From a virus: a stretch of 31,719 nt of DNA. Below the pieces are notes generated by a model, which was given only the letters and a program-made list of their open reading frames with translations, searched no databases and was not told where the DNA came from. Positions 1 through 31,719 of this stretch are shown piece after piece. Numbering within the stretch: the stretch's first letter is position 1; every line of letters starts with the position of its first letter. The translations under genes and the position numbers were made by a program. The stretch is from the IMG/VR virus record IMGVR_UViG_3300037042_002382, positions 1 through 31,719 of that record; one strand, given 5' to 3'.

Positions 1-457
1 CAGCGGCAGAGAACACGGCGAACGGCGTGGTCATGCCAGTGGAGAGCGTCGTGTTGAGGGTGACTGCTCCAGACACCTTCATCGTGACCTCGAAACTGAC
101 TGCGTCGCCTTTAGCGGTGAAGGTTCCCACCTTGAACGTCAGGACGACGGCCGAGAAGTCGAAGCTCGCGCCCCAGGCTGGGGGGAAGACGATCGAATAG
201 GTGTGCACCAGGCCGTCCGCTTGATCGGCCAAGAGTCCGACCTGACCAGCGTCACTGAGGATCAAGTTGCCGGCGATCTTGATGTCGTCAGAGCTCCTCA
301 TGCCTCCGATGAACTCTGCCATGCGTCCGGCGCTCGCATGGTTCGTGACGTCGATGGTTTCGCTATTGAACGTAGGCGGAGAGACACTATTGACCTCTCC
401 AATGTCCACGCCCGAGCGGACAAACCGTACTCCAAAACTCGTAAGTGCTTGGGACAT
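1..457 (-). CDS. Tail tube (major tail) protein, 3' part outside window
   Basis: This is the N-terminal part (about 152 residues) of a beta-rich protein that I read as the tail tube subunit, whose stacked rings form the lumen through which DNA passes. The start is ATG at 457, preceded by AAGGAG on the minus strand; the frame stays open to the left edge. The visible sequence alternates short beta stretches with Gly/Ser/Thr turns and has no cysteine or membrane segment. The assignment rests mainly on position: it follows portal, coat, three connector genes and a tail-terminator-like gene, exactly where siphoviruses place the major tail protein. Its length and a possible C-terminal Ig-like domain cannot be seen. 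Confidence 0.65.
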   Translation of the reverse strand, partial: MSQALTSFGVRFVRSGVDIGEVNSVSPPTFNSETIDVTNHASAGRMAEFIGGMRSSDDIKIAGNLILSDAGQVGLLADQADGLVHTYSIVFPPAWGASFDFSAVVLTFKVGTFTAKGDAVSFEVTMKVSGAVTLNTTLSTGMTTPFAVFSAA

Positions 458-467
458 GATCAGCTCC

Positions 468-854
468 TTATATCCGAGTCATGATGACCCGAAAGTTTAC
501 GACGTACTCGGTTCGACCATTGTCGTCGAGTCCTCCCATTGGCGCTGGGCTCTGCCGGGCCTCGAGGGCCAGGTAGCGAGCGTAGGTGGTGGTGAACTCG
601 GTCTTGCCGTGGAGGATGGTGACCACGGCGTCGAGCATGGTGAGGGCTTCCAATGGATTGCTGCTGCGCGATCGGACCTGCAGTCCTGGGTACTCGTAGT
701 TCGCACCACGAATGAGGGCCGGGGGTTCGCCGCCATACTGAAAGAGGGAGAGGCACTTGTCCGGTGTTGCGGGCAGGTGTCCCTTGAAGATCGTGGTCCC
801 GACCGTGCCATGTCCTGCAGTCGCCAGAACTACGGCGATGTCGTCGATCATCAT
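468..854 (-). CDS. Minor capsid / tail terminator-like protein (Minor_capsid_3 type)
   Basis: The protein has 128 residues and is the last head-tail joining gene before the tail tube gene. The frame is open further upstream, but I place the start at the ATG at 854, because it overlaps the stop of the preceding gene as ATGA, the usual coupling in this operon. It begins MMIDDIAVVLATAG and contains a long central segment on residues tested for being unstructured, then an alpha/beta end ending in RVIMTRI. Length, fold pattern and order resemble the bacteriophage minor capsid 3 / tail completion family, which caps the tail tube and links it to the neck. The family call is by eye; the structural role is well supported by synteny. 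Confidence 0.6.
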   Translation of the reverse strand: MMIDDIAVVLATAGHGTVGTTIFKGHLPATPDKCLSLFQYGGEPPALIRGANYEYPGLQVRSRSSNPLEALTMLDAVVTILHGKTEFTTTYARYLALEARQSPAPMGGLDDNGRTEYVVNFRVIMTRI

Positions 855-1249
855 GTGATGACTCCCTTGATGCGTGCGGCGATCCTGTCCAGGAAGCCAG
901 GCTGCGCTGCGTTGATGGGGTCCTCGAGGTACTTGGCCTTCCCGTGTTTCGGGTGCCGCCACTCGAGCTCCTCATGCTGCCGGTGCGCGTACTTGACGGC
1001 CGTGTCACCAAAGCCGATCTGCACGAGCACGCTGCTGAAATCGTACTGCGCGGGAAGGACTTTGCCGGATTCGCGTAAACCGCCGGCGTCGACGGGTGCC
1101 TGGTCCCGCGCTCCATTCGGCTTTTCCATGATGTCGGTTGCTTCGAAGTACAATGCCAGGCCGACGGCTTCCTGGACCTTCGCCTGGTAGGCGTTGAGAC
1201 CAGCGAGGAACTCTTTCGCGTCCATCGTGAAGCCGTAGTCTGTGCTCAT
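851..1249 (-). CDS. Head-tail joining protein (Minor_capsid_2 / HK97 gp10-like)
   Basis: This 132-residue protein probably sits in the neck between the head connector and the tail. It shows the typical KYLEDPINA motif near residues 105-113, followed by a short helical C-terminus, which is what the Minor_capsid_2 and HK97 gp10-like families show ('..P.KYLE.P...'). Start and stop overlap both neighbours as ATGA, so the four connector genes 1871-468 form a translationally coupled set. No catalytic motif is present. An alternative name would be simply neck protein; the family-level call is inferred from motif and order. Confidence 0.65.
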   Translation of the reverse strand: MSTDYGFTMDAKEFLAGLNAYQAKVQEAVGLALYFEATDIMEKPNGARDQAPVDAGGLRESGKVLPAQYDFSSVLVQIGFGDTAVKYAHRQHEELEWRHPKHGKAKYLEDPINAAQPGFLDRIAARIKGVIT

Positions 1250-1560
1250 GTGTAGATGACCTTGTGATCGGTGTTGCCGTTTTGGTCCGGATAGGTCGAG
1301 ACCGCCAGGATCAGCGGCGCGGTGCCATCCGGCAGGGCGATCTTGCTGCTGGTCGTCACAACCGTCGGGCCGTCGACATAGACCTGTGCGGTGCTGACGA
1401 CGCTATCGCCTTGCGGACCGATGACGAGCCGTTGTTTATGAAAGATGATTGCCTTCACGATGACGCCGGTGCCGTATGTCTCCATGCCGTTCCCGTCCAG
1501 CCCTGTTGCGGGCGTGATGGTCACGGACTGGTTCAGAAGGAGAAGCAGCGCCTTGTCCAT
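1246..1560 (-). CDS. Head-tail adaptor (Minor_capsid_1-like)
   Basis: This 104-residue protein is a likely head-closure or adaptor subunit that binds under the portal connector. It is rich in beta strands and Val/Ile/Thr (for example VVTTSSKIALPDGTAP near residues 66-81) with no cysteine. Its length of about 105 residues and its place between the first connector gene and the gp10-like gene match the Minor_capsid_1 / head-tail adaptor group of Gram-positive siphoviruses. The start ATG at 1560 shares one base with the TAA of the preceding gene (TAATG) and has AGAGGAA just upstream. Function is inferred from order plus general appearance. Confidence 0.6.
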   Translation of the reverse strand: MDKALLLLLNQSVTITPATGLDGNGMETYGTGVIVKAIIFHKQRLVIGPQGDSVVSTAQVYVDGPTVVTTSSKIALPDGTAPLILAVSTYPDQNGNTDHKVIYT

Positions 1561-1871
1561 TATTCCTCTTGTTCGCCAAGCTCAAAGACCGGTCGCGTCA
1601 GGGGAATGTTCCCGCCTGGACTGATACCGGCGATGCTGCGGTCGATGCTTTCATAGGCGAGGCTGATGTTGCCGATGCTCTTGCTGGTTGGAACGAGGCC
1701 TCGCGCATACTGCAGGCAGGCGATGGCGGCGCTTGTCGTATTGTAGGTGGTCACGCCGGCCAGCGTCGTGGTGTAGTCTGCCAGTTGTGCGGTGATCTCT
1801 GCATCTGTGAGATACTGTCCAATGAGCGCCGACTGGCGCTTGACGGTTCCGAGGGCTTCAGCCGAGGTCAT
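1560..1871 (-). CDS. Head-tail connector (gp6-like) protein, putative
   Basis: This 103-residue protein begins MTSAEALGTVKRQ and is mostly helical by composition, with the Tyr/Leu/Ala-rich segments seen in small head-completion proteins that bind the portal's underside. It is the first of the four-gene connector block. The start ATG at 1871 overlaps the stop of the preceding zinc-finger gene as ATGA. The end is acidic (ELGEQEE). I do not recognise a specific family; the role is suggested by length, helical nature and position after the coat gene and before the adaptor. Confidence 0.5.
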   Translation of the reverse strand: MTSAEALGTVKRQSALIGQYLTDAEITAQLADYTTTLAGVTTYNTTSAAIACLQYARGLVPTSKSIGNISLAYESIDRSIAGISPGGNIPLTRPVFELGEQEE

Positions 1872-2095
1872 TGATGCCTCGCGGAGGGCGTTGGTTTCCG
1901 TGGCTTTGCTACGGGCTCAACGTCGAGAGTTCCTGGGGCAGCCGTGCGTTTGTTCGTCTCGGGGGCCTTCGTGTCAACAGGCGTGGCAATCTGAGGGGCG
2001 TTGACTGGGTTGCTGGGGCAGAGAGGTTTGTGTCCCACAAGGGCCATCGTCGTCGCGCACTCCACGCCGCAATATGGACAGAAGAAGTCGTTCAT
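1868..2095 (-). CDS. Small zinc-finger protein in capsid region
   Basis: This 75-residue protein starts at the ATG at 2095, which has GAGAGGAG seven bases upstream; the longer open frame is rejected because it lacks such a site and runs into the neighbour. Residues 6-26 form a compact zinc-finger pattern, C6-x2-C9-x3-C13-x8-H22-x3-C26. The remaining 49 residues are Pro/Lys/Thr-rich and look disordered. The same finger with identical spacing opens the preceding gene (2109-2750), and the two are also similar at the DNA level, so this is a duplicated module. A structural or coat-binding role is a guess from position; a DNA- or protein-binding accessory protein is equally possible. Confidence 0.6.
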   Translation of the reverse strand: MNDFFCPYCGVECATTMALVGHKPLCPSNPVNAPQIATPVDTKAPETNKRTAAPGTLDVEPVAKPRKPTPSARHQ

Positions 2096-2108
2096 GGTAT
2101 CTCCTCTC

Positions 2109-2750
2109 TTACGGGCGTACCAGATAGAGAATGTCGAGGGCTTTGGTCCCGTCCAGTGCTCCATTGACGGCGAATGTGTTGAGGGAAAGAACGGTCGCAC
2201 TGACCGCTGCGGTCCCGGTGTCGTCGGCAAGGTTGAGGTTGTTCTGGAGGACGTCGAGGACCGATGTCAGTTTATGAGCAAGTCCGACGACCGAACCGTA
2301 GGCGAAGGCCACGGTATGGGTGCCGGCGGGAAAGACGACGGTCTTGATGAGAGCGAATGCTTTCGCGCCCACGATCGGGGTAGTCCCGCTCAGGGTGAAG
2401 TCCTCTGAGATGGTGCCGCCGCCGACGTCGAGGCCGGTGACAGTGATGACTTCGTTCGATCCGTCGTTGCCGGTGAGGACGAGATTGCGCGGGACGTCGG
2501 GATGTGTGAATCCAGCGACGAGCGTGGCGAGGACGACGGGCGTTGTCAGGGTCACGGTGCTGTGCATGGTCCGGCTGGACCCGAGAACGGGGTGCTGATG
2601 ATACTTCCAGAGGAGACCGGCCGTGACAAGTCCGGCGTCGACGGTTCCCGCGACGACAGGGTTCAGCGTGCAGAGCGCTTCGTGCGCTATGCGTGCCTGG
2701 ATCGTCGCGCATTCGACGCCGCAATAGGAACACGTGCAACTCATGTTCAT
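2109..2750 (-). CDS. Zinc-finger plus beta-domain capsid accessory protein, putative
   Basis: This 213-residue protein directly follows the coat gene. GGAGG lies upstream of the ATG at 2750. Residues 7-27 hold a zinc finger, C7-x2-C10-x3-C14-x8-H23-x3-C27, nearly identical to that of the next gene. From about residue 60 the sequence changes to a Thr/Val/Gly-rich beta domain (for example VITVTGLDVGGGTISEDFTL) resembling sandwich domains of virion decoration or fibre proteins. I infer a virion accessory protein that attaches through the finger and exposes the beta domain. There is no catalytic motif. The family is unrecognised. Confidence 0.5.
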   Translation of the reverse strand: MNMSCTCSYCGVECATIQARIAHEALCTLNPVVAGTVDAGLVTAGLLWKYHQHPVLGSSRTMHSTVTLTTPVVLATLVAGFTHPDVPRNLVLTGNDGSNEVITVTGLDVGGGTISEDFTLSGTTPIVGAKAFALIKTVVFPAGTHTVAFAYGSVVGLAHKLTSVLDVLQNNLNLADDTGTAAVSATVLSLNTFAVNGALDGTKALDILYLVRP

Positions 2751-2770
2751 AGGTTGCCTCCAATTGCTAG

Positions 2771-2792
2771 GGAGGGGCCGCGAGGCCCCTCC
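2771..2792 (-). terminator. Perfect 9-bp hairpin after coat gene, no U-tract
   Basis: GGAGGGGCC and GGCCCCTCC pair perfectly around a 4-base loop (TCGC on the minus strand). The hairpin fills the short gap between the stop of the coat gene and the ribosome site of the next gene. It lacks a following T-run, so it may act as an mRNA-stabilising or attenuating hairpin that raises coat level relative to downstream genes rather than as a full terminator. Confidence 0.45.
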
Positions 2793-2800
2793 TCTGTCGT

Positions 2801-3925
2801 CTACTGGCCGATCAGGCGTTCGCCGAGCTCAACGTTGAGCACGCGGCCGCCGTACAGCACGTCCAGGGCAATGACGTCGCTCCACGCCGTCTGGTCGAAG
2901 GCGTAAACGACGCGAATGCTCAGGCCGTTTTCGGAAATGACTTCGGAGGGCACGCTGACTGGCTTTGCCAGAGGGCACGTCACGAGAGTGAGGCAATCTC
3001 TGTGGAAGCCGGCGCTTTCAGTCTTGCCGGTGCTCGCGATGGTTCCCACAGTGATGTTCTGAGGAGTGACGACGGCGACCTGGTTCGGCGGGCTGAACTT
3101 GAGCGTGCAACCGACCGCAGCCACCTGCGTCGCGTCCTCTGTCAGGGCATAGATTTGTGAATCGCCGGCCTTTGTGAAGGTCGTGCCAGCGGGAAGGAGG
3201 CCCGAGGTTGCGGCTGAGGCGGTGCTGGCCATTGATTCAGCACCCAGGGCGACGGCAGCAGGGGTCGCTGCGGTTGCGAAGTCGCCGACTTTGGTTCCCT
3301 CGGTCAGCACGTTCTGATCTTCCCAGGCGTCGAAGCCCAGGATGCGGCCGATCTGCGCGTCAGCAATTGCGGTGCTGTTGCCGCGCTGCGAGGCGTCGAG
3401 GATGGCGGCCAGGACTTTGTACTTGGCTGCGCTCGTTGGATCGAGTACGAGGCGCCGATTCTGGAGCGGCACCTTGCGATTGGTCATGTCTGCCGCGAGT
3501 CCGGCGATGTCACCGATGACGACGGTCGTGGCCGTCTGGAGTTTCTTGTAGGGAAGGTGCTGCAGGAGCCCGCACAGGAACGCGTCGACGTCCTGGACGA
3601 TGGCAGCTACGGCGGGCTGGATGGTGCGCTCGCTGTATTCTTTCAGACTCATGGCGGCCTCTTTCGCGGTCAGGCCGAACTTCACGCCACGCCACTTGGC
3701 CATGACGACGGGGATGCCGACTTCCTTGACGTCGCTTGCGGAAATGCCGCTCATATCGGCGGCGGTGAAGCTTGCCGGCTTGCGGATGGTGACGGTGTCA
3801 CCGACGGCGGCTGAGAATTCCGTGACCGCGTCGCGCCTGACCAGGTTTCCCATGACCAGGTTGTTGCTAAGCTGCAGGAGCGCCTCTCGGGCGATGATCT
3901 GCGGAGTGAGAATTGTGTTAGGCAT
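2801..3925 (-). CDS. Major capsid protein, P22 coat (gp5)-like
   Basis: This 374-residue protein is the main shell subunit. The N-terminus (MPNTILTPQIIAREALLQL, then NLVMGNLVRRD and VGDTVTIRKP) is the hallmark start of P22 gp5-type coat proteins, which form an HK97 fold with an inserted domain. Length is a little below P22 coat (about 430). AGGAGG precedes ATG 3925. The scaffold gene lies immediately upstream and zinc-finger accessory genes downstream. No prohead protease is seen as a separate gene, in line with P22-type assembly, where the scaffold leaves without cleavage. Among the safest calls in the window. Confidence 0.9.
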   Translation of the reverse strand: MPNTILTPQIIAREALLQLSNNLVMGNLVRRDAVTEFSAAVGDTVTIRKPASFTAADMSGISASDVKEVGIPVVMAKWRGVKFGLTAKEAAMSLKEYSERTIQPAVAAIVQDVDAFLCGLLQHLPYKKLQTATTVVIGDIAGLAADMTNRKVPLQNRRLVLDPTSAAKYKVLAAILDASQRGNSTAIADAQIGRILGFDAWEDQNVLTEGTKVGDFATAATPAAVALGAESMASTASAATSGLLPAGTTFTKAGDSQIYALTEDATQVAAVGCTLKFSPPNQVAVVTPQNITVGTIASTGKTESAGFHRDCLTLVTCPLAKPVSVPSEVISENGLSIRVVYAFDQTAWSDVIALDVLYGGRVLNVELGERLIGQ

Positions 3926-3939
3926 GAGTTAGACGCCTC

Positions 3940-4548
3940 CTAAGCGTCGGGGTGTTTTGCTCTCCACTCACGATACTGGGCTGGAGTCAGTTTCCCGATC
4001 TCCTCAGTCGTGAGGCTTCCACCTGTCCCGCCGGCGCCCATTGGGTAACCGGGGGTTGCTTGTTTGACGAGATAGGGCTTCGTTGTCAGCAGTTTCTGGA
4101 CGGCTTCCTGCACGCCCGTCGGGGTCCCGTCATCTGTCGTCGCGAGGGTGCTCTTGTCGAGAAGCGCCCACACTGCATCAGGGTCGACGGCGTTTCCGGC
4201 CATAGCGGCCACCAGGGTTGCCTGTCGAAGGGCGCTGCTTTTCAGGGCCTCCTTTGCTGCTGCCAGTTCTCTGTCCTTTGTTTCGGCAAGAGCCTGCCAC
4301 TGGCCTTGCTTCTTTTGTTCAGCCTCGGTTGCCAGACGAGCTTTCTCAGTGGCAGCGTCTTTCTCTTTCTTAAGGGCGTCGCGCTCCTGGATGACTGCCT
4401 GGAGGCGTTCGTATGGGACCGTCGCTTCATGTTTCGGTTCAGCGGCGGCTGCTGCATCGGCAGCGGCCTTGTCCGCCAAGACCTTGTCATCGATGGCTTT
4501 ATCGGCAGCGGCCTTGTCCGCGATCGCTTTCAGTTCTTCAGGTGTCAT
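3940..4548 (-). CDS. Capsid scaffolding protein
   Basis: This 202-residue, strongly charged protein is predicted to be almost wholly helical. Residues 1-36 are Ala/Asp/Lys repeats, residues 45-105 form a coiled coil (ERDALKKEKDAATEKAR), and the C-terminus is a small charged tail (LTPAQYREWRAKHPDA). A coiled-coil protein of this length directly before the coat gene is the standard place and shape for a scaffold, which guides shell assembly inside the procapsid. The basic C-terminal helix would be the coat-binding part by analogy with P22. AAAGGAG precedes ATG 4548. The exact family cannot be told by eye. Confidence 0.75.
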   Translation of the reverse strand: MTPEELKAIADKAAADKAIDDKVLADKAAADAAAAAEPKHEATVPYERLQAVIQERDALKKEKDAATEKARLATEAEQKKQGQWQALAETKDRELAAAKEALKSSALRQATLVAAMAGNAVDPDAVWALLDKSTLATTDDGTPTGVQEAVQKLLTTKPYLVKQATPGYPMGAGGTGGSLTTEEIGKLTPAQYREWRAKHPDA

Positions 4549-4559
4549 TGCTGTCTCCT

Positions 4560-4850
4560 TTAACGCCTTAACGCCGGCGAGGCGAAATGTTGTCCATCAT
4601 CACTGTTGCCGCCTTTGAGTGCTGGCAGCCGACCTTCGCCCAAGATGTCTCCGGAGCCCATCAGCCGAGACTCAGCGTCGAGTGCTCTGCGTCTCCAGGC
4701 ATTCACGTCGTCGAGCGCCTTCATGTATAGTGTAAGCGGAACTGTCAACGTTGAAAGGTCAACGAGTGTAAAACCTGCGGTCCTGCGCTGTTCGGACTGG
4801 GTGGCCAGGCGTGTCCTGTAAACGATTTGATGCGGTGTCAGGGCTTTCAT
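4560..4850 (-). CDS. Hypothetical protein
   Basis: This 96-residue protein of unknown function lies between the minor head protein and the scaffold. The ATG at 4850 overlaps the stop of the head protein gene as ATGA. The central part (residues 25-60) is amphipathic helical and the last 30 residues are Gly/Asp/Ser-rich and probably flexible. It has no cysteine pair, membrane segment or motif I recognise. Position suggests a virion or assembly role. Confidence 0.6.
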   Translation of the reverse strand: MKALTPHQIVYRTRLATQSEQRRTAGFTLVDLSTLTVPLTLYMKALDDVNAWRRRALDAESRLMGSGDILGEGRLPALKGGNSDDGQHFASPALRR

Positions 4851-6658
4851 ATGCCGAGAATCAAGTCAATCCAGCGGTGCATCGCGGTCCAGAGGTCCGG
4901 CACCCAATCGTACATGCGGTCGTCGATGACAGCGCGTTGTCCTGGGTTCCCGAGGAGGTAGCCAGTCGTGAATTCGTTCAGCGTTTCCTGCTCGACCATG
5001 CCGACGTTGCCGGTTTTCGGCCAGTGCATATAGTCGGTTCGCTTGAAGTATGTCACGGCGTGACTGGCGCCCGAGGCGGGAAGGCGCCCGCCGGTCAGGT
5101 CGAAGAATCCCGCGCCGAACTGCCGGCCGACAGCAGCGTTCGAATCGAGCATGCCCTTCAACTGCTGTGCTGCTTTCTGCAGGTCCAGGACATTCTGCGG
5201 AAGCGGGGCCTTGCTACCATAGTTGAGGAGCTGTTTTGCCCATTGCAGGGGACCGGTGACGCCTCCAGTCTTTTCTGTCATAGTCCGGAAGGCATAGTCC
5301 TTGAGCTGTCCCATTGCCGCCTGGATTGCCTCGCGTGCCTGGTTCAACTGCGTGCCGTTGAGCCAAGTATTGCGCATGGTGCTCATGTCGTCGAGGACGT
5401 TGGCGAGGTAGTGGCCATATTCGTGGATCGACACGTCCAGCATGCCGGTCACGTTGGGGAACTTCGTCGGGTCAATGATAATCTCACCGCCATGCCCTTG
5501 CAAGTAATACCCGCCGCCACTGCCGCCGCTTCCTTTGGTCAGGGTCCACTTCGGACTTCCAAACTGCCCGACCATATGGTCCAGGCGAGTATGCATCTCG
5601 AGACGGAAGTTATCGGTTTTGATAGGAATCCAACCTTGCTTATTGAGGGCCTTCGCCATCTTGTCAAGTTCCTTATCGAACGCGCGAAGGTTGTCCTCGA
5701 TGTGCGCGTCCTGGAATGCCTGCTCGAGCTGGTCATGCGTCACGGGTTTCTGGACAGGGGCGGGTGCCGGTTTCGGCGCAAGCAGACTGGCGAGGTTGAT
5801 GCCGCCTCGGGTCCCGAGGGGATTCTCACCGTACTTCTTGTCGAGGAAGGCTTTCATATGTGCTTGTGTTGGCTCCACAGGACGGGTGTTGCACTGGCAC
5901 CAGGGATGATAGGGCGGCATGTCCGGCCACTCCAGGGGAACGACCCGTTCGTCGAGGGGCTGCGGTCCGATCGCCTGGCCACATTTTTCGCAGGTGATGT
6001 CGGCTGTCGAGCTTCGGGAGAGTCGGACTTCTTTCACCACGCCAATGGTTTTCCAGACTTCCTGCTGCGCGACGATGCGATTCCTGCGAAGTTCCGTAGC
6101 CCACAGCCGGCGCATGTTGTACTCCATGCTCGCGGCTCCTTTTTCGGTCAGGAGCCCGGCGAGATCCGCTTTGACCTTGTTGAAGGGAATGCCTTGCCTG
6201 CTGGCCGCCTCGATGAGACTGAGAGCCTGGCGCTGGGCTTCGTCGCTGATGCGCCACAGACTCTCGCTGAGGCTGTGCCACTGGGCTCTGCTGGCCTCGA
6301 TAGTTTTCCACATCTCTGCGTCCCAGGTCGTGTTGAAGAGCGCCGTCAGAGAGAAGGCCCCAGGGAGGAGGGTGCGCTGATGTCCCAGCTTGTCGATGAG
6401 CGGTTGCAGCTCTGCGATGTTCTGTTGCTTCAGGCGTTCGATGATGGCCTGGATGTCCTTATTGAGTTTGTTGCGCGTCTGCAGGACCCACGTATACCGG
6501 AGCTCCTCTGCTGCATTGCGGGCGACCTTGTAGTTGAAGGCCGCGCCACTCTTGCCGACGAGCAGGCCGGTCAGGTCGTTGAGGTATCCTTTCGTGGCCG
6601 CGTCGGCGCTGATGAAGGCGCCGGAGGCGATGTCGTTGAGTGGTCCGGTGTGTGGCAT
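4847..6658 (-). CDS. MuF/SPP1 gp7-like minor head protein fused to HExxH metallopeptidase domain
   Basis: This is a two-part protein of 603 residues. Residues 1-265 match the phage head morphogenesis (Mu F, SPP1 gp7) type: helical, ending in a metal-binding patch with C223-x2-C226 and HPWCQC at 251-256. A Pro/Ala-rich linker at about 293-306 follows. The second part carries HEYGH at 412-416, a zincin active-site motif (two His ligands plus catalytic Glu), and a later Glu in NEFTTGYL around 561-568 that could be the third ligand, as in gluzincins. MuF proteins are known to carry C-terminal effector domains and some are packaged and ejected with DNA. The substrate is unknown: maturation protease or injected effector are both possible. 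Confidence 0.8.
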   Translation of the reverse strand: MPHTGPLNDIASGAFISADAATKGYLNDLTGLLVGKSGAAFNYKVARNAAEELRYTWVLQTRNKLNKDIQAIIERLKQQNIAELQPLIDKLGHQRTLLPGAFSLTALFNTTWDAEMWKTIEASRAQWHSLSESLWRISDEAQRQALSLIEAASRQGIPFNKVKADLAGLLTEKGAASMEYNMRRLWATELRRNRIVAQQEVWKTIGVVKEVRLSRSSTADITCEKCGQAIGPQPLDERVVPLEWPDMPPYHPWCQCNTRPVEPTQAHMKAFLDKKYGENPLGTRGGINLASLLAPKPAPAPVQKPVTHDQLEQAFQDAHIEDNLRAFDKELDKMAKALNKQGWIPIKTDNFRLEMHTRLDHMVGQFGSPKWTLTKGSGGSGGGYYLQGHGGEIIIDPTKFPNVTGMLDVSIHEYGHYLANVLDDMSTMRNTWLNGTQLNQAREAIQAAMGQLKDYAFRTMTEKTGGVTGPLQWAKQLLNYGSKAPLPQNVLDLQKAAQQLKGMLDSNAAVGRQFGAGFFDLTGGRLPASGASHAVTYFKRTDYMHWPKTGNVGMVEQETLNEFTTGYLLGNPGQRAVIDDRMYDWVPDLWTAMHRWIDLILGI

Positions 6659-6659
6659 G

Positions 6660-6995
6660 CTAGATGCGCTGCGGCTCGACGATCCAGATGACCCACTTGG
6701 GCCAGGTATGCCTCAGCGTCCCGTCGGTTGCGGTAAGTTCCAGGTCGTAGAAGCCAGCATTCAGGAGCTCGGACCCGTAGATGACGACCGTGGCGAAGCC
6801 GTTCCCGTTCTGGACGACGAGGGTTGTTTTCAGTGGGTCCGGCGCCTCTGTGATGGCCTTGACCACGTCGAGTTGCCCAAGTGTCGCGGTCGCTGTCCAG
6901 GGCCCTCCGCTGGTTAGGTCGAAGGGGACGAGGTCTTTCGTGATCGGGCACGTCATGGCGAACGTGTCGCCGCGATGGTACAAATACTCAGCCAT
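6660..6995 (-). CDS. Small beta-sandwich structural protein, putative
   Basis: This 111-residue protein has an RGDT motif at residues 8-11 and alternating beta strands, ending in a TLRHTWPKWVIWIVEP stretch. The shape recalls the N-terminal Ig-like domain of BppU-type baseplate proteins (RGDTF near the start, DLT in the middle, Trp-Pro near the end). GGAGG precedes ATG 6995, and the gene overlaps the end of the repeat-protein gene by 8 bases. I infer a virion surface component or a partner of the repeat protein. The family link is by general pattern only. Confidence 0.5.
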   Translation of the reverse strand: MAEYLYHRGDTFAMTCPITKDLVPFDLTSGGPWTATATLGQLDVVKAITEAPDPLKTTLVVQNGNGFATVVIYGSELLNAGFYDLELTATDGTLRHTWPKWVIWIVEPQRI

Positions 6996-8883
6996 TGGAC
7001 ACCTCCAGGGTGCTGACGAAGTTGTGTGCTTCGGTTGTCGCCACGAAATCGCGGGACTCGAGGGTTGTGGTGATCGTCGACGGAGACAGAACCGTCGTCA
7101 AGTCGCTGGCCGCCAGCCGTGTGGTGTAGTCGCTTGATGGCAGGAGCCGGGTGTAATTCCAGAACAGGGTTCGCCACGCCGAGATGAGGGTTGCTGCGAT
7201 TTGCTTTGTGGACTTCCAGGCGCTGATCAGGGAGGTGGCTACGATGGTCCGGCTCGCATACGTCGAGACGACCTGGGCTGCCACCTGGGCTTTGGTCCGG
7301 TACGCCGAGATAAGCTGCGCGGAAACGGCCACACCGAGAGAAATCGACTTGTATGTTGACACCAGCGTCGCGTAGACAAGGTTCCGCGCCTTGTATGCGG
7401 AGGCCAGCGTTGCGGAGGCAATCTGGCGGGCCCTGTACGCAGACGCCAGTGTCGCTGCCGTGATGGTCCTGGTCACGTAGGTCGAGACGACTTGAGCTGA
7501 GATGGTCGCCTTGCTCTTGTATGCGCTGACGAGGGTTGCGATGACCTGTCCCGGCGCCGCAAGAACTTTATATGCTGAGACAAGGGTAGCGGCGATCTGG
7601 TTCACGGTCTTGTAGGTGGACTGTATTGTTGCGCTTGTGATGATCCTGCTCTTGAAGGCGGATATGAGTTGCGCTGCTGCAATTGCCCGCGTCTTGTAAG
7701 CCGAGGCGACCTGCGCCGCGATGCTCACGGCACTCTTGTAACTACTGATGAGGGTTGTTGCCACCTGGTTCATGGTTTTGTAAGCAGAGACGAGTGTGGC
7801 ACTTGCGAGGTTCCTGGCCTTGTAAACGCTTTCCAGGGTCGCTGCGATGATCGTGCGGGAAATATAGGTCGAGGTCAGTGTGGCCGAGGCGATTACGCGA
7901 CTCTTGTAGGCCGAGGCGACCTGTGCGGCGATCTCCACTCTGCTCTTGTACGCGCTGATGAGTTGCGCGGTCGTCGTCACCCTGCTCTTGAACGCGCTCA
8001 CGACCTGAGCAGAGACTTCCGTCATGATGACCAGAACCTTGTACGCTGAGACAAGGGTAGCGAAGATAATGCTCCTCACCTTGTAGGCACTTGCGAGTGT
8101 GGCGTCTGCCAACTGGCGAGCCTTGTATGCGGAGATTGCTTGTGCGGACGCTATCGCCCTGCTCTTGTAGGCACTCAGGACTTGTGCCGATGCGATGACT
8201 CTGGACTTGTAGGCACTGATTGCCTGTGCCGATATGACGGCTTTGGACTTGTAGGCAGAGATGACTTGAGCAACGGCAATCCGCTGCTCCTTGAACAAGG
8301 CGACGACCATGCCCCAGTCGTCAGCCGCTATGGTGAATCCTGCCGTGACCGTTCCAGAAGAGGCAATCAGTCCGTACTGGGCAGCGGCGATATACGCGCC
8401 CCAGTCCTTCGTGTCGAGTGATGTGTGTGTCCTTGCCGATGGAACGGAGAGACGTCCATCTCCAAGAATCTCCACCATGACGTCTCCTGCGATGGAGGCA
8501 CTTGGAGTGAGAGACGGGTCGGCGGTTGTGGCAGCGTTTCCTGTCGCAACATCAAGGACGGAACGATAGCCTGACTGGGCCTTGTAGGTTGAGATGACCC
8601 CCCATACGGAGACTGCTCCGCTGTTCGGAATGGACAGCGTGTGGGACGCTCCTGTCGGAGGCATGAGGAGATACCAGAGTTCGGCAAAACACTCTGTCAC
8701 GCCACGAGTGCTGTCCGCTTGAGTAAGGTCGATGCCGTCATAGGTCGGCGTTCCTGTTCGTGTTGACGCATGGGCAATCGTGAGAACGAGTACCGTTGTT
8801 CCTGCACCGCAGGTATAGGCTTGGGTGACAGGGTTGGCGGTACTCGCCGATATGGTTGCCGAAGTATCGAGCGTATGAGCCAT
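6988..8883 (-). CDS. Long repeat protein, putative virion fibre or decoration protein
   Basis: This 631-residue protein has three parts. Residues 1-204 are a Ser/Thr/Gly/Ala-rich beta domain, probably lectin- or Ig-like. Residues 205-577 are 26 tandem copies of a 14-residue unit (consensus like AQLISAYKSRVIAS; three copies have 17 residues). Residues 576-629 are six copies of a 9-residue unit (pattern x-hydrophobic-x-T-x-L-x-x-S). There is no signal peptide, cysteine pair or enzyme motif. The gene sits between portal and minor head protein, where accessory virion genes are sometimes inserted. A fibrous surface protein is the best guess. The start ATG at 8883 lies just after the preceding stop and has only a weak ribosome site. 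Confidence 0.7.
   Translation of the reverse strand: MAHTLDTSATISASTANPVTQAYTCGAGTTVLVLTIAHASTRTGTPTYDGIDLTQADSTRGVTECFAELWYLLMPPTGASHTLSIPNSGAVSVWGVISTYKAQSGYRSVLDVATGNAATTADPSLTPSASIAGDVMVEILGDGRLSVPSARTHTSLDTKDWGAYIAAAQYGLIASSGTVTAGFTIAADDWGMVVALFKEQRIAVAQVISAYKSKAVISAQAISAYKSRVIASAQVLSAYKSRAIASAQAISAYKARQLADATLASAYKVRSIIFATLVSAYKVLVIMTEVSAQVVSAFKSRVTTTAQLISAYKSRVEIAAQVASAYKSRVIASATLTSTYISRTIIAATLESVYKARNLASATLVSAYKTMNQVATTLISSYKSAVSIAAQVASAYKTRAIAAAQLISAFKSRIITSATIQSTYKTVNQIAATLVSAYKVLAAPGQVIATLVSAYKSKATISAQVVSTYVTRTITAATLASAYRARQIASATLASAYKARNLVYATLVSTYKSISLGVAVSAQLISAYRTKAQVAAQVVSTYASRTIVATSLISAWKSTKQIAATLISAWRTLFWNYTRLLPSSDYTTRLAASDLTTVLSPSTITTTLESRDFVATTEAHNFVSTLEVSNG
6997..7158 (-). 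repeat. Six 27-bp (9-residue) tandem repeats
   Basis: The C-terminus of the repeat protein is made of six 9-residue units: NYTRLLPSS, DYTTRLAAS, DLTTVLSPS, TITTTLESR, DFVATTEAH and NFVSTLEVS. Each has a hydrophobic residue at position 2, Thr near 4 and usually Leu near 5-6. The units are degenerate at DNA level, so the array is old and kept by selection on the protein. Confidence 0.65.
7153..8271 (-). repeat. 26 tandem 42-bp (14-residue) repeats
   Basis: The array encodes 26 copies of a 14-residue unit with the near-invariant core S-A-Y-K, in which Tyr is at times Phe or Trp and Ala at times Thr. Copies 6, 17 and 22 are 17 residues long, extended at their ends (TEV, APGQ and similar). Units begin either A-Q or A-T-L and the two types are mixed along the array, which suggests repeated duplication and shuffling of blocks. 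Confidence 0.85.
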
Positions 8884-8889
8884 GCTACT

Positions 8890-9417
8890 CTACGCTGCCG
8901 TGTCTCCCTGCACCTTCAGCGTCCAGTTGTCATCATCGTTCGCTGGCATGGCGGCGGTGATGGTACGCCGAATCCAGATGGCGTACTTCTCCGAGAACGC
9001 CATGTCTCCCAACGCAAGTCCTGTTGCGTAGGAAACACAGGCTTCGGAGAACGTGACGGCAGGAGAAGGAGCGGTGGACTCATCGGCGATGTCATCTGCC
9101 GTGCCGTTCTTCCCTGCCAAGTCCAGACCGATGGCGATGGTGGAACTTCCTGAGCCTGTATTCTGCTCAATCCAGACCTTCGCCGTTGTGAGGGTGAGCG
9201 AGCCGTGGTTGTTGTGGACGTAGATGCAACGATACTCAATGTCCCCTGCTGCTGCCTCTGCTCCGCTCACATCGTCAAAGATGGAGTTGAACGTCTTAGT
9301 CTTCGTGATGATGCCGCCGCCCACGGTACTCATAGCGAGTCCGAGCGATGCAGCAGGGCTGGTGTTTGCTGCTCCACCTGAGAGTTTCCACAAGATGTCA
9401 GTTTCTGCGATAGCCAT
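8890..9417 (-). CDS. Virion structural protein, unknown family
   Basis: This 175-residue beta-rich protein begins MAIAETDILWKLSGG and is rich in Thr, Ser, Gly and Ala, with a C-terminal part (YAIWIRRTITAAMPAND) that looks like the last strands of a jelly-roll or sandwich fold. It has two isolated cysteines and no enzyme motif. It follows the portal gene and precedes the long repeat protein; CCTCC on the plus strand marks its ribosome site before ATG 9417. I infer a surface decoration or adaptor for the repeat protein. The family is not recognised with certainty. Confidence 0.55.
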   Translation of the reverse strand: MAIAETDILWKLSGGAANTSPAASLGLAMSTVGGGIITKTKTFNSIFDDVSGAEAAAGDIEYRCIYVHNNHGSLTLTTAKVWIEQNTGSGSSTIAIGLDLAGKNGTADDIADESTAPSPAVTFSEACVSYATGLALGDMAFSEKYAIWIRRTITAAMPANDDDNWTLKVQGDTAA

Positions 9418-9434
9418 GATAGACCTCCTGGTTA

Positions 9435-10865
9435 TTAGGGAAGATGCGCTGCGTCCGGCTGTAAAGGCGCCGGCTTTGTGTTGCCAAAGAGCTGTTCGGT
9501 TTGTGCGTCTTTCTCTTTCTCAATGTCGTCGACGAGTGCCTGGGCTGCTTCCTCTGTCATGCCACGTCGCATGTGGTACTCCTTTGCGGTCACGAGGCCC
9601 AGTTTGTATTCCTCTTGATCCTGGAGCGTCGTGTCCTGGGCATACGGCTGTTCCCAGCCAATCGCGATGTCCGCGTTGGGCTGTCCGCAGGCGAGCATGG
9701 CCAGACTGAACATGCGGCGGTAGCTGCTGCCGAGGAGGGTCTGTGCTTCTTTCACTTTATCAGAGAGAGCGCCCTCGAGCTGTTGCAAGGCGATGCCGCT
9801 CAGAGCCGTCTGGACACCAGCCTCCAAATACTGCAGGGGGGTCCGCGTGACGATCGCCAGGTGCTTGATGCGTGCCTGGAGCAATGCGAGGAGGCCGGTC
9901 ATGTCGTCGCCGGGGATCGCGAACTCTTTCACGGCGGGATCGCCCCACATGTGGGCAGCGAAGGCGCTGCGGTCCAGGCCGGCGGGATTCTTCTTCAGGA
10001 AGGCTTCCGAGTTCACGCCACTGACGACGAGTTGCCGTCCCGAGGCGTAGTAGGCTTTAATCATCGCATCTTTGACGAGGGCGTTGATATCTGCGATGAT
10101 CGGCAGGCCGGCTTCGAGCTGTGAGATGCCGAAGGGCCGGTTCCTGGCATCGCGTTCAGCCTTGAAATGCACGACAGGAATAGTGTGGAGCGGGTTTGGC
10201 ACGAGCGGAGGAAGGCCGTCCTCAACGTAGTCCCGCCACTCGCTGTTTGTTCCCTCATCAGAGTATTCCCGATAGATGAACTCAGCGGTGATCGTGTCCT
10301 TACGCACCCGAGTCTTGCCGTCTGCCAGCGTTTCATTCCACATGCGTTTGCACTCGACTGCCTTCAGGAGGTCCCTCTCATCATACGTGAGGTCGATGTC
10401 CTCTGTCTGCAGGAGACGGATCACGGAGTGCTTTGTCGGCTGGCCGTCGGGTCCGTATTCCGGCCAGACGAGGACATAGGCATCACCGTTGACGGCTGCT
10501 TCCTTATGGATAGCGGTGCTTTCCTCATCAACGATGTTGCGGGCGTACTCCTCATCGAGCAGCGCCTGGGTTGCTTCGTCGGTTGAGGTCACCGACTTCA
10601 GGTCGAGCTTCGCGCACATGGCGTCGACGACGGGTTTGGCAAGGTTCGTCTTGATGCCGAGGTCCTTGAGCTCGAAGGCAATCTTTTCCGGCAGGGTGAT
10701 GTCGTACTCACCGGCGTAGGCCGCTTGATACGTATGCAATCGTTCCCGAGCCGCTTTCTGTCCCACCTTGACATACGATTGATAACTACTGTCGACTTCC
10801 CGTGCAATGATGCCTTGCGGGCTGTAGCCGACGTTGTTGGACGAGTAAGGACTAAACATTGCCAC
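9435..10865 (-). CDS. Portal protein, SPP1 gp6-like
   Basis: This 476-residue protein forms the dodecameric channel at one head vertex through which DNA enters and leaves. Length, the N-terminal run (ERLHTYQAAYAGEYDITLPE), the VKDAMIKAYYASGRQ core and the long helical region near 330-400 containing LQQLEGALSDKVKEAQ fit the Gram-positive-type SPP1 gp6 portal family. The gene overlaps the end of the large terminase gene by 14 bases. Order (small terminase, large terminase, portal) supports the call. The end is Pro/Gln-rich and probably disordered. Confidence 0.88.
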   Translation of the reverse strand: MAMFSPYSSNNVGYSPQGIIAREVDSSYQSYVKVGQKAARERLHTYQAAYAGEYDITLPEKIAFELKDLGIKTNLAKPVVDAMCAKLDLKSVTSTDEATQALLDEEYARNIVDEESTAIHKEAAVNGDAYVLVWPEYGPDGQPTKHSVIRLLQTEDIDLTYDERDLLKAVECKRMWNETLADGKTRVRKDTITAEFIYREYSDEGTNSEWRDYVEDGLPPLVPNPLHTIPVVHFKAERDARNRPFGISQLEAGLPIIADINALVKDAMIKAYYASGRQLVVSGVNSEAFLKKNPAGLDRSAFAAHMWGDPAVKEFAIPGDDMTGLLALLQARIKHLAIVTRTPLQYLEAGVQTALSGIALQQLEGALSDKVKEAQTLLGSSYRRMFSLAMLACGQPNADIAIGWEQPYAQDTTLQDQEEYKLGLVTAKEYHMRRGMTEEAAQALVDDIEKEKDAQTEQLFGNTKPAPLQPDAAHLP

Positions 10866-12066
10866 CTCCCATGCCGAATGCTTTCCTCACGAATGTGTAG
10901 ACCCAATACCGGATTCCGTCGAGTGTGTGGTCCATCCACTTGACCGGGTCCTCCAGGACGATCCCGTTGCGGTCCTGCCGGTGCTTGTAGGCTTGGACCT
11001 CACGGATGACGTTGACGCATCGAGAGTGGATGTGGAGGCGGAAGCCCTGGACGTAAGTGATGCCGTCGTAAACCGCTTTTTCGGCGCCGTAGACCTCGAA
11101 GCCTGCCTGCTCAAACTCCTCCAAGCGAGCTGGTTCTGCGCTGTCACCGACCGTCGGCAGGTCCTCCCAGCCGATCATGTCCTGATGTTCGCGTACCTGA
11201 GCCATGAGCTCTGCGTTTGTCAGGTGCGTCTGGTAGACTTCGTCGACGATGTAGAGGTCTTTCTCTTTCACGCCGATAAAGACGGCCGCACTCGGGTTTT
11301 CCCAGCCGAAGTCGAGCCCGAGGCCGGTCATGTCATACCAGTCTTGCGGGTGTTCGAACTCCTCGACCGCATAGTTCTTGTAGATGATGTTTTCCAGGGC
11401 GCCCCACTCACCGAGGCAGTAGACGCGATACGTGTTCGGGTCCTGCTCTGCCAGGGCCTCCAGGGTTGCCGCGTACTCGGGGTCGAGGAAAATGTTGTCA
11501 TGGTAGGTCTTGTGGACGCCCATCATGGTATGGTCGATCTCGACCCACTTGTGCAGCCAGTGCCCGGCGTCGACAGGGTTGAAGGTGGCGATGAGTTGCC
11601 GGTAGGAACCGCCGGTCATGGGACGCCCTCGCAGGCGGAGGACGATCTGCTGCATCTCATCTTCACTGAGCTCGGTTGCTTCCTCAATCCAGATGGCGCT
11701 GATGTCCGTGAGCGACTTGATGCGCTCTGCTGCACCGCCGGCGGTGTTCACGACCGAGAGGAAGATGATCTCGCTGTCGCGGATGTGCATGGTCATGTCA
11801 GCCTGGTTGAAGGTGTAGGGCACATGCCATTCGGCAAGTGTCTCGAGGACCATGCGAAGAGCTGTGAGTTTGAGCGATGGCATGGTTTTCCGGATCACCA
11901 GGATGCGCTCGTTGTGGTACAAGAGGCAGCGCAGCACGTGCTTTTGTGCGGTTGCTTTGCTCTTGCCGGCTGCCGCGCCACCATAACAGGCAACAAGGCG
12001 GGCTCTGTTTTTGAACAGGTCCGCCACGAAGCTCGGGTTGATGGTGCTGGCAATCCGGATGTCCAT
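10852..12066 (-). CDS. terL: Terminase large subunit, PBSX type
   Basis: This 404-residue packaging motor has an N-terminal ATPase and a C-terminal nuclease. Walker A is CYGGAAAGKS (27-36) and Walker B with catalytic Glu is ISAIWIEEATE (122-132). Motif III-like TFNPVDAGHW lies near 161-170. The RNase H-like nuclease shows D252 in GLDFGW and D308 in VGDSAEP as likely metal ligands. The start ATG at 12066 shares one base with the stop of the small-subunit gene. This enzyme cuts concatemeric DNA and pumps it into the prohead through the portal. The call is secure; the PBSX-like subgroup is by resemblance. Confidence 0.93.
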   Translation of the reverse strand: MDIRIASTINPSFVADLFKNRARLVACYGGAAAGKSKATAQKHVLRCLLYHNERILVIRKTMPSLKLTALRMVLETLAEWHVPYTFNQADMTMHIRDSEIIFLSVVNTAGGAAERIKSLTDISAIWIEEATELSEDEMQQIVLRLRGRPMTGGSYRQLIATFNPVDAGHWLHKWVEIDHTMMGVHKTYHDNIFLDPEYAATLEALAEQDPNTYRVYCLGEWGALENIIYKNYAVEEFEHPQDWYDMTGLGLDFGWENPSAAVFIGVKEKDLYIVDEVYQTHLTNAELMAQVREHQDMIGWEDLPTVGDSAEPARLEEFEQAGFEVYGAEKAVYDGITYVQGFRLHIHSRCVNVIREVQAYKHRQDRNGIVLEDPVKWMDHTLDGIRYWVYTFVRKAFGMGGGNV

Positions 12067-12506
12067 CAGTCGTCGCCCTTACTCGGGACAATGGCTGCGT
12101 CGATGATGATGTTGATCGGTCCAGGATTGCCTTCGTTGTCGGGTCCTCTCCCGGGGACAGCGATGGCGTAGGGCCGGCCGAAGCTATCAGGGCACATACG
12201 TTCGAGCCACCAGGCTGCTGCTTGCCAGGACCCGCCGTCGGCAGCTTTCTGGATGACCTTGATGCGGGTCAGGCGAGCGATAGAGCGCGCCTTTTCCAAC
12301 TGGGCAAGGAATGCCAGATAATGCACGTCGTTTTTGGTCACCTTCGATGCTTTCTTGTTGCGAGCTAGGTTGGCACCCATTTTCCAATAGGTGATCGTCT
12401 GCTGGTCAACGCCAATCAGCTCTGCTGCGTAGCGTTCCGGCATGCCCTGGCTGACGGCACCACAGAACTGACTGCTCATCTCCTCAGTCAGCATCGTTTT
12501 CCTCAT
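12066..12506 (-). CDS. terS: Terminase small subunit
   Basis: This 146-residue protein would recognise phage DNA and present it to the large terminase. I use ATG 12506, which overlaps the stop of the methyltransferase gene as ATGA; the longer frame would intrude into that gene. An N-terminal helix-turn-helix is seen at about residues 20-45 (GMPERYAAELIGVDQQTITYW, cited here as residues 20-40), followed by a helical oligomerisation region and a disordered Gly/Pro tail. The helix-turn-helix of the kind 'aelaGVsqqTiyyW' together with the immediate terL neighbour makes this a strong call. Confidence 0.85.
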   Translation of the reverse strand: MRKTMLTEEMSSQFCGAVSQGMPERYAAELIGVDQQTITYWKMGANLARNKKASKVTKNDVHYLAFLAQLEKARSIARLTRIKVIQKAADGGSWQAAAWWLERMCPDSFGRPYAIAVPGRGPDNEGNPGPINIIIDAAIVPSKGDD

Positions 12507-13909
12507 GGGACGACCTCGCTGTGTTTCCGAGGTTTGTTGGGCAGGCGTCTCCTCTCCTCTGCTGGAACAGCCAGTCGGGTGGAGTTGTCGCTTGCCAGTT
12601 GCGCTTTCCCGCCGGTCAACTTTTCCCAGCGCTTGACGATCGCGTCGCAATAGCGCGGGTCGAGTTCAATGCCACGGCAGGAGCGGCCGGTCCTCTCACA
12701 TGCTATCAACGTCGAGCCGGAGCCGAGGAAGCCGTCGTACACAATGTCACCGACCCTGGTGCTGTTGTGGAGGAGGCGTGCAGGGAGGGCGACGGGCTTT
12801 TGTGTGGGATGGATGTACTCTTTTGCAGGATCGCGCTTGATTTCGATCATGCTTGTGGCCGCGTCGCGGTACAGATTGGTCAAAATGGTCAATAACTCGA
12901 CCTTTTTGAGACTGGCGAGGTCCTGTTCCTGGTATTCGAGGACCGTTTTCTGGCACCGGTCGCCATACCACTCACAGTTCGCGCTGGTCCGCACGGCGTA
13001 GATGAGGGCTTCGTGGCTCCAGTGATAATCGCTGCGTCCGAGCACCATTTGCTTGTGCCAGATGAGCTCCTGCTTCATCTTGAAGCCGGCAGCGTTCAGG
13101 GCGTCCTCAAACGGGGCCCTGCTGGTAGTGGCGTAGCAGATGTAGAGCGCGGGGTTGGGGACGGTCACGGGTCCCAGGGCTGTAAAGGCCCGTGTCAGGA
13201 AATCGCGCAGGACGTCGCCTCGGAGGTCATCGTTGGCAATGATGTCGAAGTCGGTGCTCTTGTAGCTCACGCCATACGGAGGGTCAGTGAACACGCACCG
13301 AGCCTGGTCCTCACCCATGAAGGCCGCGACGGTTTCTGCGTCAGTCGAGTCACCGCACAGCAGTTTATGGCGGCCGAGGAGATAGACGTCACCTTCCTGG
13401 GTGATGGGCTTGACGATCGCAGCAGCGACCTTGCCGGTGTCAAAATCATCTTCTTCATCTTCAGTCGCCAGCAGCTTGTCGAGGGCGTCCGCGTCGAAGC
13501 CGGTCAGGTCCATGTCGATGTTGCCGCTGTCCTGCAGTTCTTTCAGGAGGCCGAGCATCATCGGTTCATCGAACACGGCCAGTTCTGCCAGCCGGTTGTC
13601 CGCGATAAGGTCCGCATACTCGCTTTCCTCACTGTCGTAGTCCTGATAGTCGACAGGAACTTCCGGCGTGCCGAGGCGAAGGGCTGCTGCATAGCGACCG
13701 TGGCCGCGCACGATGAGGCCGCTCCTCTTGCTGACGGTGATCGGAGAGCGCCAGCCCTGGGCAGTGATGACTTTCGCGAGAAGGGTGATCTGACTGTCGG
13801 GATGTTGGTTGGGGTTCCTGGGGTTCGGCTGCAGCGTGTCGGTTGGGACGAGCTTGTCGAAGGCGCAGTAGACGGGAATAGTGCCGGCGGTGACGCGCGG
13901 TTCGATCAT
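12503..13909 (-). CDS. ParB-like nuclease domain fused to DNA adenine methyltransferase
   Basis: This 468-residue protein starts at ATG 13909, which overlaps the preceding HNH gene as ATGA. Residues 15-110 are a ParB/Srx-like domain with the box VRGHGRYAAALRLG around 67-80. After an acidic linker (EDEEDDFD) comes an amino-methyltransferase with motif IV DPPY at 209-212 and the AdoMet-binding motif FLGSGST at 394-400, in the order IV-I, which is the beta class. DPPY favours N6-adenine over N4-cytosine. Such fusions are common beside phage terminase genes and probably modify phage DNA to resist host restriction or to mark it for packaging. The target site cannot be read from sequence. Confidence 0.88.
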   Translation of the reverse strand: MIEPRVTAGTIPVYCAFDKLVPTDTLQPNPRNPNQHPDSQITLLAKVITAQGWRSPITVSKRSGLIVRGHGRYAAALRLGTPEVPVDYQDYDSEESEYADLIADNRLAELAVFDEPMMLGLLKELQDSGNIDMDLTGFDADALDKLLATEDEEDDFDTGKVAAAIVKPITQEGDVYLLGRHKLLCGDSTDAETVAAFMGEDQARCVFTDPPYGVSYKSTDFDIIANDDLRGDVLRDFLTRAFTALGPVTVPNPALYICYATTSRAPFEDALNAAGFKMKQELIWHKQMVLGRSDYHWSHEALIYAVRTSANCEWYGDRCQKTVLEYQEQDLASLKKVELLTILTNLYRDAATSMIEIKRDPAKEYIHPTQKPVALPARLLHNSTRVGDIVYDGFLGSGSTLIACERTGRSCRGIELDPRYCDAIVKRWEKLTGGKAQLASDNSTRLAVPAEERRRLPNKPRKHSEVVP

Positions 13910-14556
13910 GCGCGACTCCTGGGCGCCCGTTCCTGGACCCACTCGACAAAGGCTCGCGCGACTTGTTCCGGGGTGCCGTCCCCAACACCCATCATGGCTT
14001 GCAGCGACTGTCGGAATTCTTCATTGTCCGTACACAAGCGAATGATCCACTCCACGTTCTCTCCTTTCATGCGCCCCAGCCGAACGGTGTAGAGATAGGT
14101 GATCCACTCTGTTGGCGTGCGTGCCTGCTTTGCACTGTTGCAGCTCAGACAGGAAGGCACGATGTTGGCAAGAGTGTGTTTCCCGCCCTGGCTCTGTGAT
14201 AAGATGTGGTCAATGGTCAACTGGCTCGACTTGTGACCGCAGTACGCACAGCAGTGCCCAAAGCGGTCGAGGAGGCCGCGCCACTGAGCCTCTGTGAGCA
14301 TCTCCTCCGGAGCTGTGTGGCCATAATCCAGGGCTCGATAGTTCTGGACGCGCAAGGAATTGGTCATGATGGCCTGTTCCCGATGCGCTTCCCGATGCGC
14401 TGTTTCCTCCAGGACACGCTGAAGTTGTCGCGTCTCTGCATGGCTGATGCTTGCTGCTTTCGTTGCCCGTTGCCGCGCTGCGTTCCAGCGAGCCATCTGC
14501 TTTGCGATAGACGCCTTACGCATGGTCCGGTCGCGGCGCCGTTCTTCACTGGTCAT
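13906..14556 (-). CDS. HNH endonuclease
   Basis: This 216-residue protein has a basic helical N-terminus (residues 1-65) and an HNH nuclease core: C103-x2-C106, DH at 116-117, N131 and C136-x2-C139 followed by N140. The two CxxC pairs bind structural zinc and the His-Asn-His set binds the catalytic metal. HNH proteins next to terminase genes often cooperate with terminase in cutting DNA for packaging, which I consider more likely here than a homing endonuclease because the gene is integrated in the operon by overlaps. The start at 14556 has AAGG upstream; ATG 14523 is an alternative. Confidence 0.85.
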   Translation of the reverse strand: MTSEERRRDRTMRKASIAKQMARWNAARQRATKAASISHAETRQLQRVLEETAHREAHREQAIMTNSLRVQNYRALDYGHTAPEEMLTEAQWRGLLDRFGHCCAYCGHKSSQLTIDHILSQSQGGKHTLANIVPSCLSCNSAKQARTPTEWITYLYTVRLGRMKGENVEWIIRLCTDNEEFRQSLQAMMGVGDGTPEQVARAFVEWVQERAPRSRA

Positions 14557-14983
14557 GCTTGCCGCCTTCGCCTGAGCCGTTGTGGTATTCTGCGAGCACG
14601 GACTGGAGGACCGACCGTTTGCCGGCGAGCACCATTTTCATGACGTCAATGAGTTCGCCCTGGGACTTTGCCAGGGTGTCATCCATGTCGGCAATAAGTT
14701 CATCGACGGATGTGTCGAGGACCGTTGCCTGCTCGATGTCCTTTGCGGTCCAGGCGTGGTCATGTTTTGCTGCGCGGTGTCCAGCCCAGGTGATGGCGTA
14801 CTTCTTTTTGTAGGCGTTCTTGCTGCGGTCCGCGTCGATGCTGAGGCGCTGATGCTCACCGACAAGGCCGGTGAGGGCGTTGCAGATGGCGTCGAGCTGG
14901 CGCTCCAGTTCCGGCTTTTCGAGCGTGGCCGTTCCTGCTCGAATCAGGGCAGCGAGTTCCTGGGCACTCAGCGGTTCATTCAT
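14546..14983 (-). CDS. Hypothetical protein heading the late operon
   Basis: This 145-residue mostly helical protein (MNEPLSAQELAALIRAG at the start) is rich in Lys, Asp and Glu, with a basic segment KNAYKKKYAITWAGHRAAK near residues 55-73 and a C-terminal Gly/His tail. It has no cysteine motif or membrane segment. It overlaps the HNH gene by 11 bases and is the first gene after the putative late promoter. The start lacks a ribosome site because a T-rich stretch following a hairpin occupies that position, so expression may depend on readthrough and an unusual initiation. The family is unknown. Confidence 0.65.
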   Translation of the reverse strand: MNEPLSAQELAALIRAGTATLEKPELERQLDAICNALTGLVGEHQRLSIDADRSKNAYKKKYAITWAGHRAAKHDHAWTAKDIEQATVLDTSVDELIADMDDTLAKSQGELIDVMKMVLAGKRSVLQSVLAEYHNGSGEGGKHDQ

Positions 14984-14984
14984 G

Positions 14985-15038
14985 GCAGAAATGAAAGAAG
15001 CCGCTCGAGCGTATCCGGGTTGGATGCGCGGGAGCGGC
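14985..15038 (-). terminator. Terminator-like hairpin in leader of late operon
   Basis: On the minus strand GCCGCTC and GAGCGGC pair (15032-15038 with 15000-15006). An inner stem ATCC/GGAT with one flanking mismatch extends the structure, and a pyrimidine-rich TTCTTTCATTTCT follows directly. This looks like an intrinsic terminator placed between the promoter at 15076-15103 and the first late gene, ending two bases before its start codon. Confidence 0.55.
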
Positions 15039-15075
15039 GTTGGTTGATGCTGTCGGCATAAGTATCCACGGGAGC

Positions 15076-15103
15076 AGTATAATCTGTTCCCGCCCTGCTA
15101 CAA
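15076..15103 (-). promoter_or_regulatory. Putative sigma70-type late promoter
   Basis: On the minus strand, -35-like TTGTAG (15098-15103), a 16-base spacer and -10 TATACT (15076-15081) lie in the gap after the AP2 gene. The predicted transcript would start near 15069, giving a leader of about 85 bases that contains the terminator-like hairpin. The -35 box is weak, compatible with control by an activator or antiterminator. Confidence 0.55.
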
Positions 15104-15105
15104 TC

Positions 15106-15819
15106 TCAGGCAGTAAGGTCCGGCTCGGACTGGAAGATGTCGTGATACGTACTGAGCGGATAATTCAGTGTTGGCGAGTGGCGAAGTTGCTTGTCGATCC
15201 ACAGGCCGAGGACATAGATGTCGCGCATGCGAGCGGCGTCCTCTTGCGTGGCGGCCGTCCCAATGCTCACGACATGCCGGCCGGAGTGAGCGCTCAGCGG
15301 ACCACTGACCGAGGCGGTAGCGACCCATCGGTTATGGACCCTCCGGACGCCATAGAAAGGCGCTTCGTCGGGACGGAGTTTGACTGGTTCCTCACCAGGT
15401 TGCAGGCGACGTGTCTGGACGTCCTCTGAATCCTGCACTCCATTCAGTCGCGTCAGGTCCTCCCGTCTGCTGAGCAGGACGAGCGCCTCGTAGAGGACGC
15501 AGCGCTGCCCGTCGACGGCGACCATCATGACTCCTGGAGAGCTCGTGCCAGCGAAGGCTTGGCGCATAAGGACGTCGACCGCCTCCCAGGAGATGGCGTA
15601 AACGTTTTGGACGGTGACTTTTGCGGCCGTAGCACTGACGCTTTCGACGACGTCAAACGTGCTTCTTAGGATCGCGGCCAGTGAATTGTCTGTTCGGGAT
15701 TGTCCAGGTCCTGGCGTCGGAGCATGTGTGGCATGGTAGTGTTGATTGTATCGGACGAGTTCCTGGCGATGATCCTGGCGGTATTGCCGGTTGTAGAGCA
15801 TCTTCGCTTCAGCGTCCAT
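15106..15819 (-). CDS. AP2-domain protein
   Basis: This 237-residue protein carries an AP2/ERF-type DNA-binding domain in its C-terminal third: FYGVRR at 155-160, W165, then AARMRD at 195-200 and LNYPLS at 218-223, the order of the plant-type and phage AP2 domain (YrGVrr...W.a...A A..yd...LNfp). The N-terminus (MLYNRQYRQDHRQELVRYN) resembles the basic Tyr-rich leaders of HNH/AP2 phage proteins. No nuclease motif is visible, so it may be a regulator or a homing endonuclease that lost its nuclease part. AAAGGG precedes ATG 15819. The gene lies last before the late promoter, which invites a regulatory role. Confidence 0.65.
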   Translation of the reverse strand: MDAEAKMLYNRQYRQDHRQELVRYNQHYHATHAPTPGPGQSRTDNSLAAILRSTFDVVESVSATAAKVTVQNVYAISWEAVDVLMRQAFAGTSSPGVMMVAVDGQRCVLYEALVLLSRREDLTRLNGVQDSEDVQTRRLQPGEEPVKLRPDEAPFYGVRRVHNRWVATASVSGPLSAHSGRHVVSIGTAATQEDAARMRDIYVLGLWIDKQLRHSPTLNYPLSTYHDIFQSEPDLTA

Positions 15820-15884
15820 GTTAATGCCCTTTCAGCCAGGGGTGTGGTGTTGTCGATCGGAGAACTTGCCGGCGTGCCCGCCTG

Positions 15885-16055
15885 CTATTGTACCAGCGTT
15901 TGACGCGCCTGATCCAATTCTTCACGGTGCCTCCTCTTGAGTTCGTCGAGCAAGACCGCCACTTCAGCCAGCAGGACGCGCGTCACTTTGTGCGGGACGC
16001 CAGACATGGTGAGCACGGAGCGAATCCGTTCAATGATGTGTTCTTCAGGGCTCAT
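15885..16055 (-). CDS. Small hypothetical protein
   Basis: A 56-residue protein starting at ATG 16055, with AGAGGAG nine bases upstream, that overlaps the preceding gene by 11 bases and ends in TAG at 15885-15887. It begins MSPEEHIIERIRSVL and is largely one or two amphipathic helices with many charged residues. No function is recognised. The strong ribosome site and operon overlap support that it is translated. Confidence 0.65.
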   Translation of the reverse strand: MSPEEHIIERIRSVLTMSGVPHKVTRVLLAEVAVLLDELKRRHREELDQARQTLVQ

Positions 16056-16515
16056 GGTCCGGCTCCTCTGCTATGTACTTGTCTCTGGCAGCAATCATGG
16101 CGTCAACCACTTCCTGTTCTGTGATCACGCGCGTCGGGTTCAGGAGGACAAGGCCATAGGTCCCTTCAGGGAAGATTTCAACGAGTGATGCGTCAATGGA
16201 GGTGAGGTTGTGTGGGTTTTTCTCATGCCACTTGCCGTCACACGATGTGTCTCCGGAAATCAGGACGTTTGCGGCGTAGTCAAACGCCACCTTCAGCCGA
16301 CTTGTGGCCCTTGCTATGCTTACCATCGGATCGTGGATGATTTCGAGCTGACCTAAGACCGCTTCATCGACGACCTTCTTGCGAAAGGCGAGCTCCAGGT
16401 CCAGAATGCTCTTGTCCGAAATGGTTGAGATGTCCATCCCGACGCCAATCGCAACGCCGACGCCGACGAGCGCCAGGGCGAGTTCGTGCACGCTTCGCGT
16501 ATCTGTCGTGTTCAT
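16045..16515 (-). CDS. Hypothetical protein
   Basis: This 156-residue protein has AGGAGG before ATG 16515. The N-terminal part contains a Gly/Val-rich stretch (ALVGVGVAIGVGMD, residues 16-29), which could be a weak membrane or packing segment. The rest is alpha/beta in appearance with two histidines and one cysteine in a central polar part (SGDTSCDGKWHEKNPHN). The end is acidic (AEEPDHEP). I do not recognise the family. Confidence 0.65.
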   Translation of the reverse strand: MNTTDTRSVHELALALVGVGVAIGVGMDISTISDKSILDLELAFRKKVVDEAVLGQLEIIHDPMVSIARATSRLKVAFDYAANVLISGDTSCDGKWHEKNPHNLTSIDASLVEIFPEGTYGLVLLNPTRVITEQEVVDAMIAARDKYIAEEPDHEP

Positions 16516-16524
16516 AGATGCCTC

Positions 16525-16665
16525 CTATCGCTTTGCCTGCTTTCTGGCAGGCGTGTGGTGTTGTCGCTTGACCTTTGGAGCAGGCTTCGGTTTCGGCTGC
16601 TGGCGGTCCTGCCATTGTTTGAAGTACGGTTTGGTGATCGGGGCGAACTGCTCACCCGCACTCAT
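16525..16665 (-). CDS. Small very basic protein
   Basis: A 46-residue protein starting at ATG 16665 and ending in TAG at 16525. The second half is Lys/Arg/Pro/Gln-rich (KPKPAPKVKRQHHTPARKQ), strongly basic and probably disordered, suggesting nucleic-acid binding. AGGA lies upstream of the start. It fits the gap between its neighbours without overlap. The function is unknown. Confidence 0.6.
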   Translation of the reverse strand: MSAGEQFAPITKPYFKQWQDRQQPKPKPAPKVKRQHHTPARKQAKR

Positions 16666-16682
16666 GGATGGTTTTCCTGCTG

Positions 16683-16874
16683 CTACCCTTTTTGAGGGGC
16701 ATAGTCGCCTTCGTTGTACCGGTAGTGATACTGGAATCGCTTGCCGTACTGCTCACCATGCTTCACGAACATGTTGATCTGATGCCTCAACTGCCGCGCG
16801 ACCATTTTCCGGCCGGCGGGGTCCATGTTTGGACTGTTGTTGATGGTCAGAATTGCTGCTGTCTTGTATCCCAT
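16683..16874 (-). CDS. Small hypothetical protein
   Basis: A 63-residue basic protein (MGYKTAAILTINNSPN at the start) rich in Lys, Tyr, His and Gln. GAGGAGG is upstream of ATG 16874, at the end of the PAPS-reductase gene. The sequence looks like a small alpha/beta protein without cysteines. No function is recognised. Confidence 0.6.
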   Translation of the reverse strand: MGYKTAAILTINNSPNMDPAGRKMVARQLRHQINMFVKHGEQYGKRFQYHYRYNEGDYAPQKG

Positions 16875-16880
16875 ACTGTC

Positions 16881-17675
16881 TCAGACCTCCTCTGTCTCCT
16901 CTGGCGTGAATAGGCTTTCTTCACTTGGATCGAACGGTGCAGACAGCGCCGTTTCGCCAATCCACCACTCGTACATGTCGTCGCCGTCTTTCCATCGACT
17001 TCCTTTTCCAAGAGCGACGCGGTGAGCGAATGCTTTTCGGCATGCGTTTCGATAGGCGTGCGCGAGTCCTGGGTACCGTGCAATCTGTTCAGCCCGTCGG
17101 GAATTGAACGGGCAGCCCACGCAGCCAATTCGGTCCCAGCCCTGGTCATAGAGAACGCAATAGAGCAGGTGGTGCCGTTCGATGTGCTGCCAGATGTCGT
17201 TGGTCGTCCAGGTGAAGATCGGGCACAGGCATATGTGGTGTTCCATGTTCGTCTTGATCTCCGAACCGAGCGCTCTCCTTTGACTCTTCTCTGCTCGAAC
17301 GCCGAGGACTAGGACCCGCCCAGGCGCCACGGTCCGCTCTTTCAGCCAGCGGCAACAATACCGCATCTGTCGGAGAGGCGGCATCATGTTTTCCTCAATG
17401 AGCTGCCACATGGTTTTCGCTGGCCGCTCGAAGGTCACTTCCGGATGGTTGTCACGGATGAACCGCACCAGCTCGGGAGGGTCGACCGTCGTGACGTTAT
17501 AGTGCGCGTCGAACTTACAGCCAGCTCGCTTGACGAGGTCGAGGATGACGGTCGAATCCTTGCCGCCACTGAAGGCGACGTAATAGCCGTCGGGCGGGCA
17601 GTTGTCCTGCAGGAGCTCGATTGCCTTCCATTCGAGGGCTTCGTGATCATCGAACAGCCGGTTCTCGGTTCTCAC
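16881..17675 (-). CDS. PAPS reductase-like (CysH/DndC-type) protein
   Basis: This 264-residue PP-loop ATP-pyrophosphatase-type protein has the loop SGGKDS at 36-41, paired cysteines CC at 107-108 and CVGC at 185-188. That CC plus CxxC set is the ligand pattern for a [4Fe-4S] cluster in APS reductases. The family also includes DndC-like and phage enzymes of unknown substrate. The other genes needed for DNA phosphorothioation are not in the window, so I see it as an auxiliary enzyme in sulfur metabolism or nucleotide modification. The start is GTG 17675, overlapping the preceding stop as GTGA. The C-terminus is acidic. Confidence 0.85.
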   Translation of the reverse strand: MRTENRLFDDHEALEWKAIELLQDNCPPDGYYVAFSGGKDSTVILDLVKRAGCKFDAHYNVTTVDPPELVRFIRDNHPEVTFERPAKTMWQLIEENMMPPLRQMRYCCRWLKERTVAPGRVLVLGVRAEKSQRRALGSEIKTNMEHHICLCPIFTWTTNDIWQHIERHHLLYCVLYDQGWDRIGCVGCPFNSRRAEQIARYPGLAHAYRNACRKAFAHRVALGKGSRWKDGDDMYEWWIGETALSAPFDPSEESLFTPEETEEV

Positions 17676-18199
17676 TGAGCGCCCCAGTCGCGTCCTGTCT
17701 GTTTCAGGTAGAGTTTCCGGAGGGCAACGTTCGCTTCAGCAATCTGCACCGGTCCGATCTTGCCTGGAGTCTGACCGCGTTTCTTCAGGTAGGCGAAGTC
17801 GTGGCGTTTCTTCATGTAGGGGATTGCCCAGGCGTCGAACGTCGCAGGATCGTCGTGCGCGCTTCCCCTGGCCAGGACGTGCTGCCAGGCGTAGATGCAG
17901 ATGCCGTCGCGCACGTCCCAGCGAAGGGATGGGTAGAGTTCCTTTCGCAAGAAGTGGTGACTGTTGAGATTCCTGCTGGGATGGGCAAGAAGTTCGTCGA
18001 CGCTGGCCGGCTTTTCACTGACCGATGCCATGCCGAGGCTCCTGGCTGCCCGTAGTTTGACGAGTTGCGACCAGATGGCGTCGTTGGCCTTGTAAACGAT
18101 TTTCTCGAGGCGCCGGCGCTTGCGTTCGCGAAGGACGCCTGCTGAGGGTCCTTTCCTAGTGCGCTCGAAGGGCGTGCGCTTCAACGGGGTTTGTTTCAT
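17672..18199 (-). CDS. NinG-like / degenerate HNH recombination protein, putative
   Basis: This 175-residue basic protein begins with a Lys/Thr/Arg-rich leader (MKQTPLKRTPFERTRKGPS) as do lambda NinG (Rap) proteins, followed by a helical part and a region with NSHHFLRKELYPSLRWD near 80-96 that recalls the His-containing core of NinG/HNH nucleases. The zinc-binding cysteines usual in NinG are missing, so either this is a variant or only a distant relative. NinG acts in phage recombination as a structure-specific nuclease, and the placement between replication and late genes fits. It overlaps both neighbours as ATGA. Confidence 0.5.
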   Translation of the reverse strand: MKQTPLKRTPFERTRKGPSAGVLRERKRRRLEKIVYKANDAIWSQLVKLRAARSLGMASVSEKPASVDELLAHPSRNLNSHHFLRKELYPSLRWDVRDGICIYAWQHVLARGSAHDDPATFDAWAIPYMKKRHDFAYLKKRGQTPGKIGPVQIAEANVALRKLYLKQTGRDWGAQ

Positions 18200-18498
18200 G
18201 TCCGGTGCTTGTCCCCGGCCTTGCGGAGGGCGGATTCAATGGTGGGCAAGTGGGCAGATTTCATCCGCTTTGTCGCCCCCATTGCCACAACATCATTGAC
18301 AAGTTCAAGTATCAAGTCCTCAACGCTCATGCTGTCGTAGTCGGTCATTTGCTCACCCCCCCGATGCTCTTTCTCAATGAACCACAGGGCATCTTCTATG
18401 TGTTTCAGCCTTTTGTCCAACGCTCCGTCAGCAAACAGCAATCCAACGTTGGAGCAGAGTTGCAACAACAACGCTGCGGTAAAGAACCACTCGGTCAT
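18196..18498 (-). CDS. Small membrane-anchored protein with possible internal start
   Basis: A 100-residue protein from ATG 18498, with AAGGAG upstream and ATGA overlap with the preceding gene. Residues 4-24 (FFTAALLLQLCSNVGLLFADG) form one likely membrane segment. The rest is soluble and charged, with an in-frame ATG at 18348 preceded by GGGGGTGAG that could produce a shorter soluble form of 50 residues. The role is unknown; a membrane-linked early function is conceivable. The location away from the lysis genes argues against a holin. Confidence 0.6.
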   Translation of the reverse strand: MTEWFFTAALLLQLCSNVGLLFADGALDKRLKHIEDALWFIEKEHRGGEQMTDYDSMSVEDLILELVNDVVAMGATKRMKSAHLPTIESALRKAGDKHRT

Positions 18499-18887
18499 GG
18501 TTTCTCCTTCGGGGCAGGGGAGAGGACGGCAGACGGAATGTGGTATTCGCACTCCTTCTCGTCAGCAGTAGAAGCGAACTGGTCTGCTCTGACCGAATAG
18601 GCGACCGCCGACTTCCGTATCTTGTCCCTCTCCTCCTCCTTAGCGACGGCGACCAAACCATACACAAGAGCCACGGCATATGCACGCTTGCACCCGCCTC
18701 TTACCATGTACTCAATCAGATGAAGTTTTCCTTGATCTATCACGTCAACCTCCACTGTCGGAATCGCTGCACCTTCGCGGCGAGCCTCACGAATGATGTT
18801 GTCGATCAGGTGACGCGTGTCCATCGTGTCCATCTTGTAGATTGCCATCTTGCGTTGCAGTTCCTTCAGCATTGCCTCCATTGTCAT
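18495..18887 (-). CDS. Hypothetical protein
   Basis: This 130-residue protein starts at ATG 18887, which overlaps the preceding stop as ATGA. The first 45 residues form helices with many Met and Arg (MLKELQRKMAIYKMDTMDT); a middle segment contains GGCKRAYAVALVYGLVAVAK, which is hydrophobic but short of a clear membrane helix; the end is Pro/Lys-rich. The family is not recognised. Confidence 0.6.
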   Translation of the reverse strand: MTMEAMLKELQRKMAIYKMDTMDTRHLIDNIIREARREGAAIPTVEVDVIDQGKLHLIEYMVRGGCKRAYAVALVYGLVAVAKEEERDKIRKSAVAYSVRADQFASTADEKECEYHIPSAVLSPAPKEKP

Positions 18888-19285
18888 GTCTGGCTCCTCT
18901 CTTGTACTACCTGCGCTCCGACGGTGAAGAGATCGGCTGCTGCGTTCGCATCGCTCACGTCGCTGTCGATGGTCAGTTGTCCTGGCATCGTCTCGAGCGC
19001 CTCGACGAAGGGCCGCCAGCGGTCCAGGGTCCTGCGGAGGTCGATGATCCGAACGCGTGCGTCTTTGAGGGCCTTTGCATATCCACCTGCCGCGTGAAAC
19101 TTGCCGGCGATGAAGGAGGCTTTGCGTTCCTGCCGCCTGCGTTCCTCAGCCAGCATGTCGCGGGCATACATGGCGTCAGCGCGAGCGGTCGTGTCGAGCA
19201 GTTCGTTGCGGAGCCCTTCATGGCTATTGATGAGCCAGGTGTATTCTGTCGTCGGCAGGAGGGTCCAGTGTCCGAACTGTTTCAT
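18884..19285 (-). CDS. Coiled-coil hypothetical protein
   Basis: This 133-residue protein starts at ATG 19285, with AAAGGAG just upstream and the preceding stop TGA at 19287-19289. The longer frame to 19354 lies within the upstream gene and is rejected. Residues 35-95 are strongly helical and charged (MLAEERRRQERKASFIAGK), which suggests a coiled coil. The end is acidic and less ordered. No function is recognised. Confidence 0.6.
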   Translation of the reverse strand: MKQFGHWTLLPTTEYTWLINSHEGLRNELLDTTARADAMYARDMLAEERRRQERKASFIAGKFHAAGGYAKALKDARVRIIDLRRTLDRWRPFVEALETMPGQLTIDSDVSDANAAADLFTVGAQVVQERSQT

Positions 19286-19286
19286 G

Positions 19287-19622
19287 TCACTCCTTTCCCT
19301 CGGGCTTGTCGACGAGCCAGGCAGCGATCGTAGTGGCAGTGATTTCCCAGCCATCTTTGAAATGGCCGACGAAGTCGAGGGCGAACATGTGATGGTAGAT
19401 GCCGGCCTTGTCGATGGCGTTCTTGCGCTTCAGACCCTTGACTACGCGGAAGTAATCAGCAAGGATCGACAGCGCCAGGTCGTGCGGTCCGCTGCCGTAG
19501 TAGCCCCAGGTCATGCCGGTCGGACTGTGGTCGACGATGTGCTCGAGCGGGATCGCGCCGCCATGCTCGACGATGACTTCGACGTTCGTAGTTCCTTTCG
19601 GGTTGTGATAGGTCCGTTCCAT
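19287..19622 (-). CDS. DUF6166-like protein
   Basis: This 111-residue protein starts at ATG 19622 with TAGGAGG upstream. The central motif HSPTGMTWGYYGSGPHDLAL (residues 35-54), followed by a helix, matches my memory of a small uncharacterised phage and plasmid family (DUF6166: SPTGFeWGYgGSGPaqLALAiL). No catalytic role has been assigned to that family to my knowledge. Its place just downstream of the helicase loader suggests an accessory role in replication or in blocking host functions. Confidence 0.65.
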   Translation of the reverse strand: MERTYHNPKGTTNVEVIVEHGGAIPLEHIVDHSPTGMTWGYYGSGPHDLALSILADYFRVVKGLKRKNAIDKAGIYHHMFALDFVGHFKDGWEITATTIAAWLVDKPEGKE

Positions 19623-19632
19623 TGTGCGCCTC

Positions 19633-20379
19633 CTAGCGCTTGCGTAGGTCGTCGCCATCGAGGGATATCCACGAGGCGACTTGATGCCAGCGACTGATGA
19701 TTGCGGCCCAGTGGACCTTCGGGCCCGCCGGTATTGTCTGTCCATTTGCGTCCATACTTGCTGCTGCGTACTCTGCTGATGTCATGTTCGTGGCGATGAT
19801 GACCGGCCGTTCCTGGGAATAGCGATAGTCGATGAGCGATTGAAAGGCGGCGAAGGAATCAGGGTCCTCTGCTTCCCGTCCGACGTCGTCGACGAGAAGG
19901 TACCGCACCGCCCGCGCTCGGGCCAGAATGGCGTTCCCGCGCTCTTTTGCTTCACCATAGCGGGCGCCAAGCGACCGGAAGAGGTCCGCTGAGCGGGTTG
20001 CGTAGGCGAAGGCTTCGGGCTCGGGCAAGTCGAAGCCGTGGCGTTGCATCGTGATCGCTTCCTGCGCTGCCAGGCCGAGGAGCAGGTGGACGGCCATTGT
20101 CGTCTTGCCGGTTCCGATGGCACCTTCGATGACGATGCCGGTGCCGCCAACACACTTGGAAAATGCCTGTCGCATGGCCTGTGGCTGACGGCAGAGCGCA
20201 TTCTGCCAGATGAGCGCCCTCCGGCCGATGTCCTGGGCGACCATGTTTCTCACGTCCGCAGTCCAGACTGTGCGACGTGCCTTGTTCACTTCAGCAAGCT
20301 CCTCACGCACCAGCGGGTCCTCTGTGACCGCTCGCACGTGAAGCCGTTCCATGAGTGTTTGCCATTCGGGTTGTGTCAT
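19633..20379 (-). CDS. DnaC-like replicative helicase loader ATPase
   Basis: A 248-residue AAA+ protein. Walker A is GAIGTGKT (86-93), Walker B is LLVDDVG (161-167) and the sensor-1 Asn lies in IIATNM (194-199). An N-terminal helical region of about 70 residues would contact the helicase. The ATGA overlap with the end of the initiator gene couples the two. As in lambda (O and P) or DnaC systems, it probably recruits the host replicative helicase to the origin inside the initiator gene. No phage helicase gene is seen in the window, consistent with use of the host enzyme. Confidence 0.85.
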   Translation of the reverse strand: MTQPEWQTLMERLHVRAVTEDPLVREELAEVNKARRTVWTADVRNMVAQDIGRRALIWQNALCRQPQAMRQAFSKCVGGTGIVIEGAIGTGKTTMAVHLLLGLAAQEAITMQRHGFDLPEPEAFAYATRSADLFRSLGARYGEAKERGNAILARARAVRYLLVDDVGREAEDPDSFAAFQSLIDYRYSQERPVIIATNMTSAEYAAASMDANGQTIPAGPKVHWAAIISRWHQVASWISLDGDDLRKR

Positions 20380-21332
20380 TGCGCTCTCCTTTTGGGTGCT
20401 GCTGCTGCGATCTCAGCTTCGATAGCGTCAAAGGCGGCGTCCTGTTCCGGCGTCCGTTCATAGGTCCCTTCGGGAACTTGCTTCGGTTGGTTCACCCACT
20501 GGGATTGTAGTCCGATCGGGTGTTTGTAGAAGTCCTGCAGGGTAACTGCAGTCGGGGAGCTCTCGGGCTGGTTCAGGTACCGATCGAAGTTGGCCGGCCG
20601 GAAGAGACTCACGGGGTCGAGGTGTTTGGCGAAGGCCGTGCCAGTCCACTCACGACACTTCTTGTCGATGACTCGCTTGGCGTCGGCGACGCTGTAGGTT
20701 GGGATGCGTTTGCCGTCCTGGAGCGTCGTCTCTGCGAGGCGGGCAGGAATGTCGCCAGGGTTGCGGAACTTCTTGCCGGTCCGCTGGTTCAGGTAGGCGA
20801 GGACGTCCGCTGTCTCGGGACTCATTGCCTTCCGTTCGGGCGTAAACGTTTTTGGCTGGTCCGGTGTGGTGTCTGGTACCGATTTCGGTAACGGTTCCAA
20901 AGTGGACAATATCTTGTTCTTGTCTATTGACTCTTGTGTGTATATTGAGGGTGCGGATTTCCGTACCAGATTGGGTACGGATTTCGGTACCAGATGGGGC
21001 GCTGGTACGGATTTCGGTACCAGTTGCCATTGCTCTGTTTGCTTGTTGACGGCGTAGGTTCCTGGCTTTCTGGTACGGATTTCCGTACCAGATTTGAAGA
21101 TGACCCTGCGGTCGACGAGGCGAGTGATGGTGTTGATGACGTGGCGCTTGTTCAGGCCGGTGCCCTCGACGAACTGACTGAGGGGGATGGTGTCCACTGG
21201 TTTGTTCCAGCCGAACGTTTTCCGGATAATGAAGGCCAGGACCCGTGCCTCATATCCGCTGAGCTGCATCCTGGCGCGTGCTGTCTCGATGGCGGTGGGT
21301 AGTTTCAGGAAACTGTCCTGTGGCTCATCCAT
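20376..21332 (-). CDS. Lambda O-like replication initiator containing the origin
   Basis: A 318-residue initiator. The start is ATG 21332, with AAGGGA 9 bases upstream; a longer open frame to 21521 crosses a structured leader and the preceding gene, so I reject it. Residues 10-80 hold a winged-helix DNA-binding domain typical of phage replication O proteins (TFGWNKPVDTIPLSQF then GLNKRHVINTITRLVDRRVI). Residues 81-155 are a Pro/Ser/Lys linker coded by the iterons (LVPKSVP repeated). Residues 170-255 resemble the conserved C-terminal domain of phage replisome organiser proteins (LAYLNQRTGKKFR). It would bind the iterons, melt the AT-rich stretch and hand over to the DnaC-like loader. Confidence 0.85.
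   Translation of the reverse strand: MDEPQDSFLKLPTAIETARARMQLSGYEARVLAFIIRKTFGWNKPVDTIPLSQFVEGTGLNKRHVINTITRLVDRRVIFKSGTEIRTRKPGTYAVNKQTEQWQLVPKSVPAPHLVPKSVPNLVRKSAPSIYTQESIDKNKILSTLEPLPKSVPDTTPDQPKTFTPERKAMSPETADVLAYLNQRTGKKFRNPGDIPARLAETTLQDGKRIPTYSVADAKRVIDKKCREWTGTAFAKHLDPVSLFRPANFDRYLNQPESSPTAVTLQDFYKHPIGLQSQWVNQPKQVPEGTYERTPEQDAAFDAIEAEIAAAAPKRRAQ
20875..21090 (+). repeat. Putative replication origin: five 19-bp iterons plus AT-rich segment
   Basis: Five copies of a 19-bp imperfect palindrome (consensus GGTACGGATTTCSGTACCA) lie at 20875-20893, 20950-20968, 20974-20992, 21004-21022 and 21072-21090, all inside the initiator gene. The outer arms GGTAC/GTACC form the dyad. Between the first two is a 51-bp stretch (20899-20949) that is about 67% A+T in GC-rich surroundings, a likely unwinding element. 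Four copies are read as LVPKSVP-like peptides and the fifth in another codon phase as SGTEIRT, so DNA sequence is what is kept. Arrangement parallels the lambda ori inside gene O. Confidence 0.8.
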
Positions 21333-21376
21333 GCGTTCACATCCCTTGTCACACTGCCGCGTCCTGAGTTGATATG

Positions 21377-21436
21377 AGAGGGGCCGCCGGACGTGAGCAG
21401 AGCGTCGGGCGGTAGCAAGCCGCCCCAAGCCCCTCT
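21377..21436 (-). promoter_or_regulatory. Structured RNA leader before the replication initiator gene
   Basis: Outer arms AGAGGGGC (21429-21436 read on the minus strand) and GCCCCTCT (21377-21384) enclose two hairpins that compete for the same bases: GGGCGG/CCGCCC around a 7-base loop, and a 10-bp stem with one mismatch between 21383-21392-type CCGCCGGACG and CGTCGGGCGG. No T-run follows. It begins about where the putative promoter at 21443-21470 would start transcription, so it may control initiator translation or stability. Confidence 0.45.
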
Positions 21437-21442
21437 GTGCTG

Positions 21443-21470
21443 AGTATTGCCTATTCTGTGTTGTTGTCAA
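21443..21470 (-). promoter_or_regulatory. Putative promoter for replication genes
   Basis: On the minus strand, a consensus -35 TTGACA (21465-21470), a 16-base spacer and -10-like AATACT (21443-21448). It overlaps the end of the 49-residue gene and precedes the structured leader and the initiator gene. The spacer is one base short and the -10 imperfect, so confidence is moderate. Confidence 0.45.
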
Positions 21471-21600
21471 CTGGTTCGATGAGGCCGAGGCGTTCAAGCC
21501 AGGATACGCGCTTGAAGGCAATGATGACGCCGAGGCAAATGCCCGCGATGAGACCCAGCCCGAAGGCCATGAGGAGGAACAGGATTGTGGCGGTCGTCAT
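21451..21600 (-). CDS. Small single-pass membrane protein
   Basis: A 49-residue protein from ATG 21600 (ATGA overlap with the preceding gene) to TAG 21451. Residues 5-29 (ILFLLMAFGLGLIAGICLGV and onward) form one long hydrophobic segment with a Gly zipper-like pattern, followed by a basic and then acidic short tail. It may act at the membrane early in infection. Such small membrane proteins can be exclusion or inhibitor proteins, but nothing specific supports this. Confidence 0.65.
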   Translation of the reverse strand: MTTATILFLLMAFGLGLIAGICLGVIIAFKRVSWLERLGLIEPVDNNTE

Positions 21601-22094
21601 GCTGTCTCCTCTCGGGACTTGATGATGACGGCCTTGATGATGGAGCCCGGGGTGATCTCACGGAAGATGTCCGGCGTCGTGATCCTGCCAGACTTGACCA
21701 GTGCGTCGAAGGTCCTGCTGTCGACGGTTTCGAGGATGACGGCCGGTCCCCAGGATTGCGCTTTGATGGTTTCGATGTGCCAGGTGATCGTCGGGGCCTG
21801 CTTGCGTTCCTGGAAGAGCGCGACGTACTTCATGCCCTCGACTCCTTCCCCTGTCGCCTTGATGGCTTTCTTCAGTTCCGTTTCGTCGAGCGCGATCGCG
21901 TCCTGGGCTGCCTTGAGTCGAGCCAGCGCTTCACCGTCCGGTCCTGTCTGCAGGTCGTGGAGTTTCTGTTGGTCAGCCTCATAGGCGTCCATCCATGCTT
22001 GAGCGGAACGCGCGACCATATCCTGGTCCGGTGCATCCGAGAAGTCAAGCAGATCGTTTGGGGTGAATGGAACATCTTTCAATTCGTTGCTCAT
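21597..22094 (-). CDS. Hypothetical protein beside ERF gene
   Basis: A 165-residue protein. Residues 25-80 are helical and likely coiled coil (AYEADQQKLHDLQTGPD and beyond). The second half contains VEGMKYVALFQERKQAPTITWHIETIK (split here: VEGMKYVAL at about 84-92, then TITWHIETIK at about 101-110), a pattern I associate loosely with uncharacterised proteins next to phage single-strand annealing genes. The acidic N-terminus begins MSNELKDVPFTPNDLLDFSD. GAGGAG-type sequence precedes ATG 22094. Linked by overlap to its neighbours, it may assist recombination. Confidence 0.6.
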   Translation of the reverse strand: MSNELKDVPFTPNDLLDFSDAPDQDMVARSAQAWMDAYEADQQKLHDLQTGPDGEALARLKAAQDAIALDETELKKAIKATGEGVEGMKYVALFQERKQAPTITWHIETIKAQSWGPAVILETVDSRTFDALVKSGRITTPDIFREITPGSIIKAVIIKSREETA

Positions 22095-22285
22095 GAGCCC
22101 TCCTCAGATGCATGGGTGACGATGTTGTGCGCAAGTTCCTGTGCTTGCTCTGTGGTCATGTCGAGAGTGACAACGCTCCACGGGCTCCTCATGCGGGAGC
22201 CCTCGATGGCGTTGCCGAGATAGCAGGTGATCTGTTCCTGGAGGGGCAACGCGGCCCCTCCGATCTGCACCTTGAGCGTGACCAT
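22091..22285 (-). CDS. Small hypothetical protein
   Basis: A 64-residue protein starting at ATG 22285, four bases after the ERF stop, with no clear ribosome site; translation is probably coupled to ERF. It ends in an ATGA overlap with the next gene. The first half is beta-like (MVTLKVQIGGAALPL), the second helical (TTEQAQELAHNIVTHASEE). It has one cysteine. No family is recognised. Confidence 0.6.
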   Translation of the reverse strand: MVTLKVQIGGAALPLQEQITCYLGNAIEGSRMRSPWSVVTLDMTTEQAQELAHNIVTHASEEGS

Positions 22286-22289
22286 GTCG

Positions 22290-22952
22290 TTACAGATTGT
22301 TGGCGGCGTCCGCCGCTGCTGCTTTCTTTGCAGCGCTGGCAGCCTGGAGCACTTCCATGCCGTACTGCTGGAGATCGCTGTGCTTCATCTTCGTGGTGTC
22401 TTTCAGCATGTCGAGCTTGTACTTGTGCGCGACCGTGGTGACGTAGCCAATCCATTCCTTTCGGTCGAAGGTCTTGTCGCCAGCTTTGTAACCGGCACCT
22501 TCGTCGCCCGTCACGGCCGCGAGGGCGTCCTTTGTGGCTTCGCTGTCGTTGGCGCCTTCCTTACGACCGACAGCCTGCTCAGCGTCGTCGTCGCCAGCGA
22601 TGACACCGACGAGGGCCGCAAGGGCGTAGCGGCGGGCATAGGTGATTGCGCTGCCGTAGCCTTGCGGGTCCGCGACCTTCGGGGTAACGGGATAGATGCT
22701 GCTCACCCATTCACCGCTCGTATGGAGGAGAGTCGTTTCGAGGACAGTTCCCTCGAGGCCGGTGTTAACGGTCTGAATGATACTGAGGCCGTTGTCGTGG
22801 AGTTTCTGCCGGCAGGCATTCCAGACGGACTGGAGGTCGGCGTACTTCGTTTTGAAGAAGGGATTGTCGCTGAGCTCTGCCGCCATCATGGGTGTTTCCT
22901 GCATGGCGTGCATGGCGGCGGCGATCTTGATGATGCTTTCCGATCTGTTCAT
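22290..22952 (-). CDS. ERF family single-strand DNA annealing protein
   Basis: A 220-residue protein with the diagnostic ERF core: NPFFKTKYADL at 30-40 and DPQGYGSAITYARRYAL at about 95-111, followed by VGVIAGDDDAE. ERF proteins form rings on single strands and anneal complementary DNA; in phages such as P22 they circularise or recombine the genome. The C-terminal third is Ala/Lys-rich and variable, probably a partner-binding tail. AGGAGG precedes ATG 22952. The gene lies between the regulator and replication genes. The call is secure. Confidence 0.92.
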   Translation of the reverse strand: MNRSESIIKIAAAMHAMQETPMMAAELSDNPFFKTKYADLQSVWNACRQKLHDNGLSIIQTVNTGLEGTVLETTLLHTSGEWVSSIYPVTPKVADPQGYGSAITYARRYALAALVGVIAGDDDAEQAVGRKEGANDSEATKDALAAVTGDEGAGYKAGDKTFDRKEWIGYVTTVAHKYKLDMLKDTTKMKHSDLQQYGMEVLQAASAAKKAAAADAANNL

Positions 22953-22973
22953 GTGTGCCTCCTGGGGCCGGTG

Positions 22974-23195
22974 CTACCGGCTGGTATAGCGGCCGGCTTC
23001 GAGCTGTGCGCTCGTAAGTCCGGTCAAGGTGGTGATGCGTTCCAGCCGATCGCCAGTCGGGATGGCGATGCCGGCGACATATCGCGACACCATGTTCTGG
23101 CTCGCGCCCGTCCTGACAGAGAGTTCGCGCTGACTCATGCCGTTCTTCTTCAGCCAGAGAGCCAGCGGGCTTTCGTAGTGCAGTTGTTTAATCAC
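22974..23195 (-). CDS. XRE-type helix-turn-helix regulator
   Basis: A 73-residue Cro-like protein with a helix-turn-helix at about residues 20-45 (MSQRELSVRTGASQNMVSRY) and a short C-terminal helix, no dimerisation domain beyond that. I place the start at GTG 23195, which has AAAGGAGG a few bases upstream; the longer frame starting TTG at 23210 would begin inside the ribosome site. It overlaps the 53-residue gene by 8 bases. A promoter with a repeated element lies 170 bases upstream, and a close copy of that element is in the promoter at 26337-26365, which suggests that this protein controls both. Confidence 0.8.
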   Translation of the reverse strand: MIKQLHYESPLALWLKKNGMSQRELSVRTGASQNMVSRYVAGIAIPTGDRLERITTLTGLTSAQLEAGRYTSR

Positions 23196-23349
23196 GACTC
23201 CTCCTTTCAACTTGCGGGTCCATGTCGAGCCCGTCCTGCTCTGCGGTCAGATCATCAACGATGTCCTGGAGCTTGCGGGCCATAGTGATGAAGCCCAACT
23301 GCTTGGCTTCCAGGATGAGTGCTTCCAACTTGCCGATCGCTTGTCTCAT
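23188..23349 (-). CDS. Small helical protein, first gene after internal early promoter
   Basis: A 53-residue protein starting at ATG 23349 with AGAGGAGG upstream. It begins MRQAIGKLEALILEAKQLG and is one or two amphipathic, possibly coiled-coil, helices with a charged tail. It is the first gene of the transcript from the promoter at 23367-23395 and is followed by the XRE gene with an 8-base overlap. A possible partner or anti-repressor of the regulator by position only. Confidence 0.65.
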   Translation of the reverse strand: MRQAIGKLEALILEAKQLGFITMARKLQDIVDDLTAEQDGLDMDPQVERRSRD

Positions 23350-23366
23350 TGGTTCCTCCTCTGTGT

Positions 23367-23395
23367 AGTGTACCACAACTACCACAATTTGTCAA
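23367..23395 (-). promoter_or_regulatory. Strong sigma70-type promoter with operator-like repeat
   Basis: On the minus strand, TTGACA (23390-23395), a 17-base spacer and TACACT (23367-23372). The spacer consists of two 9-bp direct repeats (plus strand ACCACAACT at 23372-23380 and ACCACAATT at 23381-23389). The promoter overlaps the last codons of the 77-residue gene and drives the 53-residue gene, the XRE regulator and ERF. Confidence 0.75.
23374..23389. promoter_or_regulatory. Candidate operator, copy 1
   Basis: Sixteen bases CACAACTACCACAATT between the -10 and -35 boxes. They match 14 of 16 positions with CACAACCACCACCATT at 26346-26361, which also lies between -10 and -35 of an early promoter. 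Binding here would block RNA polymerase. The neighbouring XRE regulator is the obvious candidate protein. Confidence 0.55.
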
Positions 23396-23612
23396 GGGTG
23401 TCGAAGATGGCGCCGGCCGCTTCCAGGTCGTCACTGTCAACAGTGTCTGCGTCGACGGCCACGGGCAGGCGGTCCTGGCATGGCGTTTTGCAGTTCAGGC
23501 ATGCGACGATACAGCAGATCGCGCAGCGCTCGGGTTCGGGCGATTCGTCAGTATCGTCGGCGGCCAGAAGCATCGGAGAAAGGGCCCTTGCGGGCCCCTC
23601 TGTTCTGCTCAC
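23379..23612 (-). CDS. Cys-rich putative zinc-binding small protein
   Basis: A 77-residue acidic protein with a cysteine cluster at 30-45 (CAICCIVACLNCKTPC), enough ligands for one or two zinc ions or a ribbon. The start is GTG 23612, overlapping the preceding stop as GTGA. Its N-terminal coding region contains a GGGCCC-GCAA-GGGCCC hairpin (23582-23597) followed by TTTCT, which may modulate translation or transcription. The last codons overlap a promoter. The function is unknown. Confidence 0.65.
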   Translation of the reverse strand: MSRTEGPARALSPMLLAADDTDESPEPERCAICCIVACLNCKTPCQDRLPVAVDADTVDSDDLEAAGAIFDTLDKLW

Positions 23613-23839
23613 TTCACGCCGCCCAGGCAGACGCCGGTTCCGTACCAGTCACACTTGCGGCCGGTGCAGTGCGGGCACTTCACGCGCTTGGGATTTGCTA
23701 CCAGATCCGCGCCCGCTTTGCCGTCGACTTTGAGGGCGACATCGTGGAGGGCGGCGGTCATGGCCATGCCGAGGAGGTTGTTGATCGACTGTTTCTCTCG
23801 GGCGGTCGGTTCGTTGGCGTAAACGTTTTTGCGGTTCAT
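23609..23839 (-). CDS. Small protein with C-terminal zinc ribbon
   Basis: A 76-residue basic protein from ATG 23839 (AAAGGAG upstream; ATGA overlap with the preceding gene). A helical part is followed by a zinc-ribbon-like end CPHCTGRKCDWYGTGVC (residues about 54-70), with C-x2-C and C-x8-C pairs. Such short ribbons are common in phage early proteins that bind nucleic acid. The region coding for its N-terminus contains one of the GGCGTAAACGTTTT words noted as a finding. The function is unknown. Confidence 0.65.
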   Translation of the reverse strand: MNRKNVYANEPTAREKQSINNLLGMAMTAALHDVALKVDGKAGADLVANPKRVKCPHCTGRKCDWYGTGVCLGGVK

Positions 23840-24162
23840 GTGGACTCCTTTGCCGGCGTGCCGGCGAGTTTCTTTTTGCTCTTGGTGCCGCTTGCGTTCC
23901 AGAACAGTGCGACGAGCGCTCTGACTCTGTGGTACCATTTGCCCTCATCGCTGAGCAGATTGATGTCACAGTCGTGGCCGAATCTATGAAGCGTGTCCAG
24001 GTCCTCTTTCGGGAGCTGCGCTTTGATGAGCGAAGCGCAGAGGTATGCCTCATTGCCGGCGATGAGAAGTTCCCTCACACCATAGTCGTCGAGATGCCCT
24101 GTCATGCCATCCAAGACATAGGTGCTGTTGTCGATTGCGTGAACCTGATTCTTGTTGAGCAT
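23836..24162 (-). CDS. Hypothetical early protein
   Basis: A 108-residue protein with AAAGGAG before ATG 24162. It is mixed alpha/beta, acidic in the middle (DDYGVRELLIAGNEAYLCAS) and basic at the end (TKSKKKLAGTPAKEST). Two cysteines and three histidines are dispersed without a clear motif. No family is recognised. It is part of the early cluster read from the 26337-26365 promoter. Confidence 0.65.
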   Translation of the reverse strand: MLNKNQVHAIDNSTYVLDGMTGHLDDYGVRELLIAGNEAYLCASLIKAQLPKEDLDTLHRFGHDCDINLLSDEGKWYHRVRALVALFWNASGTKSKKKLAGTPAKEST

Positions 24163-24172
24163 GTCGTCTCCT

Positions 24173-24475
24173 TTAGCGGCCGGTTGACCGGCCGCTGGCG
24201 TCGTAGCAGGACCGCTTGATGTCCTGGAGTTTGTCGAGTGCGTTCATGTATTCCAAGTTCTTCAGGTCGGCTGCGTCGCGCAGGATCACCGCATTGCGGA
24301 GGACCTCCGCGTATGCCTGCAGCTTGCTGTCGTCACCGAGGTGGACCTTGTCGTCGTAGACCATGTGGCCGTCCCGCCAGACTTCGATGAGGTGGCCGCC
24401 GTCCATGTGGCGAATCTTGAGCGAGTAGGTGCTGCTGGCAGTTCCGGTGGTGATGCAAGCGTACTTGTTGTTCAT
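24173..24475 (-). CDS. Hypothetical early protein
   Basis: A 100-residue protein from ATG 24475 with GGGAGG upstream; longer frames are rejected because they enter the upstream gene without a ribosome site. The N-terminal half is beta-rich (MNNKYACITTGTASSTYSLK), the second half a charged helix (LQAYAEVLRNAVILRDAADL). It may be a small two-layer protein. The function is unknown. Confidence 0.65.
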   Translation of the reverse strand: MNNKYACITTGTASSTYSLKIRHMDGGHLIEVWRDGHMVYDDKVHLGDDSKLQAYAEVLRNAVILRDAADLKNLEYMNALDKLQDIKRSCYDASGRSTGR

Positions 24476-24726
24476 ACTGGCCTCCCGGCGGTGTGAAAGT
24501 GCATCTTGCCATCCTGGTCCCATGTTGCCCAAGACTGGCTGCCATCGCGGTACAAGACTCGGACGTATTCGGCGCCGGTGTCGCGCGTGCACTCAGTGCT
24601 ATGCGAAACCGCATCGTCGCATTCGTCGTACAAACTTGCTGCGACCTCTGAATCGCTCCAGGGGTGTGTTGCTACCTGGCGAGTATGCGCTACTGCTTTC
24701 TGTGCCTGTGTTCGTTCGCGTGTCAT
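24472..24726 (-). CDS. Hypothetical early protein
   Basis: An 84-residue protein from ATG 24726 with GAGGAGG upstream and an ATGA overlap with the next gene. The first third is basic and helical (MTRERTQAQKAVAHTRQVA), the last third is rich in Trp, Asp, His and Tyr, with two Cys and several His in the middle. No recognisable motif. The function is unknown. Confidence 0.65.
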   Translation of the reverse strand: MTRERTQAQKAVAHTRQVATHPWSDSEVAASLYDECDDAVSHSTECTRDTGAEYVRVLYRDGSQSWATWDQDGKMHFHTAGRPV

Positions 24727-24821
24727 ACGTGCCTCCTCGTTGATGTGCGGCTCCTCACTTTCGCGGTTGGAGCCGTCGCTCTGCGGCCGGTGTTGTAGAC
24801 GCCCGCCGGCAGGCGGTTGCT

Positions 24822-25103
24822 TCAAGCCGTTTCGTACTCCCAGGTGTCCTTATACTGCTTTTCGTATTCGACGATGCTCTCCAGGCCGGAGACGAGCTGC
24901 GGGATGGTTTCGTTGCCGTCTGTCAGGTATTGGTCCAGGTCCTGCGCGATGAGCGTTTGGAGTGTCGTCGCGCTTTGGGTCGTCGTCCTGATGCCGGTCA
25001 GGAACCGCAGCACTCGGAGGAGTGCTGCGCTGTCGATCATGCCCGTATGGTACCGCTTGAGTGTCGCGTCAAGCCCTGTCGTCAGACTTTCTGTGTTTGC
25101 CAT
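24822..25103 (-). CDS. Hypothetical helical early protein
   Basis: A 93-residue protein from ATG 25103 with AGGAGG upstream, one base after the preceding stop TGA. It is helical throughout (DATLKRYHTGMIDSAALLRV, then ALTLQ-like Thr-rich stretch), Thr- and Leu-rich, with an acidic end. No cysteines. The function is unknown. The 95-base gap between it and the next gene holds a small CCGCC-TGCC-GGCGG hairpin and nothing else I can name. Confidence 0.6.
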   Translation of the reverse strand: MANTESLTTGLDATLKRYHTGMIDSAALLRVLRFLTGIRTTTQSATTLQTLIAQDLDQYLTDGNETIPQLVSGLESIVEYEKQYKDTWEYETA

Positions 25104-25104
25104 G

Positions 25105-25290
25105 TCAGTCCTCCTGGATGTCGTTGAGTGCTTCATTGAGCTGCTCGATGCCCGCTTTGATGCGGTCCCGAGCGTTGACCGTCATGCCGCCCATGCCGAC
25201 GTACATGTCGATGCCGTCCAGGTCATCCTGGAGGCGCTTGATGTCGTCTCTGAGATTGTCTGCTTCCTGCGCGTTGATGGTCGGGGTCAT
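25105..25290 (-). CDS. Small coiled-coil protein
   Basis: A 61-residue acidic protein beginning MTPTINAQEADNLRDDIKRL, almost entirely helical with heptad-like spacing of Leu and Ile. The start ATG 25290 overlaps the preceding stop as ATGA. Probably forms an oligomer. The function is unknown. Confidence 0.6.
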   Translation of the reverse strand: MTPTINAQEADNLRDDIKRLQDDLDGIDMYVGMGGMTVNARDRIKAGIEQLNEALNDIQED

Positions 25291-25535
25291 ATCATCATCT
25301 CCTTGACGCTTCTGAGTGCCGCCACAAGTGCCGTGTCATCGTTGCCCTTTTCCTGCCACGCCTTCATTGCCGCTATCATCTCCCAGCCAGCCTTCTTCAC
25401 TTCGTGGTCTGTGGAATCGAGTGCCATCCCGTGCAGCGTCTGGATGCGCGCCAGCCATTTGTCGCTGAACTTGCCGTCAACAAGCCCTTCGTCGATCGTG
25501 ATGTTGATTGCCTTGACCAGCTCCTTGCGTGTCAT
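25287..25535 (-). CDS. Hypothetical early protein
   Basis: An 82-residue helical protein beginning MTRKELVKAINITIDEGLVD, with Trp residues in KWLARIQTLHGM and EMIAAMKAWQEKG that look like a helical bundle core. ATG 25535 overlaps the preceding stop as ATGA. No cysteine. The function is unknown. Confidence 0.6.
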   Translation of the reverse strand: MTRKELVKAINITIDEGLVDGKFSDKWLARIQTLHGMALDSTDHEVKKAGWEMIAAMKAWQEKGNDDTALVAALRSVKEMMI

Positions 25536-25777
25536 GACTGTCTCCTTTGCAGGCGTCTCTGCGCTTGCTCTTTTTGCTCTGTCTGGATCGCGTTGACCGT
25601 TTCGAGGAACCGGCCGAGTGCCCGTTCCAACCGCTCCTCTTGCTCTGCTGAGGTATGCTGTCCGCAGGCGATGTCCTCGAGCTCCTCGACGTCAAGTTCG
25701 TCGAGGAGGTTCATGATGTGCTGTCCGTTCGCGCTGTCCTGGATGTTGAGGTCGTCGAGTCTGTCGTTGTGTCTCAT
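25532..25777 (-). CDS. Small acidic/coiled-coil early protein
   Basis: An 81-residue protein with AAGGAG before ATG 25777. The first half is acidic (LLDELDVEELEDIACG), the second a charged helix with Gln and Arg (EQAQRRLQRRQS). It is opposite-charged at its two ends, suggesting self-association or binding to nucleic acid or another early protein. The function is unknown. Confidence 0.6.
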   Translation of the reverse strand: MRHNDRLDDLNIQDSANGQHIMNLLDELDVEELEDIACGQHTSAEQEERLERALGRFLETVNAIQTEQKEQAQRRLQRRQS

Positions 25778-25793
25778 GGTGCTCTCCTTAGTG

Positions 25794-26042
25794 TTAGTAG
25801 GTTGCCCGAGCGATTGCCTCGAGGAGGAGGCTCAGGTGTCCGGCGAGGTCGTCGAGTTGGATGTTGTTCAGTTTGTTGCCGTCGAGGAGCTGGGTCAGCT
25901 TGCTGTGCTGCTTGCGGAGGTCGTCGAGTGTCGTGAAGTCCCGCTCGATCTGCGCATTCAGTTGCTTGCGATCCTGTTCGAGTTCTGCTACGGTGTAGTT
26001 GCGTTCGAGTTCAGCCTGGCGGGTTGCGGCGTCTCTTATCAT
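25794..26042 (-). CDS. Coiled-coil early protein, first gene of the early operon
   Basis: An 82-residue protein with AAAAGGAG before ATG 26042. It is helical and charged (ELEQDRKQLNAQIERDFTTL), with long Leu spacing typical of a coiled coil. It is the first reading frame after the early promoter and a leader of about 290 bases. The function is unknown. Confidence 0.65.
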   Translation of the reverse strand: MIRDAATRQAELERNYTVAELEQDRKQLNAQIERDFTTLDDLRKQHSKLTQLLDGNKLNNIQLDDLAGHLSLLLEAIARATY

Positions 26043-26154
26043 GGTAGTCTCCTTTTGTTGCGGATGGTGTTCGTCGTCTCAGCGGGTTCAGGGTTCCCGT
26101 CTCCAGGAGCCCTCAGCCTGTCGGCTGTCGCGTCAGCGGTTCTGCTATCGATGA

Positions 26155-26189
26155 CCGGCCCCTTGCGCCGGATTCCGACCCTTGCGGGT
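26155..26189 (-). promoter_or_regulatory. Two GCAA hairpins in the early leader
   Basis: Read on the minus strand, ACCC-GCAA-GGGT (26178-26189) and CCGGC-GCAAGGG-GCCGG (26155-26171) lie next to each other in the untranslated leader of the early transcript. GNRA-type loops are typical binding sites for RNA-binding proteins or tertiary contacts. No boxA-like word is evident, so an antitermination role is only a possibility. The rest of the leader from 26043 to about 26330 holds no gene I can support. Confidence 0.35.
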
Positions 26190-26336
26190 GAGCGGATGGT
26201 GCCGCTGCTGTTGGTTTGTTTGGTCCGGTCCTGGCGTCCTCGGTTTCCGGTCGATCCTCGCGCTTGCCCGCTTGGTGGGGTCCGCTGCGCTTCTGGTTGT
26301 CAAGGTTCGTCTTGCGCTTGCTGCCTTGCTGACAGC

Positions 26337-26365
26337 AGTATATCACACAACCACCACCATTGGAA
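26337..26365 (-). promoter_or_regulatory. Putative early promoter with extended -10 and operator copy 2
   Basis: On the minus strand, -35-like TTCCAA (26360-26365), a 17-base spacer and TATACT (26337-26342) with TG one base upstream (extended -10). The spacer and -35 carry CACAACCACCACCATT (plus strand 26346-26361), close to the element in the promoter at 23367-23395. It would drive the small-gene cluster 26042-23379. The poor -35 and the repeat array upstream are compatible with activation by a protein. Confidence 0.6.
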
Positions 26366-26410
26366 GGGCTCAATTGTGGAGAAGCATACACATTTGAGGT
26401 CGAAAGAGCC

Positions 26411-26667
26411 CAAGACAGGCTCAACGGGCGTTGACACAGGTTTCGCATGCTTGTCGCGTTTCATGTGAGAACGTCCAAGACAGGCTCAACTCCTCACGAA
26501 GAACGGCGACGCCACGACAAGGCTTGCCAGGCTCATCTATGGAATAAGGCCCGCGACAGGCTTGTTTACTGACGAAGCCCCACAACAGGCTCCACAGGCC
26601 CCACAGCGGGCGCAGCCCAAGACAGGCTCTGCAGGCCGCGTCATGGGTGACGTCTCGCACAAGGCTC
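26411..26667. repeat. Array of about eight degenerate repeats upstream of the early promoter
   Basis: The core CAAGACAGGCTC (plus strand) or close variants start at 26411, 26476, 26514, 26552, 26581, 26618 and 26656, with a weaker copy at 26432. Spacings from 26476 on are 38, 38, 29, 37 and 38 bases, so not multiples of three. On the minus strand the best copies read GAGCCTGTCTTGGGCT, a small AGCC/GGCT stem-loop. Half units (GCCTG) precede several copies. The stretch has no convincing gene. Function unknown: regulatory binding sites, packaging site or secondary origin are possible. Confidence 0.6.
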
Positions 26668-26688
26668 TGCAGGCTCGTCTGCGCCTTA

Positions 26689-26773
26689 CTACCTGGCGGT
26701 TGCTCTTTTCTGCTTTCGTGCTAGCGTATTGATGTCGGGTCCCATTCCAGGTGCCCTCCTTCACGGACCCGAC
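26689..26773 (-). other. Hairpin with ribosome site in its loop and an 18-codon ORF
   Basis: GTCGGGTCC (26734-26742) and GGACCCGAC (26765-26773) form a perfect 9-bp inverted repeat with a 22-base loop. On the minus strand the loop contains AAGGAGG followed 9 bases later by ATG (26743-26745), which opens an 18-codon frame, MGPDINTLARKQKRATAR, ending in TAG at 26689-26691. This could be a leader peptide or a translation-controlled element; it may also be chance. Confidence 0.3.
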
Positions 26774-26778
26774 CTTAT

Positions 26779-26836
26779 GGCCCTGGCTCCGGTGAGGAGT
26801 TCTAGATCTCGCGGGTTCGACTCCCGCCCAGGCCCA
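26779..26836 (+). other. tRNA-like element lacking the anticodon arm (possible attachment site)
   Basis: A perfect T-arm (GCGGG-TTCGACT-CCCGC, 26811-26827) is followed by CCAGGCCC, which pairs with GGCCCTGG at 26779-26786 with a single mismatch. CTCC-GGTGA-GGAG (26787-26799) resembles a D-arm. Only 11 bases remain between D-arm and T-arm, so there is no room for an anticodon arm and it is not a functional tRNA. The 3' half of tRNA genes is a common phage integration target, so this may be a phage attachment core. No integrase is in the window. Confidence 0.4.
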
Positions 26837-26837
26837 A

Positions 26838-26866
26838 ATACAAAACGGCCGGCGTGATCCCGGCCG
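26838..26866 (-). terminator. Rho-independent terminator after the lysis genes
   Basis: On the minus strand CGGCCGG (26860-26866) pairs with CCGGCCG (26846-26852) around a 7-base loop and is followed by TTTTGTATTT. It lies 27 bases after the stop of the last lysis gene and ends the late tail-lysis transcript. On the plus strand the same stem is followed by CTTCGCTTTT, so it may work both ways. Confidence 0.85.
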
Positions 26867-26892
26867 CTTCGCTTTTCCTATCCTGGCTTGCG

Positions 26893-27189
26893 TCAGAGTT
26901 TCGGGGTGTAGGCTGCCTTCAGGGCGAGGACCAATGTGTGCAGGTAGTTGGACCCTCGACTCACGAGAATGCCCGTCAGGCCGTAGTCGGCATACCGCGC
27001 GACCTCATTCGGGATCGGCAAGTCGAGCGCAGCCATCACGCCGACGCTCCAGGTCACCGTCATGAAGATGCCGATGGCAAGAGCGAGAGGGGATTTCCAC
27101 TTCGAGGTGGGGCTGTCCTCTTTGAAGAAGATGTTGACCAGGGCCTCGACGATGATGGCGAGGACGAAGATGATGAGGAGTTTATCCAT
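26893..27189 (-). CDS. Putative holin
   Basis: A 98-residue membrane protein from ATG 27189 (AAAGGAG upstream), overlapping the endolysin gene by 8 bases. Residues 3-21 (KLLIIFVLAIIVEALVNIF) and 43-66 (PLALAIGIFMTVTWSVGVMA and onward) are two clear membrane segments; a third weaker one may lie near 76-92, with ISRGSNYLH-like VSRGSNYLHTL. Small two- or three-segment membrane proteins next to the endolysin are normally holins, which time the release of endolysin to the cell wall. It is the last gene of the late transcript before the terminator. Confidence 0.7.
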   Translation of the reverse strand: MDKLLIIFVLAIIVEALVNIFFKEDSPTSKWKSPLALAIGIFMTVTWSVGVMAALDLPIPNEVARYADYGLTGILVSRGSNYLHTLVLALKAAYTPKL

Positions 27190-27784
27190 GTGGTTCTCCT
27201 TTCCAGCAGACCCAGGCAAGGGTCAGCCGGTCGACGGCCCCGGGCGGGCACCCAGCTTCAGGGGTCCAGGTCACCGGTTCGTTGTACCTGCCGGACGTGA
27301 TCATGAATTGCTTGACCGAGACTTCCTCTGGCGTAAACGATAATATCTCGCGCTGGATGCGATTCACGGCGGCGGGCCAGTTTGCGTCCGACGCGTAGTG
27401 TTTGGCGACGCCCTCGAGCGAGAGCGGGTCCAGCTTGAGATCGATGCAAGTCGTGTATCGCCAGTTCGTCGGGTTCAGGTGCCGGCTCTTGACCCAGCGA
27501 AACGTGTTCAGGATGCAGGCCGTGAACGAGGCGAACTTGCTCTCGCTGGTCGGCCCCGAGTCGGCGATGCCCCAGTTGGTGCAGTTGTAGTACGGTGCCT
27601 TGCTCCAGCCGTGCCGGCCGAGATTGCTCTCTTGCTTGCAGATGGCCATCATGAGGTCCGCCGCGATGCCTGTCTCCTGTTCGGCCTGGAGGAACACCTT
27701 GCCGAGCCCAGCGAGCGGCGACGCTTTCAAGTAGTTGTCGCATTGCTTCACCGTCATGAAGGAGCTTCTCAGCACCATTGTCAT
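27182..27784 (-). CDS. Endolysin, glucosaminidase (GH73)-like
   Basis: A 200-residue peptidoglycan hydrolase. I choose ATG 27784, with TGGAGGC six bases upstream; the open frame continues further up but through the next gene's end. Residues 18-75 contain a helical start, then MMAICKQESNLGRHGWSK (catalytic Glu about residue 52) and YYNCTNWGI, the pattern of N-acetylglucosaminidase domains (E-S-x-x-G ... NxxGI). No signal peptide is seen, so export depends on the holin. The last 40 residues, with a Trp/Cys-rich end, may bind the wall. A transglycosylase-type lysozyme is the alternative. Confidence 0.75.
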   Translation of the reverse strand: MTMVLRSSFMTVKQCDNYLKASPLAGLGKVFLQAEQETGIAADLMMAICKQESNLGRHGWSKAPYYNCTNWGIADSGPTSESKFASFTACILNTFRWVKSRHLNPTNWRYTTCIDLKLDPLSLEGVAKHYASDANWPAAVNRIQREILSFTPEEVSVKQFMITSGRYNEPVTWTPEAGCPPGAVDRLTLAWVCWKGEPHG

Positions 27785-27812
27785 GATTGCCTCCAGGGGA
27801 TCGAAGCCGCCC

Positions 27813-28424
27813 CTACTCGTTGATGTCTGCCAAGCCGCCGATGTCCTCTCGGACCACAGCAAAGTGGAGAAGGACGTATCGGTCGACGCCCTTGACGTCG
27901 TCGGGGAGTTCTTCAGGACGGCAGGCGGTGATGCCGGTCCAATCACCCACGTCAGGAGAGTGGCCGTCGTTAGGATCGCCATGCCAATAGAAATCAGCCG
28001 AGCGATAGCACGGTCCGCCGTCGATGGTGAGCGTGACTTCAGCTCCCTTGATTTGGCGGCCATCGCTTTCCAGATGTCCCGCATTGAGGACCTCCAATGT
28101 CAGCAGATGTGTGGTGCCACTGAGATCAGTGTATCCGGCGAGATAAGTCCCGTCGGGCTGCAGTTCGGGGCGCTGTCTCGGGATGAAGCCGCTAGCAATC
28201 ACGAGCTTGCTATCCTGCCAGGGCTCTCCGGCCTCGTGCCAGAAGTGGAACAGGATATCGACGTGTTTCGGCTCCTCGGGCCCCGGGAGGAAGTTGGCAT
28301 ACGGTTTCATGAAGGCGTACCTCTGGAACTTCAGGTGCGCGAACCGAGGCGCATATTTGACCGGCTTTGCGTTGCGTGCCTCTCTGAGCCTACGTTGAAA
28401 GTCCCAAAACTCTACATCTGTCAT
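27813..28424 (-). CDS. Hypothetical protein in lysis cassette
   Basis: A 203-residue soluble protein from ATG 28424 with AAAGGGG upstream; a TTG-started longer frame lacks a ribosome site. The N-terminus (MTDVEFWDFQRRLREARNA) is helical; from about residue 45 it is beta-rich with many aromatic residues (HVDILFHFWHEAGEPWQD) and acidic turns. It might be a carbohydrate- or virion-associated protein, but I recognise no family. It lies between the XhlA-like gene and the endolysin gene. Confidence 0.65.
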   Translation of the reverse strand: MTDVEFWDFQRRLREARNAKPVKYAPRFAHLKFQRYAFMKPYANFLPGPEEPKHVDILFHFWHEAGEPWQDSKLVIASGFIPRQRPELQPDGTYLAGYTDLSGTTHLLTLEVLNAGHLESDGRQIKGAEVTLTIDGGPCYRSADFYWHGDPNDGHSPDVGDWTGITACRPEELPDDVKGVDRYVLLHFAVVREDIGGLADINE

Positions 28425-28455
28425 GTTGTCCCCTTTCGGCTGCTTCAAGGCAGCC

Positions 28456-28728
28456 TCACTTCACTGCAGCTTGTCCCATCTTGACGAGCATGGGCAATAT
28501 CTGCGAGAAGAACAGCCAGGCTGCCGCGATTCCCATGCCCATATACTCGATCTTGCTCAGGCGCTTGTCGATCTTGTCCAGCCTATCTCGAATCTCTTTC
28601 ATCTGGTCCTTTATGCCATCTTTCCCATACACCTGCTCTCGCACAGGACAATCCTGCCGCGTCCTGCCGCACTCCTCTGTTGTGACCATTGTCAGAGTAT
28701 TTTGTCCATCTCCCATGTAATTCGGCAT
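28456..28728 (-). CDS. XhlA-like lysis-associated membrane protein
   Basis: A 90-residue protein with a charged coiled coil at about 38-62 (KDQMKEIRDRLDKIDKRLSK) followed by one C-terminal membrane segment at about 65-85 (MGIAAAWLFFSQILPMLV). This layout, and length near 90, is that of haemolysin XhlA-type proteins that work with holin and endolysin in Gram-positive phages. Two cysteines lie in the first 30 residues. AGAGG precedes ATG 28728. It is the first gene after the lysis promoter. Confidence 0.65.
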   Translation of the reverse strand: MPNYMGDGQNTLTMVTTEECGRTRQDCPVREQVYGKDGIKDQMKEIRDRLDKIDKRLSKIEYMGMGIAAAWLFFSQILPMLVKMGQAAVK

Positions 28729-28748
28729 GCTACACCTCTACCTGTTGG

Positions 28749-28778
28749 ATTATAGCACAATCTTTTCCATCGCGTCGA
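28749..28778 (-). promoter_or_regulatory. Putative lysis-cassette promoter
   Basis: On the minus strand a perfect TATAAT (28749-28754) with TG one base upstream (extended -10) and a partial -35 TCGACG (28773-28778) at 18 bases. The -10 box contains the TAA stop codon of the tail-tip gene. A transcript would start near 28742, just before the ribosome site of the XhlA-like gene. Confidence 0.6.
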
Positions 28779-31044
28779 GCCGTCGCGCGAGTCCTTTAAG
28801 CCGTTCGGACATGCCTGCGACAAGGCGTCCTGCAGTGATGACCTTGCCGCCGTTTCGATAGTCGATCGCGCTGATGACCATGTTTTCGCCGTCGCAAGCA
28901 ATGACGTCGCCAATGTCCATATCGTTGTGCATGCCGACTTCTTTCTGGTACTGCCTGGCCGGGGTAACAACAAGGGCGAGCGTCCCTTGTGCATAAGCCA
29001 GAGCGGAGGAGAATGATCCAAACATCACACCTCGCACGTCATAGAGGGGTGTCCCGTTGCCCGCCTCTGCGATCCTGGGGATGGGCACCGAGGCGTAGAG
29101 GTTCAGTGCGTCGTAGTAGTTCACGGTCGTAGCAGTCAGGGTAATAGAGACGCAAGTCGTCGGGGTCCCCGTTTTCGTGAACGATGCGAGAGGTACGTCA
29201 ATAGTATCGAAGGCGTAGTACGTCCCAGCGCGGTCCCAGCGCTTGACGATCCAGATTGTACCGCCCCATGTCCCGGAAGCTCCCATGCCGACGTTTACAA
29301 CCCAAATGATGACCTCGAAATACTTGTCGAACACCCATTCGTACATAAACAGGTCCCCGATGTTCGCAAAAGTCGAGTTCGTGAAGGCGATGGTGAAGTA
29401 GCCCACAATGCGGCCATTCTCGATCACGACTTGCGGCTCAACAGTGAAGTTTCTTACAGTATTGTGTGTCGTGACCGAGTCCCACCACGTGCCTCTGATC
29501 GTTACTACTTTTTGTATGGCGCCAATCCTAACTGCTTGCCCGGTGTCGAGGGCCGGCACGCTACCAAAGTCGACGCTATAGAGTTTGTAGGTCACGCCCT
29601 GTCCGAACACTCCGCCGCGCGGCGTCCCATATCCATAAGACTGGGCCATTGTCCTCATTGTAATCTTGTTGGCAATATAGTCTCCAGGGGTTTCGTAAGG
29701 TATCCACTCCTGGTTCTCTACGTACTCGAAGATGTCCAGGACGGTACACTGCACGCCATATTGCGTGCCAATGACACCTAAACCGTTGAAGGTCAGGACG
29801 AGCGTCGTGGCTCCTGTTGCCGCTTGATATGCGCTAGCTGGGAAGTCAATGCGAAGGGTGTTGTCGATGTCGGAGGCAGTTCGCCAGCCAGTTTCATAGA
29901 TCGTCACGCCGGCCGCGTCGAGCACGGCAGCCTTGCCGGAGCAGACGGAGCTCATCTTCATGGCGACATAGACGATACGTCTGCCACCTACTGCAAGGGA
30001 ATACACAGCCTCTGCTCCTGGTCCCGTGCCAAAGACAGAGAAGCCGCTGCCGGTGCCGCCGGCAAATGCTCGCGTGTACGACAGGTAGTTGCTCGCATCC
30101 TGCTCGAGCTTGATGGTGAGCGATGTTGTGGTGTCAGGCTTCCAGTTGAGGCGGAACCGGTCGAAGTCTGAGAGAACACAGGAGAGCGCTGTTCTCACAA
30201 TTGCTCCTGTTGCCTTCAAGAAGAGGGCGGCGCCCGATGGGGGGAAGAGTCCCTCTACTGTCGTCGTGGGCACATTGATGACGGTCCCAGTCCAGTTGCC
30301 CGCGTCGTATTCTGTAATTGCTGTCTGAGGCACTGGATAGAGAACGTTGGCGTAATGCGTGCGGACTTTGCCGTAAAGGCGCATGATCGCTTTCCAGTCG
30401 ACGTCCGGGTCTGTTCGGCTGATGGCATAGCGCTCGGTCACCGTTTCAATGTCGAGAGGGTTCACCCACAGAGTTCGCTTGCGGACGTGTCCCGTACAGA
30501 AGCCTGCAGTCAATAGTTGCTGGATGAGGTCCTGGCACGTTGCATTTGAGACCTGCTGTCTTTGGACGTCTCCGGCCATATGTTCTGCACCCTGTACGCG
30601 GAAACTGGGAACGAGGGAGGGGAGAACGACGGAAGCTGCACCTGCCGGAAGCACCCAGTCCCGCTGCTCCTCAAGGGTATCACGTTCACTGGCTACACAC
30701 TGATAGGCGAAAGCGCCGGCGTTCTTGCACGCATCATCAATCACGAAGTCATACTGCTTCCGGCCACGTTCCCACACGATCGCCGCGACATTGCCAGTCA
30801 CCTCCTCTGCGCATAGAAAGGAGAGCGATGGCAAATCCGGCAGGGTTGCGTCATGAAGGGTAATATCCCATGCTTCCAGTAGCCGATCACCTTGAAAGAC
30901 CTCCATGCGTGGCTCGGTGTTTTCGTAGAGCGCCTGGAAGGTCAGAGGGGCGGTACTGGCCGTTCGCCAAATATTGTTGACCTGGACCACGAGCTCATGT
31001 GGTCCGCGTTCCAGTTCGAGGTCTGCTTTGTAGGTATAGGTCAT
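28750..31044 (-). CDS. Tail tip / baseplate hub protein, putative
   Basis: A 764-residue protein, beta-rich throughout. The N-terminal 260 residues hold a tail-associated part (LELERGPHELVVQVNNIW early on, then TERYAISRTDPDVDWKAIM near 220-240); the middle (270-440) is Gly/Ser/Thr-rich and looks like a carbohydrate-binding sandwich; the end (DIGDVIACDGENMVISAIDY, then AGRLVAG and a short helix LKGLARRLDAMEKIVL) resembles the ends of tail-hub proteins. It follows another tail protein by ATGA overlap and precedes the lysis genes, as in many siphoviruses. Receptor binding is probable but not shown. Confidence 0.65.
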   Translation of the reverse strand: MTYTYKADLELERGPHELVVQVNNIWRTASTAPLTFQALYENTEPRMEVFQGDRLLEAWDITLHDATLPDLPSLSFLCAEEVTGNVAAIVWERGRKQYDFVIDDACKNAGAFAYQCVASERDTLEEQRDWVLPAGAASVVLPSLVPSFRVQGAEHMAGDVQRQQVSNATCQDLIQQLLTAGFCTGHVRKRTLWVNPLDIETVTERYAISRTDPDVDWKAIMRLYGKVRTHYANVLYPVPQTAITEYDAGNWTGTVINVPTTTVEGLFPPSGAALFLKATGAIVRTALSCVLSDFDRFRLNWKPDTTTSLTIKLEQDASNYLSYTRAFAGGTGSGFSVFGTGPGAEAVYSLAVGGRRIVYVAMKMSSVCSGKAAVLDAAGVTIYETGWRTASDIDNTLRIDFPASAYQAATGATTLVLTFNGLGVIGTQYGVQCTVLDIFEYVENQEWIPYETPGDYIANKITMRTMAQSYGYGTPRGGVFGQGVTYKLYSVDFGSVPALDTGQAVRIGAIQKVVTIRGTWWDSVTTHNTVRNFTVEPQVVIENGRIVGYFTIAFTNSTFANIGDLFMYEWVFDKYFEVIIWVVNVGMGASGTWGGTIWIVKRWDRAGTYYAFDTIDVPLASFTKTGTPTTCVSITLTATTVNYYDALNLYASVPIPRIAEAGNGTPLYDVRGVMFGSFSSALAYAQGTLALVVTPARQYQKEVGMHNDMDIGDVIACDGENMVISAIDYRNGGKVITAGRLVAGMSERLKGLARRLDAMEKIVL

Positions 31045-31719
31045 TGGAGTCGGGCTTGGCTGCTCTGGCCGTCAACAATCACGCCAACCTCTGGTGGGTC
31101 GAGGTAGTTGTCGTCGACACTCACCGTCACGGTGTAGTGGCTGCCGACGTGCTCAATCGTGATGGTTGGGGTCCCAGGGAAGTCGACGATGAATGTTTGC
31201 CCAGCGGAATAGCGCAGAGTCGGTAGGTTGGTGGTCGCGGTCCCGACGCGGACGTAATAGGTTCCCGCTGTGCTCAGGGTCCCAGTAACGATGGTGCGAA
31301 TTGTGTCACCGCTGTCCTCTCCTGCGGCAGTGATATCGCCGCTATCAATCTCCACACTTCCAAAGGCAGGATCGCTGTCAATTTGCACGCGGTACTTCGT
31401 GATCGCTGGGTTCCCGGCGATGATGCATGCGATGAGAGCGGCGACCATGATGTATCCGGTTCCAGCAGGGTTGATGGCTATCTGACTCGTTTCGTAATCA
31501 CTCTCAAAGCCGAGAGCCAGCGTGTCTGCCGATTCAGTCAGAACGATTGTCAATCCCTCATCCATCTGAATATCAACCGAATACCAATAGAGATCTTTTC
31601 CTGTGCAATTCGGATTGACGAAAAGTCCTGTGTCGGTACAGTCAAAGCGGACTTTCAACCGAAGGTCGGTGATGGAGGCAAAGGTCGTTCCGTCTGGCAG
31701 GAGATAGACGAGGGTTGCG
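31041..31719 (-). CDS. Tail protein with Ig/Fn3-like end, 5' part outside window
   Basis: The frame runs from the right edge to a stop at 31041 with 225 residues visible, and no start is seen inside it. Residues near the end (TLSTAGTYYVRVGTATTN, then PTITIEHVGSHYTVTVS) look like one or two fibronectin type III or Ig-like sandwiches, domains common at the ends of tail and fibre proteins. A Gly/Ala/Ile segment (GTGYIMVAALIACIIAGNP) is hydrophobic but in a beta context. It overlaps the tail-tip gene as ATGA, so both are coexpressed. Confidence 0.65.
   Translation of the reverse strand, partial: ATLVYLLPDGTTFASITDLRLKVRFDCTDTGLFVNPNCTGKDLYWYSVDIQMDEGLTIVLTESADTLALGFESDYETSQIAINPAGTGYIMVAALIACIIAGNPAITKYRVQIDSDPAFGSVEIDSGDITAAGEDSGDTIRTIVTGTLSTAGTYYVRVGTATTNLPTLRYSAGQTFIVDFPGTPTITIEHVGSHYTVTVSVDDNYLDPPEVGVIVDGQSSQARLQ

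Follow-up and report, generated by a model that had tools for sequence, protein, structure and literature searches.

At divergent promoters of the plasmid pLS20, the Xre-family repressor RcoLS20 binds grouped copies of a short motif, co-operatively and with looping of the DNA; its operators comprise seven plus four copies of an 8-bp motif, mostly in one orientation, arranged around these promoters (PMC4207663). The two promoters overlap, and one of them drives the repressor gene. The Apl operators of coliphage 186 are seven short direct repeats between the major promoters pR and pL; the individual sites measure 6 bp, are 10-11 bp (one turn) apart, lie between face-to-face promoters, and are bound by an excisionase (PMC7498355). 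The operators and stoperators of cluster A mycobacteriophages are 13-bp asymmetric and oriented repressor sites that are spread over the genome and are recognized by a two-domain repressor of ~180 residues (PMC9283540). Origins of the lambda O type contain iterons, which are likewise direct repeats in a phage genome.

An array with features of these systems was analyzed in the virus record IMGVR_UViG_3300037042_002382, of which the entire stretch of 31,719 bases (positions 1 to 31,719) is referred to here as the window; its main genes are carried by the minus strand. The array consists of seven same-orientation copies of the core (C)AAGACAGGCTC at 26407-26676 (plus strand). As in pLS20, many like-oriented copies of a short motif are located between two promoters, which were in this case predicted by conservation, and the window and both relatives described below each encode a helix-turn-helix (HTH) protein as a candidate binder. 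However, motif and spacing differ from those of RcoLS20, and one of the promoters would drive a candidate small RNA, whereas its pLS20 counterpart serves the repressor gene. Like the Apl operators, the array is a set of seven short direct repeats between two promoters, but its sites are 29-65 bp apart, its promoters diverge, and no integrase is present; an assignment to the Apl/Cox-type RDF operators was rejected because one-turn spacing is absent and the only close pairs are doublets 9 bp apart. The asymmetric and oriented word is shared with the stoperators, but here the sites are confined to a single cluster of 270 bp, and the sole HTH protein is 78 residues long. A stoperator system was also rejected, since a window-wide search found perfect copies of the word in the array only, in place of the genome-wide dispersal of those sites. 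Unlike the lambda O-type origins, the window has a separate set of iterons, of a different sequence, within its O gene. The likeness to RcoLS20, together with the lack of Apl spacing and of stoperator dispersal, placed the locus among operator arrays with a candidate binder. With moderate confidence, we read it as a cluster of protein-binding sites, either an operator or an enhancer-like strip, that would regulate the two divergent promoters between which it lies.

The array is real and goes beyond chance. The AGGC anchors of its copies are at 26417, 26482, 26520, 26558, 26587, 26624, and 26662, and second AGGC words are found 9 bp downstream of four of them (26529, 26596, 26633, and 26671); copies 3 and 7 read ACAAGGCT. 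All six occurrences of CAGGCTC on the plus strand of the window are inside the array. Six places in a 321-bp stretch match one 11-mer with at most 2 mismatches, a number that 200 dinucleotide shuffles did not reproduce (at most 4). Elsewhere in the window six matches were obtained only in a codon-repeat tail gene near 8.0 kb, and a few other stretches, among them the O-gene iterons, reach five. The original prediction, derived from the letters of the window, had placed the array at 26411-26667, and its actual extent is slightly wider. The seven clear copies that it listed are present, whereas the relatives have no AGGC at the position of the additional weak copy between the first two of these. 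The proposed spacing of roughly 38 bp applies to four of the six intervals (37-38 bp), which randomly placed sites achieve in 0.09% of simulations, but it is not uniform, the AGGC-to-AGGC distances being 65, 38, 38, 29, 37, and 38 bp.

The comparison set comprised three genomes, two of which, the window and IMGVR_UViG_3300036979_000499 (G001; 36,284 nt), are close to each other (~96% DNA identity). Searches with the terminase, endolysin, and O protein identified G001 as the sole close relative. The ends of its contig overlap by 130 bp with 99% identity; although the record is classed as linear, this overlap makes it probable that G001 is complete, with a circular map of ~36.15 kb, in which case the window lacks ~4.5 kb of the tail region. 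The third genome, IMGVR_UViG_3300046703_000088 (L029; 10,289 nt), is a diverged fragment that ends short of its terminase; it was retrieved via a two-copy DNA pattern and then recognized by the spacing pattern of its sites. Both G001 and L029 were also retrieved with an early protein as the query. Two other matches to the two-copy pattern, L021 and L024, were discarded, as they have another repeat context of 12- and 36-nt tandem repeats, and the remaining matches inspected contain just one or two spaced copies. A search for the capsid protein in bacterial genomes and a homology search of the region against cultured phages retrieved no match.

The whole region is present in G001, where the array shows no indels, and the seven sites are common to all three genomes. 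In L029 the sites are spaced by 65, 38, 38, 29, 38, and 29 bp, the left half of the array aligns with that of the window over 150 bp without an indel, and the word AAGACAGGCTC is unchanged. Between the window and L029, identity amounts to 83% in the cores and 66% in the intervening DNA, a comparison in which the cores are biased upward and the Fisher p value of 0.003 is only approximate, since L029 was found by an exact match to the word and neighboring bases are not independent. L029 differs from the window in its replication initiator, its recombinase, its lysis-side genes, and its first early genes, but it keeps the array, both promoters, and the candidate RNA. The repeats, whose absence would have spoken against the original prediction, are retained in both relatives that have the same leftward promoter.

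This pattern bears on the idea that the array is a replication origin or a second initiator-binding region, which would be in line with the resemblance of direct repeats in non-coding DNA to iterons. The likely origin iterons are, however, five copies of TCTGGTACSGATTTCSGTACCAGA within the gene of the O-type initiator (20875-21094); these are palindromic, unrelated to the array word, and equally spaced in G001. They are absent from L029, which has an initiator of another family and keeps the array nonetheless, and no skew change is seen at the array. We consider an origin function very unlikely; the maintenance of the array in L029 despite the exchange of the initiator and of neighboring genes argues against it and for a control element.

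The sequence comparison supports the notion that the array region is non-coding. A protein-coding repeat was rejected because substitutions in the ungapped block are evenly distributed over the codon phases (8/10/9, 5/6/7, and 5/4/4) and no frame favors synonymous changes, the non-synonymous ones being more frequent in every frame; a real early gene from the same genomes, used as a control, has an excess at third positions (6/4/11). CRISPR arrays have near-identical repeats of about 23-47 bp and unique spacers. A CRISPR array was likewise rejected, as only ~10-14 bp are shared between copies and the DNA between the copies is conserved among the relatives. The original prediction, which offered no mechanism, had dismissed a repeat protein and CRISPR alike, and both judgments stand. 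In contrast, its claim that each copy is able to form an AGCC/GGCT stem-loop is wrong: exact AGCC...GGCT arms exist in three of the seven copies (1, 5, and 6), and the array does not fold better than shuffled sequences on either strand (z scores of -0.8, -0.9, +0.3, and -0.7). The same data weigh on the suggestion of a functional repeat RNA, in which the array would be transcribed and either titrate proteins or RNAs as a sponge, serve as a type III antitoxin, or yield a cluster of small RNAs. The ~38-bp periodicity and the small hairpins possible in some copies are compatible with such an RNA, but, besides the absence of excess folding, the copies lack the near identity that type III antitoxin repeats should show and both recognized promoters face away from the array, which makes this reading highly improbable.

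The original prediction overlooked that the array is situated between two divergent promoters. These outward-pointing promoters are predicted from the sequence and appear conserved in the three genomes; their hexamers were recognized by eye and by conservation. The leftward early promoter (26337-26365, minus strand) has a -35 hexamer TTCCAA (26360-26365), a 17-bp spacer, and a -10 hexamer TATACT (26337-26342) that is preceded by TGA, corresponding to an extended -10. A consensus scan reported no promoter, so the leftward one rests on conservation, the counterparts in the same place being TTCCAA-17-TATAAT in G001 and TTGACG-17-TATACT in L029. The rightward promoter (26700-26727, plus strand; TGTGCTAGCGT) comprises TTGCTC (26700-26705), a 16-bp spacer, and TAGCGT (26722-26727), with an extended -10 TG at 26719-26720. 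It is weak by consensus when considered alone, and the orthologous place in L029 is occupied by TGTGCTACAAT, an extended -10. Measured from the early start, the array begins ~75 bp upstream and reaches to ~345 bp; its far end lies ~58 bp before the start of the small RNA. The leader of the early transcript (26043-26336, minus strand) contains stretches that are conserved in L029, namely, GGCGTCCTCGGTTTCCGGTC and GGTTGTCAAGGT on the plus strand, which read GACCGGAAACCGAGGACGCC and ACCTTGACAACC on the transcript strand, and the region may contain an antitermination signal or a different kind of leader element.

To the right of the array, a plus-strand small RNA gene of ~145 nt at 26734-26878 is well supported by the comparison of the three genomes. 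The candidate RNA is composed of a first stem, GTCGGGTCC/GGACCCGAC (TCGGGTCC/GGACCCGA), a variable structured middle, and a rho-independent terminator, and it folds better than shuffles in each of the genomes, most strongly in L029 (z scores of -2.1 in the window, -3.7 in G001, and -6.8 in L029). The loop of the first stem contains CCTCCTT (26755-26761), a complement of the Shine-Dalgarno sequence that is kept in 3 of 3 genomes. The terminator (26846-26876) is formed by CGGCCGG/CCGGCCG followed by CTTCGCTTTT, and G001 and L029 show an exchange of both partners of one base pair in its stem. The folding, the conserved loop, and this two-sided change support a rightward RNA unit. The original prediction had located the array between the early promoter and a late-transcript end; the latter feature fits the terminator of the rightward RNA better, because each of the three genomes retains the plus-strand U-run, while that of the minus strand is present only in the window. 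An Rfam search of the candidate RNA retrieved no family at gathering score, tRNA callers applied to it called no tRNA, and a search of the window for targets by duplex energy returned none that was convincing.

The middle of the RNA (26779-26834) is tRNA-like in the window and G001, with an acceptor-like stem, a D-arm-like hairpin (CTCC/GGAG), and a T-arm, GCGGGTTCGACTCCCGC, but no anticodon arm. A perfect T-arm and acceptor-like sequence to the right of the array, resembling the 3' end of a tRNA (26811-26837), raises the question of whether this is an attP, with the repeats as arm sites of an integrase. We find this barely conceivable: neither a tyrosine integrase nor a large serine recombinase was found in the window or in G001, which is apparently complete, G001 has a diverged version of the tRNA-like part and L029 another hairpin in its stead, and the tRNA-like end has no exact host match among 84,980 genomes.

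The array was stated to lie in the only long gene-free region of the window; it is indeed inside the longest region without protein genes, but this region very probably harbors the small RNA gene. The location in such a region could also fit a packaging site, a pac- or cosB-like element recognized by TerS, the small subunit of the terminase. Short repeats can make up such sites, and a TerS with a weak HTH_3 match is encoded (12066-12650). Nevertheless, the terminase genes are ~14 kb from the array, pac and cos sites usually adjoin or are within terS, and packaging would leave the two promoters unexplained. We regard a packaging function as distinctly unlikely.

Under the preferred reading, that of a regulatory array, a sequence-specific protein would recognize the asymmetric word AAGACAGGCTC, several copies would be bound together, probably in a co-operative manner, and the bound protein would set the activity of one or both promoters. 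Possible outcomes include the shutoff of early transcription or a switch between the early mRNA and the small RNA, the leftward output being a long early operon and the rightward output the ~145-nt RNA with its anti-Shine-Dalgarno loop. What is inferred here is that a protein binds at all, that its binding is co-operative, in which direction it acts, and what the binder is. The spacings of 29, 37-38, and 65 bp are not whole helical turns, which makes a neat filament on one face of the DNA unlikely.

Candidates for the binder are a conserved Cro/CI (Xre)-type HTH protein of 78 residues (22974-23210, minus strand) and a host protein. Among HTH_3 regulators, the former alone exceeds the curated cut-off in the window and G001, and its L029 ortholog is 58% identical, with an HTH_3 score just under the cut-off. 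Palindromes are the usual targets of Xre-type proteins, but of the seven copies, copy 1 (GAGCC-N7-GGCTC) alone is well matched to this form across the three genomes, which counts against the HTH protein. In addition, in an alignment to the recognition helix of the 434 repressor, which we take as a guide to the specificity positions, one of three such positions differs between the window and L029 (Q to E). The main alternative to the HTH protein as binder is a host factor, the array then being a strip for a nucleoid or transcription factor that senses the state of the host or draws the factor off the host chromosome. In favor of this reading, the word is the same in L029 while the recognition helix of the phage protein has changed at some positions; we nevertheless consider it unlikely.

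If the operator reading is right, an uncultivated phage lineage gains a readable two-output switch of transcription, and a phage small RNA that has not been described, with a loop that blocks ribosome-binding sites, is predicted. More tentatively, and with considerable doubt, the array, both promoters, and the anti-Shine-Dalgarno RNA may constitute a single portable unit of control in a lineage that apparently lacks an integrase; a protein on seven sites would choose between the early mRNA and an RNA that blocks ribosome-binding sites, and the unit would persist while surrounding replication, recombination, and lysis genes are swapped.

Some further observations were made in these genomes. At L029:6954-6964, directly before the start of the minus-strand gene at 5867-6952, there is an 11-nt perfect complement of the loop of the L029 RNA, GATACCTCCTT, which may merely be a strong Shine-Dalgarno sequence at this ribosome-binding site. 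The window and L029 share a small protein with a CPHC...C...C motif (23609-23884, minus strand; 93% identity), for the L029 ortholog of which no PHROG was found and which is a possible zinc-binding nucleic-acid binder. Lastly, the protein encoded at 6988-8883 (minus strand) of the window contains many tandem ISAYKSR-like repeats of ~14 residues each, corresponding to a 42-nt DNA repeat.
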